Source: Allokutzneria sp. NRRL B-24872
GTDB taxonomy: Bacteria > Actinomycetota > Actinomycetes > Mycobacteriales > Pseudonocardiaceae
Direction: 5' to 3'
NCBI RefSeq assembly: GCF_002155965.1
Contig: NZ_MUMH01000048.1
Coordinates: forward strand, 62,001-126,000
Length of the DNA: 64,000 nucleotides
Made by a program: the position numbers and the translations under genes. The first letter of the stretch is position 1, and the number at the start of each line of letters is the position of its first letter. Below are positions 1 to 64,000 of the stretch, in pieces. The notes under the pieces are model-generated. The model had not been told where the DNA came from, searched no databases, and saw only the letters and a list, made by a program, of their open reading frames with translations.

Positions 1-221
1 TTGAGCACGTAGCCGACGATCGTGGCCACGATCACCGCGACCGCGAGTGCGCTGACCGGCTTGGGCTCCAGGATCGTCCACTTGAGACCGTAGAAGACCA
101 CGGTGTTCACCACGAAGGTGATGGAGCCGACGACGGCGAACCGCAGCAGTTCCTGGTGCTTGATCACCAGATCGCGGTACGGCTGGGGCAGGCGGAGCGA
201 GAGAGCGTCCAGTGCGGCCAC
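1..221 (-). CDS. GtrA family membrane protein, N-terminal part (cut by window edge)
   Basis: Reading the minus strand from a GTG at 221 gives 73 codons without a stop, running off the left edge. After a short hydrophilic leader (LPQPYRDLVIKHQELLRF) come two hydrophobic segments, AVVGSITFVVNTVVFYGL and SALAVAVIVATIVGYVLN. The pattern RFxxVGxxxFxxNxxxFxxL followed by a second helix is typical of GtrA/DPMS-type small membrane proteins, which are thought to assist flipping of polyprenyl-linked sugars in cell-envelope glycosylation. The C-terminal half is outside the window, so the assignment rests on the N-terminus. The GTG start is the only plausible one I see. Confidence 0.7.
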   Translation of the reverse strand, partial: MAALDALSLRLPQPYRDLVIKHQELLRFAVVGSITFVVNTVVFYGLKWTILEPKPVSALAVAVIVATIVGYVL

Positions 222-302
222 CGGCGCAGTCTACGAATCGGCGTTCACCCGTCCGGACGCGCCCCCCGCGCGAACGAGGACCTGGCGTGGACGCGCCGCG
301 GA

Positions 303-341
303 TGTGACACTTGGGCCAACTATTCAGCAAGGGGTGTCACA
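303..341. promoter_or_regulatory. 8-bp inverted repeat flanking the acyl-CoA dehydrogenase promoter
   Basis: TGTGACAC at 303-310 is the exact reverse complement of GTGTCACA at 334-341; the spacer is 23 bp. A -10-like TATTCA lies between the arms at 321-326 and the right arm abuts the ATG. This is the layout of a dimeric repressor operator over a promoter, but no regulator gene is adjacent and the binding protein is unknown. Confidence 0.4.
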
Positions 342-1480
342 TGCCTGACTACCGGCTCGATGCCGAGCAGGAAGATTTCCGCAAGACCGTCGCGGATTTC
401 GCCAGCACCGTGGTGGCGCCACAAGCGCACGCCAGCGACGCCGCTGGGACCTTCCCGTACGACGTCGTCCGCCAGATGGGGGAGATGGGCCTGTTCGGCC
501 TGCCCTTCCCTGAGGAGCACGGGGGCATGGACGGCGACTACTTCGTGCTCTGCCTGGCGCTGGAGGAGCTGGCCCGCGCCGACTCCTCGGTCGCGATCAC
601 GCTGGAGGCGGGGGTGTCGCTGGGCGCGATGCCCGTCTACCGCTACGGCACCGACGAGCAGAAGCAGCGCTGGCTGCCCGACCTCGTCGCCGGGCGCAGG
701 CTCGCCGCCTTCGGCCTCACCGAGCCCGGCAGCGGCTCCGACGCCGCCGCGCTGCGCAGCACCGCGCGGCTGGACGGCGGGGAGTGGGTGCTCAACGGCT
801 CGAAGTGCTTCATCACCAACTCCGGCACCGACATCACCTCGATGATCACCGTCGCCGCGCGCACCGGGGAGGACGAGATCTCCTCGATCATCGTGCCCGC
901 CGGGACGCCAGGGCTGACCGTGGCGCCGAAGTACCAGAAGGTCGGCTGGCGCGCCTCCGACACCCGCGAGCTGTCCTTCGACGACCTGCGCGTGCCCGAG
1001 GAGAACCTGCTCGGCACGCGCGGCAGGGGTTTCGCCCAGTTCCTGTCCACTTTGGACGAAGGGCGGGTGGCGATCGCCGCGCTCAGCGTCGGCCTGGCCC
1101 AGGGCTGCCTCGACGAGTGCGTGCGCTACGCAGCCGAGCGCACCGCCTTCGGCCACAACATCGGCCACTACCAGGCGATCCAGTTCAAGATCGCCGACAT
1201 GGAGATGCGCACCCACGTGGCGCGCCTGGCCTGGTACGACGCCGCGGCGAGGCTGGTGGCGGGGCAGCCGTTCAAGAAGCAGGCCGCCATCGCCAAGCTC
1301 TACGCCTCCACCATCGCGGTGGACAACGCCCGGGACGCCACGCAGATCTTCGGCGGCTACGGGTTCATGGACGAGTACCCGGTCGCCCGGCACTGGCGCG
1401 ACGCCAAGATCCTGGAGATCGGCGAGGGCACCAGCGAGGTGCAGCGCATGGTCATCGCCCGCGAGCTCGGCGTCCGCTGA
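341..1480 (+). CDS. Acyl-CoA dehydrogenase (short-chain/butyryl type active site)
   Basis: FAD enzyme of 379 aa, full length for the family, oxidising acyl-CoA to trans-2-enoyl-CoA. Visible signatures are LTEPGSGSDA (first family signature) and QIFGGYGFMDEYP near the C-terminus. The catalytic base is expected at Glu362 in IGEGTSEVQR, the position used by short- and medium-chain enzymes. The helix-G site reads LDEGRVAIAA and so lacks the alternative Glu-Arg. ATG at 341 was chosen over an in-frame ATG at 311 because AAGGGG lies just upstream and homologues begin with a similar YxLxxEQ. Chain-length or branched specificity cannot be read from sequence. Confidence 0.93.
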   Translation: MPDYRLDAEQEDFRKTVADFASTVVAPQAHASDAAGTFPYDVVRQMGEMGLFGLPFPEEHGGMDGDYFVLCLALEELARADSSVAITLEAGVSLGAMPVYRYGTDEQKQRWLPDLVAGRRLAAFGLTEPGSGSDAAALRSTARLDGGEWVLNGSKCFITNSGTDITSMITVAARTGEDEISSIIVPAGTPGLTVAPKYQKVGWRASDTRELSFDDLRVPEENLLGTRGRGFAQFLSTLDEGRVAIAALSVGLAQGCLDECVRYAAERTAFGHNIGHYQAIQFKIADMEMRTHVARLAWYDAAARLVAGQPFKKQAAIAKLYASTIAVDNARDATQIFGGYGFMDEYPVARHWRDAKILEIGEGTSEVQRMVIARELGVR

Positions 1481-1493
1481 CCCATCGCTGTTT

Positions 1494-1556
1494 CCCGTTT
1501 CGTACCGGAATCGGGTGTTGGGAGCGCTCTTTTTCCCGTTAGGAGTACGAAACGGG
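1494..1556. repeat. 63-bp palindromic element, copy 1 (GAGCGCTC core)
   Basis: CCCGTTTCGTAC (1494-1505) pairs with GTACGAAACGGG (1545-1556), and GAGCGCTC at 1522-1529 sits at the exact centre. The same 63-bp layout recurs at 15378-15440 in inverse orientation with about 50 of 63 identities. It lies between convergent genes and would fold into a long hairpin, so a terminator role is likely. Confidence 0.75.
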
Positions 1557-1572
1557 AGAAGGGGGACTCGGG

Positions 1573-2172
1573 TCAGTCGTCGAGGAGGGTGGTTTCGGAG
1601 CCTGCTTCGCGGAGTTCGTCGCGGACGACCCGGTAGGCCATGCCCTCGGGATAGCCCTTGCGCGCGAGCATGCCGACCAGGCGGCGGACGCGGGCGGTCT
1701 CGTCGACGCGCAGCACCGAGGGGATCTTGCGGCGGACCAGGGCGCGCGCCCGCTCCTCCTCGGCCTCACTGTCCACTGTGGACGCCGCATCGGCCGCGGT
1801 CTCGCCGTCGACGCCCTTGCGGCGCAGTTCGGCGACGAGGGCGCGGCGGGCCATGCCCTGGTGGGTGTGCCGGGAGCGCACCCACAGCTCGGCGAACGCG
1901 GCGTCGTCGACCAGTTTGAGGTCGCTGTAGCGATCGAGCACCGCCGCGATCACGTCATCGGGGATCTCCTTGCGCCGCAACGCCTGCTCCAGCTCGACGC
2001 GGGTGCGCGGACGCACCGCGAGCAGCCGCAGGCAGATGTCGCGCGCGTGCTCCACCGGATCGCGGGGAGCCTGCTGCCGACGCTCGGCCGACGCCCCGTC
2101 AGCGGAGCTGGGGCCGGAGCCACCGGGCATGCCGGAACCGGGGCGGCGCCGGGAACGACCGGGCCGGGTCAT
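1573..2172 (-). CDS. recX: Regulatory protein RecX
   Basis: A 199-aa RecX. It binds RecA filaments and inhibits RecA ATPase and strand exchange. The first 40 residues are a basic, disordered extension typical of actinobacterial RecX. Three-helix repeats follow, with recognisable stretches ARDICLRLLAVRPRTRVELEQAL, VDDAAFAELWVRSR and a C-terminal RLVGMLARKGYPEGMAYRVV. It lies 117 bp downstream of recA on the same strand, the standard arrangement, with a hairpin and a short direct repeat in the spacer. ATG at 2172 follows a weak purine-rich site. Confidence 0.95.
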   Translation of the reverse strand: MTRPGRSRRRPGSGMPGGSGPSSADGASAERRQQAPRDPVEHARDICLRLLAVRPRTRVELEQALRRKEIPDDVIAAVLDRYSDLKLVDDAAFAELWVRSRHTHQGMARRALVAELRRKGVDGETAADAASTVDSEAEEERARALVRRKIPSVLRVDETARVRRLVGMLARKGYPEGMAYRVVRDELREAGSETTLLDD

Positions 2173-2198
2173 GGGAGATCACCTCGGTCCTGGCGTTC

Positions 2199-2241
2199 CC
2201 TCCCGCCGGGGCGCCGGAGGACCGGCACCCCGGGCGGGAGG
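2199..2241 (-). terminator. Stem-loop in the recA-recX spacer
   Basis: CCTCCCGCCGGGG (2199-2211) pairs with CCCCGGGCGGGAGG (2228-2241) with one bulged base. It is GC-rich with no T-run, so it could attenuate readthrough from recA into recX and keep RecX below RecA. Function is inferred. Confidence 0.45.
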
Positions 2242-2254
2242 GCGAACGCGTTGC

Positions 2255-2288
2255 GCTGTGCGAGAAGGAGCCGTGCTGTGCGAGAAGG
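2255..2288. repeat. 14-bp direct repeat with 20-bp period after recA
   Basis: GCTGTGCGAGAAGG occurs at 2255-2268 and again at 2275-2288. The second copy ends next to the recA stop codon. It probably arose by local duplication. No function is evident. Confidence 0.6.
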
Positions 2289-2289
2289 G

Positions 2290-3339
<1,050 letters not shown>

Positions 3340-3408
3340 GGGCTTCCTGCCTTGCTTCACTGCCTCGCCTTTAGCCGTCAGATGGGGCCCTCTACCGGGT
3401 CGTGGTCG

Positions 3409-3431
3409 ACGCTACGGCGTAGGTCTGACAG
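3409..3431 (-). promoter_or_regulatory. Proximal recA promoter, RecA/LexA-independent (PafBC) type
   Basis: On the minus strand the site reads CTGTCAGAC, eight bases, TAGCGT. This matches the mycobacterial damage-promoter layout TTGTCRGTG-N8-TAnnnT except at the TG following CRG. The predicted start near 3402 leaves a leader of about 63 nt. The same TGTCAGACC core precedes lhr, the HEPN operon and the dnaQ-uvrC fusion in this window. Confidence 0.75.
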
Positions 3432-3482
3432 TCAGCGCGGAGAGGTCGGGATCTGTGGATAGCTGGTGCCGATGTGGACAAC

Positions 3483-3504
3483 ACCATAGCCGAACAGGTG
3501 TTCG
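3483..3504 (-). promoter_or_regulatory. Distal recA promoter with LexA (SOS) box
   Basis: CGAACAGGTGTTCG at 3491-3504 matches the Gram-positive/mycobacterial LexA box CGAACNNNNGTTCG at every fixed position. A -10-like TATGGT lies just downstream at 3483-3488 on the minus strand, so LexA would cover the -35 region. The order, with the LexA promoter distal and the independent promoter proximal, is that described for M. tuberculosis recA. Confidence 0.85.
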
Positions 3505-3553
3505 AGTCCAGTCGAGACACGCTTCGGGGTGAGGCAGTGAGGAGAAGCGCTGG

Positions 3554-3748
3554 TCAGCGCCGTTCCGGCGGTACGTCGAAGGCCTCGCACACGGCGAGCC
3601 AGATCCGCTTCGGGTCCATCCCGGCCTCCATGGCCTGGTCGACGGTGCGCCCGCCGAGGGAGGAGAACACGTGGGTGCTGGCCATCAGCTCAGCGCGGAC
3701 GGAGCCGAACTCGTCGTTCATCCGGCTGCGGAAAAGGGTGATACGCAT
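3554..3748 (-). CDS. DUF3046 family protein
   Basis: A small protein of 64 aa beginning MRITLFRSRMNDEFG and containing TVDQAMEAGMDPKRIWLAVCEAFDVP. The family is actinobacterial, uncharacterised and usually found immediately upstream of recA, as here (the M. tuberculosis neighbour is Rv2738c). ATG at 3748 is preferred over one at 3757 because homologues start with MRxTxF. The predicted fold is helical with no membrane segment. The conserved link to recA suggests a role in or around DNA repair, but none is proven. Confidence 0.88.
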   Translation of the reverse strand: MRITLFRSRMNDEFGSVRAELMASTHVFSSLGGRTVDQAMEAGMDPKRIWLAVCEAFDVPPERR

Positions 3749-3772
3749 CGGGGGCAAGGCTACGCTCGGCGG

Positions 3773-3895
3773 GTGTTCACCGAAGACGACCCCACCGGCC
3801 TCTCCTCGCCGCTCGGCCAGCTGATCCTCGCGGGCGGCCTCATCGGCGTGATCGTCTACGGGCTGATCTGGTTCCGCCAGAACCGAAAGCGCTGA
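3773..3895 (+). CDS. Putative 40-aa single-span membrane protein
   Basis: A GTG at 3773 opens a 40-codon frame: an acidic start (VFTEDDPTG), one hydrophobic helix (LGQLILAGGLIGVIVYGLIWF) and a basic tail (RQNRKR), giving a clear inside-positive topology. A -10-like TACGCT (3761-3766) lies six bases before the GTG, as in the other leaderless genes here. It is divergent from the DUF3046 gene and its last 56 bases overlap the 3' end of the MFS gene on the other strand. No function is known. Conservation was not checked. Confidence 0.5.
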   Translation: MFTEDDPTGLSSPLGQLILAGGLIGVIVYGLIWFRQNRKR

Positions 3896-5126
3896 GCAGG
3901 CAGAGCACCAGGAACGGCAGCGCGAGCACGCCGACGAGCAGGCCGAGCACCTGGTAGGACCACACGGTCACCACCAGCCCCGCTGTGAGCCCGCCGAGCG
4001 CGCCGCCGACGTTCATCGCCAGGTCGGACATGCCCTGCAGGGCGGGCCGATCGGCCAGCGGCACGGACTCGGTGAGCAACGCCGACCCGGACACCAGCCC
4101 GGCGGACCACCCGAAACCGAGCAGCACCAGGCCCACCGCGAGCTGCGGCGCGTCGTGCGAGGAGGCGGTCCCCGCAACACCCGCCGCGGCGACGATGAGC
4201 CCGGCGCCCAGCGCGAGCACGGGCACCCGGCCCCAGCGGTCGGCCATCCACCCGAACACCGGGCTCGCCGCGTACATCCCGGCGATGTGCAGGCTGATCA
4301 CCACGCCGACCAGGCTCAACGAGGCGCCGCCGTGGTCCATGTGCACCGGCGTCATGGTCATCAGCCCGACCATCGCGGTGTGGCAGAGCACGATGCCCGC
4401 CACCGCCAACCACCCCATCGGGTGAAGCTTGGCGAGCTTGCCGGTCCACCGCAGCGGGGCACCGTGCGCGGGGCAGGACGGCCCGGGCTCGACCGCTTCG
4501 ACCGACCGCGCCAGCACCAGCGGATCGGGGCGCAGGCCGAACCACACCCACGCCGCCGCGGCGCTGAAACCCAGTACCGACACCAGGAACGGGCCGGAGC
4601 GCTCCGCGATGCCGAGCCAGCCGGCCAGCCGCTGCGCTGGCTCGGCGAGGTTGGGACCGGCCACCGAACCGATCGTCGTCGCCCACACCACCAGCGACAG
4701 CGACCTGGCCCTGCGCTCCGGGGCGGCGAGGTCGGTCGCGGCGTAGCGGGCCGCCAGGTTGGCGGTGCTGCCCCCGCCGACCAGCACGAGCGCGGCCAGC
4801 AGCAGCGGCCACGAGCCCAGCGCGATCGCCGTGGCCGCCAGCGCGGCGCCGACGGCGGCCAGGCCGTAGCCCATGATCAGCGCGGGACGGCGGCCCCTGC
4901 GCTCGGCCAGTCGCGCGGCGGGCAGCGACAGCAGCGCCGCGCCCATCACGGCGCTGGTCTGGGCGAGCCCGCCGACCACCTCGGAGCCGGACAGCGAGGC
5001 CGCCGCGAGCGAGCTGACGGTGACCCCGGTGGCCACGCCGACCCCGCCGAGGACCTGGCTCGTGGTGAGCGTGCCGAGCACCCGGCGCTGCACGGCCGCG
5101 ACGGGGCGGCCGAGGAGTTCGGTCAC
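3840..5126 (-). CDS. MFS transporter
   Basis: A 428-aa major facilitator with about twelve hydrophobic helices in two halves. RLAERRGRRPALIMGYG is the loop-2 motif, and DRWGRVPVLALGAG is its repeat in the second half. The central cytoplasmic loop carries a Cys/Pro-rich stretch (GPSCPAHGAPLRW). The GTG at 5126 overlaps the stop codon of the upstream acyl-CoA dehydrogenase gene by four bases (GTGA), so the two are translationally coupled. An earlier in-frame read-through into the dehydrogenase region is a shadow. The substrate is unknown; coupling suggests a lipid- or acyl-related compound or simple operon clustering. Confidence 0.88.
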   Translation of the reverse strand: MTELLGRPVAAVQRRVLGTLTTSQVLGGVGVATGVTVSSLAAASLSGSEVVGGLAQTSAVMGAALLSLPAARLAERRGRRPALIMGYGLAAVGAALAATAIALGSWPLLLAALVLVGGGSTANLAARYAATDLAAPERRARSLSLVVWATTIGSVAGPNLAEPAQRLAGWLGIAERSGPFLVSVLGFSAAAAWVWFGLRPDPLVLARSVEAVEPGPSCPAHGAPLRWTGKLAKLHPMGWLAVAGIVLCHTAMVGLMTMTPVHMDHGGASLSLVGVVISLHIAGMYAASPVFGWMADRWGRVPVLALGAGLIVAAAGVAGTASSHDAPQLAVGLVLLGFGWSAGLVSGSALLTESVPLADRPALQGMSDLAMNVGGALGGLTAGLVVTVWSYQVLGLLVGVLALPFLVLCLLSAFGSGGTRSARRRSRR

Positions 5127-6280
5127 GACCGCTCTTCCAGGCCGAGCGAGCGGCCGATGATCTCCTTCATGATCTCGTTGGTGCCCGCGTAGATCGCCTG
5201 CACGCGGCCGTCGAGGAACAGCTTGGAGATCGGGTACTCGCTCATGTAGCCGTAGCCGCCGTGCAGCTGGAGGCAGCGGTCGGCGGCCTTCCTTGCCAGC
5301 TCGGAGGTCCACAGCTTGGCCATGGCCGCGTCGGTGGCGGACAGCGTCCCCGCGTTGAGGTCGCGCACGCAGCGGTCCAGGAAGACCTGGGTGACCCAGT
5401 ACTCCGTCTCCAGCTCGGCCAGTTCGAAGCGGGTGTTCTGGAACGCGCCGACGCTGCGCCCGAACGCCTTGCGCCCGCGCACGTACTCCTTGGTCAGCTC
5501 CAGCGCGGCGCTCACCGTGGCGATCGAACCCACGGCGACGGAGATTCGCTCCTGCGGCAGCATCGCCATCAGGTGGTAGAAGCCGCGGTTGACCTCGCCG
5601 AGGACGTTCTCCGCAGGCACGCGCACGTCCTCGAAGAACAGCTCGGCGGTGTCCTGCGCCTTCAAGCCGATCTTGTCGAGGTTGCGGCCACGGGAGAACC
5701 CGGCCATCCCGCGCTCCACCGCGAGCAGGCTCAGCCCCTTGCTGCCGGGTGCCTCGGGGTCGGTCTTGGCCACGACCAGCACCAGGTCGGAGTTGATGCC
5801 GTTGGTGATGAAGGTCTTCGAGCCGTTGAGCACGAAGTCGGAGCCGTCGCGGCGCGCGTGCGTGCGGACTCCCTGGAGGTCGGAACCGGCGCCGGGCTCG
5901 CTCATCGCGATGGCGGTGATCAGCTCGCCCGAGCAGAACCCGGGCAGCCAGCGCGCCTTCTGCTCCTCGGTGGCCAGCTCGCGCAGATAGGGGCCGACGA
6001 CGTCGGTGTGCAGACCGAAGCCGCAACCGGTCGAGCCGGTGCGCACGAGCTCCTCGCCGACCACGGTGTTGAACCGGAAGTCGCGCTGCCCGCCACCGCC
6101 GTGCTCCTCGGGCATGTCGAAGCCGAGCATGCCCAGCTCGCCGGCGGCGGCCCAGACCTCCCTCGGGACGACCCCTTCGGACTCCCACTGCGGGTGCTTG
6201 GGCACCACCTCATCGGCGAAGAACCTGCGCACCAGCTCGCGGAACGCGTCGTGGTCGGCCTCGAAGAGATCACGCTGCAT
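5123..6280 (-). CDS. Acyl-CoA dehydrogenase (long-chain/isovaleryl type active site)
   Basis: A 385-aa FAD enzyme with the signatures IAMSEPGAGSDLQG and LQLHGGYGYMSEYPI. The usual C-terminal catalytic Glu is replaced by Ala in IYAGTNEIMK. A Glu-Arg occurs instead in helix G (MLPQERISVA), the arrangement of long-chain and isovaleryl dehydrogenases, and the IYxGTNEIMKE tail also resembles LCAD. The active-site geometry therefore differs from that of the enzyme at 341-1480. ATG at 6280 is the first good start. It overlaps the MFS gene downstream by four bases. Confidence 0.93.
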   Translation of the reverse strand: MQRDLFEADHDAFRELVRRFFADEVVPKHPQWESEGVVPREVWAAAGELGMLGFDMPEEHGGGGQRDFRFNTVVGEELVRTGSTGCGFGLHTDVVGPYLRELATEEQKARWLPGFCSGELITAIAMSEPGAGSDLQGVRTHARRDGSDFVLNGSKTFITNGINSDLVLVVAKTDPEAPGSKGLSLLAVERGMAGFSRGRNLDKIGLKAQDTAELFFEDVRVPAENVLGEVNRGFYHLMAMLPQERISVAVGSIATVSAALELTKEYVRGRKAFGRSVGAFQNTRFELAELETEYWVTQVFLDRCVRDLNAGTLSATDAAMAKLWTSELARKAADRCLQLHGGYGYMSEYPISKLFLDGRVQAIYAGTNEIMKEIIGRSLGLEERS

Positions 6281-6323
6281 GCCCCGATCGTGGCACGCGC
6301 GAATCGCGCGGGGATAGCTCCGG

Positions 6324-8174
6324 TCAGGTCCCGGGCTGAACCTGCTTCTCGAAGTAGTCGGCCAGCTCGTTGGCCTTCGGGCCTGCTCCGGTCGGGTTCA
6401 CGACGGTCATCAACCCGACGACGGGGCGGTCCTTCACGGTGAAGACGAGGTAGCCGACACTCTGGTCAGTGGTGGCCTGGTAGTGCCCGGTGAGCCCGTT
6501 GCCGCCCCAGTCCGCCTCGACCTGTTCGGTCTTGGACTCACCGATCACGGTGTTGGCGATGTTCTGCACGACCTCCATCGAACCCGCGTGCGCGTACGCG
6601 ATGGTGAGCGTGGGCGCGCCGTTGCCCGCGGGCAGCTGACAGGTCACCTTGACGCCCTGGATGCGGCCGAGCGCGTTCTGGGCGAGCCCGCTGACGCCCG
6701 GGTCGCACTGGACGTTGTCGGCCAGGTCGCCGGCGAGCTGGCGCATGCACGAGGTGAAGCCCTTGGGGTCGGCCTCGCCCGGCTTCGAGCAGTCGCTCGC
6801 GCTCGGCAGGCCGGAACCGCCGAGCAGCACGATGCCCAGCACCACGGCGAGCACCAGCACGATGGAGGCCGCGACGCCGATCAGCAACGGCTTGGAGTTC
6901 TTCTTGGGCTGCTGCTGCGGGTACTGCGGGTAGCCGCCGTACTGCGGCGGGGCTTGGTGCTGCTGCTGGTGCTGGTGTTGCTGCACCGGCTGCGGCCCGG
7001 TGTTCGGGTACGCGGGCGCGGTGGTCATCGCCGTGGGGTACGGCGCGGTCACGCCGCCCGGGTACATCTCCTGCGGCGGGAGCTGCCCCGTGCGCGCGCT
7101 GGTGCCGTCCTGCGGCACGTGGTGCGCGCCGAGTGCGACGGCGGTCTCCGGCTGGTCGAGGCTCGTCGGGACGACGCGGAGCCGGTCGGAGATCAGCTTG
7201 GCCACCAACGGGATGCGGCTGGAGCCACCGACGAGGTAGATGCCCGCCAGTGACTCCGGGGTCATCCCGGCGGAGCCGATGGTGTCGGCGAGCAGTTCGA
7301 TGCTGCGCAGCAGACTGGGGCGGATCAGCGCTTCGAGCTCCGCGCGCGTGACGAGCACGTCGTCGAAGGGCTCCGGCATCGGAACTTCGGTCTGCGGGTG
7401 CCGGGACAGCGCCTCCTTGGCCGCGCGCACGTCTTCAAGGAGCGTGCGGCGGGCACGGCGGTCCGCGGTCGACTCGGGGCGCAGAACGCGCTGCCACTTC
7501 TCGGGGTCGCGGTAGGACACCTCGCGTCCCACGTGCACCAGCAGCGCGTGGTCCACATCAAGACCACCGAGGTCGGGCAGGCCGTTCTCGGCGAGCACGA
7601 CGAAGCCCGTGGGGGTCGCGCCGACCACGGCGACGTCGAAGGTGCCCGCGCCGAGGTCGTAGACGGCGAGCGCCTGTCCGGGTGCCAGCGAGCGCTCCGG
7701 GAAGGACGCGAAGTGCGCGGCGGCGGCGACGGGCTCCGGCACCAGGGTCAGCTGCGGGCCGAACCCGGCCAGACGCGCGGCGGAGAGCAGGACGTTGCGG
7801 CGGATCGCGCCCCACTGCGCGGGGTGCGTCAGTCGCACCTCGTCCGGCATCTCGCCGCCGAGCTGGCGCTTGGTCTCGTCCGCGACGCGCTGGAGCACCG
7901 CTGCCATCGCGTCGGTCACCGTGATGACGGTGTTGCCCAGCAGCAGCGTGGTGTCGTCCACCCGGCGCTTGGGGTTGGGCTCGAAGCGCGACGGGTCGAG
8001 CCGGGCCCGCCGCTCGGCGTCACGGCCGACGACCAGTCCGCCGTCCTCGGAGGCGAAGACGGCTGAGGGCATCGTCGCCGAGCCGTCGACCTCGACCACG
8101 CGCGGTGGCCTGCCGTGTGCTGACAACACGGCAACGGTGTTGGACGTACCCAGGTCCACCGACAGGACGCGCAC
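6324..8174 (-). CDS. Membrane-anchored Hsp70-like protein with extracytoplasmic domain
   Basis: 616 aa. The N-terminal Hsp70/actin-fold ATPase has phosphate-1 DLGTSNT, phosphate-2 YDLGAGTFD and adenosine motif LVGGSSR. The usual substrate-binding domain is replaced by a Gln/Pro/His-rich linker (QHQHQQQHQAPPQYGG), a basic patch, one membrane helix near 430-455 (LLIGVAASIVLVLAVVLGIVLL) and an outer domain of about 159 aa with four cysteines that could form disulfides. This architecture is common in actinomycetes and uncharacterised. GTG at 8174 (VRVLSVDLGTSN) fits the ATPase start better than the ATG at 8240. Confidence 0.85.
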   Translation of the reverse strand: MRVLSVDLGTSNTVAVLSAHGRPPRVVEVDGSATMPSAVFASEDGGLVVGRDAERRARLDPSRFEPNPKRRVDDTTLLLGNTVITVTDAMAAVLQRVADETKRQLGGEMPDEVRLTHPAQWGAIRRNVLLSAARLAGFGPQLTLVPEPVAAAAHFASFPERSLAPGQALAVYDLGAGTFDVAVVGATPTGFVVLAENGLPDLGGLDVDHALLVHVGREVSYRDPEKWQRVLRPESTADRRARRTLLEDVRAAKEALSRHPQTEVPMPEPFDDVLVTRAELEALIRPSLLRSIELLADTIGSAGMTPESLAGIYLVGGSSRIPLVAKLISDRLRVVPTSLDQPETAVALGAHHVPQDGTSARTGQLPPQEMYPGGVTAPYPTAMTTAPAYPNTGPQPVQQHQHQQQHQAPPQYGGYPQYPQQQPKKNSKPLLIGVAASIVLVLAVVLGIVLLGGSGLPSASDCSKPGEADPKGFTSCMRQLAGDLADNVQCDPGVSGLAQNALGRIQGVKVTCQLPAGNGAPTLTIAYAHAGSMEVVQNIANTVIGESKTEQVEADWGGNGLTGHYQATTDQSVGYLVFTVKDRPVVGLMTVVNPTGAGPKANELADYFEKQVQPGT

Positions 8175-8282
8175 TGCTCTCCCCTTGTCGCCACGGGACG
8201 CACAGCGTCCGGTTTGGACGCTGGGGTGTGATGCTGCCATGTCGGGGTTAGGCCATGTGGCGGGGTTGCCCAGATTGGCGGT

Positions 8283-8288
8283 TACGGT
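8283..8288 (+). promoter_or_regulatory. -10 element of a leaderless promoter (GNAT gene)
   Basis: TACGGT ends eight bases before the ATG at 8297, which places transcription start on or next to the start codon. No Shine-Dalgarno sequence is present, consistent with a leaderless mRNA. Confidence 0.4.
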
Positions 8289-8296
8289 CTCCTCTC

Positions 8297-8815
8297 ATGG
8301 GTCCGTTGCGCACTGACCGCCTCGATCTCGTTCCGCTCCGCGTGGAGCACGCGGAGGAGATGGCGGAGGTCTTGGCGGACGCGGCACTGCACGAGTTCAC
8401 GGGTGGCGCGCCCGCCACTGTCGAGCACTTGCGCCAGCGCTACGCGAAGCAGGTCGACGGCTCTCCCGATCCATCTGTGACCTGGATGAACTTCGTCATC
8501 AGATCGCGCGCGGAGAACTGCCTGACGGGCTACGTGCAGGCCACCGTCGCCCACGGCAGCGCGGAGATCGCGTGGGTCGTTGGCACGCCATGGCAGGGCC
8601 GTGGCTTCGCTACCGAGTCCGCGCGCGCGTTGGTGGACTGGCTGCGTTCAAGCGGTGTGACCGAAATCGTGGCCCACGTGCACCCCGGGCACGCGGCGTC
8701 GGGCGCGGTCGCCGCGGCTGCCGGGCTCACTCAAACAGACACGGTCGTTGACGGTGAGTCGCAATGGCGTTGGAGTACAACCAAGGAGGACGCGAGCGCG
8801 TCCTTGAAGCGATGA
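8297..8815 (+). CDS. GNAT family N-acetyltransferase (RimJ/RimL-like)
   Basis: A 172-aa acetyl-CoA-dependent acyltransferase. It begins LRTDRLDLVPLRVEHAEEM, the opening of the RimJ/RimL group, and has the acetyl-CoA loop WQGRGFATESARALVDWL. ATG at 8297 is chosen because the family starts here; an upstream in-frame ATG at 8255 would add 14 atypical residues. The stop overlaps the next gene's likely start (ATGA). The acceptor is unknown: a protein N-terminus, an antibiotic and a small amine are all possible. Confidence 0.88.
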   Translation: MGPLRTDRLDLVPLRVEHAEEMAEVLADAALHEFTGGAPATVEHLRQRYAKQVDGSPDPSVTWMNFVIRSRAENCLTGYVQATVAHGSAEIAWVVGTPWQGRGFATESARALVDWLRSSGVTEIVAHVHPGHAASGAVAAAAGLTQTDTVVDGESQWRWSTTKEDASASLKR

Positions 8816-9396
8816 CTTTCAATCACAACGACTTCTATCACCGAAGACTCCTGCGACACGTGCCCTCACACTGCGCTGACGCACTTGACGTCGGTTGCGG
8901 CACCGGTGTGTTCGCGAGGCGTCTGGCCCGTCAAGCCGGCTGGGTGGACGCGATCGACGCGTCTGCCGAGATGGTCGACGTAGCGCGCACGCGGTCCATG
9001 GGTGCGGCGAACATCGAGTTCCGCCAATGCGACCTCATGGACATCGAGCCCGCGCGCTACGACTTCGTCTCGTGCATCGCGACGGTGCACCACCTGCCGT
9101 CCTTCCCTGACGCGTTGGAGCGGCTCCGCGACTCCCTGAAGCCGGGCGGAGTTCTGGCGATCCTGGGGCTCTACCGGGAGAAGACCGCTTCGGACCACGC
9201 GCTGAGCTTGGCCGCAGCGCCGGTGAACCTGGCGCTCAACGCCTTGACCCGGAAGGACGACGGAGTTCACGCCCCGGTCAAGGGCGCCGAGCTGACCTAT
9301 GCGGAGATCCGCGCCGACGCGAATCGCGTTTTGCCTGGTCACCATGTACGGCGGCAGCTTTTCTGGCGGTACCTGCTGACCTATCGCAAGCCGTAG
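8812..9396 (+). CDS. Class I SAM-dependent methyltransferase
   Basis: 194 aa. SAM-binding motif I is LDVGCGTGVFARRLA, the acidic ribose-binding residue lies in VDAIDASAEMV, and motif II/post-I is RYDFVSCIATVHHLPSFPDALERL, the usual arrangement of UbiE/Methyltransf_11-type enzymes. The start is ambiguous. ATG at 8812 gives an ATGA overlap with the GNAT stop but a weak ribosome site; ATG at 8764 would add 16 residues and overlap the GNAT gene by 52 bp. The substrate is unknown. The gene is probably co-transcribed with the GNAT gene. Confidence 0.85.
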   Translation: MTFNHNDFYHRRLLRHVPSHCADALDVGCGTGVFARRLARQAGWVDAIDASAEMVDVARTRSMGAANIEFRQCDLMDIEPARYDFVSCIATVHHLPSFPDALERLRDSLKPGGVLAILGLYREKTASDHALSLAAAPVNLALNALTRKDDGVHAPVKGAELTYAEIRADANRVLPGHHVRRQLFWRYLLTYRKP

Positions 9397-9404
9397 CCCG
9401 GCGA

Positions 9405-9427
9405 CTGTCAGACCCCTGGTTCAGGAT
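9405..9427 (+). promoter_or_regulatory. PafBC-type damage promoter of lhr
   Basis: CTGTCAGAC (9405-9413), eight bases, CAGGAT (9422-9427). The ATG follows six bases later, so the mRNA should be leaderless. The first 15 bases are nearly identical to the promoter of the dnaQ-uvrC fusion at 55936. The -10 starts with C instead of T. Confidence 0.65.
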
Positions 9428-9433
9428 GGGGTC

Positions 9434-14068
<4,635 letters not shown>

Positions 14069-14087
14069 CCCCCGGTCTCACCCCTCA

Positions 14088-14146
14088 CGTTTTGGCAACG
14101 CGTTGCGAAGGAGAGCGCTCCCAAATCACAACAAGTAGCCAAAACG
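14088..14146. repeat. 59-bp palindromic element, variant copy (GAGCGCTC core)
   Basis: CGTTTTGGC (14088-14096) pairs with GCCAAAACG (14138-14146), and GAGCGCTC at 14113-14120 lies at the centre. The arms differ from the copies at 1494 and 15378 but size, symmetry and core are shared. It sits in the 258-bp gap between the convergent lhr and ACC deaminase genes. The rest of that gap shows nothing recognisable. Confidence 0.6.
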
Positions 14147-14326
14147 CGAAACACGGGCGACGGGCCCGCCGCTCATCCCGCGACGGCGATCGGTTCCCCT
14201 CGGCCGCTTGGCCGCACCGGCGCGGTTTGCTGGTCTTCAAGTACGCCCAACTCCGCCTCCGCTTGTCGTTAACCACCCCAAACCCCGCCGCCGCGAGCGT
14301 CGCCTCGGCCTCTGCGAAACGTCGGC

Positions 14327-15355
14327 TTAGGGGAAGAGGGCGGAGTAGGCGTTGAGGGCGGGTTGGCCGCCGAGGTGGGCGTAGAGGACGGTGGAGTCCT
14401 TGGGGATCTCGCCGGAGCTGACGAGGTCGATCAGGCCCGCCATGGACTTCCCCTCGTACACGGGGTCGGTGATCATGCCTTCGAGGCGGGCGGCGACGCG
14501 CATGGCGGCGAGGGTGCGTTCGTCGGCGATGCCGTAGGTGCCGGCGTGGTAGCGCTCGTCCAGCTCGACGGGCGGCAGGTCGGTGACTCCGAGCAGGTCG
14601 GCGGTGCCCGCGGCGATCCAGGCGATCTGGGCCTCGGTGGTGGCGGGCGCCGCGGAGGCGTCGATGCCGATGACGCGCCGGGGCGGGCCGTCGAGCGCGG
14701 CGAAACCGGCGATCATGCCCGCCTGCGTGGAGCCGGTGACGGAGCAGACGACGACGGTGTCGAAGAAGAGGCCGAGCTGGCGCTCCTGCTCGGCGACCTC
14801 GGCGGCCCAGCCCGCGAAACCCATGCCGCCGAGCCGGTGGTCGGAGGCGCCCGCGGGGATCGCGTAGGGCTTGCCGCCGCTCTCGCGCACCTCGGCGAGC
14901 GCGTTCTCCCAGCTGGGCCGGAGGCCGATGGTGAACTCCGCCTGCACCAGGCGCACATCGGCGCCCATGAGCCGGCTCAGCAGGATGTTGCCGACGCGGT
15001 CGTAGACGGAGTCCGGCCACTCCACCCAGCTCTCCTGCACCAGCACGCAGCGCAGCCCGGCGCGGGCGGCAGCGGCGGCGACCTGGCGAGTGTGGTTGGA
15101 CTGCACTCCGCCGACGGAGACGAGCGTGTCGCAGCCCTCGGTGATCGCCTCGGCGAGCAGGTACTCCAGCTTGCGGGTCTTGTTGCCGCCGTAGGCCAAG
15201 CCCGAGTTGCAGTCCTCTCGCTTCGCCCAGATCCGCGCGCCGCCGAGGTGGGCGCCGAGCCGCTCCAGCTCGTGCACGGGCGACGGCCCGAACAGCAACG
15301 GGTACCTCGACAACCCCGCCAGCCCCTCGCGCAGTTGGCCGACCGATGACGACAT
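14327..15355 (-). CDS. acdS: 1-aminocyclopropane-1-carboxylate (ACC) deaminase
   Basis: A 342-aa PLP enzyme of the tryptophan-synthase-beta fold that cleaves ACC, the plant ethylene precursor, to 2-oxobutanoate and ammonia. It contains the PLP lysine in [13 protein letters not shown], the nucleophile serine in [13 protein letters not shown], the Tyr-Glu pair in DPVYEGKSM and Leu in YAHLGGQPA. The Glu and Leu at these two places are the residues used to separate true ACC deaminases from D-cysteine desulfhydrases. Family length is about 338 aa. It stands as a single gene between two palindromic elements and suggests a plant-associated or soil lifestyle. Confidence 0.9.
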
Positions 15356-15377
15356 GGCCCCTCCTCACTCGGCAAAG

Positions 15378-15440
15378 CCCGTTTCGTACTCATAGCGGGA
15401 AAAAGAGCGCTCACGCGTACCGCTATGAGTACGAAACGGG
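15378..15440. repeat. 63-bp palindromic element, copy 2 (GAGCGCTC core)
   Basis: A perfect 21-bp inverted repeat: CCCGTTTCGTACTCATAGCGG at 15378-15398 (21 bases, beginning CCCGTTTC) and its complement at 15420-15440. GAGCGCTC at 15405-15412 sits at the centre. It lies just past the 3' end of the isomerase-like gene and upstream of acdS, and is the likely terminator of the HEPN operon. Confidence 0.8.
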
Positions 15441-15447
15441 GTCAGGG

Positions 15448-16224
15448 TCAGGCAGTTGCCAGGCGGAGCAGTGCCCAGAGCTGCGCGGTGGCGTGGCGGT
15501 CACCGATGAGGCGGACGGTGTGGTCGGGCGCGCGGCCCCACAGCCAGCGGTACACCGCCGACGGCGCTCCGGTGATCACGGCGTCCACGTTGGTGAGGCC
15601 GGTGGGCGCGGCGCGGAACACCGAGATGCCCTCGGGCTCCACGCGGACGTACCACGCGTGCTCGGCGGTGCGGACGCCGAGCGAGCAGCGGTGCGGACCG
15701 GTGATCCCCCTGGTGCGCAAGCGATGCCCGAGCCACAGCAGCAGCACCTCGTCGACGCCGTCCAGCGCCACGTCATCGGGGACGTCGAGCACCGGCCCGC
15801 CGAGCGCGGCCTGCACGTCGATGCGGTGCACCGTGCTCTCGTGCGCCATCCGCCGCCGCCAGAAACCGTAGGTCTGGTCCTGCGGCCACCACGTCGGGCA
15901 GGGCTCGTCCGGCTCGTGCTCACCGAGCTTCACAACGAGGTCGACGAGCCCCGAGCGCAGGTCGGCCGCCTCCGGCTGGGCCTGGGAGCCGGACGCGCGC
16001 TGCTCGGGCACCGGCCAGGCGGGAACGCCGCGGTCGCGCATCCAGGCGAGCGCGCCGCGGTAGCCGTCACCGGCCTGGCGCAGCACGGTGCCGACCGTGA
16101 TCCCGGGGCGGCCCGGGATCGGCAGGTCCATGGCGTCGGGGGGCGCCGAGTGGGCGAGCGTCTCGCCCTCGGTCACCAGGACGTCGAGCAGGCGGCCGTG
16201 ATCGATGAGAGCCGCCCCGCTCAC
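15448..16224 (-). CDS. Maleylpyruvate isomerase/DinB-like family protein
   Basis: 258 aa. It resembles the actinobacterial mycothiol-dependent maleylpyruvate isomerase-like (MDMPI/TIGR03083) group: an N-terminal four-helix DinB-type bundle with TVGTVLRQAGDGYRGAL and RRRMAHESTVHRIDVQAAL, whose histidines are the expected metal ligands, and a C-terminal SCP2-like beta domain (HRCSLGVRTAEHAWYVRVEPEGISVF). GTG at 16224 overlaps the HEPN gene stop by four bases (GTGA), so the two are coupled and share the DNA-damage promoter. The substrate is unknown. DinB-fold proteins were first named for damage induction, but that name alone is weak evidence of a repair role. Confidence 0.8.
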   Translation of the reverse strand: MSGAALIDHGRLLDVLVTEGETLAHSAPPDAMDLPIPGRPGITVGTVLRQAGDGYRGALAWMRDRGVPAWPVPEQRASGSQAQPEAADLRSGLVDLVVKLGEHEPDEPCPTWWPQDQTYGFWRRRMAHESTVHRIDVQAALGGPVLDVPDDVALDGVDEVLLLWLGHRLRTRGITGPHRCSLGVRTAEHAWYVRVEPEGISVFRAAPTGLTNVDAVITGAPSAVYRWLWGRAPDHTVRLIGDRHATAQLWALLRLATA

Positions 16225-16673
16225 CGCCCCGCCCCGTGCACGATCCGCCGCACCAGCTGGAGGAACTCCCCGGTGCGCCGGACGAGGTCGTCGGCGGTCG
16301 CGGCGTCGACCAGCCTGCTGGCTCCCGCCTGCACGGCCGCGCGGCGCGAGGAGCCCGCGGCGAAGAACGCCGCCCACTCGCGCAGCTCGGGCGCGTTGCG
16401 GACGAGCAGTTCCCACACGCTGGCCGGGCGGGCCCGGGCGCGGTGCGGCCGGCCGCGCATGGCGAGCACGGCGGCTGATCCGCGGATCGCGGCGAGGTAG
16501 GCCACCGAGTAGCGGTCCGCGGGCTTGGTCGAGCCCTCCGCCTCGCGCAGCGTGCGCACCGCGTGCGCCAGCAGCGAGACGGCCTGGGGGTTGCGCGGCG
16601 CCGGGATGGCGGCGGTGCGCGCGTCGTCGGGATGGCGGGGGGAAGGGACCGGGAAGTGCAGAGGAACGGACAT
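16221..16673 (-). CDS. SAV_6107-type HEPN domain protein, DNA-damage regulated
   Basis: A 150-aa all-helical protein resembling the SAV_6107 HEPN family. Its core runs from QAVSLLAHAVRTLREAEG to QLVRRIVHG, with the family-like ADRYSVAYLAAIRGSAAVLAM. I see no Rx4-6H RNase motif; the only R/H near the end is RRIVH, so a non-catalytic or nucleic-acid-binding role is likelier. ATG at 16673 has a good AGGAGG site. The leader of about 190 nt starts at a promoter holding both a PafBC-type site and a perfect LexA box. The family is uncharacterised. Co-regulation with recA and lhr is the strongest hint to its job. Confidence 0.8.
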   Translation of the reverse strand: MSVPLHFPVPSPRHPDDARTAAIPAPRNPQAVSLLAHAVRTLREAEGSTKPADRYSVAYLAAIRGSAAVLAMRGRPHRARARPASVWELLVRNAPELREWAAFFAAGSSRRAAVQAGASRLVDAATADDLVRRTGEFLQLVRRIVHGAGR

Positions 16674-16848
16674 CTCGGCCTCCTGGGGACGTCAGGGAAC
16701 GACGGTGTGCCGAGGGGAAGCCGGCGGTGCCGGGCGGCGGGGTGCTTCCCCCACTCCGCCGCCCGGCGTGCCCGGACGGGTGCCGAGCGCCCAGCGGAGC
16801 GCGGTGCCGGCACCCCGTCGGGTCAACCAGCAGGTCACTCCAGGCGTC

Positions 16849-16864
16849 TCGAACACTCGTTCGA
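16849..16864 (-). promoter_or_regulatory. Perfect LexA (SOS) box in the HEPN operon promoter
   Basis: TCGAACACTCGTTCGA matches the mycobacterial-type box TCGAACNNNNGTTCGA at all twelve fixed positions. It lies immediately downstream of the -10 element at 16874-16879, covering the transcription start region, a position where LexA would block initiation. Confidence 0.85.
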
Positions 16865-16873
16865 ACACGACCA

Positions 16874-16896
16874 ACGATACCCGGGGGGTCTGACAG
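16874..16896 (-). promoter_or_regulatory. PafBC-type damage promoter of the HEPN operon
   Basis: The minus strand reads CTGTCAGAC, eight bases, TATCGT. TAnnnT is fully matched with exact N8 spacing. The predicted start near 16867 abuts the LexA box, so LexA repression and damage-dependent activation are combined in one promoter. Confidence 0.75.
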
Positions 16897-16934
16897 TCTC
16901 AAGCGACCTGCGGCGCGACCCTGCCGGGGGAATG

Positions 16935-16971
16935 CCAAGGGCCCACCACCGATGCGGCGGTGGGCTCTTGG
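16935..16971. terminator. Rho-independent-like hairpin after the secreted-protein gene
   Basis: A 17-bp stem with two mismatches: CCAAGGGCCCACCACCG (16935-16951) against CGGCGGTGGGCTCTTGG (16955-16971), with loop ATG. It lies just past the stop codon at 16981 of the minus-strand gene. Confidence 0.7.
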
Positions 16972-16980
16972 CGCCCCGCC

Positions 16981-17346
16981 CTATCCGACCCAGTAGGTCC
17001 CGCTCACGGCACCGTTGCCACCCACGAGAACAGAGGCCCGGACCTGCACCCGGATCGTCCGGTTCGTGTTGTTGAACCACAGCCTGACATTGCCCGAGTA
17101 CGCCGCCTCCGTCTTGCCGAGGTAGTGGTCACCGTCCTTGTTGTAGGCCTTGAAACCCGCCATGTAGCCCGAGGACTTGAAATTGACCCACACGGACTTC
17201 CCCGACGGCACGGCGAACGCCTTTCCGCACACCTGCGGGTAGACCTGGGGAGTGCAGCGGAACGAGTACGTCGCAGCAGAGGCGGGCGCGCCGAGGGCGA
17301 GAACGCTGAGCAGCGCGAGACCGAGAGCGGTCATGACACGAGACAT
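16981..17346 (-). CDS. Small secreted protein of unknown function
   Basis: 121 aa with a classical Sec signal peptide: MSRVMTALG, a hydrophobic core, then GAPASAA with predicted cleavage near residue 25. The mature part is about 96 aa, beta-rich, with two cysteines (FRCTPQVYPQVCGKAF) likely to form a disulfide, and ends in SGTYWVG. ATG at 17346 follows AAAGGCG. It resembles small exported actinomycete proteins, but I do not recognise a named family. It is monocistronic with its own terminator. Confidence 0.75.
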   Translation of the reverse strand: MSRVMTALGLALLSVLALGAPASAATYSFRCTPQVYPQVCGKAFAVPSGKSVWVNFKSSGYMAGFKAYNKDGDHYLGKTEAAYSGNVRLWFNNTNRTIRVQVRASVLVGGNGAVSGTYWVG

Positions 17347-17510
17347 GGGACGCCTTTCACGATGGTCCCCCGACCGGAATTCAGCGTATTCACGGGAAGA
17401 ATTCGCACAAATCGACGCGAGCGGTTCTCGCGTCACCGCAAAACGACGCGCGCGCAGCGGTTCAGGGGGCGGGACGGGCTCGACCGGCCGGGGCATGGTC
17501 TGATGAGCCG

Positions 17511-17999
17511 GTGAGCGCACAGGACCACCCGGGCATCCACAAGGTCACCACCGCGCTGGCCGAGGCCGGATTCGACTCCGCCGCGACCGGGGTCCGCGTG
17601 CTGACCGACGCCGTCCGCACCGCCGCGCAGGCGGCCGACGCGCTCGGCGTCGAGGTCGGCGCGATCGCGAACAGCCTGGTCTTCGTCGCGGACGGGGCGC
17701 CGCTGCTGGTGCTCACCTCCGGCGCGCACCGGGCCGACACGGCGCTGCTGGCCGAACTGGCCGGGGTCGCGGAGGTGGGCAGGGCGACACCGGACTTCGT
17801 CCGCGAGCACACCGGCCAGGCCATCGGCGGCGTCGCCCCGGTCGGCCACCCGGCCCCGATCCGCACGTTCGTCGACCGCGCGCTGGCCGCGCACCCCGAG
17901 GTCTGGGCGGCGGCCGGTCACCCGAAGGCGGTCTTCCCCACCACCTTCACCGATCTCGTCGCCCTCACCGGCGGCACCCCCGCCGAGGTGACCCGGTGA
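17511..17999 (+). CDS. YbaK/EbsC-family aminoacyl-tRNA deacylase
   Basis: A 162-aa YbaK/PrdX-fold protein. The fold hydrolyses mischarged aminoacyl-tRNAs in trans. Supporting features are EVGAIANSLVFVADGAPLLVLTSGAHRAD with the conserved Lys position replaced by Asn in IANSLVF, then the glycine-rich active-site loop HTGQAIGGVAPVGHPAP and AAAGHPKAVFPTTFTDLVALTGG at the C-terminus. The start is a GTG at 17511. The stop overlaps the next gene by four bases. Which tRNA it edits is not clear. Actinomycete versions with Asn are common and may act on other acyl groups. Confidence 0.85.
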   Translation: MSAQDHPGIHKVTTALAEAGFDSAATGVRVLTDAVRTAAQAADALGVEVGAIANSLVFVADGAPLLVLTSGAHRADTALLAELAGVAEVGRATPDFVREHTGQAIGGVAPVGHPAPIRTFVDRALAAHPEVWAAAGHPKAVFPTTFTDLVALTGGTPAEVTR

Positions 18000-18589
18000 C
18001 CGCCGCGCCCCGCCCGGAACAGCTGCGGCTGATCGAGTTCACCGCCGCCGACCTGCGGCCCCGGCTCGACGAGGCGCTGGAGCTCTACGTCGCCGCGATG
18101 GACTACCCGCCCAACACCGTGCGCCAGCGGGCCCCGATGTGGTTGGCGCACATGATGCGCGACGGGTGGCGCTGCGTCGTCGCGCTGGACGAGGACGAGG
18201 CGCTCGCCGGGATCTCCTACGGCTACCGGGGCGCGGTCGGCCAGTGGTGGCACGAGCAGGTGCGCCGCGGCCTGAACGCGCGGACGAACTCCAATCAGTC
18301 CTTTGTGGACGAATGGATGCGCGACTACTTCGAGCTGACCGAACTGCACGTGCGGCCGGACGCGCAGGGGCGCGGTCTCGGCGAGGGGCTGCTGCGGCGG
18401 CTGGCGGGCATGGTCGACTCCGAGCGCGTGCTGCTGTCCACCCCGGAAGGCCCGACGCGCGCGTGGAAGCTCTACCGGCGCCTCGGTTTCCAGGACGTGC
18501 TGCGGCACTACCAGTTCACCGGTGACCCACGCCCGTTCGCGGTGCTCGGGCGCGTGCTGCCGATCGAGGAAACCCCCGTCAGCGGTTGA
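17996..18589 (+). CDS. GNAT family N-acetyltransferase
   Basis: 197 aa. The acetyl-CoA site is ELHVRPDAQGRGLGEGLLRRLAGM (R/Q-x-x-G-x-G/A pattern QGRGLG), followed by the GNAT beta-alpha C-terminus LSTPEGPTRAWKLYRRLGFQDVLRHYQF. GTG at 17996 overlaps the deacylase stop (GTGA), so both are one operon. The 3' end runs 11 bp into the convergent PI-PLC gene. The internal GTCCTTTGTGGAC at 18298-18310 belongs to the repeated 13-mer described in the findings. The acceptor is unknown. Confidence 0.85.
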   Translation: MTAAPRPEQLRLIEFTAADLRPRLDEALELYVAAMDYPPNTVRQRAPMWLAHMMRDGWRCVVALDEDEALAGISYGYRGAVGQWWHEQVRRGLNARTNSNQSFVDEWMRDYFELTELHVRPDAQGRGLGEGLLRRLAGMVDSERVLLSTPEGPTRAWKLYRRLGFQDVLRHYQFTGDPRPFAVLGRVLPIEETPVSG

Positions 18590-19472
18590 GGTCGGCGACC
18601 ACGCTCGCCGGGCGCGTCCCCGACGTGGGCTGCTCGTAGAAGTCCACTGAGACGAAGTTCGGCTTGCGCCCGGCCGCCGGAGTGCACGTGTCCCGCACGC
18701 GCTTCGCCAGTTTCTCGCCGTTGTCCGAGCGCGCCGCGAAATCCGCTGGCACGTCGCGGAAGTGGTTCATCACGAACAGCCGCTTGAAGTTCGGCTCCTG
18801 CTTGTTCAGCGGCACGTCCGACCACCGGCTGACGCATTCGAGCTTGTCGCCGAGCGGACCGAGGCTCCAGTAGTTCTCGACCGTGTAGTCCTTGCCGTGG
18901 AAAACGCCCATCGATTCGCGGCCGGAAGCGCTGGAGAGCATCAGCAGCCGCTTGTTCTGCGCCACCATGTCGCTCAGCTTCGGCCAGCCCTGTTCGCGCA
19001 CCTTCCACGCGTCGGGCCGGAAGATCAGGTCGTTGAGCCCGGCGACGCTGTCGAGCGCGGCGCCGAGCGCGGGCGCGTCCGCGTAGTCCTCAAGCAGCAG
19101 GGTGACGACTTCACCGCGGTTCTCGTTGAGGAAGTCGACGATCGTCCGCAGCGACCCGGCAAATGTCTGCCTCGGCGTTCCGTGGTGCAGCCCTGGCACG
19201 GGACCGCACTCGCGGCCGTCGTTGTGGCACAGGTGCACTTCGTTGCCGTACATGTGCAGGTCGAGCATCAGCCCGCGCACACCGTCGGTGAGCTGCTTGC
19301 GCAGGCTCTGCCCCTGGTTGGGCGGCCACCACTTCGCGTCGCCGGTGCTGACGTGCGCGTTGTGCGTGGTCAGGTAGGTCGTGTCGGCGAGCGTGCGCTC
19401 CGCTTGGGCCTGCGCCGGGGCGGGGAGCACGGTCAGGACGGCGGCCAGGGCCACGCGCAGCACTGCGGACAT
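18579..19472 (-). CDS. Secreted phosphatidylinositol-specific phospholipase C-like protein
   Basis: 297 aa with a Sec signal (VALAAVLTVLPAPAQAQA, cleavage near residue 23). The PI-PLC X-domain pattern follows: YLTTHNAHVS with the first catalytic His, GVRGLMLDLHMYGNEVHLCHND with the Asp/His strand, then VTLLLEDYA and LMLSSASG. Bacterial enzymes cleave phosphatidylinositol and related lipids outside the cell. The Cys pair in LCHNDGREC suggests a disulfide. ATG at 19472 has a strong GAGGAGGG site, and TTGATG sits in a -35-like position upstream. Actual lipid specificity is unverified; catalytically divergent X-domain proteins are common. Confidence 0.85.
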   Translation of the reverse strand: MSAVLRVALAAVLTVLPAPAQAQAERTLADTTYLTTHNAHVSTGDAKWWPPNQGQSLRKQLTDGVRGLMLDLHMYGNEVHLCHNDGRECGPVPGLHHGTPRQTFAGSLRTIVDFLNENRGEVVTLLLEDYADAPALGAALDSVAGLNDLIFRPDAWKVREQGWPKLSDMVAQNKRLLMLSSASGRESMGVFHGKDYTVENYWSLGPLGDKLECVSRWSDVPLNKQEPNFKRLFVMNHFRDVPADFAARSDNGEKLAKRVRDTCTPAAGRKPNFVSVDFYEQPTSGTRPASVVADLNR

Positions 19473-19539
19473 ACACCCTCCTCGATATGAATCAATCTCA
19501 CATCAAGGAGGGCGCGTCCGACACCGCCGAAAGTCGCGC

Positions 19540-21222
19540 TCAGCCGATCATCTGCTCGCGGAGCAGGTCCAGCCCCATCGCACCGGCGCGCAAAGCCTTG
19601 GTGTGGAAGGACTTCTGGTCGAACGCCGCGCCATGGGCCGACTTGGCCTCCTCGCGCGCTGCCAGCCACAGCCGCTCGCCGAGCTTGTAGGAGGGGGCCT
19701 GACCCGGCCAGCCCAGGTAGCGGTCGATCTCGTCGTGCACGTGCGTGGGGTCGGAGATCGTGCGGGTGAGCATGAACTCCAGGCCAAGGTCGGGACTCCA
19801 GCGCTCGCCCTCGTGGAAGCCGGTGCCCTTCGGGATCTCCAGCTCCAGGTGCATGCCGATGTCCACCACCACGCGCGCCGCGCGGAACAGGTGCGCGTCC
19901 AGCATGCCCAGCAGGTCGCCGTCGTCGTCGAGGTAGCCCAGCTCGCGCATGAGCCGCTCCGAGTACAGCGCCCAGCCCTCGCCGTAGCCCGACACCCAGC
20001 ACATGAGGCGCTGGAAGCGGTTCAGCTCGGCCGCCTGGTGGACCGCCGTGGCGATCTGGAGGTGATGGCCGGGGACGCCCTCGTGGTAGACGGTGGTGAC
20101 CTCGCGCCAGGTCGAGAACTCCGCGCGGTCGGCGGGCACCGACCACCACATGCGGCCCGGGCGGCTGAAGTCGTCGGTGGGGCCGGTGTAGTACGCGCCG
20201 ACGCCACCGCCGGGCGGAGCGATCTTGCACTCCAGGCGCATCAGCGGCTCGGGGATGTCGAAGTGCGTGTCGCGCAACTCGGTGAGCGCGGTGTCGGAGA
20301 GCTTCTGCATCCACGCGGCGAGGGCGTCCTGGCCGTGCACGCGGTAACGCGGGTCGGCGTCGAGCGCGGCGGCGGTCTCGGCGAGCGTGGCGCCGGGGCG
20401 GATGCGGTTCGCGACCTGCTTCATCTCGGCTTCGATGCGGGAGAACTCCGCCCAGCCCCACTCGTAGGCCTCGCGCAGGTCCAGCTTCGCGCCGGTGTAG
20501 TAGCGCGATTCGAGGCGGTAGCGGTCCTCGCCGACCGCGTCGCGCTTGGGCGCCCTCGGCGCGAGGTCCGCGCGGAGGAACTCGGCGAAGTCCCCGTACG
20601 CGGCGGACGCGGCCTCGGCGGCGGCGCGCAGGTCCGAACGCAGCCCGTCGCTGACCCCGTCCACCTTGTCAGCGGCGGCGATCATGTTGGCGAAGAAGGA
20701 GGTGCCGCCGCGACGGCCCGCCCAGGTCTCGCACTGCTCGGCGACGCCGGAGACCTGACGGATCGCGGAGATCTCGCCCTTGTCAGCAGAGTGCAGCAGC
20801 GAAGCGCGCACACCCGCCAGCGCGCCCGGGGTCTTGGCCAGCCTGGAGGCGATCACCGCCCAGTCGTCGGCGGTCCCGGTGGGCATCAGGTCGAAGATCT
20901 GGCGCAGGGCCTGCAGCGGACTGTCGATGACGTTCAGCGAGGACGTGGTCAGCCCGGCCTCGTGCCGCTCCACATCCAGGCCGACGCGCTCCTGGAAGAC
21001 GGCCTTCGCCAGCCGCTCGGCGTCCGAGGCGGGCTCGGCCGCGCCGATCTCCCGCAGCGCCCGCGCGGCCAGCTCGGCGCGCGCGGCGTGGCCGTCCGGG
21101 GAGTAGTCGGTGAGGTCCTGGTCGTGCCCGGGCACCCCGAGGTAGGTCGCCGCGTTGGGGTCGAGCGCGGCGTAGTCGCCGACGAAGTCGTCGCTGATCT
21201 GGTTGATCACGCTGGCTGGCAT
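19540..21222 (-). CDS. DUF885 family putative metallopeptidase
   Basis: 560 aa, the usual length of the family. The key motif is TTVYHEGVPGHHLQIA (HExxxGHH-like zinc site), followed by the downstream ligand region RLMCWVSGYGEGWALYSERLM, typical of DUF885 proteins related to M32-like carboxypeptidases. There is no signal peptide, so it is probably cytoplasmic. ATG at 21222 (MPASVINQISDDFVGDYAAL) is the family start; a longer open frame upstream is shadow. Substrates are unknown in most bacteria. It is monocistronic, with the PI-PLC gene 67 bp downstream on the same strand. Confidence 0.88.
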   Translation of the reverse strand: MPASVINQISDDFVGDYAALDPNAATYLGVPGHDQDLTDYSPDGHAARAELAARALREIGAAEPASDAERLAKAVFQERVGLDVERHEAGLTTSSLNVIDSPLQALRQIFDLMPTGTADDWAVIASRLAKTPGALAGVRASLLHSADKGEISAIRQVSGVAEQCETWAGRRGGTSFFANMIAAADKVDGVSDGLRSDLRAAAEAASAAYGDFAEFLRADLAPRAPKRDAVGEDRYRLESRYYTGAKLDLREAYEWGWAEFSRIEAEMKQVANRIRPGATLAETAAALDADPRYRVHGQDALAAWMQKLSDTALTELRDTHFDIPEPLMRLECKIAPPGGGVGAYYTGPTDDFSRPGRMWWSVPADRAEFSTWREVTTVYHEGVPGHHLQIATAVHQAAELNRFQRLMCWVSGYGEGWALYSERLMRELGYLDDDGDLLGMLDAHLFRAARVVVDIGMHLELEIPKGTGFHEGERWSPDLGLEFMLTRTISDPTHVHDEIDRYLGWPGQAPSYKLGERLWLAAREEAKSAHGAAFDQKSFHTKALRAGAMGLDLLREQMIG

Positions 21223-21379
21223 GACCGGCACGCTACCCGACCTGCGAGTCCTCGAACCCCGCCGCGAGAGCGTCCCGGCAACCGAAGGTTTCACAGTCTT
21301 CAAGAGTGCGGCAAACCCGACGGCAGGTGTGGTCAAGAGTCCTCGATGAGGGTGTTGTGCGGCCTGCCCCGCTGGCACG

Positions 21380-22063
21380 ATGTGCCGGGTGCCGCCCCGA
21401 CTCCGAGGAAGACACAGTCGCGCCGTCCTCGTGCTGGCGCTGCTCGGGGTGCTGCTGCTCAGCGGCTGCGTGCGGGCCCGGATGACGCTCTCCGTCGCCG
21501 AGGACGACCGCGTCACCGGCGACCTCCAGGTGCTCGCGGCGCCGCAGCGGGAGGGCGACGCCGGGCCGCAGCTGGTGGTGCCCGCCGGGCTCACCGGGAG
21601 GGCGCGGGTCACCAAGGCGACGGCGGCGGACGGCTTCACCGGCTCGCAGCTGACCTTCACCGGGCTGACCTTCGAGGAACTGCGGCTGTTGTCCGCGACC
21701 GCCACCGGTGACAACGGGAAGTACCAGTTCAGCCTGCGGCGCTCGGGCGGGATCGTGACGCTCTCCGGCTCGGTCGACCTGACGCAGCTGACCCCCGACC
21801 GCACGGACGTGCAGATCAGGGTCACCTTCCCCGGCAAAGTCAACAGCGGCAACGGCCGCGCGCGCGGCAACGAGGTCACCTGGTCACCGAGACCGGGACA
21901 GGTCACCGAGCTGAACGCGCTGGCCCGCTACGCCGACGCCACCTCGGAGGCGTGGGTGCGCTGGGCGCTGATCGTGGGCGGGGCGACGGGCCTCGCTGCG
22001 GTGATCGTGATGGCCATGGCCTACACCGGCCACCGCCGCGAACTGCGCCTGTCGCTCGCCTAG
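21380..22063 (+). CDS. lppM: LppM-family lipoprotein (DUF3153-like)
   Basis: 227 aa. The lipoprotein signal has a VLALLGVLLLSGC lipobox, so the mature lipoprotein begins at the Cys near residue 30. A beta-rich domain (GLTGRARVTKATAADGFTGSQLTFTGLTFEEL) follows, then one C-terminal membrane helix (WALIVGGATGLAAVIVMAMAY) and a short basic tail, the arrangement of M. tuberculosis LppM (Rv2171). It is adjacent to the methylenetetrahydrofolate reductase gene and the idsA2-like gene, as in mycobacteria. ATG at 21380 is used; GTG at 21389 is equally possible. LppM has been linked to phagocytosis in M. tuberculosis; the role in a free-living relative is unknown. Confidence 0.82.
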   Translation: MCRVPPRLRGRHSRAVLVLALLGVLLLSGCVRARMTLSVAEDDRVTGDLQVLAAPQREGDAGPQLVVPAGLTGRARVTKATAADGFTGSQLTFTGLTFEELRLLSATATGDNGKYQFSLRRSGGIVTLSGSVDLTQLTPDRTDVQIRVTFPGKVNSGNGRARGNEVTWSPRPGQVTELNALARYADATSEAWVRWALIVGGATGLAAVIVMAMAYTGHRRELRLSLA

Positions 22064-22975
22064 CTAGTTCCGCGCGCGGGCGGGCAGCAGGCCGAGCCGG
22101 TCGAGCACCTGCACGGTCGAGTTGGACCGGTTCATCGTGTAGAAGTGCAGCTGCTTCAGCCCTTCGGCGAGCAGCCGCTCCGCGAGCTCGGTGGCGATGT
22201 CCACGCCGACCGCGCGCACCGACTCCAGGTCACCGGCGTGCGGCTCGACCCTGGCGATGACCTCCGACGGGATCTCGGTGTTGGCCATCTCGGCCATCTT
22301 CTGGATGCCCTTGACCGAGCGGATCGGCATCAGCCCGGGCAGCAGCGGCACCTCGTCCAGGTCGATCCCGCGCGCGGCGATGCGGTCGCGCAGCCGCAGG
22401 AAGTCCTCGACGCGGAAGAACATCTGCGACACCGCGTAGTGCGAGCCCGCGCGCAGCTTGCGCACGAAGAACTCGGCGTCGGAGTCCAGGTCGGCGGAGC
22501 GCGGGTGGCCGAACGGGTAGGCCGCGACGCCGACGCAGAAGTCACCGAGGCCGCGGATGAGCCGGACCAGCTCCTCCGCGTAGGTCAGGCCCTGCGGGTG
22601 CTTGACCCACTCGCCGTTGGGGTCGCCGGGCGGGTCGCCGCGCAGCGCGAGGATGTTGCGCACGCCGACCGAGGCGTAGGAGCCGATGACGTTGCGCAGC
22701 TCGGCGACCGAGTGGTTGACCGCGGTCAGGTGCGCGACCGGGGTCAGCGTGGTCTCCTGCGCGATGCGCCCGGTGACCCGGATCGTGCGGTCGCGGCTGG
22801 AGCCGCCCGCGCCGTAGGTCACCGACACGAAGGCGGGGTCGAGCGGTTCCAGCTCCCTGATGGCGCGCCAGAGCTGGCGCTCGGCCTCGGCGTCCTTCGG
22901 CGGGAAGAACTCCACCGAGAACACCGGGCGATCACTGTCGCTGCTCACGCGGAGCCGGTCAACCACCGCCGTCAT
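22064..22975 (-). CDS. metF: 5,10-methylenetetrahydrofolate reductase
   Basis: A 303-aa TIM-barrel flavoenzyme reducing 5,10-methylene-THF to 5-methyl-THF for methionine synthesis. It contains the MetF signatures SVEFFPPKD (catalytic Glu), FVSVTYGAGGSSRD, HLTAVNHS, ILALRGDPP and SQMFFRVEDFLRL. It lies at the place of Rv2172c. A -10-like TAACCT lies six bases before the ATG, suggesting a leaderless transcript. The stop codon abuts that of lppM (convergent, no gap). Confidence 0.95.
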   Translation of the reverse strand: MTAVVDRLRVSSDSDRPVFSVEFFPPKDAEAERQLWRAIRELEPLDPAFVSVTYGAGGSSRDRTIRVTGRIAQETTLTPVAHLTAVNHSVAELRNVIGSYASVGVRNILALRGDPPGDPNGEWVKHPQGLTYAEELVRLIRGLGDFCVGVAAYPFGHPRSADLDSDAEFFVRKLRAGSHYAVSQMFFRVEDFLRLRDRIAARGIDLDEVPLLPGLMPIRSVKGIQKMAEMANTEIPSEVIARVEPHAGDLESVRAVGVDIATELAERLLAEGLKQLHFYTMNRSNSTVQVLDRLGLLPARARN

Positions 22976-23187
22976 GCGTCAAGGTTACTCGCGGTGCCCG
23001 ATAGTCGGACACGGAGTTCCACTAACTGGAAGAAGGTACAAACCACGGGTGCGGAAGAACGAGGAGTCGCCGTCCTGGCGTGACGTGGGCGATAACGGGG
23101 GACATCTCTTGTGTGCCCCTCGTTCACCGGAGTAGTGAGTCACACCCCGACTTGGCCGTCGCCCACCACTAGGCAGAGGATGTCTCA

Positions 23188-24300
23188 GTGCTAGAACAGC
23201 AGGTAGACCGGCTCTCCGACGTGGACGCGAAGCTCACCGCGCACGTGGAGCACGAGCTCCGCGTGTTCCTGGGGCAGCAGCGGAGCACGGCGGCCGACAT
23301 CGACGGGGCCTTCGCCAGCGCGGTCGGCGCGCTCTCCGACTTCGTGACCTCCGGGGGCAAGCGCATCCGGCCCACCTTCGCGTGGTGGGGCTGGCGCGCG
23401 GCGGGCGGCGACCCGGAGGACCTGGACGCGGTGGTGCCGGTGCTGCGCGCGGTCAGCTCGCTGGAGCTGATCCAGGCGTGCGCGCTGGTGCAGGACGACC
23501 TGATGGACGACTCGGACATGCGCAGGGGCCAGCCGACGGTGCACGTGGCCTTCGCCGCCAAGCACCGCGAGCTGGGCTGGTCGGGCAGCGCGGAGCGGTT
23601 CGGGCTCTCGGCGGCGCTGCTGCTCGGCGACCTGGCGCTGGTATGGGCGGATGACATGGTGCGCTCCTCCGGCCTGAGTCTGGAGGCGCTCGCGCGGACG
23701 AACGAGGCGTGGCGCGGCATGCGCACGGAGGTCCTGGCCGGGCAGTACCTGGACGTGCTCGCCCAGGCGAGGGCCGCGACCGACCTGCACAGCGCGGAGC
23801 AGGTCAGCCGCTACAAGACCGCCGCCTACACCGTGGACCGGCCGCTGCACTTCGGCGCTGCCATCGCCGGGGCGAACCGGGAGCTGATCGCGGCGCTGCG
23901 GCGCTACGGCGCGGACGTCGGCATCGCCTTCCAGCTGCGCGACGACCTGCTCGGGGTGTTCGGCGACCCGGCGGTCACCGGCAAGCCCGCAGGCGACGAC
24001 CTGCGCGAGGGCAAGCGGACGCCGCTGGTGGCGCACGGGCTGGAGCTGGCGCACAAGGCGGGCGAGACGGCATCGGCGGAGCTGATCGAGAGCGCGCTGG
24101 GCGTCCCGGAGCTGGACGGCGGGCTGCTGGAGCGGGTGCGGGCGGCGCTGATCCGGCTGGGCGCGGTGCGCGCCGTGGAGGAGCGGATCGACCGGCTGAC
24201 CGCTTCCGGGCTGGCTGCCCTCGAATCGGTGACGATCACGCCTGCCGCGGTCACCCGACTGCGTGAACTCGCCCAGGAAGTCACCCACCGCAGCTACTGA
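23188..24300 (+). CDS. idsA2: Trans-isoprenyl diphosphate synthase (IdsA2-like)
   Basis: A 370-aa polyprenyl synthetase condensing IPP with an allylic diphosphate, probably a geranyl- or geranylgeranyl-diphosphate synthase. It contains the first Asp-rich motif QDDLMDDSDMRRG (about 105-110), the GKRIRP diphosphate site and the second motif FQLRDDLLGVFGDP (about 252), plus DDLREGKRT. It is syntenic with Rv2173. GTG at 23188 follows GAGGATG. Product length cannot be set from sequence. It precedes the mannosyltransferase gene, consistent with polyprenyl-phosphate-dependent envelope glycan synthesis. Confidence 0.88.
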   Translation: MLEQQVDRLSDVDAKLTAHVEHELRVFLGQQRSTAADIDGAFASAVGALSDFVTSGGKRIRPTFAWWGWRAAGGDPEDLDAVVPVLRAVSSLELIQACALVQDDLMDDSDMRRGQPTVHVAFAAKHRELGWSGSAERFGLSAALLLGDLALVWADDMVRSSGLSLEALARTNEAWRGMRTEVLAGQYLDVLAQARAATDLHSAEQVSRYKTAAYTVDRPLHFGAAIAGANRELIAALRRYGADVGIAFQLRDDLLGVFGDPAVTGKPAGDDLREGKRTPLVAHGLELAHKAGETASAELIESALGVPELDGGLLERVRAALIRLGAVRAVEERIDRLTASGLAALESVTITPAAVTRLRELAQEVTHRSY

Positions 24301-24352
24301 CGGTCGCCGGAGCCGCCGGGCGAGGCGTTGCGTACAAGCGCTCCCTGGGGCT

Positions 24353-25984
24353 ATGGGACCATGGCCAGCGATGTCCACCATGTCCTCTCCGCCCATCACG
24401 GGTCCCGGCGACGAGCCGGACTCGAGCGAACCCGGGGGGCGCACCCGGGTCGCCGAGCGGCCAGTCGAGCGCGCGCACCCTGGCCCGGTCGCCGTCTCCG
24501 GCACCGGAGCCTCGGGGACCTCCCGGACGGCACCGGCCACCGGGATTCCCAGTCGCACCATCCTGCTCGGTGTCATCGGCGCCTGCCTCGCGGCGCTCGG
24601 GGCCCTCGGGGCGGGCGGCATCCTGGTCAGGGACCCCATCCTGTCCGGGACCTCGCTGACCTGGATCCGCTTCGGGCACGGCAAGAACCTGGCCGAGCTC
24701 GTGGTCTACCTGGGCGTGGGCCTGCTGGTCTGGGCCTGGGTGCGGCTGGGCAGGCACGTGCGCGCGGGCCGCGTCGGCCGCAAGGGCGTGCTGCTGGCGA
24801 TCGGCGCGTGGTGCGTGCCGGTCATGCTCGGCCCGCCGCTGTTCACCAGGGACGTCTACAGCTACCTCGGCCAGGGCCTGCTGCCGCTGGAGGGGCTGGA
24901 CACCTACGCGCTCGGCCCGGCCGCGCTGGACGGCCCGATCGCGGAGAACGTGGCGTGGATCTGGCAGACCACCCCCGCCCCGTACGGGCCGCTGTTCATC
25001 CTGATCGCCAAGGGCGTCGTGGCGATCAGCGGGCACAACATGATCGCGGGCGTGCTGCTGATGCGCGTCGCGCTCATCGGCGGCCTGCTGCTGCTGTGCT
25101 GGACGCTGCCCAGGCTCGCGGAGCGCCTCGGTGGCAACCCGTCCGTCGCGCTGTGGATCGGTGTCGCCAACCCGCTCGTGGTGGTGCACCTGGTCGGCGG
25201 GCCGCACAACGACCTGATGATGGTCGGCCTGCTCGCCGCGGGAACGCTGATGGTGATGCGCCGCCAGCACGTGCTGGGCATCGTCCTGGTCACGCTCGGC
25301 GCGGCCATCAAGATCCAGGCCGTCGTGGTGCTGCCGTTCCTGGTGTGGATCTGGGCCCGGCACCTCAAGGGCAGCGACCTGGCGCGCTTCACCCGCGCGG
25401 CGGGCACCGGGGCCGCGGTGTTCTTCGCCGCCTTCGCCGCCTGCCAGCTGGTCGCCAACGTCGGCCTCGGCTGGATCCCCGCGCTCTCGGCCAACTCCGT
25501 GGTGATCAACTGGACCTCGCTGCCGACCGGGGCGGGCCAGCTGGCGCACGGCATCGCGAGCTGGTTCTACAGCCCCAGCCACAGCCTCTACTACAACACC
25601 GCGCGCACCCTGGGCATGGCCCTGCTCGGCTACATCGCCGTGCGGCAGTGGTGGAAGTCGCGCGACGGCGAGGAGGCCAACGTCATCCGGCGGGCCGCGC
25701 TGGTGATGCTGGGCATGTCGGTGCTGCTGCAGACCACGTTCCCCTGGTACTTCACGCTGGCGCTGGCGCTGGCCGCCGCGCTGCCGCTGTCGGAGTGGGC
25801 CTCGACGGTGATCGTCTTCGGCTCGGCCTTCCAGATCGCGATCAGCTACCCCGACGGTGACGCGGCGAGCAACAACTACCTGCACGTCGCCGTCTTGGTG
25901 CTGCTGGCGGGGCTGGCCGCGGCCTCGCTGCTGCGGCAGGACCCGCTGAAGTTCTCCAGGCGGGGCAAGGGCGCGCACGTCTAG
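24353..25984 (+). CDS. Polyprenol-phosphomannose-dependent alpha-1,6-mannosyltransferase (MptA/MptB family)
   Basis: A 543-aa GT-C type integral membrane enzyme with about 13 hydrophobic helices after a Pro/Ser/Gly-rich cytoplasmic start. The first large loop holds FTRDVYSYLGQGLL, with the acidic catalytic residue expected in RDVYSY. It is syntenic with Rv2174 (mptA), which elongates the lipomannan alpha-1,6 backbone using polyprenyl-phosphate mannose outside the membrane. The start is uncertain among ATG 24353, 24371 and 24380. A strong terminator follows. The MptA versus MptB role is inferred from position only. Confidence 0.85.
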   Translation: MGPWPAMSTMSSPPITGPGDEPDSSEPGGRTRVAERPVERAHPGPVAVSGTGASGTSRTAPATGIPSRTILLGVIGACLAALGALGAGGILVRDPILSGTSLTWIRFGHGKNLAELVVYLGVGLLVWAWVRLGRHVRAGRVGRKGVLLAIGAWCVPVMLGPPLFTRDVYSYLGQGLLPLEGLDTYALGPAALDGPIAENVAWIWQTTPAPYGPLFILIAKGVVAISGHNMIAGVLLMRVALIGGLLLLCWTLPRLAERLGGNPSVALWIGVANPLVVVHLVGGPHNDLMMVGLLAAGTLMVMRRQHVLGIVLVTLGAAIKIQAVVVLPFLVWIWARHLKGSDLARFTRAAGTGAAVFFAAFAACQLVANVGLGWIPALSANSVVINWTSLPTGAGQLAHGIASWFYSPSHSLYYNTARTLGMALLGYIAVRQWWKSRDGEEANVIRRAALVMLGMSVLLQTTFPWYFTLALALAAALPLSEWASTVIVFGSAFQIAISYPDGDAASNNYLHVAVLVLLAGLAAASLLRQDPLKFSRRGKGAHV

Positions 25985-26000
25985 CCCACGTACACAGCCG

Positions 26001-26036
26001 AACGGCGCCGTCCCCACGTGCGGGGACGGCGCCGTT
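26001..26036. terminator. Perfect 15-bp terminator hairpin after the mannosyltransferase gene
   Basis: AACGGCGCCGTCCCC (26001-26015) pairs perfectly with GGGGACGGCGCCGTT (26022-26036), followed by TTG. It lies between convergent genes and likely works in both directions. Confidence 0.85.
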
Positions 26037-26062
26037 TGTCGTTGGTGTGGTGGGAGGAAGGA

Positions 26063-26428
26063 CTAGAAGGCGAGGGCCTGTGCTCGGCGCTTCACCTCAC
26101 GGCCGCGGTCGCCGCGCAGCGCGTCGATCGGCGTTCCCGGGAGGGTGTCGTCCGCGGTGAACAGCCACCGCAGGATCTCCTCGGTGTCGTAGCCGGCGTC
26201 GCGCAGCACAGTCACCGTGCCGCTGAGGTGCTTGACCACGCCGGTGTCGGTGAGGAAGGCGGCGGGAACGGCCCGGACGCCGTCGCGGCGCACCGCGAGC
26301 AGCTGGCCGTCCCTGAGCATCTGGTGCACCCGGGTCACCACGAGGCCGAGGCGTTCCGCGACGTCGGGAAGGGGCAGGACCTCCACCTCGGCGTCGAGCA
26401 CATCCGGGGAGGTAGGGATCTGACTCAC
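26063..26428 (-). CDS. Rv2175c-family DNA-binding protein
   Basis: 121 aa with a winged-helix DNA-binding core: VEVLPLPDVAERLGLVVTRVHQMLRDGQLLAVRRDGVRAVPAAFL, then a helical tail VLRDAGYDTEEILRWLFTADDTLPGTPIDALRGDRGREVKRRAQALAF. It is divergent from pknL, as in M. tuberculosis, where Rv2175c is a PknL substrate whose phosphorylation prevents DNA binding. GTG at 26428 was chosen because homologous sequence begins nearby. The same kinase-substrate pairing is likely here. Target genes are unknown. Confidence 0.88.
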   Translation of the reverse strand: MSQIPTSPDVLDAEVEVLPLPDVAERLGLVVTRVHQMLRDGQLLAVRRDGVRAVPAAFLTDTGVVKHLSGTVTVLRDAGYDTEEILRWLFTADDTLPGTPIDALRGDRGREVKRRAQALAF

Positions 26429-26489
26429 AGCGGTCCAGCCTGCCACAACGCGCAAGCGCACGCCGCAAGGGCATGAGGTGCGGGCGGGG

Positions 26490-26512
26490 GTGTCGGAGGG
26501 ACCGCCTAACAT
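26490..26512 (+). promoter_or_regulatory. pknL promoter, possible damage-type element
   Basis: TAACAT (26507-26512) lies eight bases before the GTG at 26521, giving a leaderless transcript. Upstream, GTGTCGGAG (26490-26498) is exactly eight bases from TAACAT, the spacing of the PafBC-type promoters. The match to TGTCAGACC is partial, so only the -10 is firm. Confidence 0.4.
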
Positions 26513-26520
26513 CGAGCGTT

Positions 26521-28569
26521 GTGGAATCGAGGGGTGCCGAACTGGGTGGGACGCTGCTGGAGCGGCGCTACCGCATCGACACCATGATCGCGCGCGGAGG
26601 CATGTCCTCGGTCTACCTGGGCCTGGACACCCGCCTGGAGCGCCCAGTCGCGATCAAGGTGATGGACTCCCGGCTGTCCGGGGACCGGTCCTTCCTCGAC
26701 CGGCTGGAGCGCGAGGCGCGCACGGCCGCGCGGCTGCACCACCCGAGCATCGTCGGCGTCTACGACCAGGGTGTGGACCACCGCGAGGACGGCGAGCTCG
26801 CCTACCTCGTCATGGAGTACATCGAGGGCGGGACGCTGCGCGACGTGCTGCACGAGCGGGGCGAGCTGCCGATCCCGCTGGCGCTGAGCGTGCTGGAGCC
26901 GATCCTGGCCGCGCTCGCCGCCGCGCACGAGGCCGCGCTGGTGCACCGCGACATCAAGCCGGAGAACGTGCTCATCGGGCGCGGCGGCACCGTCAAGGTG
27001 GGCGATTTCGGCCTGGTGAAGGCGATCGCGGGCGCGGGGACCACCAGCGACAGCGTCATCCTCGGCACGGTCGCCTACCTCGCGCCGGAGCAGGTCGCCA
27101 CCGGCGCCGCCGACGCGCGCAGCGACGTGTACTCGGCCGGTCTGGTGCTCTTCGAGATGCTGACCGGCGCACCTCCCTACACCGGCGACACCGCGCTCTC
27201 GGTGGCCTACCGCCACGTGAACAACGACGTGCCCGCGCCGAGCACCCTGCGCCAGGGCATCCCCGCCGAGCTCGACGAGCTGGTCGTGCGGGCGACCCGG
27301 CGCGACCCGTCCGTGCGGCCCTCCGACGCCACGGCGTTCCTCACCGAGCTGCGCCGCGTGCGCTCCGCGCTCGGCATCCACCCGGTGCCGGTCCCCGTCC
27401 CGCCGAGCAAGGTCGCGGCCAAGCTGCCGTCCTACAAGCCCGCGCGCGACGACGATCCGCCGACCGAGCAGATCACCGCCATCACGGACTACACAGATGG
27501 TCCGACCGTGGTGAAGCCGCGGCAGCAGCCCACCAGCGCGGGTCCGATGGGCACGCGGACGATGAACCGCTCCGACCTGCCCGCGATGCCCCAGCGCCCG
27601 CAGGCTGCCGAGCCCGAGCTCGACGAGCCGACGCAGCGGCAGCCCTCCAAGCGCGAACGCGACCGGGCGCGCGGCAGACGGCTCGCGCTGATCTGGTCGA
27701 TCGTGATCACGGTGCTCGTGGCCGGGGTCGGCGGGACGGCGTGGTGGCTGGCCTCGGGGCGCTTCACCGACGTGCCGGTGCTCGCCGGGCAGACCCTGGT
27801 CAAGGCGCAGGAACGGCTGCGCGCCGCGGACCTCGTCGCGAAGGTGGTGCACGAGCCGCACGACGAGGTGCCGATCGACGAGGTGATCAGCTCCAACCCG
27901 CAGGGCGGCTCGAAGATGTTGCGGGGCAACGAGGTCACGCTCGTCGTCTCCAGCGGGCTGCCCGAGGTGCCGCGCGTGGTCGCGGGCGCGAGCCGCACCG
28001 ACGCCGAGCAGGCGATCCGCGAGGCGAAGCTCCAGCCCGCGCAGAACGCCTCCGCCAACGACTACAGCGCGGAGATACCGGAGGGCTTCGTCCTCAAGCT
28101 CCTGCCCGACCCGGGCACGAAGCTGAAGGTCGGCTCGCCCGTCACCATCGCGCTGTCCAAGGGCAAGCCGCCCGTCGCCGTGCCCGCCGTCGCGGGGATG
28201 ACCAGGGAGACCGCCTACGCCGAGCTGCGCAGGCTCGGCTTCGAGCCCGAGGACGGCGGCCAGGACTTCAGCGCCGACTACGAGACGGGGCGCGTGGCGC
28301 GGACCGATCCGCCCGCGGGGACGAAGCTGGACTCGAAGTCCTCCAGGCGGGTGAAGGTGATGCTGTCCAACGCCATCACCGTGCCGAACGTGACCAACCA
28401 GAAGGCCAGCGACGCCGCGAAGGCGTTGCGGGAGAAGGGCTTGGACGTCGAGGTGCGGCACGTGCTGCCCGGAGGGGGCCGTGACGACGCGACCGTCGTC
28501 AGCCAGTCCGCCGCCCCCGGCACCCGGGTCCGCCCCGGCACCAAGGTCATCCTCACCTGTCTCTTCTGA
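26521..28569 (+). CDS. pknL: Serine/threonine protein kinase PknL with four PASTA domains
   Basis: 682 aa. The N-terminal kinase domain has the glycine loop IARGGMSSVYLG, AIKV lysine, catalytic loop VHRDIKPENV (about 142-150), GDFGLVK and LAPEQ. A Pro/Thr/Arg-rich juxtamembrane stretch follows, then one membrane helix near 389-411 and four extracellular PASTA repeats (from about 415, 483, 550 and 617), each opening with a V-P-x-V/L-x-G/N pattern. It is syntenic with Rv2176. The short M. tuberculosis PknL lacks PASTA repeats, so this form may sense peptidoglycan directly. GTG at 26521 is the leaderless start. Confidence 0.93.
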   Translation: MESRGAELGGTLLERRYRIDTMIARGGMSSVYLGLDTRLERPVAIKVMDSRLSGDRSFLDRLEREARTAARLHHPSIVGVYDQGVDHREDGELAYLVMEYIEGGTLRDVLHERGELPIPLALSVLEPILAALAAAHEAALVHRDIKPENVLIGRGGTVKVGDFGLVKAIAGAGTTSDSVILGTVAYLAPEQVATGAADARSDVYSAGLVLFEMLTGAPPYTGDTALSVAYRHVNNDVPAPSTLRQGIPAELDELVVRATRRDPSVRPSDATAFLTELRRVRSALGIHPVPVPVPPSKVAAKLPSYKPARDDDPPTEQITAITDYTDGPTVVKPRQQPTSAGPMGTRTMNRSDLPAMPQRPQAAEPELDEPTQRQPSKRERDRARGRRLALIWSIVITVLVAGVGGTAWWLASGRFTDVPVLAGQTLVKAQERLRAADLVAKVVHEPHDEVPIDEVISSNPQGGSKMLRGNEVTLVVSSGLPEVPRVVAGASRTDAEQAIREAKLQPAQNASANDYSAEIPEGFVLKLLPDPGTKLKVGSPVTIALSKGKPPVAVPAVAGMTRETAYAELRRLGFEPEDGGQDFSADYETGRVARTDPPAGTKLDSKSSRRVKVMLSNAITVPNVTNQKASDAAKALREKGLDVEVRHVLPGGGRDDATVVSQSAAPGTRVRPGTKVILTCLF

Positions 28570-28576
28570 CCACCCG

Positions 28577-28622
28577 GAACTGAATTCACCATTCGCCCCT
28601 CGTCGAACGGTGAATTCAGTTC
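28577..28622. terminator. 19-bp hairpin after pknL
   Basis: GAACTGAATTCACCATTCG (28577-28595) pairs with CGAACGGTGAATTCAGTTC (28604-28622) with one mismatch, loop of eight. It is strong and AT-richer than the surroundings and is the likely pknL terminator. Confidence 0.75.
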
Positions 28623-28788
28623 GGCGCACTTCCCACGCGTTTTCCCTGATGAACAGCCACAGTTGCGCATGTGATCCGCGACACGCAGTTCTGCTCCAAC
28701 TTCCGTCTTCACCGCGGCATCTCCCCCTTGTCAGCACGCCGGTCAACGATTCGACCGGCACAACAATCTCATCGGGAGAGATTCCACA

Positions 28789-29127
28789 ATGGGCAAGATT
28801 CAGCGCATGCTCGGTCTCGGCGTTCTCGGCGCGATGTCGCTCGCGGTGGTGACCACCGGCACCGGTCACGCCCTGCCGCCGGAGATGGAGGTCTCCGTTT
28901 CGGGGAGCTCGGTGACCATCAGCGGCGCCTGCTTCACCGAGGCCCCCTCCGCGGACGGCTGGTACAGCACGGTCGGCGGCCACGAGCCCGAGGAGATCGG
29001 CAAGATGAGCTACGCGAACGGCACCTGGTCGATCACCTTTCCGTCGGTGAAGCAGGGCGTGTACGAGGCCGTCATGGGCTGCGGCGGGGAGACCGAGACC
29101 GCTGTCCGGCATTTCGTCGTGATCTAG
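28789..29127 (+). CDS. Small secreted protein of unknown function
   Basis: 112 aa. The Sec signal peptide is MGKIQRMLGLGVLGAMSLAVVTTGTGHA, with cleavage after GHA near residue 28. The mature part is acidic, beta-rich and about 84 aa: VSVSGSSVTISGACF, then a second strand set ending GCGGETETAVRHFVVI. Two cysteines may pair. ATG at 28789 follows GGGAGA. The repeated beta pattern resembles an immunoglobulin-like or gamma-crystallin-sized fold, but I recognise no named family. It stands alone between two strong hairpins. Confidence 0.72.
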   Translation: MGKIQRMLGLGVLGAMSLAVVTTGTGHALPPEMEVSVSGSSVTISGACFTEAPSADGWYSTVGGHEPEEIGKMSYANGTWSITFPSVKQGVYEAVMGCGGETETAVRHFVVI

Positions 29128-29145
29128 GCGAACACCCCAACGGCA

Positions 29146-29185
29146 GAAAGGCCCGAATCCTCTGAGGGGAGGATTCGGGCCTTTC
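29146..29185. terminator. Perfect 17-bp bidirectional terminator
   Basis: GAAAGGCCCGAATCCTC (29146-29162) pairs with GAGGATTCGGGCCTTTC (29169-29185); six-base loop, flanked by AGAAA/TTTCT. It serves the convergent secreted-protein and aroG genes. Confidence 0.85.
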
Positions 29186-29197
29186 TGGTGAATCGGG

Positions 29198-30595
<1,398 letters not shown>

Positions 30596-30723
30596 CTACG
30601 GCGTGACGCCTATCTCCTGGCTATCGGTACTCCGGTTCCACCAGCTGGGAAGGGGTGAATCCGGCTCGCGTGCGGCCGATCGGGTGCTGTGGGCGCGCAC
30701 GGGGCGGGGCAGGATGGTTTTTC

Positions 30724-31755
30724 ATGGCCTCACGACTGGACGACGACACCGCCGCCAGGCTGCTCTCGGTGGCGCTGGAGAACGTGCTGCGCGACCACCC
30801 GGTGCACTGGACGCACCTGATCTCCTCCGACGAGGAGCTGGTCCCGCAGAGCGAGCTGCACCCGGTGTTCGCGCGCAGCTACGACTGGCACTCCTGCGTG
30901 CACCAGACGTGGCTGATCGTCCGCTTGCTGCGGCTGCGTCCGGCCCTGGCCGAGGCGGCGCGCGCAGCCGATGTGCTCGACAGCCTGCTGACCGTCGAGG
31001 GCTGCGAGAAGGAGGCCGAGTTCTTCCGAGGTCCGCGCGGTGGCTACTGGGAGCGCCCCTATGGCTGGGCGTGGCTGTTCGTGCTCGACGCCGAACTTCG
31101 GCTGTGGGCGGCGCAGCTGGGCGGTGAGCGCGCTGGCACGTGGGCGGACGCCCTGCGCCCGTTGACGGAGGTGTTGCGCGCACGTTGGCTGGAGTGGACG
31201 GGCAAGGCGCGGTGGCCGGTGCGCAGCGGCGTGCACTCCAACACCGCGTTCGCGGCGGGCTTGGTGCTGGACTCCGCGCGGGCGGTCGGTGACACCGAGC
31301 TGGTCGACGCGACCACGGCCGCGGTGGTGCGGTGGTACGGCGCGGACGCGGGCTACGGCGGCTTCGAGCCGAACGCGTCGGATTTCCTCTCCCCCGCGTT
31401 GACGGAGATCGACGTGATGCGGCGCGTGCTTCCCGAGCCCGCGTTCCTCGACTGGCTCGCGGCGTTCCTGCCCGACCTCGACGCGCCGCGGTGGAGCGTG
31501 CTGCGCGAGCCGGTGCCGGTCGACGACCCGTCCGACCCGCACGGCTCGCACATCTCCGGCCTGATGCTGTCCAGGGCCGCCGCGTGGCGCTCGCTGGCCG
31601 CCGTCCTGCCCGCTGAGCACCCGTATCGCGGCATCGCCGATGAGGCGGCCCGCACGCACGCCGAGGACGGCTGGCGCTACGTGTTCGGCTACGGCTACGC
31701 GGCCGACCACTGGCTGGGCACCTTCGCCGCCTACCTGGACGTCGGGGCGCTGTAA
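30724..31755 (+). CDS. DUF2891 family protein
   Basis: A 343-aa cytoplasmic protein of the DUF2891 family, probably an alpha/alpha-barrel. Recognisable stretches are HPVFARSYDWHSCVHQTWLIVRLLR, YWERPYGWAWLFVLDAEL, SGVHSNTAFAAGLVLD and DFLSPALTEIDVMRRVL. The conserved Asp-His and Trp pattern is reminiscent of glycan-acting barrel enzymes, but no reaction is established. ATG at 30724 is preceded by a CAGGAT/TTTTT stretch with no ribosome site, so it is possibly leaderless. The iron-regulated reductase gene follows after 47 bp. Confidence 0.85.
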   Translation: MASRLDDDTAARLLSVALENVLRDHPVHWTHLISSDEELVPQSELHPVFARSYDWHSCVHQTWLIVRLLRLRPALAEAARAADVLDSLLTVEGCEKEAEFFRGPRGGYWERPYGWAWLFVLDAELRLWAAQLGGERAGTWADALRPLTEVLRARWLEWTGKARWPVRSGVHSNTAFAAGLVLDSARAVGDTELVDATTAAVVRWYGADAGYGGFEPNASDFLSPALTEIDVMRRVLPEPAFLDWLAAFLPDLDAPRWSVLREPVPVDDPSDPHGSHISGLMLSRAAAWRSLAAVLPAEHPYRGIADEAARTHAEDGWRYVFGYGYAADHWLGTFAAYLDVGAL

Positions 31756-31778
31756 GCAGACCCACACCGACGCGGAGC

Positions 31779-31797
31779 TTAGGTAAGGCTAACCTTG
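31779..31797 (+). promoter_or_regulatory. DtxR/IdeR-type iron box upstream of the ferredoxin reductase gene
   Basis: TTAGGTAAGGCTAACCTTG matches the 19-bp iron box TTAGGTTAGGCTAACCTAA at 16 positions, including the whole GGCTAACCT half. It ends five bases before the GTG at 31803, over the expected promoter of a leaderless gene. A metal-loaded DtxR/IdeR/DmdR repressor should shut the gene off when iron is plentiful. Confidence 0.85.
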
Positions 31798-31802
31798 GCG
31801 GC

Positions 31803-33179
31803 GTGAGTGCTCATCAGCGTCGCCCGCTGCGGATCGCCATCGTGGGAGCCGGTCCCGCCGGTATTTACGCGGCGGACATCCTGACCAAATCCGACACCCC
31901 GGTCAGCATCGACCTCTTCGAGCGGCTGCCCGCGCCCTACGGTCTGATCAGGTACGGCGTCGCGCCGGACCACCCGAGGATCAAGCAGATCGTGCACGCG
32001 TTGCAGCGCGTGCTGGAGAAGCCGGAGATCCGCCTGCTGGGCAACGTGCACTACGGCCTGGACATCACGCTGGAGGACCTGCGTCGGCACTACGACGCGG
32101 TGATCTTCTCCACGGGCGCTGCCAAGGACCGCGACCTCGACATCCCGGGCATCGAGCTGCCGGGCAGCTACGGCGGCGCGGACTTCGTGTCCTGGTACGA
32201 CGGGCACCCCGACGTGCCGCGCGACTGGCCGCTGACCGCGCGCGGCGTTGCGGTGCTGGGGGTGGGCAACGTGGCGCTGGACGTGGCGCGCATCCTCGCC
32301 AAGCCCGCCGACGAGCTGCTGTCCACGGAGATCCCCGACAACGTCTACCGGGGCCTCGCCGCGAGCCAGGTCACCGACGTGCACGTCTTCGGCAGGCGCG
32401 GTCCGGCGCAGGCGAAGTTCACGCCGCTGGAGCTGCGCGAGCTGGACCACTCGCCCAGCGTCGAGGTCCTGGTGCACCCGGAGGACATCGAGTTCGACGA
32501 CGGCAGCATGGCCGCGATCCACTCCAGCAACCAGGTGCGCCAGGTCGTGAAGACCTTGCAGGACTGGGCGATCCGCGATCCCGGGAACCGTCCGAGGCGG
32601 CTGCACCTGCACTTCCTGCACCGGCCCGTCGAAGTCCTCGGCGCCGACGGGGTGACGGGTCTGCGCACCGAGCGCATGGAGCTGGACGGCAACGGCGGCG
32701 CGCGCGGCACGGGCGTGTTCCACGACTGGGACGTGCAGGCCGTGTACCGCGCGGTCGGCTACCTCGGCTCGCACCTGGCGGACCTGCCGTTCGACCACTC
32801 CTCCGGCACGGTGCCGCACGACGCGGGCCGCGTGCTGGACCAAGACGGCCAGCCGCTGTCGGGCTGCTACGTCACGGGTTGGATCAAGCGCGGGCCGGTC
32901 GGGCTGATCGGGCACACCAAGGGCGACGCGCTGGAGACGATCGGCAGCCTGCTCGCCGACCTGCCGACGCTGCGCACCGCGCCCGAGCCGGACCCCGCCG
33001 CGGTGCTGGAACTGTTGGAGCGCAGGGACATCCGCTACACCACGCACGAGGGCTGGAACCGGCTGGACGTGCACGAGCTGCGGCTCGGTGACGCGCGCGG
33101 CCGGGAACGGATCAAGGTCGTCTCGCGCGAGGAGATGCTGGCGATCTCGCGCGATGAGCTGATCCCCGTGCAGCCGTAA
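31803..33179 (+). CDS. fprA: NADPH-ferredoxin reductase, FprA/adrenodoxin-reductase type
   Basis: 458 aa. It has FAD-binding IVGAGPAGIYAADIL near the N-terminus, the family signature YGLIRYGVAPDHPRIK, NADP-binding VLGVGNVALDVARIL and FGRRGPAQAKFTPLELREL. The C-terminal flavin loop is GCYVTGWIKRGPVGLIGHTKGDA. It passes electrons from NADPH to ferredoxins, which in turn feed P450s, siderophore metabolism or haem/iron enzymes. The iron box over its start codon predicts induction under iron starvation. The P450 gene at 45-46 kb is a possible client but is not linked. Confidence 0.93.
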   Translation: MSAHQRRPLRIAIVGAGPAGIYAADILTKSDTPVSIDLFERLPAPYGLIRYGVAPDHPRIKQIVHALQRVLEKPEIRLLGNVHYGLDITLEDLRRHYDAVIFSTGAAKDRDLDIPGIELPGSYGGADFVSWYDGHPDVPRDWPLTARGVAVLGVGNVALDVARILAKPADELLSTEIPDNVYRGLAASQVTDVHVFGRRGPAQAKFTPLELRELDHSPSVEVLVHPEDIEFDDGSMAAIHSSNQVRQVVKTLQDWAIRDPGNRPRRLHLHFLHRPVEVLGADGVTGLRTERMELDGNGGARGTGVFHDWDVQAVYRAVGYLGSHLADLPFDHSSGTVPHDAGRVLDQDGQPLSGCYVTGWIKRGPVGLIGHTKGDALETIGSLLADLPTLRTAPEPDPAAVLELLERRDIRYTTHEGWNRLDVHELRLGDARGRERIKVVSREEMLAISRDELIPVQP

Positions 33180-33349
33180 AGGGCAGCGGAGCGAGTGCTT
33201 TGCCGCGTGGCCAACGGCTTCGAGACTCGCCCTCCGCCCGACCGACCAGAGCTGGCCCGCCCATGTCGCGTTTACCGCTTCGGGGTCGGCGCGATGGCGC
33301 GGGCAGGTGGCCGATTCCAGTGCTGGCGAAGGAGATCCGGCGAGGCGCG

Positions 33350-33492
33350 CGCGCACCTTCAGCGCGAACACCCTGGCCTACCGCCGTTCGCTCGTCGCCG
33401 TGCCCGAGGTCGGGCGCCGTGCGGGGCGGGTCGACGTCGCGGTCACCGGCACCGTGCTGCCCACCCGGCTGAGGCAGCGGTCTTCGCCCTGA
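33350..33492 (+). pseudogene. Possible C-terminal remnant of an unrecognised gene
   Basis: The codons from about 33350 to the TGA at 33492 show native G/C-ending usage and plausible protein texture (AVPEVGRRAGRVDVAVTG). Upstream the same frame becomes Gly/Arg-rich and lacks a start supported by a ribosome site. I could not identify the family. This could also be chance coding texture in GC-rich DNA. Confidence 0.25.
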
Positions 33493-33547
33493 ATGACTCA
33501 TTCGGGGCGTTGAGGTACCTGAATGACTCATTCAGGTACCTCAACGC
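33490..33547. repeat. TGAATGACTCATTC palindromic repeat unit
   Basis: TGAATGACTCATTC occurs at 33490-33503 and 33520-33533. Around the second copy a 20-bp arm (33507-33526, starting GCGTTGAGG) is mirrored perfectly at 33528-33547. It would form a near-perfect cruciform or hairpin and probably terminates transcription from the left. Confidence 0.7.
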
Positions 33548-33714
33548 ACCAAACGGGTCATTGGCGCGCGGGAAATGGAGAGGTGCCCACAAAGCAAAGG
33601 TGGGCATCGAATTCTTTGAAGGCGTGGGACTTCACCCAGCTCTGAAAGTGATGGCCGCCGTGACGATGGCGCAACAACCATCGGGCCGTCGAGCCGGACT
33701 GATCGAGGAGAACA

Positions 33715-34047
33715 GTGAAGACGTCGATGAGGAAGTCCCTTGCCATCCTGCCCGTCGTCGGAGCCCTGATCACCATGGGTGGCGGAACCGCCTTCGCCGA
33801 CAGCGCGACCACCGGGGCGGAGCCCACCGTCCGCCAGATGGCGAACTGCGACCCGATCTGGCGCCTCAGCGACAGAGCCGGTGGGAAGTGCTACGACGTC
33901 GCGTTCCGCGTGGGCGTCCGCTGCGAGTCGACGCACGGTGCCTGGCAGGTCTTCTACAGCGATTGGACTCAGAAGGGGAACTCTGCAGAAGCCAAGTGCC
34001 CTGCCACGTGGGTGGCCAAGAGCGCCGATTACGACCTGCCTGACTAA
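33715..34047 (+). CDS. Small secreted cysteine-containing protein
   Basis: 110 aa. The signal peptide is MKTSMRKSLAILPVVGALITMGGGTAFA, with cleavage after AFA near residue 28. The mature part is about 82 aa with four cysteines (MANCDP, GGKCYD, GVRCES, EAKCPA) likely forming two disulfides, and is aromatic-rich near AWQVFYSDWT. GTG at 33715 has a good GAGGAG site at five bases; an ATG at 33727 is possible. No family is recognised. Codon use is less G/C-biased than in neighbours, hinting at recent arrival or relaxed selection. A strong hairpin follows. Confidence 0.72.
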   Translation: MKTSMRKSLAILPVVGALITMGGGTAFADSATTGAEPTVRQMANCDPIWRLSDRAGGKCYDVAFRVGVRCESTHGAWQVFYSDWTQKGNSAEAKCPATWVAKSADYDLPD

Positions 34048-34122
34048 ATCGCTTCGACAGGAGAACAACGCGTTGGAGATCATTTCCCGATCCGGACGAC
34101 GCGGGTCTTACCCCTGAAAGCA

Positions 34123-34169
34123 CCGAACGACCCGTTCAGCGCGTTGAGCGCACTGAACGGGTCGTTCGG
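34123..34169. terminator. 17-bp perfect hairpin between the secreted-protein and pfkA genes
   Basis: CCGAACGACCCGTTCAG (34123-34139) pairs with CTGAACGGGTCGTTCGG (34153-34169). The loop contains GCGTTGAG, also present in the repeat at 33507. It lies between convergent genes. Confidence 0.8.
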
Positions 34170-34190
34170 GGTTGGGGCGAGTGCCTGAGA

Positions 34191-35216
34191 TCAGCCGAAG
34201 AAGACCTCGGCCTCGGCGTAGCGCTCGGTCGGGACCGTCTTCAGTTCGGCGGTCGCCTCGGAGAGCTTGACGCGGACGATGTCGGTGCCGCGCAACGCGA
34301 CCATGACGCCGAAGTCGCCGTCGTTGACCGCGTCCACCGCGTGCAGGCCGAAGCGGGTGGCCAGCACTCGGTCGTAGGCGGTGGGGGTGCCACCGCGCTG
34401 GGTGTGGCCGAGCACGACGGCGCGGGACTCCTTGCCGGTGCGCGCGGCGATCTCGTCGGCGAGCCAGGTGCCGATGCCACCGAGGCGCACGTGGCCGAAC
34501 GCGTCCTTCTCACCGCTGACCAGGACCTCGGCCCCGTCCTGCGGCATGGCGCCCTCGGCGACGACGATGATCGGGGCGTACTCGCGCTCGAAGCGGCGCT
34601 GCACCCACTCCACGACCTTGTCGACGCTGAACTTCTTCTCCGGCACCAGGATCACGTTGGCGCCACCGGCGAGGCCGGAGTGCAGCGCGATCCAGCCCGC
34701 GTGCCTGCCCATGACCTCCACGACGAGCGCGCGGTGGTGCGACTCGGCGGTGGTGCGCAGCCGGTCGATGGACTCGGTGGCGATGTGCACCGCGGTGTCG
34801 AAGCCGAAGGTGTAGTCGGTGGCACCGAGGTCGTTGTCGATCGTCTTCGGCACGCCGACGACGCCGATGCCGTCGTCGGTGAGCTTCTTGGCGACGCCCA
34901 GGGTGTCCTCGCCGCCGATCGCGATGAGCGCGTCGACCTGCTGCTCGGCGAGGGTCTTGCGGATCGCGTCGACGCCGCCGTCGACCTTGTACGGGTTGGT
35001 CCGCGAGGACCCCAGGATGGTGCCGCCCCTGGTCAGGATGTCCTCGACCTGGTCGAGCCCGAGCGGGCGGGTGTGCCCCTCGATCGGGCCCTTCCACCCG
35101 TTGCGGAAGCCGACGAAGTCATGCCCGTAGACCTCGACGCCCTTGCGGACGACCGCGCGGATGACCGCGTTGAGGCCGGGGCAGTCCCCGCCGCCGGTGA
35201 GCACGCCGATGCGCAT
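34191..35216 (-). CDS. pfkA: 6-phosphofructokinase, predicted pyrophosphate-dependent
   Basis: 341 aa, group III PFK. It contains GVLTGGGDCPGLNA, PKTIDNDL with the catalytic Asp, FGFDTAVH, EVMGRHAGWIAL and VLGHTQRGG. Numbering needs no offset from E. coli in the active site: Asp is at 104 (GGEDTLG) and Lys at 124 (PKTIDND). Gly104 marks ATP-dependent enzymes; Asp104 with Lys124 marks PPi-dependent ones such as that of Amycolatopsis methanolica. I therefore predict reversible PPi-linked phosphorylation of fructose-6-phosphate. ATG at 35216 has a GAGGCGAT-like site. Confidence 0.9.
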   Translation of the reverse strand: MRIGVLTGGGDCPGLNAVIRAVVRKGVEVYGHDFVGFRNGWKGPIEGHTRPLGLDQVEDILTRGGTILGSSRTNPYKVDGGVDAIRKTLAEQQVDALIAIGGEDTLGVAKKLTDDGIGVVGVPKTIDNDLGATDYTFGFDTAVHIATESIDRLRTTAESHHRALVVEVMGRHAGWIALHSGLAGGANVILVPEKKFSVDKVVEWVQRRFEREYAPIIVVAEGAMPQDGAEVLVSGEKDAFGHVRLGGIGTWLADEIAARTGKESRAVVLGHTQRGGTPTAYDRVLATRFGLHAVDAVNDGDFGVMVALRGTDIVRVKLSEATAELKTVPTERYAEAEVFFG

Positions 35217-35428
35217 TTCATCGCCTCCTCGCTGCGCCGGATGCGCGCAGAGTGTGACCGTCGTCGCGCTCAGCCTTTCAGGAGCTGGATCGGTGCAGCA
35301 AGGCGGGTCCCAGTTGGGGCCTGCCTGGTGGGTCTCGTTCGAGGAGAGTCTGCCCCGGCCGCAGGTCGAAGTCTGGCCACAGCGGCCCGGCTATCGCGAA
35401 CACGGACCTGCCAGACGGGGCCTGGGGC

Positions 35429-35917
35429 TCAGCCGCGCTTCCAGAGGGGTTCCATGATCTTCCAGCGGACCAGGTTGTGCCGGGCGTCGGCCAGCGCGGA
35501 GTGCGCGTCGGCGGGCGGCGGGGTCAGGCGCGGGCGCCTGAGGTCCTCCCAGCGCTGCCGCAGGTCCTTGGTGTAGCGCGGGATCTCCCTGGGCAGCGCG
35601 GGCATGGCGCCCCACAGCTGCGCGAGCGCGACGTGGTCGTAGGCGGCGAACCAGGCCCACAGCTCGATGTCCTCGCCGGGCTCGTTGAGGAAGTCCAGCA
35701 GGTCGTCGCGGATCTGCTTGCGGCTGCGCCACGCGGGATCGGCGGGCGGGGGCAGCTTGTCCAGCACGTTCTGCCGCACCCACAACCCGGCCCGGTCGGG
35801 GTCGAACTCGGTGGACACCGCGTAGAACTCGCGGCCCCGCTCGTCAACGACGCCGATCGACACCAGGTCGATCGTCACGCCGTCCTCGATGAACTCGGTG
35901 TCGTAGAAAAACCGCAC
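35429..35917 (-). CDS. 3'-5' exoribonuclease, RNase AS family
   Basis: A 162-aa DEDDh nuclease. Metal ligands are Asp6 and Glu8 in YDTEF, Asp in FAAYDHVAL, and the final His/Asp in DAHSALADARHNL. It is orthologous by position and length to M. tuberculosis Rv2179c (RNase AS), which degrades adenylate-containing RNA 3' to 5'. ATG at 35917 lies 21 bp after the stop of plsC, so the two form an operon. The cytoplasmic location and family are clear; substrate preference is inferred. Confidence 0.92.
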   Translation of the reverse strand: MRFFYDTEFIEDGVTIDLVSIGVVDERGREFYAVSTEFDPDRAGLWVRQNVLDKLPPPADPAWRSRKQIRDDLLDFLNEPGEDIELWAWFAAYDHVALAQLWGAMPALPREIPRYTKDLRQRWEDLRRPRLTPPPADAHSALADARHNLVRWKIMEPLWKRG

Positions 35918-35938
35918 CGCAGGGACTCTAGAGTCCGC

Positions 35939-36667
35939 TCAGCCCGCCTTGGCCCCCGGTACCCGGTCGGCGGCGGGCTTGCGCTGCCGGGGCGGCACGG
36001 GGTCCTTCACCTTGGCCGCGTAGACGTCGACGTACTCCTGGCCGGACATCTCCATCAGCGCGTACATGATCTCGTCGGTGACCGAGCGCTCCACGAAGCG
36101 GTCGCCGCCGAGCCCGTCGTAGCGGCTGAAGTCCAGCGGCTCGCCGATCACGATGCGGATGCGGTGCGGGCGCCACATCTTGGAGCCGATGGGGTTGGCC
36201 TTGTCGGTGCCGACCATGACCACGGGGATGACCGGGACCCCGGCCTCCATCGCCATCCTGGCCACGCCGATCTTGCCCTTGTAGAGGCGGCCGTCCGGCG
36301 AGCGCGTGCCCTCCGGGTAGATGCCGAGCAGGTGGCCCTCGCGCAGCAGCCGCACGCCGGTGTCCAGCGCGTCCTGCGCCGCGGCGGCGCTGGCCCTGTC
36401 GATGGGCACCTGGCCCACCCCGCTGAAGAACGCCTTCTTGAAGCGGCCCTTGATCCCCTTGCCGGTGAAGTACTCGCGCTTCGCCAGGAAGGTCACCCGG
36501 CGCGGGACCATCAGCGGCAGGAAGAACGAGTCGGCGACCGCGAGGTGGTTGCTCGCGAGAATCGCGCCGCCCTTGCGCGGCACGTTCTCCAACCCCTCGA
36601 TGGTCGGCCGGAAGAACAACCGCAGCAGCGGTCCCAGAAAGACGTACTTCATCAGCCAGTAGAGCAC
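35939..36667 (-). CDS. plsC: 1-acyl-sn-glycerol-3-phosphate acyltransferase family protein
   Basis: 242 aa. The acyltransferase block I is SNHLAVADSFF (HxxxxD), block II lies around GVGQVPIDR, block III is GIYPEGTRSPDGRLYKGK and block IV IPVVMVGT. The N-terminal hydrophobic helix anchors it to the membrane. It transfers an acyl chain to lysophosphatidate or another envelope lipid. By position it corresponds to Rv2182c. ATG at 36667 is the family start. It is first in an operon with the RNase AS gene; the Lys/Arg/Pro tail after residue 220 is variable. Confidence 0.92.
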   Translation of the reverse strand: MLYWLMKYVFLGPLLRLFFRPTIEGLENVPRKGGAILASNHLAVADSFFLPLMVPRRVTFLAKREYFTGKGIKGRFKKAFFSGVGQVPIDRASAAAAQDALDTGVRLLREGHLLGIYPEGTRSPDGRLYKGKIGVARMAMEAGVPVIPVVMVGTDKANPIGSKMWRPHRIRIVIGEPLDFSRYDGLGGDRFVERSVTDEIMYALMEMSGQEYVDVYAAKVKDPVPPRQRKPAADRVPGAKAG

Positions 36668-36853
36668 TGCGAAGACCGCCTCCTCCCTGCCCTCAGCGTG
36701 ACGCGCCAGCCTACGGAGCGTTCCTTACCGAACACAACGCGGCACAGCCAACCACAGTGCCCAACTCGATGAGATCTGCCGCACCGTCGGTGCCGCGTGG
36801 GACTATGGAGGTCGGCGTCTCGCCACCGTCCCCAGCAAGACAGGGAGGCCATC

Positions 36854-37624
36854 GTGCCCGTGCTGACCGGTGCGGAGCCCTTCGCTCACGAGGGCTCCGA
36901 CGACATCGGTGTGCTGCTCTGCCACGGTTTCACCGGAACGCCGCACAGCATGCGGCCCTGGGCGGAGCACCTGGCCGCCGAGGGCTTCTCGGTGCGGGTG
37001 CCGCTGCTGCCGGGGCACGGGACGCGGTGGCAGGACATGAACCGCACCCGGTGGCAGCACTGGTACGACCGGGTGGACACGCACTTCGGCCAGCTGTCGG
37101 CGCGGTGCCGCTCGACCTTCGTCTTCGGCCTGTCGATGGGCGGGACCCTGGCGTTGCGGCTCGCCCAGCGGCACGGGGCTGAGGTGGCCGGGCTCGCACT
37201 GGTCAACCCGTCGCTCACCACGCTCAAGCGCGGAGCGGGCCTGGTACCGCTGCTGTCCAAGGTGTTGCCGTCGGTGGCGGGCGTCGCCGACAACATCGCC
37301 AAGCCCGGGGTGCACGAGGTCGCCTACGACCGCACCCCGCTGCGCGCGGCGGCGAGCCTGCAACAGCTGTGGGGCGTGGTCCGCGGCGACCTGGCCCGCG
37401 TGCAGCAGCCTTTGCTGCTGTTCCGCTCGGCCGTCGACCCGGTGGTGCCCGCGGTCAGCTCGCGAATTCTGCTGGATGGCGTGACCAGCGAGGACGTGAC
37501 CGAGGTCGTGCTGCCGGACAGCTACCACGTCGCCACGCTCGACCACGACGCTCCGACGATCTTCGCGGCCAGCACGGAGTTCGCGCGCCGCGTGCACGAG
37601 TCCAGGGTGGGGGAGGCTGCTTGA
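36854..37624 (+). CDS. Alpha/beta hydrolase, carboxylesterase/monoacylglycerol lipase-like
   Basis: A 256-aa serine hydrolase. It begins VLTGAEPFAHEGSDDIGVLLCHGFTGTPHSMRPWAE (oxyanion-hole HGFTG). The nucleophile is in FGLSMGG, the acid in SAVDPVVP, and the histidine in LPDSYHVATLDHD. This pattern fits the Est30/monoacylglycerol-lipase group. GTG at 36854 follows GGGAGG. It is divergent from plsC across 186 bp, so both may act in lipid turnover. The next gene overlaps its stop (TTGA). Confidence 0.88.
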   Translation: MPVLTGAEPFAHEGSDDIGVLLCHGFTGTPHSMRPWAEHLAAEGFSVRVPLLPGHGTRWQDMNRTRWQHWYDRVDTHFGQLSARCRSTFVFGLSMGGTLALRLAQRHGAEVAGLALVNPSLTTLKRGAGLVPLLSKVLPSVAGVADNIAKPGVHEVAYDRTPLRAAASLQQLWGVVRGDLARVQQPLLLFRSAVDPVVPAVSSRILLDGVTSEDVTEVVLPDSYHVATLDHDAPTIFAASTEFARRVHESRVGEAA

Positions 37625-38166
37625 GCAAGAAGGCCGAGGAGACCGGCGGTCCCGAGGACGTCGACGCCGCGTTCGCCGCGATCGTGGCCGGACTGCAACG
37701 CGAGGGGGTCTCCGCCGACTGGCCCGACAGCGACGCCGAGACCGAGAAGAAGGCCGGGAGGAAGGGCAGGACCCCGAAGCCGGACGTGGAACCGGACCCG
37801 GGCTCCACGAGCGGGTCGCCGGATTCGACGCCCGAGGCCGCGAGCAGGTCCTCGAGCTCGCCCCTCGACCCGGCGAGCGGACCTCCGGGCCCCGCGAGCG
37901 GGTCTTCGGCCTCGTCGATCGACGACCACTTCGTGCCGCCGGACCCGCCGCCCCTGCCCCCGCTGCGCCCGGCGACCCTCGGCGCGCTCGCCCTGTTCTG
38001 CGTCGGGGCGCTGCTGCTGATCGCGCCGAACCTGCTCGGCATGGCGGCGGGCTCGGCGACCCCGCTGGCGCTGCTGGCGATCAGCGGCGGCATCGGCTGG
38101 CTGGTGCTGCGGATGCGCAAGGGACCCCCGCCGGACTCCGGCTGGGACGACGGCGCACAGGTCTAG
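37621..38166 (+). CDS. Two-helix membrane protein with disordered N-terminus
   Basis: 181 aa from a TTG start at 37621 that overlaps the hydrolase stop. The first 120 residues are hydrophilic and repetitive in Ser, Pro, Asp and Gly (DPASGPPGPASGSSASS). The short conserved start is DVDAAFAAIVAGL, and the end has two membrane helices (LGALALFCVGALLLIAPNLLG, PLALLAISGGIGWLVLRM) with a basic hinge. Related actinobacterial proteins sit beside PlsC/hydrolase genes. Function is unknown. The low-complexity middle is typical of a flexible cytoplasmic tether. Confidence 0.7.
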   Translation: MSKKAEETGGPEDVDAAFAAIVAGLQREGVSADWPDSDAETEKKAGRKGRTPKPDVEPDPGSTSGSPDSTPEAASRSSSSPLDPASGPPGPASGSSASSIDDHFVPPDPPPLPPLRPATLGALALFCVGALLLIAPNLLGMAAGSATPLALLAISGGIGWLVLRMRKGPPPDSGWDDGAQV

Positions 38167-38269
38167 ACCACTACGCAGCATGGCCCGGAGCGCACCGGGC
38201 TCCGCCGCCAGGCTGAGAGCAGGCTCACGCGCCGTGGGCCAACACGGTGAGATCGGGCACGAAAGTGCT

Positions 38270-38361
38270 TTTCCGCTTGTCACAACGATTCAGTGCTGCC
38301 GTAACGTGATCGCGGGCTCCGGGGCACAACCCCGGGTCCCGCGCACCGGAGGGAGTGACTC
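38270..38361 (+). promoter_or_regulatory. Promoter and leader hairpin of the 42-codon gene
   Basis: TTGTCA at about 38276 and TAACGT at about 38301 form a -35/-10 pair with a long spacer of about 19 bases. Between the -10 and the start lies a compact hairpin (CCGGGG/CCCCGG around 38319-38335), then GGAGGGAG. The leader is short and structured. Confidence 0.4.
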
Positions 38362-38490
38362 ATGGATCAGTTGCAAGCCTTCGTGCTCGTGCGTGCGCTG
38401 TCCCAGGCCGCCGAACAGCGGTCCGAGCGGCGCACGCACCACTCCGCCGAGAAGACCCGTCGCCGGTGGCTCCGCCGTCGCAACCGCTAG
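38362..38490 (+). CDS. Small basic protein, 42 aa
   Basis: ATG at 38362 is preceded by a textbook GGAGGGAG ribosome site eight bases away. The product, MDQLQAFVLVRALSQAAEQ followed by RSERRTHHSAEKTRRRWLRRRNR, is a short amphipathic helix with a strongly basic tail (about 13 Arg/Lys). It is likely nucleic-acid- or membrane-associated. It is too short for most gene finders. I do not recognise a family. It is convergent with the ROK kinase gene. Confidence 0.55.
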   Translation: MDQLQAFVLVRALSQAAEQRSERRTHHSAEKTRRRWLRRRNR

Positions 38491-38568
38491 GACCTTCTCC
38501 GCGAGAGCACGACGAGTGAGCGCTGTCGGCAGCGTCGCCGGCCGCGTCCCCCTCCAGCCCCGACCCCC

Positions 38569-39531
38569 TCAGCGGGTGTTCAGCCGCCGCCCTGCCAGAT
38601 CGGCCGCGAGCGAGGCGGCTCCCACGATCCCGGCGTCATCGCCCAGCTGCGCGGTGCGAATGCGCGCGAGCGGCCGGTGCCCCGCCCCCGTAACTAGGGA
38701 CGCGTAGTGCTCCCGGGCGTCGTCGAGGAACAGCGGCGCCGACTGCGAGACCCCGCCCCCGATCACGATCACCTCGGGGTCGTAGACGTCGGCCACCAGC
38801 GCCAGGCCCTGACCGAGCCACTTCGCCAGCTCGTCCATCGCCCGCTGCGCCAACGGATCGCCGTCCAGAGCGGCCCCCGCGACCTTCCTGCCGGTGACCG
38901 CGCGCATGTCGCCGGCGGCCTCGCGCGCGAGCAGCGTCGAGCAGCCCGGGTCGCGCGCCAGCATCTCCACGGCGGTCGCGGCGAGCGCGGTGCCACTGCA
39001 ATACCGCTCCCAGCACCCGCGCTTCCCGCACGGGCACGGCCGTCCGTCCGGTACCACGCGCAGGTGGCCCAGTTCGGGGGCTACGCCGTAAGCGCCTCGG
39101 AAGATCTCGCCATCGATCAGCAACGCGCCACCGATGCCCGTGCCGAGCGCGACCAGCGCGGCGACCCGCGTTCCGCGCGCGGCACCGAAGCGGTACTCGG
39201 CGAGGGCGGCGGCGTTGGCGTCGTGCTCCAGCACCACGGGCAGCCCGAGCCGCCCGGAGATCCGTTCGGCCACGTCGGCGTTGCGCCAGGCCAGGTGCGG
39301 GGCGAAGCGCACTCCCCTGCGGTCCGCGGTGACGAACCCGGCGACGGCCAGCCCGAGCGCGGTGACCTGGTGCCGCGAGGCGAGGTCCTTGACCTCCGCG
39401 ACGATCGCGTCCTCCAGCGGCGCCTCCCCGCTCGGGGTGGGCGCGACGGCGGTGTCCAGGATGGCGCCGTACGCGTCGACGACGCCCGCCCGGACGCTCG
39501 TGCCGCCCACGTCGACGCCGACGGTCAGCAC
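38569..39531 (-). CDS. glk: ROK family glucokinase
   Basis: A 320-aa sugar kinase. It contains the ATP phosphate loop GVDVGGTSVRAG, the sugar-binding region GLPVVLEHDANAAALAE with the catalytic Asp, ALGTGIGGALL, E-loop APELGHL, and the ROK zinc motif CPCGKRGCWERYCSG. GTG at 39531 overlaps the upstream small gene by seven bases. It is the last gene of a seven-gene minus-strand operon beginning at 43180. Glucose is the likeliest substrate, but N-acetylsugars and mannose are used by close ROK relatives. Confidence 0.92.
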   Translation of the reverse strand: MLTVGVDVGGTSVRAGVVDAYGAILDTAVAPTPSGEAPLEDAIVAEVKDLASRHQVTALGLAVAGFVTADRRGVRFAPHLAWRNADVAERISGRLGLPVVLEHDANAAALAEYRFGAARGTRVAALVALGTGIGGALLIDGEIFRGAYGVAPELGHLRVVPDGRPCPCGKRGCWERYCSGTALAATAVEMLARDPGCSTLLAREAAGDMRAVTGRKVAGAALDGDPLAQRAMDELAKWLGQGLALVADVYDPEVIVIGGGVSQSAPLFLDDAREHYASLVTGAGHRPLARIRTAQLGDDAGIVGAASLAADLAGRRLNTR

Positions 39532-39854
39532 CGGTCGACGCTGATCTTCTGCACCCGCGGCGCGGGCTCCGGACGGGGTTCGGCGGCGGGCTCGGGCGTC
39601 GGCTCCGGGCTCTGCGGCTCCATCGACGCGCGCAGCACGGTCAGCAGGCCGCTGAGGTGCTCGGCGGCCTTGGCGGCAAGCTCCGGCCGCTCCCCGCGCG
39701 CGAGGGAAATGGCTGCGCACAAAGGACACCACGTACAAGTCGCGCTGTGCTCGGCGTCGGGCTTGCCCTCGGCGATCTTCCGCAGCCACGGCTCCGCGCG
39801 TTGAGCGACAGCGTCCAACAGCTGCCTCAGCTCCTGGTTCACGTTCTCGCTCAT
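39525..39854 (-). CDS. Small protein with CxxCPLC motif
   Basis: 109 aa. The helical N-terminus is NQELRQLLDAVAQRAEPWLRKIAEG, followed by a compact Cys site TCTWCPLCAAISLARGERPELAAKAAEHL and a Pro/Glu tail. Three cysteines plus a nearby His (AEHS) could bind zinc. Similar proteins occur next to ArsA-like ATPases in other actinomycetes and are uncharacterised. ATG at 39854 lies one base from the ArsA stop, and the end overlaps the ROK gene, so translation is coupled on both sides. Confidence 0.7.
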   Translation of the reverse strand: MSENVNQELRQLLDAVAQRAEPWLRKIAEGKPDAEHSATCTWCPLCAAISLARGERPELAAKAAEHLSGLLTVLRASMEPQSPEPTPEPAAEPRPEPAPRVQKISVDRC

Positions 39855-39855
39855 G

Positions 39856-41064
39856 TCACCGCATCCACACTCGGGGGTCAGGGCGGAACCGCACGGTGAT
39901 GCCCTCGTCATCCGCGCTCGCGCCGACGATCTCGCAGCGGCACAGCACGGCGGGCAGGGCCACGAGCCTGCGGCGGCCGTCGAGGGTGATCACCAGCTCA
40001 TCATCGACCCTGGCCAGGTCCAGCTGCGCGTCGGCGGCCAGCGGCAGGTGCAGCCGCATCGCGTACTCGGAGTCCAGGCCCTTGCCGCCGCCGGTGACCT
40101 CGATCAGCTCCGCGCTGCCCGCCCCGCCGAGCGGGTCGCCGTCGCCGTACAGCTCCTCGGCGACCTCCAGCAGCGCGGGCACCCCGATGGGCTCCTCAGC
40201 GCGGTGGCCGACGGTGTTCAGCGGCGTCCGGACATCGCCGCCCAGCTCGCTGAGCACGGCGTCCTGCTCGGTGCGCCTGGTGCGCAGCCACGCGGCGGCG
40301 ACGCCCTCCTCGCCCTCGACCTCGGGCAGCAGGCGGTTGGCGACCAGGCGGTCGACGCGGATGCCCTGCAGCGCCAACGCGGTCAGCGTGCGCCGGGTCT
40401 CCGCCGCGACGACGCGCTCCGGCGTGAGCACGAGTCGGACGCTGGTGACGTCCTGGTCGATCAGCATGGCGCGCAAGGACTCCAGCCGTTCAGCCAGGCG
40501 GCCGAGCGCATCGGCCGCGGCGTCCCAACGCTCCACAGTGGAGCTTCCGGCCAGCCCGGCGAGCAGTCCGCGGACCACCCTGCGGTGGGTCGGGAACAGC
40601 CGCTCCAGGTACCCGGCGAGCGCTTCCGGCAGCGACAGCAGGCGCAGCGTCTCGGCGGTCGGCCCGCAGTCCACGACCACGGTCTCCCAGGGGCCGGTCG
40701 CCGCGAGCCGCTGGACCTCCGACAGCGCCAGCAGTTCCTCGACGCCGGGCAGCACGGTCAGCTCCTCGGCCTGCACCTCGTCCACGCCGGCCCCGGAGAG
40801 CACGGTGTGCAGGTGCTCGCGCAGCTCGCGCCACGCGCCGTCGACCAGGGACCTGGCGTCGACCTGGGCCGCGAACAGGCCGGACGGTCCCGCTTCCGAG
40901 GGCTCCGCCCCCAGCGGGACGCCGAGGGCGTCGGCCAGGGAGTGCGCCGGGTCGGTGGAGACCACCAGCGCCTTGTGGCCGTCCGAGGCGAGACGAGCGG
41001 CCGTCGCGGCGGCGAGGGTCGTCTTGCCCACGCCGCCCTTACCGGTGAACAGCAGGACGCGCAC
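39856..41064 (-). CDS. ArsA/GET3-family ATPase
   Basis: A 402-aa deviant-Walker P-loop ATPase. It begins VRVLLFTGKGGVGKTTLAAATAARLA (signature Lys in GKGGVGKT) and has STDPAHSLADALG (switch I) and VVVDCGPTAETLRLLSLP (switch II). A C-terminal beta domain replaces the second ATPase half of arsenite pumps. It is orthologous by position to Rv2184c. The GET3 relation suggests handling of membrane proteins or another cargo rather than arsenite; no ArsB is nearby. GTG at 41064 is chosen because the P-loop must begin here. Confidence 0.9.
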   Translation of the reverse strand: MRVLLFTGKGGVGKTTLAAATAARLASDGHKALVVSTDPAHSLADALGVPLGAEPSEAGPSGLFAAQVDARSLVDGAWRELREHLHTVLSGAGVDEVQAEELTVLPGVEELLALSEVQRLAATGPWETVVVDCGPTAETLRLLSLPEALAGYLERLFPTHRRVVRGLLAGLAGSSTVERWDAAADALGRLAERLESLRAMLIDQDVTSVRLVLTPERVVAAETRRTLTALALQGIRVDRLVANRLLPEVEGEEGVAAAWLRTRRTEQDAVLSELGGDVRTPLNTVGHRAEEPIGVPALLEVAEELYGDGDPLGGAGSAELIEVTGGGKGLDSEYAMRLHLPLAADAQLDLARVDDELVITLDGRRRLVALPAVLCRCEIVGASADDEGITVRFRPDPRVWMR

Positions 41065-41090
41065 GAGGGACGATTGTCCGTGACGGCGGA

Positions 41091-41531
41091 TCAGGCCGCG
41101 CTCTCGGCCCTGTTCTTGAGCTCCTTGAGCGCCACATCCATGATCATCTTCTCGGCCTTGCGGCGGAACAGGCCGATCATCGGGATGGTCAGCTCGACCG
41201 ACAGGGTGTAGGTCACCTTGGTCGAGTCGCCCTCGGGCGCGAGCACGTAGCTGCCCGACTGCGCCTTCTGCATCTGGCCCTTGATCAGGTTCCAGCTCAC
41301 CGAGCGGCCGTCCTGCGCCCAGTCGTAGTCGAGCACGTACTCGTCCTTGATCGGACCGGCGTCGATGACGAACCGGACCTGCTCGCCGCGCCCGGCGGAA
41401 TCGCTGCTGAGCACCTCGGTGTGCTTCACCGCTTCGGCCCATTCCGGGTACTTCGCGAAGCCCGAGATCACCGCCATGATCTGCTCGGGGGTGGCGTCGA
41501 TCACGATGGACTGAGTGGACTGGTCGGCCAT
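41091..41531 (-). CDS. SRPBCC (START-like) family protein, TB16.3-like
   Basis: A 146-aa lipid/ligand-binding fold: SIVIDATPEQIMAVISGFAKYPEWAEAVKHTEVL, strands SVSWNLIKGQMQKAQSGSYVL and the terminal helix RRKAEKMIMDVALKELKNRAES. Position and length fit M. tuberculosis Rv2185c (TB16.3). The cavity is expected to bind a hydrophobic molecule; the ligand is unknown. ATG at 41531 (MADQSTQSIVIDA) is the family start. It lies 26 bp before the ArsA-like gene in the same operon. Confidence 0.88.
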   Translation of the reverse strand: MADQSTQSIVIDATPEQIMAVISGFAKYPEWAEAVKHTEVLSSDSAGRGEQVRFVIDAGPIKDEYVLDYDWAQDGRSVSWNLIKGQMQKAQSGSYVLAPEGDSTKVTYTLSVELTIPMIGLFRRKAEKMIMDVALKELKNRAESAA

Positions 41532-41553
41532 GTCGCGCAGGTTACCCGTACGC

Positions 41554-42339
41554 CTACCACCGCAGTGCATACGGCTGACGGGTGCGCTGGAAGTGCCCGA
41601 CGTTCACGCACTCCGTCCGCCCGACCCTGACCCGCCGCGCGAGCGGCTGGTGCACGTGGCCGAACAGCGACCAGCGCGGCGCGTGCTCGCCGATCGCCTC
41701 CAGCAGCGCCTTCGAGCCGAACTCCGAGCGCGTCGCGATCACGTCGTAGGTCAGCTCCGCGACGGCAGGCGGTACGTGGCTGCACAGCACGTCCATCGCG
41801 GGCAGCGCGCGCACGGCCGCCGCGTGCTCCTCGACCGGGCGCACGTAGGGCACCCACGGCGCGTCGTGGTTCAACGTGAAACCGGGAGGGATCAAGGTCC
41901 CGCCGACGAAGCCGAACCTCAGCCCGCCGATCTCCGCCGTGCCTCCGTCGACCAGGTGCACGCCCTGACCGGCGAACTCCGGCCACAGCTCGGGCAGGTC
42001 GACGTTGCCGGGGATCGCGTAGGTGGGCGTGGTCATCGCGGCGAACATCTCCGCGTACTGCTTGCGCGCCGCCTCCCGCACCACCGCGGCGGGATCGTCC
42101 AGCGTCGCCCACAGCGAGCGGACGTAGGCGCCCGCCTCGCGCCCGTGACCCCGGCGCAGCTCGGCGAACCTGGTGACCTTCTCGGCGCCGAAAACCGTGC
42201 CGAGGATGCCCTTCGAGTGGTCGTGGTAGTCGACGAAGTCGATCAGGTCGCCGAGCACCACCAGCGCGTCGGCACCCTTACCCGCCCGCGCCAGCGCTTC
42301 GGCAGCTCCGTGGACGTCGGACACCACATGGACTCGCAC
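41554..42339 (-). CDS. Metallophosphoesterase
   Basis: A 261-aa calcineurin-like phosphoesterase. Metal ligands are in VVSDVHG (DxH), VVLGDLID (GDxxD), IPGNVDLPE (GNxD in place of GNHD), DVLCSHVPP and SLFGHVHQP (GHxH). The GNxD site lacks the usual His, which may alter catalysis. Substrates range from phosphoproteins to cyclic nucleotides and nucleotidyl lipids. ATG at 42339 lies nine bases from the DUF1801 gene stop. It is in the same minus-strand operon. Confidence 0.88.
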   Translation of the reverse strand: MRVHVVSDVHGAAEALARAGKGADALVVLGDLIDFVDYHDHSKGILGTVFGAEKVTRFAELRRGHGREAGAYVRSLWATLDDPAAVVREAARKQYAEMFAAMTTPTYAIPGNVDLPELWPEFAGQGVHLVDGGTAEIGGLRFGFVGGTLIPPGFTLNHDAPWVPYVRPVEEHAAAVRALPAMDVLCSHVPPAVAELTYDVIATRSEFGSKALLEAIGEHAPRWSLFGHVHQPLARRVRVGRTECVNVGHFQRTRQPYALRW

Positions 42340-42348
42340 GAGCCGACC

Positions 42349-42798
42349 TTAGCGACCGCCCCGGCTGCGCTCGTACAGCGCGATGCACTCCTCGACGGAG
42401 ACCCCGGCCACCGTCTCCGCCACGACGTCGAGCGGCACGTCCGCGAGCTCGCGGAACCGGACGCACGACTTGCCCATGTCGAGCTTCTTGCCCGAGGCCG
42501 CCCACCGCGCGCGGAAGCCCTCCTCGCCGCCCGGGTTCGCGTAGACGCCCATCAGGTACAGCGAGAGGTGCTTCTTCTGCGAGGCCAGCGCCACGTAGCC
42601 CAGCGGCTGCTTGTTGTAGGTGACCGGATAGCGCTCCAGCGGGACGTAGTAGCCGATCATCCCGAACTGGATGCCCTCCTCGTAGCCCTCGGGGAGGTTG
42701 TCCAGGATGATCCGGCGCAGCTCGCCCACGATGTCGCGCCGGTCCTGCGGCAACGACTCCAGGTACTCCTCGACGGTGTTCGGCTTGGGGCTCGGCAT
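42349..42798 (-). CDS. DUF1801 family protein
   Basis: 149 aa. It carries the family pattern TVEEYLESLPQDRRDIVGELRRIILDNLPEGYEEGIQFGMIGYYVPLERYP, then KKHLSLYLMGVYAN and GKKLDMGKSCVRFRELADVPLDVVAETV. The YdhG-like fold is alpha/beta and the biochemical function is unknown. ATG at 42798 lies four bases after the stop of the upstream SRPBCC gene. It is co-transcribed with envelope- and phosphoesterase-related genes. Confidence 0.85.
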   Translation of the reverse strand: MPSPKPNTVEEYLESLPQDRRDIVGELRRIILDNLPEGYEEGIQFGMIGYYVPLERYPVTYNKQPLGYVALASQKKHLSLYLMGVYANPGGEEGFRARWAASGKKLDMGKSCVRFRELADVPLDVVAETVAGVSVEECIALYERSRGGR

Positions 42799-42802
42799 GG
42801 GG

Positions 42803-43180
42803 TCAGTCTGCGGCAGGGGGCGGACATCCGGGAGCCCGTCCCGCCTCCAGCCGGGCCTTGACGGCGAAGCCGACGCGCTTGGCGGCGAGCTGCCTGCGCT
42901 GGGCCTCGCCGGGGCGCACGCTCCCGCCGGGCGGTGGGTCGGCGCGGAGGAAGTAGTGCAGCAGGGTCCCGTCGAGCACCGGCTCCAGCCAGACCTCCTG
43001 CGTGCCGACGAGCGCGCCGTCCACCGTCCAGCGCAGCCCCTCCACACCCCGGTCGGCGTAGACCTCAAGACGCAGATCGGGCCAGAACCGGCGCCACGCA
43101 ACGGAATCCGCGAAGACGGCGGCGACGGTGGCGGGCGGGACGGCGAGGAAGATCTCGTCGAGGACGTCAACCGATGGCAT
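42803..43180 (-). CDS. SRPBCC family protein
   Basis: 125 aa. The START-like fold reads DVLDEIFLAVPPATVAAVFADSVAWRRFWPDLRLEVYADRGVEGLRWTVDGALVGTQEVWLEPVLDGTLLHYFLRADP, with a basic, Pro-rich end. It is the first gene of the operon extending to glk at 38569. It probably binds a lipid or polyketide-like ligand. The same operon encodes a second SRPBCC protein at 41091-41531. ATG at 43180. Confidence 0.8.
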   Translation of the reverse strand: MPSVDVLDEIFLAVPPATVAAVFADSVAWRRFWPDLRLEVYADRGVEGLRWTVDGALVGTQEVWLEPVLDGTLLHYFLRADPPPGGSVRPGEAQRRQLAAKRVGFAVKARLEAGRAPGCPPPAAD

Positions 43181-43223
43181 AGCGGCAGCGTGCCACGGAC
43201 GGGAACATCTGGGTCACGGCCTA

Positions 43224-43251
43224 TTGTCTGCGCGTTGCCGCGCGCTACGTT
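43224..43251 (+). promoter_or_regulatory. Likely sigma-A promoter of fadD15
   Basis: TTGTCT (43224-43229), 16-bp spacer, TACGTT (43246-43251), 38 bp before the GTG at 43289. GGAGG precedes the start. Confidence 0.5.
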
Positions 43252-43288
43252 AACCCGTCAGTAACACCTGTCACCCGGAGGTCATGAC

Positions 43289-45100
43289 GTGCGTGAGTTC
43301 AGCGTCCCCGCCACCGCCACCGTGGCTGAGGAAGAAAACCTCACCGACATGGTGTGGGCGAATGCCGAGCGGTTCGGCACGGCGGTGAGCTTCCGCCGCC
43401 GTGTCGACGGGACCTGGGTCGACGTCACCGCCGCCGATTTCGCCGCCCAGGTGCTCGCGGTGGCGAAGGGCCTGGTCGCCGCCGGGCTGAAGCCGGGTGA
43501 CCGGGTCGGGCTGATGTCCAAGACCCGCTACGAGTGGACGCTGCTCGACTTCGCCATCTGGGCGGCGGGCTGCGCCACCGTGCCGATCTACGAGACCTCC
43601 TCGGCGCACCAGGTGGAGTGGATCTTGTCCGACTCCGGCGCGAAGGCGGTGTTCCTGGAGACCGCCGCGCACCGCAGCACCGTGGACGGCGTGGTCAACC
43701 GGCTTCCCGAGGTCGGCCACGTGTGGCAGATCGACGGTCCGGGCCGCGAGGGCGCCGCGGGTGCCGTCGACGAGCTGACCGCGCTCGGCGCCGACGTCAC
43801 CGACTCCCAGGTGCACGACAGCCGCAAGGACGTGAAGGCCGACGACCTCGCGACGCTGATCTACACCTCCGGCACCACCGGCCGCCCCAAGGGCTGCGAG
43901 CTGACCCACCGCAACCTCCTCGCCGAGGTGCGCGCCGAGATCGCCGCGTTCCCCCGCCTGATGCAGCCGGGCAACTCGCTGCTGGCGTTCCTGCCGCTGG
44001 CGCACGTGCTGGCCCGCGCGATCACGATCACCGGCGTCTACGCGCGGCTGACCATCGGGCACACCGCCGACGTGAAGAACCTGGTGCGCGACCTCGGCTC
44101 GTTCCGGCCGACCTTCGTCGTCGCGGTGCCCAGGGTCTTCGAGAAGGTCTACAACAGCGCCAAGCAGAAGGCGCACTCCGAGGGCAAGGGCAAGATCTTC
44201 GACGCCGCAGAGGCGACCGCGGTGGCCTTCAGCCAGGCCCAGGACGCCGGTGGCGCCGGGATCGGGCTCAAGCTCAAGCACCTGGTCTTCGACAAGCTGG
44301 TCTTCACCAAGCTGCGCGCCGCGCTCGGCGGGCGCTGCGTCGCGGCGGTCTCCGGCGGTGCCCCGCTCGGCGAGCGGCTGGCGCACTTCTTCCGCGGCGT
44401 CGGCATCCCGGTCTTCGAGGGCTACGGCCTCACCGAGACCTCGGCGGCGGCCTGTGTGAACACCGAGCAGGCCTTCCGCGTGGGCACGGTGGGCAGGCCG
44501 GTTCCGGGCACCTCGGTGCGCATCGCCGACGACGGCGAGATCCTGGTGAAGGGCGACATCGTCTTCGAGCGCTACTGGCGCAACGAGACCGCGACCGCCG
44601 AGTCGGTCCAGGACGGCTGGTTCCACAGCGGCGACCTGGGCAAGCTGGACTCCGACGGCTTCCTGAGCATCACCGGCAGGAAGAAGGAGATCATCGTGAC
44701 GGCGGGCGGCAAGAACGTCTCGCCCGCGATGCTGGAGGACCGGCTGCGGGTGCACCCGCTAATCAGCCAGTGCATGGTGGTCGGCGACAAGCAGCCGTTC
44801 ATCGCCGCGCTGATCACCATCGACCCGGAGTTCTTCCCGGCGTGGAAGGAGCAGCGCGGCAAGCCCAAGGACGCCTCCGTGGAGTCCCTCGCGGGTGACG
44901 CCGAGCTGCTCGCGGAGATCCAGGCGGCGGTGGACGAGGCCAACCAGGCGGTGTCCAACGCGGAGGCGATCAAGAAGTTCCGCATCCTGCCGGTGGACTT
45001 CACCGAGTCCGGCGGCGAGCTGACGCCGAGCCTGAAGCTGCGCCGCAACGTCGTCGCGGAGACCTTCTCCGGCGACATCAAGGCGATGTACACCAGGTGA
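43289..45100 (+). CDS. fadD15: Long-chain fatty-acid--CoA ligase (FadD15)
   Basis: A 603-aa adenylate-forming enzyme activating fatty acids to acyl-CoA. It contains the AMP-binding P-loop YTSGTTGRPKGCELTH, VSGGAPLGERLAHFF, GYGLTETSAAACVN, DGWFHSGDLGKLD and the final catalytic Lys region SLKLRRNVVAETFS. It is orthologous by position to Rv2187. The GTG start has a GGAGG site; an overlapping ATG lies out of frame. It may supply acyl-CoA to the two acyl-CoA dehydrogenases, PlsC and complex lipids. A clean terminator follows. Confidence 0.94.
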   Translation: MREFSVPATATVAEEENLTDMVWANAERFGTAVSFRRRVDGTWVDVTAADFAAQVLAVAKGLVAAGLKPGDRVGLMSKTRYEWTLLDFAIWAAGCATVPIYETSSAHQVEWILSDSGAKAVFLETAAHRSTVDGVVNRLPEVGHVWQIDGPGREGAAGAVDELTALGADVTDSQVHDSRKDVKADDLATLIYTSGTTGRPKGCELTHRNLLAEVRAEIAAFPRLMQPGNSLLAFLPLAHVLARAITITGVYARLTIGHTADVKNLVRDLGSFRPTFVVAVPRVFEKVYNSAKQKAHSEGKGKIFDAAEATAVAFSQAQDAGGAGIGLKLKHLVFDKLVFTKLRAALGGRCVAAVSGGAPLGERLAHFFRGVGIPVFEGYGLTETSAAACVNTEQAFRVGTVGRPVPGTSVRIADDGEILVKGDIVFERYWRNETATAESVQDGWFHSGDLGKLDSDGFLSITGRKKEIIVTAGGKNVSPAMLEDRLRVHPLISQCMVVGDKQPFIAALITIDPEFFPAWKEQRGKPKDASVESLAGDAELLAEIQAAVDEANQAVSNAEAIKKFRILPVDFTESGGELTPSLKLRRNVVAETFSGDIKAMYTR

Positions 45101-45106
45101 GCCCTC

Positions 45107-45131
45107 GGGCGGCCGGTCCGACCGGCCGCCC
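45107..45131. terminator. 11-bp GC hairpin after fadD15
   Basis: GGGCGGCCGGT (45107-45117) pairs perfectly with ACCGGCCGCCC (45121-45131), loop CCG. It lies between the convergent fadD15 and P450 genes. Confidence 0.75.
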
Positions 45132-45142
45132 GTGCTCCGCTC

Positions 45143-46405
45143 CTACAGCCGAACGGGAAGCGCGACCGGGGTGCGGAACAGGTAGTCCGGGTCGTAGTCG
45201 GCCTCCGGCCCCGGCAGCGCGAGCCGCATGTCCGGGAAGCGCTCCCGCAGCACGCTCAGCGCCGCGCCGATCTCCAACCGGGATACCTCGCGGCCGATGC
45301 ACAGGTGCGGTCCCGCGCCGAAGGTCAGCGGCTTGGGTTCCTTGCGCTCCGCCCGGTCGAGCCGAATCCGGTGCGGCTGCTGGAAGTGCTCGGGGTCGCG
45401 GTTGGCCGCGCCGAGCATCACCAGGATCTGCCCGCCCGCCGGGATCTCGGAGTCGCCGAGCCGCACCGCGTCCTTGGCCTTGCGCTTCCAGCCGGTGAGT
45501 CCGGTCTCGACGCGCATCAGCTCGTTGCTCAGCGTGGGCACGATCTCCTTGTCCTGCAAGGCTTCCCAGTGCTCCCGCCCGTCTTCGGCGAGCAGGTAGC
45601 GCATGGCGTTGAGCAGCGTTCCGTAGGTCGTGGAGTAGCCGGCGGCCATGGTGTTCATCAGCACCGCCGCCGCGCGCTTCTCCGGAAGCCCTTGGCGCAG
45701 AAGGTGACTGGCCATGTCCTCGGCCGGGGTCCGCACCCGCTCGGCGACCAGGCGCCTGCACGCGCGCGACAGATCGCTGAGCCCGCGCACACCCGAGACC
45801 TGGCCGGGCCGGTCGAGCACGCGGCCGAGCAACGAGGTCTGGCCGTCGCTCCACGAGCGCACGCGCTCCTCGTCGGACTCGGCGAAACCGACGATCTCGC
45901 TGATGATCCCGGCCGACAGCGGGCGTGCGAAGACCGCCGCGAAGTCCACCGCGTCATCGTTTGCCGATAACTTCTCGACGTCGTCGGCGACCGCGGCGAC
46001 GCGGCGCCGGATCAGCTCGCCGAAGCTCTCCTCGGTGGTGGCGGGGCTCAGCGAGAGGCCGCCGGGCGGGGCGAACACGGCGCGCCGCACGGCCTCGTGC
46101 GCGGCACCTCCCGAGTTCGCGGTCGCCTTCGGGACGCCGACGAGGTGCACCAGGCTGGACCACGTCCCCGGATTGGCGGCGAAGCGCCCCATCGGGGTGA
46201 GCGGGTCCAGGGTGTTGGCGTTGGTCACCCCGGGATCGGCGCCCTTGAGGACGTTCTCGACGAACTCGTAGCGCCACACCGGGTACAGCTGGGAGTCCGC
46301 GTCGCGGAAGGTCCCGAGCCCGGAGGCGTGCAGCCGGTCGTACAGGTCCGCCAGCGGTCTGGGCGCGTGGGCCCCCGGGTCGGTCAGCGGCAGTCGCCAG
46401 GTCAT
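45143..46405 (-). CDS. Cytochrome P450 with non-acidic I-helix
   Basis: 420 aa, a soluble bacterial P450. Haem-binding loop FGAGPHLCIGREV (Cys ligand), ExxR in NELMRVET, and I-helix MAAGYSTTYGTLL. The I-helix acid of the usual A/G-G-x-D/E-T-T is replaced by Ser (AGYSTT), which should alter proton delivery; such variants can be peroxide-using or substrate-assisted. ATG at 46405 gives a normal start (MTWRLPLTDPG). There is no ferredoxin gene beside it. It is divergent from the SARP pair, suggesting a small specialised-metabolism insert. Confidence 0.9.
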   Translation of the reverse strand: MTWRLPLTDPGAHAPRPLADLYDRLHASGLGTFRDADSQLYPVWRYEFVENVLKGADPGVTNANTLDPLTPMGRFAANPGTWSSLVHLVGVPKATANSGGAAHEAVRRAVFAPPGGLSLSPATTEESFGELIRRRVAAVADDVEKLSANDDAVDFAAVFARPLSAGIISEIVGFAESDEERVRSWSDGQTSLLGRVLDRPGQVSGVRGLSDLSRACRRLVAERVRTPAEDMASHLLRQGLPEKRAAAVLMNTMAAGYSTTYGTLLNAMRYLLAEDGREHWEALQDKEIVPTLSNELMRVETGLTGWKRKAKDAVRLGDSEIPAGGQILVMLGAANRDPEHFQQPHRIRLDRAERKEPKPLTFGAGPHLCIGREVSRLEIGAALSVLRERFPDMRLALPGPEADYDPDYLFRTPVALPVRL

Positions 46406-46863
46406 GCGGCCCCCAGGGTGCGTCGCGGAAGTGCGGCGGAGGCTAACACTGGCAAATGCCCAAATGGAACAGTTCAGATACCGCCGAAAGCAGTAATGAG
46501 AGCGACCCGCGCCTGGTATCCCCCCTGGCGCGGGCCACCCTCGTTTCCCTCGTGACCGCGGTGTCCAGCACCGGTTCATGGCTACCGGCACTCGTCCCCG
46601 GATCACCGCCTCCCCGCGTACGGGCCGTCGACGCGAAGAGGCGGGTGCGCCGGGCGATCCAGGCTGGGGGACCTGGGAAAGCCCGGTGAGGGAAATCCGT
46701 GGCGGGGAAGGTCATTGGATGGCCCGCACCGAGTCCCCCCGGCTCCTGTGCGGGCCATCCCTCCCCCACGACGAGAAGCTTCTCAGCCGGTTCTGTCGTA
46801 TCGCTGACGTCGTGGTGACGCGGCTTAGGATCTGCCGGGGCCGTCGCGTGGGGGAGGACGAAC
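46406..46863. other. Intergenic region between the P450 and SARP genes
   Basis: 458 bp with no gene I can support. The first 100 bases are AT-richer than the surroundings. Inverted repeats lie at 46506-46534 (CCCGCGCC/GGCGCGGG) and 46717-46760. A possible promoter (TAGGAT -10) lies near the right end before GGGGGAGG. A 77-codon plus-strand frame from 46456 has no ribosome site and atypical composition, so it is not called. Confidence 0.5.
46717..46760. promoter_or_regulatory. 13-bp inverted repeat upstream of the first SARP gene
   Basis: GGATGGCCCGCAC (46717-46729) pairs perfectly with GTGCGGGCCATCC (46748-46760) across an 18-bp loop, about 100 bp before the GTG. It could be an operator or a terminator protecting the SARP promoter. 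Confidence 0.4.
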
Positions 46864-48129
46864 GTGCACACGATCTTCCGGGTCCTCGGACCGCTGGAGA
46901 TCGCCAGGGGCGAGGAGCCGGTGCCGCTGCGCCCGGCGAAGCAGCGCGCGCTGTTGGCCGTGCTGCTGTTGCGCGCCAACGTGGTCGTGCCGGTGGCCAC
47001 CCTGGTGGACTGCCTCTGGGAGGACTCCCCGCCCGCCGGGGCCAAGGGCACCGTGCAGGCGTACGTGATGCGGATGCGGCAGGCCATCGGCGACCAGGAC
47101 GCGCAGCTGGTCAAGACGCGTCCCGACGGCTACGTGCTGGAGACCGCCGCCGAGAACGTGGACCTGCACCACTTCCACGCCCTCGTCACCCGCGCGCAGG
47201 CTTCGCGCGACACTGCGGAGCGGGCCGCGACGCTGCGCGAGGCCGTCGGGCTCTGGCGCGGTCCGCTGCTCGACGACGTCGGCGGCGTCGCGCTGCGCGA
47301 GCGCATCCCGGACATCCCGATCCACTCCGAGGCGCGGTTGCAGGCGCTGGAGCAGTGCTTCGACGCCGAACTCCAGCTCGGCGGGCACCACGACCTGCTC
47401 GACGAACTGCACTCCGTGACGGCCGCGCACCCGCTCCGGGAACGGTTCTGGGGCCAGCTGATGATCGCCCTCTACCGCGCGCACCGCCGGGATGCCGCGC
47501 TCGCCGCCTACGACGAGGTGTCCCGGCGCCTCGCCGACGAGCTGGGCATCGACACCGGCGCGGAGATCCGCGCGCTGCGCGACCGCATCCGGGACGACGA
47601 CTTTCCCCTTGCGCCACAAGCACCTCGCGCCTCGGCGGTGGTGCCGTCACAGCTGCCCGCCGACCCCGGCGAGCTGCCCGGGCGCACGGAGCTGGTCGAC
47701 GAGATCACCAAGCTCCTGGTGAACCCCGACGAGCGGCCGACCGTGCCGCTGGTGGTGCTGACCGGCAGCCCGGACGGCGGCCGGTCGGAGCTGGCCGCGC
47801 GGATCGCCCACCGGGCCCGCCACGCCTTCCCCGGCGGTCAGTTGCACGCCGCCCTGCACACCGATACCGCGAGCGTCCTGGTCGGTTTCCTGCACGCGCT
47901 CGGCGTCCGCGAGGAGCAGGTGCCTCCGGAGCCCGAGGAGCGCACGGCGCTCTACCGCTCCCTGCTGGCCAACCGCCGCGTGCTCGTGGTGCTGGACTCG
48001 GTCGCCGACCCCGACCAAGTCCGGCCCCTGCTGCCCGGTGACTCCGGCTGCGCGATGCTCGTGACCAGCGAGAACGACCTCCGTGGACTGACCGCCCTGC
48101 ACAGCGCACGCCAGTTCCGCACGCAGTAG
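46864..48129 (+). CDS. SARP-type regulator with truncated, degenerate NB-ARC domain
   Basis: 421 aa. The N-terminal winged helix is FRVLGPLEIARGEEPVPLRPAKQRALLAVLLLRAN, with recognition region GTVQAYVMRMRQAIG. The bacterial transcriptional activation domain (BTAD) runs to about 245. The start of an NB-ARC domain follows, with its P-loop reading LTGSPDGGRSELA instead of GxxGxGKT, so the Lys is missing. The chain stops soon after LVTSENDLRG, lacking winged-helix and TPR parts. It probably acts as a DNA-binding activator without ATP switching. GTG at 46864 has GGGGGAGG. The homologous full-length gene follows after 10 bp. Confidence 0.85.
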   Translation: MHTIFRVLGPLEIARGEEPVPLRPAKQRALLAVLLLRANVVVPVATLVDCLWEDSPPAGAKGTVQAYVMRMRQAIGDQDAQLVKTRPDGYVLETAAENVDLHHFHALVTRAQASRDTAERAATLREAVGLWRGPLLDDVGGVALRERIPDIPIHSEARLQALEQCFDAELQLGGHHDLLDELHSVTAAHPLRERFWGQLMIALYRAHRRDAALAAYDEVSRRLADELGIDTGAEIRALRDRIRDDDFPLAPQAPRASAVVPSQLPADPGELPGRTELVDEITKLLVNPDERPTVPLVVLTGSPDGGRSELAARIAHRARHAFPGGQLHAALHTDTASVLVGFLHALGVREEQVPPEPEERTALYRSLLANRRVLVVLDSVADPDQVRPLLPGDSGCAMLVTSENDLRGLTALHSARQFRTQ

Positions 48130-48139
48130 CGTTCGGTGC

Positions 48140-51100
48140 GTGAGTGGGGGAATCGAGTTCCGCATCCTGGGTCCGTTCGACATCACCCGCGACGGCGCGC
48201 CCGTGCCGGTGGCCGCGACGAAGCACCGGGTGCTGCTGGCGCGCCTGCTCGCCGACGCGAACCAGGTCGTTCCAGTCGCCAGGCTCGTCGAGTGCCTGTG
48301 GGACAACGACCCGCCCGTGACGGCGCGTGCCGTCGTGCACACCTACGTCAGCAGGCTGCGGCAGGCGCTCGGTTCGGCTGAGCTGATCGAGACGCTGCCC
48401 AACGGCTACCGCGCCGTCGTCCGCGACGACCAGCTCGACCTGCTCCGATTCCGCTCACTGGTCCGGCTCAGCCGCCAAGCGCGCGATCCCGTCGCCGAGT
48501 CCGCGCTGCTGCGCGAAGCCGCAGAGCTGTGGCGAGGTCCCGCGCTGGCGACCGTGCCCTCCGACGCGCTGCACGCCGACGCCACCCGGCTCGACCACGA
48601 GGAGATGGCCGCCGCCGACCGCCGCGTCGAGCTGGACCTGTCCCTCGGCCGCCACCACGACCTCGTTCCGCAGCTGCGCGCGATGGTGGCGCGTCGGCCG
48701 TTCAGCGAGCGCCCGCTCGGCCAGCTGATGCTCGCGCTGCACCGCAGTGGCCGCCAAGCCGACGCTCTGAGCGCCTACCAGGAGTTCCGCGCGGCACTCG
48801 GTGCCGAGCCCGGCGTCGAGCTTCGCGAGCTGCACCAAGCGATCCTGCGCGGCGAGGACGAGTCACCCGCACCACCCACTCCGTCCACTTCGGACTGGAC
48901 CCCGGTCTCCCAGTTGCCGCCACGCGTCGGTGACTTCGTCGGGCGCTCCGACGAGCTGGCCACGATCTCCGGACTGCTCCGGCGTCGTGGTTCGCTGACC
49001 GCCCCGCTCGTCGTGCTCTCCGGCCCTCCCGGCGTCGGCAAGACCGCGCTCGCCGTCCACGCCGCGCACGAGCTGAAGCCCGATTTCCCCGACGGCCAGC
49101 TCTACGTCAACCTGCGCGGCTACTCCCCCGAACCCGCGCTCACCGCCGCGCAGGTGCTCCCCCAGTTCCTCCGCGCCCTCGGCGTCCCGCCCGAGCAGGT
49201 GCCGCTCGCCGAGCCGGAGCAGGCTTCGCTGTACCGCACCCTGCTGTCCGGCCGCCGCATCCTCGTCGTCCTCGACAACGCCTCCGCCGCCGAGCAGGCC
49301 CGCGCCCTCGCCCCCAGCTCCACGAGCTGCGCCACCGTCGTCACCAGCCGCAACACCCTCGGCGAACTCGTCTCGTCCACCGGCGCCCAACTCGTCCCCG
49401 TCGACGTCCTCGCCCGCGAGCCCGCGCTTCTCCTGCTGGAGCGCATCATCGGCCCCGGCGGCTCCCCCGAGGCCGCCGACACCCTCGTCGACCTCTGCGG
49501 CGCCCTTCCCCTCGCGCTGCGCATCGCCGCCGCCAACATCGCGTTCTCAGTCGACCGCGATCTCCATAATTACCTCGAACAACTTAGGTCGAAAAGCAGA
49601 CTCTCCTCGCTATCAATCGATGGGGATCGAGACGCCGCAGTAAGGTCAAGCTTCGAACTCTCGTACCAGCAGCTGAAACCAGAAACTAGACGCGTCTTTC
49701 GACTTCTGGGCTCAATGCTCGACACAAGCTTCACAAGTTACTCAACGGCCGCCCTCGCCAAAATTTCCATCCAGGCAGCAGAACGAGAACTGAATCTTCT
49801 CCACAGCGCCAATCTGATCGAAAAGAGTCCCATCGAACACTATCACCTGCACGACCTCATCCATTTGTACGCCCATGAAAAATGCATCAAGAACGAACAA
49901 AGGGATGCCATCAAGCAAGCCCATAGCGGGCTTATAGGCTACTACCTGCGGCAGATCCAGGAGGCAAATCTTGCAATCGATCTACCTCTTGGCCTGACGA
50001 CGGCAGACTACACGGGCCCCTGCGAGAATCTAAGCGAAGCCAGCCAAGCACTGTACTGGATAAATAATAATCTTGAAAACTTGCTTGCCGGCACGCTTCA
50101 GGGACAGACTCCGACATCCGCATACCTCGCGGTGTCCATGACAGGATACTTGCGCTCACAGCGAATGCTCAAGGAGCTGAAAAGAATTCTCTCCGCCGCA
50201 CTCGAGGCACCCCACGTCGACGACCACTGGCAACTCAGTTTCGAACTACTCACGAACAAAGGGCACCTTGACTTCACGCAGGGAAAATTCAACTCCGCGA
50301 TCGAGAACTACACGAACGCCAGACGACTACTACCAGAAACAGAACCGCAACAACACGCACGAATGACGCGCAACATCTCCTTGTGCTACCGCCATACCGG
50401 ACATCTCACCCACGCACTCAAGGAGCTTGTCGATCTCGAAAAACGCTCGGAGGGCACCTCCGTCGAGCTGAGCAAGGAACTAAAGCTGCGCGTTTCAAAC
50501 CAAGCTGGCGAAATACTCAACGCACTGGGGAGATTCCGAGAATCCGATCGACACTATCGAGAATCCCTCAACTTTCTGCCAAGAAGAGCAAAAAGTATCG
50601 ATCGCGCGCTCGCCATAGCTAACATGGCCGAGAATCTCATCGACCTTGGCGAGCTCGACGAAGCTGAGAGGCTCCTCAACGAGTCGACAAGCATTCAACG
50701 TGATATTGGATGGAACTTTCCGATCGTTCATTGCGCATATTACCTTCTCGAAATCCACTCAGCCCGCCGAGACAAAGTAGCAGCAAGAGACCTCACCCTG
50801 GAGCTACTGAACATATCACCCGAAGGCCGGGGAGATCACATGGCCGCTACCCGACTTCTCGGAATTTCGCTAGGGCTACTCACCTCCGGAGATGCCACTA
50901 GCGCAATTCGCAGTTACGAAGAAGCACTAGACACCTGCAGAAAGATCTCACTCAAGACAAGCGAGATTGATTCCCTCCTCGGTCTCGCAAACGCGCTCAA
51001 CGAGACGAGGGATGCCGAGCGAGCCCTACAGGTAAGCATTGAAGCGCACAAAATTTCGCATAAAACCTCGCATCAAGCCCACGTAGCGCGGTCTCTGCAA

Positions 51101-51358
51101 TCACAAGCCGAAAGCCTACTACAAATACGGAAAGTCAAGGACTCTTACGCCACCGCAAGTGCGGCCGTAACCCTCCATCGCGATTGCGGAAGCAAACTAG
51201 AACTCGCGCGAAGCCTTCGAACTCTCGGCACAGCGGCAGCAGCTCTCGGCAAGACTTGCCACGCAAATGAATCGTGGACGGAATCCTCGCTCCTATTCAG
51301 TTCCATGAACATTCCAGGTGCGAACGAACTTCGCGCGTTGATCGAGGAGAACCGGTGA
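48140..51358 (+). CDS. AfsR/SARP-family regulator, SARP-NB-ARC-TPR, composition chimera
   Basis: 1072 aa. DNA-binding winged helix (1-95), BTAD (to about 245), NB-ARC with intact Walker A LSGPPGVGKTA (about 293), Walker B ILVVLDN, VVTSRN sensor and CGALPLALRIAA, then a winged helix and a TPR-rich C-terminus (about 640-1070, e.g. YTNARRLLPE, HYRESLNFLP, SYEEALDTCRK). AfsR-like proteins couple a signal to antibiotic gene activation. G/C content breaks sharply near codon 470: a 60-base line at 49441 has 47 G/C, one at 49561 has 26. The reading frame stays open throughout, and I saw no in-frame TTA. GTG at 48140. Confidence 0.88.
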   Translation: MSGGIEFRILGPFDITRDGAPVPVAATKHRVLLARLLADANQVVPVARLVECLWDNDPPVTARAVVHTYVSRLRQALGSAELIETLPNGYRAVVRDDQLDLLRFRSLVRLSRQARDPVAESALLREAAELWRGPALATVPSDALHADATRLDHEEMAAADRRVELDLSLGRHHDLVPQLRAMVARRPFSERPLGQLMLALHRSGRQADALSAYQEFRAALGAEPGVELRELHQAILRGEDESPAPPTPSTSDWTPVSQLPPRVGDFVGRSDELATISGLLRRRGSLTAPLVVLSGPPGVGKTALAVHAAHELKPDFPDGQLYVNLRGYSPEPALTAAQVLPQFLRALGVPPEQVPLAEPEQASLYRTLLSGRRILVVLDNASAAEQARALAPSSTSCATVVTSRNTLGELVSSTGAQLVPVDVLAREPALLLLERIIGPGGSPEAADTLVDLCGALPLALRIAAANIAFSVDRDLHNYLEQLRSKSRLSSLSIDGDRDAAVRSSFELSYQQLKPETRRVFRLLGSMLDTSFTSYSTAALAKISIQAAERELNLLHSANLIEKSPIEHYHLHDLIHLYAHEKCIKNEQRDAIKQAHSGLIGYYLRQIQEANLAIDLPLGLTTADYTGPCENLSEASQALYWINNNLENLLAGTLQGQTPTSAYLAVSMTGYLRSQRMLKELKRILSAALEAPHVDDHWQLSFELLTNKGHLDFTQGKFNSAIENYTNARRLLPETEPQQHARMTRNISLCYRHTGHLTHALKELVDLEKRSEGTSVELSKELKLRVSNQAGEILNALGRFRESDRHYRESLNFLPRRAKSIDRALAIANMAENLIDLGELDEAERLLNESTSIQRDIGWNFPIVHCAYYLLEIHSARRDKVAARDLTLELLNISPEGRGDHMAATRLLGISLGLLTSGDATSAIRSYEEALDTCRKISLKTSEIDSLLGLANALNETRDAERALQVSIEAHKISHKTSHQAHVARSLQSQAESLLQIRKVKDSYATASAAVTLHRDCGSKLELARSLRTLGTAAAALGKTCHANESWTESSLLFSSMNIPGANELRALIEENR
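49550..51358 (+). other. Low-GC segment within the AfsR-like gene
   Basis: From about 49550 to the stop codon, A/T-ending codons and AGA, ATA and CTA become frequent, unlike any other long coding stretch in the window. The boundary is abrupt and falls inside the NB-ARC domain after CGALPLALRIAAANIAF. It ends exactly with the gene; the downstream peptidase gene is again GC-rich. This points to acquisition of the sensory half from a lower-GC source or an unusual mutational history. Confidence 0.8.
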
Positions 51359-52747
51359 TCAGCCGAAGGTCTTGCGGAGGAACTGGCCCCAGCCTCGGAT
51401 GATCTCGGCGCGGTCGGTGTCGAGGACGTCGCGCAGGACGCCGTCGACCACGCCGTCGGGGACGCGGCCGACTCCGGCGAGGCGGCGGTAGAGCTCGACG
51501 ACCTTGGCCTCGCCGTACTGCTGCGACAGGAACAGCATCGTGGTCCACGCCGTCTGGTAGGCGAGGTCGAGGCGGCTGCCGCCCGCGCGGAAGTCGGCGT
51601 CGGAGGGCAGTGCGAGCGGCGGACCGGAGAGGCGCAGCTGCTTGGCGAGGTCGGGGGCGGCCTCGCGCGGGGAGATGCCGCTGTCGCGGTAACCGACGTA
51701 GTCGGCGAAGCCCTCCAACAGCCACATGGGGGCGCCGTCGACGGTGTCGGAGCGGGCGGCGATGTGGGTGATCTCGTGGCGGAGGACTACGCGCAGCGAA
51801 CTGGCGGACAGCCGGGTTGCGGTGCGCGGGTTGAAGACCACGCGAGCGCCTTCGACGATGTCGCTGTCATGGTCGACGCGGTCGGCGACGGCGACGGCCG
51901 CGATGGCGTCAACGGCGAACTCGGTGCCGACCATGGCCTGCAACTCGGCGGTGGTCTCGGGCAGCATCACGGCGACGCGTTGGGTCCACTGTTGGCCCCA
52001 CACCTCGGAAACCGCGCGGATCGCGGCGTCCAGCTCACCGGCGACGCGGTTGGCGAGCGCCTGGTTGCCGCCGTGGCTGAGGACGATCCCGAACTCGGTC
52101 TTGTCGACGCGGCAGTGCCCGAAGTCCCACGGGCCACGCCACGTCTTGCGACCGCGATCGGCCAGCGCGGTGTCCGAAGTGAGGTACCAGTCGCTGCCGC
52201 GGCGGGCGAAGAGATAGCCCATGGGGCGGCTGGTCGCGGCGCGGTCGACGCCGTCGAAGGCGTAGCTCAGCTCGACGCGCGGCGCCCACAGCTCGTCGGG
52301 CGGGCGTTCGCCGAAGAGGGAGTCCAGCTCGCCGAGGGAGTCGGTGGAGTCGATCCGGTAGCGCCACTCGCGCAGCGGAACCCCGCGCAGATTGGCGAAG
52401 ACCGCCTGCTGCGTCGCGAGGAACTTCGAGTCGGCGAGCGGGTCCAGGGTGCTCATGAACGCGGAGAGGTCGCGGCTCTGCACCGCGTCGGCCCGGCGCC
52501 GGAGCAGGTCGGTGACCGAGGAGATCCGGCTGCGGCCCAGCTCCACGGAGGGCTCGACGGCCGGTTCGGGCGGGGCCGGGCGGGCGTTGGGGTCCAGCGA
52601 GGGGGCGGTCTGCTCGGCGGGCGCGACGGGATCGGCCGCTGGCAGGGACACGACCGTCAGCCCCGCGAGGAGGACGGCGGCGACCGCCGCGGCCAACCAG
52701 TTCCGATAGCGGCCCTGCCAGCTCACCCTCGAATCGTAGGGCCACAC
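51359..52747 (-). CDS. Membrane-anchored zinc metallopeptidase-like protein
   Basis: 462 aa. Short cytoplasmic start, one membrane helix (WLAAAVAAVLLAGLTVVSL), a Pro/Ala-rich linker, a domain of about 180 aa resembling a nuclear-transport-factor-2-type fold (LRRRADAVQSRDLSAFMSTLDPLADSKF), then a gluzincin-like peptidase domain with VVLRHEITHIAAR (HExxH) and the downstream Glu in WLLEGFADYVGYRD. The active site faces outside the cell. Its stop lies next to that of the AfsR-like gene. ATG at 52747 or GTG at 52726. The substrate is unknown; envelope proteins are likely. Confidence 0.8.
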   Translation of the reverse strand: MWPYDSRVSWQGRYRNWLAAAVAAVLLAGLTVVSLPAADPVAPAEQTAPSLDPNARPAPPEPAVEPSVELGRSRISSVTDLLRRRADAVQSRDLSAFMSTLDPLADSKFLATQQAVFANLRGVPLREWRYRIDSTDSLGELDSLFGERPPDELWAPRVELSYAFDGVDRAATSRPMGYLFARRGSDWYLTSDTALADRGRKTWRGPWDFGHCRVDKTEFGIVLSHGGNQALANRVAGELDAAIRAVSEVWGQQWTQRVAVMLPETTAELQAMVGTEFAVDAIAAVAVADRVDHDSDIVEGARVVFNPRTATRLSASSLRVVLRHEITHIAARSDTVDGAPMWLLEGFADYVGYRDSGISPREAAPDLAKQLRLSGPPLALPSDADFRAGGSRLDLAYQTAWTTMLFLSQQYGEAKVVELYRRLAGVGRVPDGVVDGVLRDVLDTDRAEIIRGWGQFLRKTFG

Positions 52748-52751
52748 ACGG

Positions 52752-52789
52752 CTCGAGGCCGGTAGCCCACTAGGGGGACCGGCCTCGAG
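52752..52789. terminator. 12-bp terminator hairpin after the NlpC/P60 gene
   Basis: CTCGAGGCCGGT (52752-52763) pairs perfectly with ACCGGCCTCGAG (52778-52789), 22 bp past the stop of the minus-strand hydrolase gene. Confidence 0.8.
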
Positions 52790-52810
52790 GCGTTGCTCAC
52801 AAGCTGGGGA

Positions 52811-53863
52811 TCAGCCCATTCGACGGACTGAGACGAGGTCGCTCTGCACCTTGTCGTACTTCAGCGGCTGGCCGCTGGTCGACGCGTGGAACTGCATGCC
52901 GTTTCCCGCGTAGAGAGCGACGTGGTGGATGCCCCTCGACCCGAAGAACAACAGGTCACCGGGCTTCCATGCGTCTCGGTTTCCGACCGGGACCGCGCTG
53001 CCGACCCTGGCCTGTTGGGCGCTGGAGCGGGGCAGCTTCACGCCGACCTTCGAGTACGCCCAAGAGGTGAGCCCGGAGCAGTCGTAGGAGTTCGGGCCCT
53101 CGGCACCCCAGACGTAGGGCTTGCCCTTCTGCGTCACCGCGTGCTTCAACGCGGCCGTGCCCAGACCGCCGTCGGGGAGGTCGGACAGGTCGATGTCCAG
53201 GCCCGCGTCTTCGAGCTTCTTCTTCTCAGCCAGGCTCAGGCGGTCCAGCGCCTGCTGGGCCTTCTCCTGCTTCTTGGCCGCTTCCTTCTTGCGGTTCTCC
53301 AGCTCGCCCTTGATCCGCGCGGACTCCGTGGCGGCGGTGGCGGCCTTCGCCTTGGCCTCGTCCGCCAGGCGGGCGGCGGTCTTGGCCTGGTTGATCGTCG
53401 CGTTGAGCTTGTCCAGCGAGTCCTTGCTCTCGCTCGTGATCAGATCGACCATCGAGAGCTTGTCCAGGAACTCGTTCGGGGACCGGCTCAGCAGCAGGGC
53501 GCTGATGTGGTTGACCCGGGTGCCCTGGAAGTTGGAGCTGGCCAGCTGGTCGACGCGACCGCGCAGCTCGCCCTCCTGCTGCTTGGCGAGCTCACCGGCG
53601 GCGTTGGCCTTGGTCAGCTCCTCGTTGGCCTTGGTGACCTCGCCTTCCTTGGCCTTGAGGTCGTCGTTGGCCTTGTGCAGCTCCTCGGTGAGCTTCTCAG
53701 CTTCCTCGCTGAGGGCCTTGAGCTGCTTGAGCGCCTCGGAGGCGTTCGCCGGAGTGTCCGGGTCGGCGACAGCCGGGGTCACCGGAACCATGCTCACGGC
53801 CACTGCGACAGCACCTGCGGTGAGAGCCCCGCGCATGGTGCGCTTCAGTCGGTTCGACGCCAC
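52811..53863 (-). CDS. NlpC/P60 peptidoglycan endopeptidase (RipA/RipB-like)
   Basis: 350 aa. The signal peptide is GALTAGAVAVAVSMVPVTPAVA, cleaved near residue 33. A long coiled coil follows, rich in Lys, Glu and Ala (about 40-225), then a C-terminal NlpC/P60 domain with catalytic Cys in SYDCSGLTSWAYSKVG, His in RGIHHVALYAG and final polar residue in MQFHAST. It cleaves the stem peptide of peptidoglycan. Position matches Rv2190c. The GTG start lies 12 bases after AAGGAG, directly behind a c-di-AMP riboswitch that should lower expression when c-di-AMP is high. Confidence 0.92.
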   Translation of the reverse strand: MASNRLKRTMRGALTAGAVAVAVSMVPVTPAVADPDTPANASEALKQLKALSEEAEKLTEELHKANDDLKAKEGEVTKANEELTKANAAGELAKQQEGELRGRVDQLASSNFQGTRVNHISALLLSRSPNEFLDKLSMVDLITSESKDSLDKLNATINQAKTAARLADEAKAKAATAATESARIKGELENRKKEAAKKQEKAQQALDRLSLAEKKKLEDAGLDIDLSDLPDGGLGTAALKHAVTQKGKPYVWGAEGPNSYDCSGLTSWAYSKVGVKLPRSSAQQARVGSAVPVGNRDAWKPGDLLFFGSRGIHHVALYAGNGMQFHASTSGQPLKYDKVQSDLVSVRRMG

Positions 53864-53882
53864 GTCGACGCATTGCTCCTTC

Positions 53883-54015
53883 GTGCTCCGACCGCCTACC
53901 GGGTTAGCTGACGGGTTCGGGCCGGAAGCTGCCCTACCGGCCCGCAGGCCGGATTCACCCCAACTCACTGGGTCCCCGGTTCGGCTCCCCGACAGGCCGA
54001 TTCGGCGGTGATCAC
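53883..54015 (-). promoter_or_regulatory. c-di-AMP (ydaO-yuaA) riboswitch
   Basis: The minus-strand leader carries the conserved ydaO blocks in order: CGGGGACCCA (about 53968-53977), GGGGTGAATCC (53951-53961), a GGCC-rich stem, CCGTCAGCTAACC (53902-53914) and GTAGGC (53894-53899). It ends about 20 nt before the GTG. In actinomycetes this class sits upstream of cell-wall hydrolase genes and turns them off when it binds c-di-AMP. Confidence 0.93.
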
Positions 54016-54175
54016 GCGGAGCCGCCCGGTGTGGACGGCTGCTCGCCGCGAAATCTCGGCTAGGTTACGAAACGTGAGACCTCGCGTCCACCGGCGTCAA
54101 CGAGAAAGTCGTGAAAACACGCACAAGGCATCGTTCGGCGTAGCCACGGCTCCGCCCGGTGACCGGTTGCGCTGA

Positions 54176-54409
54176 TCAGCCGACCTGCCGCCTTGCCCGT
54201 TCGGCGTCATCGTCCGACCGCTCGGCAGCACGGGTCCGCACCGGTTCGAGCGGGATCAGCCGCAAAACCGGCAGTTCGACTGCGGACGGCGCCACCACCT
54301 GCGGCTCAGGCCCCTCGACGAGTTCCGGCGGCACGCCGATCAGGACCGCGAGCGCGCAGTCGTGACAGCCGGGGCCGCGCCGTGGGCACCCGTCGCAATC
54401 GATGATCAC
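54176..54409 (-). CDS. Small cysteine-rich protein
   Basis: 77 aa from a GTG at 54409. The N-terminus is a dense Cys/His site: VIIDCDGCPRRGPGCHDCALAVLIG (four Cys, one His), followed by an acidic/Pro linker and a basic tail (RTRAAERSDDDAERARRQVG). The Cys pattern suggests zinc or iron-sulfur binding. Small proteins with this CxxC...CxxC start occur in other actinomycetes near the NlpC/P60 and NYN genes and are uncharacterised. A one-mismatch LexA-type palindrome lies 16 bp upstream of the start. Confidence 0.65.
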   Translation of the reverse strand: MIIDCDGCPRRGPGCHDCALAVLIGVPPELVEGPEPQVVAPSAVELPVLRLIPLEPVRTRAAERSDDDAERARRQVG

Positions 54410-54424
54410 GCCGCGAACCTCCGT

Positions 54425-54440
54425 TCGATCATATGTTCGA
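54425..54440 (-). promoter_or_regulatory. Candidate LexA box upstream of the Cys-rich protein gene
   Basis: TCGATCATATGTTCGA differs from TCGAACNNNNGTTCGA at one fixed position. It lies 16 bp before the GTG at 54409. It may bind LexA weakly or another regulator. Confidence 0.45.
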
Positions 54441-54487
54441 ACGAAGCTTAGGGTCCTCCGGCGCACTTGTCTAAAGAGAGCTGCGTC

Positions 54488-55879
54488 TCACACCCGTCCG
54501 AGGCGCGCGATCAACACGGCGGAGGGAACGGGATGGGCCCCGCGCCGCCGCACGGAGTCGGCCACGGCGCGGTCCGACGTGGCGACCACAACCGGCCTAC
54601 CTTCGGGTTCAGCCGTAACGAGAGCACGAATCACGTCGTCGGCGAGGACACCGGGATCGCTGAACAGGACGCGCACTCCGCGCGGCGGAGCTTGCGGCAC
54701 AGCGACGACTCCGGCGCCGTCGAACACAACGGTGACTTCGGCGCCCGTGCGCGCGGCGAGCGCGGCGAGCTGCTGGTTGAGCCGGTCGCGCTGCTCGGAG
54801 AGCGTCAGGTCGGGATAGCCGGTCTTGGTGACGTTGTAGCCGTCCACCACCATGTGCACGCTCGGCAGCGCCAGCAAGCGGTCCAGGGCGGCTGGGTCCT
54901 CGACGCGGCCCACGGTGCCGTGCGCGGTTGTCGCGCCACGCACCATGTCCGCGGGGCGCGGCCCACTGCCCCCGAGCGCGAGTTCCCTGCGCAGCCCGGT
55001 CACCGCTCCGGCGAGGGTGTCCACCAGCAGCTCCAGCCGGACCTCATCGGCCTGACGCGCCTCTCTCGCGGACTGGCGAGCGATCTCCGCGTCCTCCTTC
55101 GCCCGCGCGGCGCGGTTGCGCTCCAGTTCCGCGCGCTCGCGCTCGCGGTCGCGCGTGGCGCGCAAGGTCTGCGTCTCCGCTTCGAACTCGGCCCGGCTGC
55201 GCTGGAGCTCCTCCGCCGCTGCCGCTGCCTCGTCGCGGGCCTGCTTGAGCCGGACTCCCTGCTCCCGCAGTCGCTTGCGGAGTTTCTCCAGCTCGGCCTC
55301 GCGGTCGGTGCTGACCTGGTGCACCGCGCCCTTGGCGGTGTCGAGCTCGGCGTGCAGCCGCTCCGCCTCGGCCGCGAGCTTGTCCGCCTTGAGGATCGCC
55401 GCGTCGCGGTCGGCGCGCAGGTGCGCGTCCTCGGTGCGGCGCGCGACCAGCTCGATGTAGAGCTGCGCGGTCTCGGCCTCGATCAGCACGGCGGCGGCAC
55501 CGGAGGCCACCGCGTCGGCCGGGTTCAGCTCCAGCACGGAGGGCCGGTGCTCGCGGCACCACTCGACGACCGCGGTGCGGAACGCCTGGTTGTCGCGGAG
55601 CGCGGCCAGCAGCGGTCCCGCGCCGAGGCGGGCGCGCTTGGCGGGAGCGAACTTCGCGACGGCGCGCAGCGTCTGCGGGACGTCGAACCTGGACAGCGTG
55701 CCGAGCGCCTCGGCCGCCAGTTCGGCGAGGCGCGCGCGGATCGGATCGGGAATCCCGCTCCAGTCCGGGACCTCCTCGGTGCCAGCCTGGTCCGCGACGG
55801 CCGGCTGACCGTCCATCGTGGACTGCCGGTCGTCCGGATCAGGCTGTTCGCCGCCGGAAGGCTGTTCTTGGGCTGACAC
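54488..55879 (-). CDS. NYN (PIN-like) domain ribonuclease with coiled coil
   Basis: 463 aa. The N-terminal helical domain is WSGIPDPIRARLAELAAEALGTL, with FAPAKRARLGAGPLLAAL. A long Arg/Glu/Ala coiled coil occupies the middle (about 140-290). The C-terminal NYN/YacP-type nuclease domain has VVDGYNVTKTGYPDLTLSEQRDRL, VTVVFDGAG, DPGVLADDVIRALV and VVATSDRAVAD, with the conserved acidic residues. It probably cleaves RNA. GTG at 55879. It is divergent from the dnaQ-uvrC fusion; their starts are 87 bp apart. Confidence 0.87.
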   Translation of the reverse strand: MSAQEQPSGGEQPDPDDRQSTMDGQPAVADQAGTEEVPDWSGIPDPIRARLAELAAEALGTLSRFDVPQTLRAVAKFAPAKRARLGAGPLLAALRDNQAFRTAVVEWCREHRPSVLELNPADAVASGAAAVLIEAETAQLYIELVARRTEDAHLRADRDAAILKADKLAAEAERLHAELDTAKGAVHQVSTDREAELEKLRKRLREQGVRLKQARDEAAAAAEELQRSRAEFEAETQTLRATRDRERERAELERNRAARAKEDAEIARQSAREARQADEVRLELLVDTLAGAVTGLRRELALGGSGPRPADMVRGATTAHGTVGRVEDPAALDRLLALPSVHMVVDGYNVTKTGYPDLTLSEQRDRLNQQLAALAARTGAEVTVVFDGAGVVAVPQAPPRGVRVLFSDPGVLADDVIRALVTAEPEGRPVVVATSDRAVADSVRRRGAHPVPSAVLIARLGRV

Positions 55880-55935
55880 CGTCCCAGGCTACGGCCTGCC
55901 CCCGCACGGACGCAGCTGGCTTCCCGGCCGCCGTG

Positions 55936-55958
55936 TTGTCAGACCCCTGCTCTAGCTT
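55936..55958 (+). promoter_or_regulatory. PafBC-type damage promoter of the dnaQ-uvrC fusion gene
   Basis: TTGTCAGAC (55936-55944), eight bases, TAGCTT (55953-55958), then eight bases to the ATG, giving a leaderless mRNA. This is the best match in the window to the mycobacterial TTGTCRGTG-N8-TAnnnT layout. Confidence 0.75.
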
Positions 55959-55966
55959 CTCCGGCG

Positions 55967-57712
55967 ATGACGATCACGGCGCCGGGTGACTCTGGTGACT
56001 CCTCGGGTGCCCAGCTCTCCTTCGACGAGCTGGGCACCCCGTTGCGCGACACCACCTTCGTCGTCGTGGACCTGGAGACCACCGGCGGCAGCGCGGCCGA
56101 GGACGCGATCACCGAGATCGGCGCGGTGAAGGTCAGGGGTGGTCAGGTCGTCGGCGAGTTCGCCACGCTGATCGACCCGGAGCGCGGCATCCCGCCGAAC
56201 ATCGTCGCGCTGACGGGCATCACCCAGGTGATGGTGATGGGGGCGCCGAAGCTGTCCAGCGTGCTGCCCGCCTTCCTGGAGTTCGTGGGCTCGGCCGTGC
56301 TGGTCGCGCACAACGCCGGGTTCGACATGGGTTTCCTGCGCGCGGCGGCCGAACGCCACGGTCACCCTTGGCCGAAGCGCACCGTGCTGTGCACCGTGAA
56401 GCTCGCCAGGAGGGTGCTGTCCCGGGAGGAGGCACCGAGCTGCCGTCTCTCGGCGTTGGCTGAACTGTTCGGCGCCACAACGACTCCGACGCACCGCGCG
56501 CTCGACGACGCCCGCGCGACCGTGGAGGTACTGCACGCGCTGCTGGAGCGGGTCGGCTCGCTGGGCGTGCAGTCGCTGGAGGAGCTGCTGGGCTACCTGC
56601 CGGACGTGTCCCCCGCGCAGCGCAGGAAACGCGAGCTGGCGAAGGACCTGCCGAGCGCGCCCGGGGTCTACCTGTTCCGGGGCCCGCGCGAGGAAGTGCT
56701 CTACGTCGGCACGGCGAGCGACCTCCGGCGCCGGGTCCGGCAGTACTTCACCGCGAGCGAGAACCGGCGGCGGGTGCGCGAGATGGTCGGCATCGCCGAG
56801 CGCGTCGACGTCGTCGTCTGCTCGCACGCGCTGGAGGCGGAGGTGCGCGAGCTGCGGCTGATCGCGGCGCACCGGCCGAGGTACAACCGCCGTTCCACCA
56901 ACCCGCACCGGCGCTGGTGGGTGGCGTTGACCGACGAGCCCTTCCCGCGCCTGTCCATCGTGTCCACGCCGAAGCCCGGTGCGTTCGGCCCCTTCGGCTC
57001 GCACGGCGCGGCCACCGAGGCCGTGGAGGCGTTGCAGGACGCGCTGCCCGTTCGCCGCTGCACGCAACGGATTTCGGCCCGCTCCCCGAAGGGCGTGCCG
57101 TGCGCGCTCGCCGACCTGGGGCATTGTGCGGCCCCGTGCGCCGGTCGGCAGAGCGTCGAGGACTACGCCCCGGCCGTGCACGAGGTGCGACGGTTGTTCA
57201 CCGGGGACTCCGTGCAGGCGCTGGACATCCTCGCCGGGCAGCTCGACCGGCTCGCGATGACCGAGCGCTTCGAGAAGGCCGGCGGCGAGCGGGACCGGCT
57301 GATCGCCCTGATCAAGGCGCTGGACCGGGGGCAGCGGCTGGCCACCCTGGCCGCGCTCGCCGAAGTGGTGGCCGCGCGGCCGGACGGCACCGGCGGGTGG
57401 GACTTCGCCGTCGTCCGGCACGGGCGGCTCGCGTCCGCCGGGTCGGCGCGGCGCGGGGTGCGGCCGATGCCCGTGGTCGACCAGATCGTCGCGGCGGCCG
57501 AGACCGTGCTGCCCGACGACGGTCCGCTGCGCGGCGCCTCAGCCGACGAGGTGTCCGTGGTGCTCCGCTGGCTGGAGCGCCCCGGCACGCGCTTGGTCCA
57601 CTGCGACGTGCCCTGGGCCGAGCCCGCGCGCGCCGCCGCCTCCTGGCGCCCGTGGGTCGCCCGCGCCGAAGCAGGACGCGTGGCGCACACCCCGCCGTCG
57701 GAACGCCGGTGA
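55967..57712 (+). CDS. DnaQ-like exonuclease fused to UvrC-like GIY-YIG endonuclease
   Basis: 581 aa. The N-terminal DEDDh exonuclease has FVVVDLETTGG (Asp35, Glu37), VAHNAGFDMGFL and HRALDDARATV. The GIY-YIG domain follows (APGVYLFRGPREEVLYVGTASDLRRRVRQYF, about 225-300), then a UvrC-like region with a Cys-containing segment (ALADLGHCAAPCAG). It lacks the UvrC C-terminal RNase H/HhH part. It is orthologous by position to Rv2191, an accessory repair nuclease. The PafBC-type promoter supports a DNA-damage role. It probably makes incisions and trims ends in a nucleotide-excision-like path. Confidence 0.93.
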   Translation: MTITAPGDSGDSSGAQLSFDELGTPLRDTTFVVVDLETTGGSAAEDAITEIGAVKVRGGQVVGEFATLIDPERGIPPNIVALTGITQVMVMGAPKLSSVLPAFLEFVGSAVLVAHNAGFDMGFLRAAAERHGHPWPKRTVLCTVKLARRVLSREEAPSCRLSALAELFGATTTPTHRALDDARATVEVLHALLERVGSLGVQSLEELLGYLPDVSPAQRRKRELAKDLPSAPGVYLFRGPREEVLYVGTASDLRRRVRQYFTASENRRRVREMVGIAERVDVVVCSHALEAEVRELRLIAAHRPRYNRRSTNPHRRWWVALTDEPFPRLSIVSTPKPGAFGPFGSHGAATEAVEALQDALPVRRCTQRISARSPKGVPCALADLGHCAAPCAGRQSVEDYAPAVHEVRRLFTGDSVQALDILAGQLDRLAMTERFEKAGGERDRLIALIKALDRGQRLATLAALAEVVAARPDGTGGWDFAVVRHGRLASAGSARRGVRPMPVVDQIVAAAETVLPDDGPLRGASADEVSVVLRWLERPGTRLVHCDVPWAEPARAAASWRPWVARAEAGRVAHTPPSERR

Positions 57713-57763
57713 ACCCAATGTGGCATTTGTTTCGCCAGACGTAACCAATGCCACATTGGTTAC
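57712..57763. terminator. Nested palindromes after the dnaQ-uvrC gene
   Basis: CCAATGTGGCATT (57715-57727) pairs with AATGCCACATTGG (57747-57759). The right arm is also half of a local palindrome GTAACCAATG...CATTGGTTAC (57741-57763). Two mutually exclusive hairpins are possible between convergent genes. Confidence 0.65.
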
Positions 57764-57800
57764 AACCCCGGCCGACGCGTTCGCGCGCCGGGTGAGGAGT

Positions 57801-58265
57801 TCAGCGGGCGCGGAGGCGGGCGAGGGCGCGCAGGACGTGGTCGCGGTTCTTCGCGCGCTTGATCCAGGCGGGCAGCTTGGCGGCCATGGTCATCCGGTAC
57901 GCGGGCGGCGCTGGCGGCTCCGGCAGGTACCGCTCGCGCAGCGAAGCGTCCACATAGGACTCCAGGAAGTCCACGTGCGCATGGTTGAAGGCCCAGAGGA
58001 CCTCACCGCAGCACGGCACCTGGAGGTGCAGGCGCAGGCCGAGGTCGAAGGGGTCGCACAACTCGGAGCGGCCCTGGTTGCCCGGCCAGGAAACGACGGT
58101 GGGCGCGAAGTCCGCGGTGTGACCGCACTCGGAGCACACGAGGCGGCACGGCGACGACGCGTGAGCGGCGAGCACCGCCCGGCCGGAGCAGCGCGGGCAG
58201 TGCACCAGGACCTCGTCGGTGAACGATCGCGCCGTGACCAGGCGGTCGCGGAAGCGCTCGCTCAC
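57801..58265 (-). CDS. Zinc-ribbon protein of unknown function
   Basis: 154 aa. The N-terminal zinc ribbon is VLVHCPRCSGRAVL...RLVCSECGHTADF (CxxC/CxxC). A second Cys set lies at SELCDP and VPCCGEVLWAFN, and the basic C-terminus is AAKLPAWIKRAKNRDHVLRALARLRAR. It resembles actinomycete TFIIB-type zinc-ribbon proteins with a DNA- or RNA-binding tail, uncharacterised. ATG at 58265 follows the stop of the Lrp-like gene with no gap (58267), so the two are co-transcribed with trpD. Confidence 0.75.
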   Translation of the reverse strand: MSERFRDRLVTARSFTDEVLVHCPRCSGRAVLAAHASSPCRLVCSECGHTADFAPTVVSWPGNQGRSELCDPFDLGLRLHLQVPCCGEVLWAFNHAHVDFLESYVDASLRERYLPEPPAPPAYRMTMAAKLPAWIKRAKNRDHVLRALARLRAR

Positions 58266-58266
58266 C

Positions 58267-58548
58267 TCAGTCGTCGAGGCCGATGCTGAAGGCGGCCTCG
58301 GTGTCCCGCTTGGAGTAGGAGCGGAAGGCGATGTGGGTGTCGGTGTTGAGCACGCCGTCGACCTTGCCGATGCGGCTGGGCACCAGATCGGCCAGGTCCT
58401 CGTGCGAGGGCACCTTGACCAGGGCGATCAGGTCGACATCGCCCGCGCAGGAGTAGACCTCGGTGACGCCGTCGATCTCGGCGATCTCCTGGGCGATCTC
58501 CGGGATGGCGCCTGCCTCGGCCTGGATCAGCACGATGGCGTTGATCAC
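58267..58548 (-). CDS. Stand-alone Lrp/AsnC ligand-binding (RAM) domain protein
   Basis: 93 aa holding only the effector-binding RAM domain: AIVLIQAEAGAIPEIAQEIAEIDGVTEVYSCAGDVDLIALVKVPSHEDLADLV, ending NTDTHIAFRSYSKRD. There is no helix-turn-helix, so it cannot bind DNA by itself; it may sense an amino acid and modulate another Lrp protein. GTG at 58548 has AAGGAG six bases upstream. Its place just after trpD suggests a tryptophan or aromatic link. Confidence 0.85.
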   Translation of the reverse strand: MINAIVLIQAEAGAIPEIAQEIAEIDGVTEVYSCAGDVDLIALVKVPSHEDLADLVPSRIGKVDGVLNTDTHIAFRSYSKRDTEAAFSIGLDD

Positions 58549-58567
58549 GTTGAGCTCCTTGGGAAAG

Positions 58568-59626
58568 TCAGCGGACGAGTTCGGTGCGCAACGAGGTGGA
58601 GCGCCGCGCCCAGGTCTCCAGCAGGCGCGCGGCGGCGCCGGAGTCCACGGCCTCGGCCACGCGGGACATCCCGGCGCGCAGGTCGGCGACGAGGTCTCCG
58701 GAGGTGCCGGTGTGGGCGGCCACCGCCCCGGCGGCGTTGAGCAGCACGGCATCGCGCACGGCACCGCGTTCGCCGTCGAGCAGCTTGCGCACGGCGAGCG
58801 CGTTCACCGACGCGTCACCACCGAGCAGGTCGGCGGGCTCGCACGGCGGCACACCGAGGTCTGCGGGGTTCAGCGTCTCCTGCCGGACCTCGCCGTCACC
58901 GACCACCCAGACCGAGCTGGTCGTGGTGGTGGTCAGCTCGTCGAGCCCGTCGTCACCGCGCACCACGAGCACGCTGTGCCCGCGCTCGGCGAAGACCTCG
59001 GCCATCAGCGGCGCGATCCTCGGGTCGGCGCAGCCGATCAGGCCCGCCGACGGCTGGGCCGGGTTGCTCAGCGGACCGAGCAGGTTGAACACCGTGGGGA
59101 TGCCGATCTCCCGCCGCGCCTGCGCGGTGTAGCGCATCGCGGGGTGGAACACCGGGGCGAAGCAGAAACCGATGCCCAGCTCCGCGACCGTGCGCTCCAC
59201 GCCCGCGGGGGGCAGGTCGATGGCGACGCCCAGCGCCTCCAGCACGTCGGCGGTGCCGCACTGCGAGGACGCGGCGCGGTTGCCGTGCTTGACCACCGGC
59301 ACTCCGGCGGCGGCGGTGACCAGCGAGGCCATCGTGGAGATGTTGACCGTGCCGGAGCGGTCGCCGCCGGTGCCGACGATGTCCACCGCGCGCACGTCCA
59401 CCCGCACCTTGCGCGCGTGGTCGAGCATCGCGGCGGCCATGCCCGCCACCTCGTCGGCGGTCTCACCCTTCGCGCGCAGGGTCACCGCGAGCGCGGTGAC
59501 CTGGGCGATCGTGGCGTTGCCGGACATCACCTGGTCCATCGCCCAGCGCGTCTCCTGCGCGGAGCAGTTCTGCCCGTCGACGAGCTTGCCCAGCAGCGCG
59601 GGCCACGTGCGGTCGGTACCGGCCAT
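58568..59626 (-). CDS. trpD: Anthranilate phosphoribosyltransferase
   Basis: 352 aa. It transfers phosphoribosyl from PRPP to anthranilate, the second step of tryptophan synthesis. It contains VDIVGTGGDRSGTVNISTMASLV (PRPP loop GTGGD), KHGNRAASSQCGTADVLEALG, FCFAPVFHPAMRYTAQARREIGIPTVFNLLGPLSNP and GDDGLDEL. It is orthologous by position to Rv2192c. ATG at 59626. Other trp genes are not in the window. It is followed by the RAM-domain gene. Confidence 0.96.
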   Translation of the reverse strand: MAGTDRTWPALLGKLVDGQNCSAQETRWAMDQVMSGNATIAQVTALAVTLRAKGETADEVAGMAAAMLDHARKVRVDVRAVDIVGTGGDRSGTVNISTMASLVTAAAGVPVVKHGNRAASSQCGTADVLEALGVAIDLPPAGVERTVAELGIGFCFAPVFHPAMRYTAQARREIGIPTVFNLLGPLSNPAQPSAGLIGCADPRIAPLMAEVFAERGHSVLVVRGDDGLDELTTTTTSSVWVVGDGEVRQETLNPADLGVPPCEPADLLGGDASVNALAVRKLLDGERGAVRDAVLLNAAGAVAAHTGTSGDLVADLRAGMSRVAEAVDSGAAARLLETWARRSTSLRTELVR

Positions 59627-59637
59627 CGCCGAACTCC

Positions 59638-60048
59638 TCAGCCGCGCACCGCGGGGAGCCGGTGGGAGCGCAGCACCTCGGCCACGGTCTCCGCCGACGC
59701 CAGCGGGTCCAGGGGGTGCACCAGCACCGCGTCCGCCTGCGACCAGGTGGCGAGCCAGCGGTCGTCCTTGCGGCGCACCGCGACGATCACCGGGGGGCAG
59801 GGGTCGATCTCGTTCTTGACCTGGCGGGACAGGCCCATGCCGCCGGTCGGCTGCGCCTCGCCGTCCAGGATCGCCAGGTCGACCGCGCCGGAGTCCATCT
59901 CGGAGAGCACGTCGGCGACGGTGTCGGCCTCGATGTAGCGCACGCGCCCCAGATCGGGGGCCGGCCTGCGGCCCACAGCGGTGATGATCGCCTCGCGCAC
60001 CTCTGCGCGGTGGCTGAACACCAGAACGGTCATGGCCTGCGTGCTCAT
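59638..60048 (-). CDS. Degenerate response-regulator receiver protein
   Basis: 136 aa with a receiver-like alpha/beta fold: TVLVFSHRAEVREAIITAVG, the strand 3 Asp in VDLAILDGEA, and VILVHPLDPLASAETVAEVL at the end. The N-terminal acidic pair is absent (FSHRAE) and the conserved Lys of KP is His (VHPLDP), so phosphorylation by the usual chemistry is doubtful. There is no output domain. ATG at 60048 has GGGAGGA. It sits between trpD and ctaE, where its role is unknown. Confidence 0.75.
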   Translation of the reverse strand: MSTQAMTVLVFSHRAEVREAIITAVGRRPAPDLGRVRYIEADTVADVLSEMDSGAVDLAILDGEAQPTGGMGLSRQVKNEIDPCPPVIVAVRRKDDRWLATWSQADAVLVHPLDPLASAETVAEVLRSHRLPAVRG

Positions 60049-60288
60049 CGCGGCTGTCCTCCCGACAGTGCTGCTGTCAAAGGCTGCTGTCCAAGCTGCC
60101 TGCAAAATCACGTGCGGTTCCCCGCGACGCCCGATGCTATAGCGCACCCCGGACAGCCCGACGGTCATGTCCGGGGAGGGCGGCCCGGGCGCTCACCCGG
60201 AGTGCACCGGAGCACCACGCACCGTGCGCGTCGCGCACCCCCGCGCGCGAGGTGCGGACCCGGGCCAGCGTGCGCCATCCCTGCAAGA

Positions 60289-60294
60289 CATAAT
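60289..60294 (+). promoter_or_regulatory. -10 element of ctaE, leaderless
   Basis: CATAAT ends seven bases before the GTG at 60302, putting the transcription start on the start codon. An in-frame ATG at 60293 overlaps the -10 and is therefore unlikely to be used. Confidence 0.55.
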
Positions 60295-60301
60295 GCGTCG
60301 C

Positions 60302-60901
60302 GTGACAACGGCTGCGCCCTCAATCGGCCAACGGGTGCACTCGCTGAACCGTCCCAACATGGTCAGCGTGGGCACCATCGTCTGGCTCTCCAGCGAACTC
60401 ATGTTCTTCGCCGGCCTCTTCGCCATGTTCTTCACGGTGAAGGCCCAGAACGAGGGCGCGTGGCCACCCGCGCCCACCCATCTGAACCTGCCCTACGCCC
60501 TGTTCTTCACCGTGATCCTGGTGGCGTCGTCCTTCACGTGTCAGTGGGGCGTCTTCAAGGCGGAGCAGGGCGACGTGTTCGGGCTGCGGCTCTGGTACAC
60601 GATCACCCTGGTCATGGGCGCGATCTTCGTCGGCGGCCAGGTCGGTGAGTACATCGAGCTCGTCGAGCACGGCACCACCATCGCCGGCTCGGCCTACGGC
60701 ACGGTGTTCTACCTGACCACCGGCTTCCACGGCCTGCACGTGATCGGCGGCTTGATCGCCTTCGTGTTCCTGATCTGGCGCACGAAGCTGAGCAAGTTCA
60801 CCCCGGCACAGGCGACGGCCGCGATCGTCGTGTCCTACTACTGGCACTTCGTCGACATCGTCTGGGTCGGCCTCTTCGCCTGCATCTACCTCATTCCCTG
60901 A
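60302..60901 (+). CDS. ctaE: Cytochrome c oxidase subunit III
   Basis: 199 aa with five membrane helices. It contains the actinobacterial signature [32 protein letters not shown] and the C-terminal [21 protein letters not shown] and [19 protein letters not shown]. It is part of the aa3 oxidase in the bcc-aa3 supercomplex. It is the first gene of the ctaE-qcrCAB cluster, as in Rv2193-Rv2196. GTG at 60302 gives [18 protein letters not shown], matching relatives. Confidence 0.97.
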
Positions 60902-60982
60902 CGTGCGTGCCCACCCCCCGGGCGGCGACGCCCGGTACGCACGCAACGAGCCCCGAACTCGACAGCAAGGGTTGCCGCAGAC

Positions 60983-61828
60983 ATGACCACCAGGAAAGAC
61001 GCCGCCTCCGCGGAAGCGGGAGGACGTGGCGCAGAACGGAACCGCAGGCCGCGCACCAAGCTGCGGCGTCGGCTCTCCGGTCTGCTGGCGCTGGGTGTCG
61101 CTCTCGTCGGAGCGGGCGCGCTCTACGCGGGCGCGGTGACCCAGCCGCACAAGGCGCAGGCCGCGGCCGATCCCGCACTGGTCCGCCAGGGCGAGCAGAT
61201 CTACAACAACGCCTGCATCACCTGCCACGGCGCGAACCTGCAGGGTGTCGAGGACCGGGGCCCGAGCCTGATCGGCGTCGGCGACGCGGCCGTGTACTTC
61301 CAGGTCTCCTCCGGCCGCATGCCGATGGTGCGCCAGGAGGCCCAGGCCGCGCGCAAGCCCGCGAAGTACACCCCGGAGGAGATCGACGCGCTCGGCGCGT
61401 TCATCCAGTTCACCGCGGGTGGCCCGGAGAAGCCGCAGGAGAGCGGCGCGCAGCTGCGCGGCGAGAACCCGGCGCGCGGCGGTGAGCTGTTCCGGCTCAA
61501 CTGCGCCTCCTGCCACAACTTCACCGGTCGCGGCGGCGCGCTGTCCTCCGGCAAGTTCGCCCCGCACCTGGACGGCGTGACCGAGGAGCAGGTCTACACG
61601 GCGATGCTCACCGGCCCGCAGAACATGCCGAAGTTCTCCGACCGGCAGCTCTCGCCGGACGAGAAGAAGGACATCATCGCCTACGTCAAGTCGGTGACGG
61701 ACGGCAACAACAACCCCGGCGGCAACCCCCTCGGCGGCTTCGGCCCCGGCACGGAGGGTCTGATCGCCTGGATCATCGGGCTCGCCGCGCTGGTCGGCGT
61801 GACCGTGTGGATGGGAAGCAGGGCATGA
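60983..61828 (+). CDS. qcrC: Dihaem cytochrome c subunit of the bcc complex (QcrC)
   Basis: 281 aa. N-terminal membrane helix ([20 protein letters not shown]), two c-type haem sites CITCH and CASCH with distal Met regions ([13 protein letters not shown]), and a C-terminal helix ([20 protein letters not shown]). It passes electrons directly to the aa3 oxidase without a soluble cytochrome c. The stop overlaps the qcrA start (ATGA). ATG at 60983. Confidence 0.97.
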
Positions 61829-62943
61829 GCGAGCAGCAGCGCAGTTACAGCGAGGCCGAACTCGCTGAGATGAGCCAGGAGGAGCTCGTCGCCGCCGGCC
61901 TCGAGGCCGACCACGTGGTCATCGCCAAGCGGGTCGAGCGGTTCCCCGTTCCCGGCACCCGCGCCGAGAAGCGCGCGATCCGCGGCGTGTCCGCCTGGTT
62001 CGCGCTCGCGGCGCTGTCCGGCCTGGCCTTCATCGTCGTGTACGTGGCCTGGCCGAGCGAGTACCGGACCCCGGACACCCACGGCAGCTTCTGGTACGAC
62101 CTCTACACCCCGATGCTGGGCCTGACCCTGGGCCTGAGCGTCTTCGCGCTCGGCATCGGCGTCATCTCCTACGCGAAGAAGCTGCTCCCGGACGAGACCG
62201 CGGTGCAGCAGCGGCACGCCGAGGGCTCCCCGGAGTTCGACAAGCGGACCACCGCGGCGATCCTGGCCGACGCGGGCGCCACCAGCGGCCTCGCCCGGCG
62301 CAAGCTGATCACCCGCAGTGCGGGCGCCGCGGCGGGCGTCTTCGGCCTCGGCGTCGGCGTGTTCGCGCTCGGCGGCCTGGTGAAGAACCCGTGGGCCAAG
62401 GGCGACAAGTCCGACCTGCTGGTCACCGGCTGGTCCTCCGACAACGGCGAGAAGGTCTTCCTGCGCCGCGACGTCGGCGACCCGCACAAGATCGTGCTGG
62501 TGCGCCCGGAGGACCTGGACGCCGGTGGCTTCGAGACGGTCTTCCCGTTCAAGGAGTCCGAGCGCGGCGACGAGCACGCGCTGATCAAGGGCGTTCGCCG
62601 CTCCGACAGCCCGGTCATGCTGATCCGCCTGCGCCCCGGCCAGAAGGTCGGCAAGCGCAAGGGCCAGGAGGACTTCAACTACGGCGACCTGTACGCCTAC
62701 TCGAAGATCTGCACCCACCTCGGCTGCCCGACCTCGCTGTTCGAGCAGCAGACCGGCCGACTGCTCTGCCCGTGCCACCAGTCGCAGTTCGACGTCTTCA
62801 ACTACGCCAAGCCGATCTTCGGCCCGGCCACTCGGTCACTGCCGCAGCTGCCGATCACGGTTGACGCCGAGACCGGCTACCTGATCGCGCGCGGCGACTT
62901 CATCGAGCCGATCGGCCCCGGTTACTGGGAGCGTAAGTCATGA
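61825..62943 (+). CDS. qcrA: Rieske iron-sulfur subunit of the bcc complex (QcrA)
   Basis: 372 aa with three N-terminal helices (actinobacterial form): two around 55-115 and one near 170. The Rieske [2Fe-2S] ligands are CTHLGCPTS and CPCHQSQFD. The C-terminal beta domain ends [21 protein letters not shown] at 61825 overlaps qcrC by four bases, and the stop overlaps qcrB (ATGA). Electrons flow from menaquinol through this centre to QcrC. Confidence 0.97.
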
Positions 62944-64000
62944 GTTCCATCACCACGCCGACCAAGTCGGCAAGCGCCGCCAGCAAGGCGGTCGGCGGGG
63001 CTGCGAAGTGGGCCGACGACCGGTACCACCCCGCTGCCGGCCTGCGCCGCCAGATCAGCAAGGTCTTCCCGACCCACTGGTCGTTCATGCTCGGTGAGAT
63101 CGCGCTCTACAGCTTCATCATCCTGTTGCTGTCGGGCGTGTACCTCGCGCTGTTCTTCGACCCCTCGATGGAGGAGGTCCAGTACGCGGGCTCCTTCACC
63201 AACCTCCAGGGCATCTGGATGTCCCGGGCGTTCGAGAGCGCGCTGGACATCTCCTTCGAGGTCCGCGGTGGCCTGTTCGCCCGTCAGGTGCACCACTGGG
63301 CGGCGCTGCTGTTCATGGCCGCGATCGTCGCGCACATGCTCCGGGTGTTCTTCACCGGCGCGTTCCGCAAGCCGCGCGAGGTCAACTGGGTCATCGGCAT
63401 CCTGCTGTTCGTGCTGGGCATGTTCGAGGGCTTCACCGGCTACTCGCTGCCCGACGACCTGCTCTCCGGCACCGGCCTGCGGATCGGCTCCGGCATCGTG
63501 CTGTCGATCCCGGTCATCGGCACGTGGATCCACTGGGCGCTCTTCGGCGGGGAGTTCCCCGGCACCGAGATCATCCCGCGCCTCTACACGATCCACATCC
63601 TGCTGCTGCCCGGCATCATCCTCGGCCTGGTGGCCGCGCACCTCGCGCTGGTCTGGTACCAGAAGCACACCCAGTTCCCGGGTGTCGGCCGCACCGAGAA
63701 CAACGTGGTCGGCGTCCGCATCATGCCGCTGTTCGCGGCCAAGGCAGGCGGCTTCTTCGCCGTCACCGCCGGTGTGATCGTGATGATGGCGGGTCTGTTC
63801 CAGATCAACGCCATCTGGAACTTCGGACCGTACAACGCCGCGCAGGTCTCGGCGGGCTCGCAGCCCGACTGGTACATGGCCTGGACCGACGGCATGAGCC
63901 GGTTGTGGCCCGCGTGGGAGCTCTACCTCGGCCCGGTGATGGTCCCGGCGATCTTCTTCCCGCTGGTGCTGGGCATGGGCATCGTGTTCACCCTCGCGGG
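62940..64000 (+). CDS. qcrB: Cytochrome b subunit of the bcc complex (QcrB), cut by window edge
   Basis: 353 codons are present before the right edge. Haem-b helices carry the His ligands [24 protein letters not shown] and [22 protein letters not shown]. The menaquinol-site region is [19 protein letters not shown], and the C-terminal part begins [27 protein letters not shown]. It is homologous to Rv2196, the target of Q203-type inhibitors. ATG at 62940 overlaps the qcrA stop. The full protein is expected to be about 540 aa. Confidence 0.97.

Follow-up and report, generated by a model that had tools for sequence, protein, structure and literature searches.

AfsR-C, a regulator gene in the 64,000-nucleotide stretch of DNA analysed here (the window), which comes from the soil actinomycete Allokutzneria sp. 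NRRL B-24872, falls from 73% to 53% G+C at about codon 470 and is back at ~71% at its stop codon. Does this step mark the exchange of one part of the gene, and if so, in which lineage, and with what consequence for the regulator? The original prediction had read the gene as a chimera, with a native DNA-binding and ATP-binding front and a sensor half brought in by recombination. Feature coordinates are given in Table 1.

Table 1 Features of the AfsR-C locus, in window coordinates.
Feature	Position	Strand	Basis or remark
Cytochrome P450 gene, divergent from AfsR-A, candidate regulated neighbour	45143..46606	-	~88% identical in genus
Putative SARP-type promoter of the AfsR-A/AfsR-C unit	46805..46831	+	Direct repeats TGACGTC / TGACGCG 11 bp apart, -10-like TAGGAT
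AfsR-A, short SARP, 421 aa, truncated NTPase domain	46864..48129	+	Degenerate P-loop GSPDGGRSE
AfsR-C, large SARP (AfsR-type) regulator gene, probably chimeric	48140..51358	+	ORF, Pfam, solved-chain match
Native front: winged-helix DNA-binding domain, BTAD, NBD and helical domain, residues 1-470	48140..49548	+	73% G+C, 85% amino acid identity to G002
Front boundary, just beyond the GxP motif GALPLALR	49548	+	End of blastn match to G002
5' breakpoint	49529..49567	+	G+C change-point interval; G002 DNA homology ends at 49548
Rear, probably replaced: winged-helix domain, arm and TPR sensor, residues ~471-1072	49549..51355	+	53% G+C, GC3 58%, no DNA match in G002
3' breakpoint	51313..51410	+	G+C change-point interval; homology to both congeners from stop codon 51356
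Convergent BSP / peptidase MA-like gene, synteny anchor	51359..52747	-	94-95% identical in genus

The AfsR-C product

The AfsR-C reading frame runs from a GTG at 48140 to a TGA at 51358. Its 1072 codons contain no internal stop, and the frame is intact across the low-G+C half, as had been claimed. Pfam searches of the 1072-aa product returned a winged helix (Trans_reg_C, PF00486, residues 27-90), BTAD (PF03704, residues 99-236), an NB-ARC-type NTPase (AAA_16 at residues 266-363, NB-ARC at 274-510) and TPRs; the rear, searched alone, gave TPR_12 and other TPR matches. Inspection of the translation showed that functional motifs are intact on either side of the junction, namely the P-loop (GPPGVGKT) and the GxP motif (GALPLALR) in the front, and the HDL motif (residues 571-573, in the winged-helix domain) in the rear. 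The nearest solved chain was AfsR (8k60/8jke, E 1e-94, residues 2-655). An AlphaFold model made without an alignment had a mean pLDDT of 38. Judged by all sequence features checked (winged helix with BTAD, STAND/NOD NTPase, TPRs), AfsR-C is a large SARP.

Composition step

Change points in G+C were estimated by maximum likelihood, independently of homology. The first was placed at 49535 (2-lnL interval 49529-49567) and the second at 51374 (interval 51313-51410), with 53.0% G+C between them and a gain of ~113 lnL over a single composition. The remaining window has 71.1 ± 2.7% G+C per 600 bp, and the AfsR-C rear lies 6.6 SD lower. GC3 is 91% in the front and 58% in the rear. The codons AGA, ATA and CTA do not occur among the 469 front codons, and are used 9, 6 and 16 times (31 in total) among the 603 rear codons. 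Thus the composition described in the original prediction was found again: its line counts (47 of 60 G+C at 49441-49500, 26 of 60 at 49561-49620) were exact when counted by hand, the three codons are indeed confined to the rear, and the break near codon 470 is as sharp as stated. That description is refined by the return to native composition at the gene's end.

Front and rear of AfsR-C differ by 20.5 points of G+C, compared with 1.5 ± 2.0 points (maximum 7.3) in 89 other AfsR-type genes from three genomes. Family members fetched from outside the genus had no comparable sustained step. Since the other AfsR-type genes, both in the genus and among those fetched outside it, lack such a step, it is not a property of the family. 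It was also looked for as an ancestral trait, and no orthologue or paralogue shares it.

Homology break against the congeners

Three Allokutzneria species were compared, the window species (G000), G001 and Allokutzneria sp. A3M-2-11 16 (G002). The AfsR-C locus is syntenic in all three. Compared with its syntenic G002 orthologue, AfsR-C is 85% identical over residues 1-469 and 28% identical in the rear, which is unalignable as DNA. Identity per 30 residues ranges from 67 to 100% before residue 480 and is at most 30% beyond residue 540, and DNA identity falls at codon 470 from 0.93 to about 0.4-0.5. The blastn match to G002 covers 48121-49548 at 86%, and homology restarts at 51356, where the stop codon begins; this codon directly abuts the stop of the convergent peptidase gene (TGATCA). 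Homology break and composition break coincide at both ends of the rear, the 5' pair within ~15 bases.

AfsR-C is a mosaic, with parts that have different nearest relatives and meet at a sharp junction. Residues 1-470 were inherited vertically and are common to the same locus of the sister species, and residues ~471-1072, atypical in composition, are not orthologous to the sister's rear. Substitution rates in the front (dN 0.09, dS 0.31; winged helix 0.07/0.39; dN/dS ~0.2-0.3) indicate that it is under purifying selection.

A survey of reciprocal-best AfsR-type fronts across the genus gave 62 orthologous pairs in 26 groups. The AfsR-C/G002 pair was the only one with discordant halves: front identity exceeds rear identity by 57 points, compared with 4.9 ± 4.8 points (maximum 13.6) in the other pairs. 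We give a probability of roughly 0.83 to the reading that AfsR-C is an AfsR/STAND-type large SARP made chimeric in the lineage of the window species by replacement of its rear.

Which lineage changed

G001 holds only a shrunken AfsR-C remnant without the rear, and therefore offers no third species by which the exchange could be polarised. Composition, together with the affinities of front and rear, indicates that the recipient was the lineage of the window species. The G002 rear is most similar to the rears of L095, L059 and L063; the fronts in the clades of these genes match the AfsR-C front at about 50% identity and are its nearest outside the genus. The AfsR-C rear is most similar to the rears of L032 and L033, and the fronts of these genes are just 41% identical to that of AfsR-C. 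Its A-rich third positions were matched by no other rear tabulated.

An exchange in the G002 lineage, with the low-G+C rear of AfsR-C being the ancestral one, would agree with the long branch (1.14) and the slightly low G+C (67%) of the G002 rear, and the rearless G001 remnant gives no polarity against it. We consider this improbable, because it is the AfsR-C rear that departs from its own front (rear-minus-front codon score z -12.9, with the drop in GC3 given above), whereas the G002 rear is near-native (GC3 85%, z -2.3) and has its nearest relatives in common with the front, which the AfsR-C rear does not. Both rears may also have been swapped, at separate times.

An extra SARP gene at this site, B, which has no TPRs, is intact in G001 and decayed in G002. 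Gene content thus differs between the three species, and the locus is turning over in all of them. Remnants lie at L090 11877-12631 and L089 10169-10482 (the decayed B of G002 and the AfsR-C remnant of G001).

Relatives of the two halves

The two halves do not group alike when examined separately, as the original prediction had proposed to do. In the front tree, AfsR-C and its G002 orthologue are sisters (support 100%, path 0.2). In the rear tree they are non-sisters, with end branches of 1.99 and 1.14; a rear-half clade of the two was not rejected by the AU test (p 0.32), both branches being very long. At such depth the rear topology is too weak, and the case was therefore built on the sharp edges, the similarity ranking and the composition. 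The best arm+TPR matches of AfsR-C were genes of other genera (up to 77 bits), and the G002 partner was match 69 of 111, with 9 bits. Orthologous rears that evolved fast would stay among each other's best matches, so this rank argues for replacement and not drift.

One rear could instead have diverged very fast without any exchange, through relaxed or diversifying selection on the TPRs together with local drift in composition. In distant homologues, TPR sensors do outpace fronts (identity ~50% for the front, 21-25% for the rear), and the AU result would be compatible with such divergence. We nevertheless regard it as very unlikely: both edges (49548 and the stop codon) are abrupt, the rears of the 61 other orthologous pairs lag by at most 14 points, the partner ranks low among the arm+TPR matches, and selection at the protein level does not yield a 20-point G+C step.

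Search for a donor

No donor of the AfsR-C rear was found in 390 family genomes (best 29% identity), and none close to it in evenly drawn samples of the phylum (396 genomes) and the class (375 genomes). Nothing close was found in plasmids, phages and viral contigs either. The best protein relatives of the rear are 26-29% identical, and a scan of the genome contigs with the whole AfsR-C protein returned no relative. With no donor found, the case for a foreign origin rests on composition and affinity.

The own genome, a draft, contained no second DNA copy of the rear and no other protein match to it at E ≤ 1e-30. The rear is accompanied by no silent cassette and no clear bounding repeat, just by weak imperfect repeats, and a programmed switch (DGR or shufflon) is therefore unlikely. 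An intragenomic paralogue as the source, by gene conversion, has in its favour that dozens of AfsR-type fronts are present (43 matches), some genes forming tandem arrays, and that a donor paralogue could have been lost, the draft being ~95% complete. Against this stand the lack of any such copy or protein match, and of the A-rich third-position pattern in the tabulated rears, and we give conversion very little weight. An assembly or contamination artefact is hardly credible: the draft does consist of 475 contigs, with contamination estimated at 1.4%, but a misjoin would have had to happen twice, once in frame at a homologous codon and once at the stop codon, both times deep inside a 139-kb contig whose synteny is conserved to the left and to the right.

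Other AfsR-type genes of the genus also depart from the genomic composition. L017 and L020 (G001/G002; first gene in the tandem array) are whole AfsR-type genes of ~60% G+C in genomes of ~71%, conserved between the two species. L003 (G000:C447:23923-27123) is the first of four tandem AfsR-type genes. It is syntenic with L017 of G001, and the first and last ~80 residues of the two are 62-79% identical, with a non-matching interior (12-57%). L003 is possibly a second mosaic and hints at recurrence. As a donor pool for the AfsR-C rear, the native low-G+C genes L017, L020 and L003 were rejected, since their rears differ (22-24% identity) and their third positions are G/T- or G/C-rich, not A-rich.

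Neighbouring genes and promoter

The NTPase domain of AfsR-A, the gene preceding AfsR-C, ends abruptly. The gene is kept in all three species (81-83%, dN/dS ~0.33), and short genes like it (461-472 aa) adjoin large AfsR genes in several other family genomes. The operator-like repeats with 11-bp spacing upstream of AfsR-A/AfsR-C are conserved in the three-species alignment. The consensus spacing of SARP repeats was taken from PMC10936776, and the distance between repeats and -10 in the putative promoter varies with the repeat register chosen. The intergenic region between the P450 gene and AfsR-A (46607-46863) also carries an inverted repeat (GATGGCCCGCAC / GTGCGGGCCATC), which is largely conserved in the three species and is possibly a leader hairpin or an operator.

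Exchanged unit and proposed consequence

The proposal that the rear was exchanged by recombination is strongly supported by the 85% identical front, the unalignable rear and the close fit of the break to the G+C step. What was exchanged is, however, more than a sensor half: the unit takes in the arm, the TPRs and the winged-helix domain (WHD), HDL motif included. The junction follows the GxP motif, which belongs to the NBD-helical module (GALPLALRIAAANIAFS), by about ten residues. At this strongly conserved motif (GALPLALRIAAANIA), AfsR-C would have undergone one crossover with a diverged AfsR-type gene; a 5' crossover within a motif that is conserved among AfsR genes would fit homologous recombination in which the partner was a diverged relative. 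The second crossover would lie at the stop codon or within ~14 codons before it, the conserved end of the convergent gene setting the limit. The incoming DNA would then encode the autoinhibition-plus-sensor unit in full, and its donor would be one that was not sampled.

Transfer of the whole WHD/arm/TPR block would keep the internal fit between lock and sensor, and only the interfaces with the NBD and the helical domain would need to be compatible. The analogy to AfsR, MalT and PH0952 suggests that the new block may keep the native NBD clamped in the ADP form and release it on binding its own inducer. The same analogy makes it plausible that the old promoters are now under a different signal, which is what the original prediction meant by "same promoter target, new signal".

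A natural swap with its edge at a defined codon reveals which part is exchangeable without loss of frame, and marks WHD-arm-TPR as a single portable unit. To our knowledge, few large SARPs have a known ligand. AfsR-C and its G002 orthologue, alike in front and locus and different in their sensors, form a ready pair for finding sensor ligands, and may help to engineer regulators that switch on silent biosynthetic gene clusters. A wider reading, which we hold only tentatively and think rather doubtful, is that AfsR-type regulators of these actinomycetes evolve by repeated block replacement, with crossovers at the GxP motif and at the gene's 3' end and with WHD/arm/TPR as modules exchangeable between genes and organisms. 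If true, this would be a bacterial parallel of NLR sensor shuffling.

Comparison with known systems

The closest known system is AfsR of Streptomyces coelicolor (8k60/8jke), which has SARP effector, NOD and TPRs in the same order as AfsR-C; its SARP domain is inhibited by NOD and TPR, and ATP binding relieves this inhibition (PMC10936776). AfsR receives kinase input and acts as a global regulator, whereas AfsR-C belongs to a set of dozens of paralogues and its rear was probably replaced. The sequence match between them stops at residue 655, ahead of most TPRs.

The layout NBD-HD-WHD-arm-TPR is shared with MalT and PH0952, STAND ATPases with a TPR sensor, which according to the sections available to us serve as a model for the locking and releasing of the NBD by WHD, arm and TPRs (PMC6468293, PMC4381067). 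Where the sensor of a STAND protein is made of TPRs, it is described as keeping the NBD closed jointly with the arm and the winged-helix domain (PMC6468293). The effector domain of MalT and PH0952 differs from that of AfsR-C, and replacement of a sensor is not described in those sections (PMC6468293, PMC4381067).

Fungal and plant NLR receptors, as far as the available excerpts go, carry variable assortments of domains around a conserved NOD (PMC4986451, PMC12258605). AfsR-C differs from them: it is a predicted transcription activator from a bacterium, shows a single replacement whose edge lies at a defined codon, and has no tie to immunity. In the DGR-diversified STAND-type sensors of multicellular bacteria, the sensor is changed and the effector kept, as in AfsR-C, but the accessible part of that report concerns targeted hypermutation and not, as here, the replacement of a single 1.8-kb block (PMC10907252). 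No report of sensor-half exchange in SARPs was found in the open-access literature searched. Mosaic genes and sensor shuffling were already known; what is new here is a well-delimited natural replacement of the sensor unit in large SARPs.
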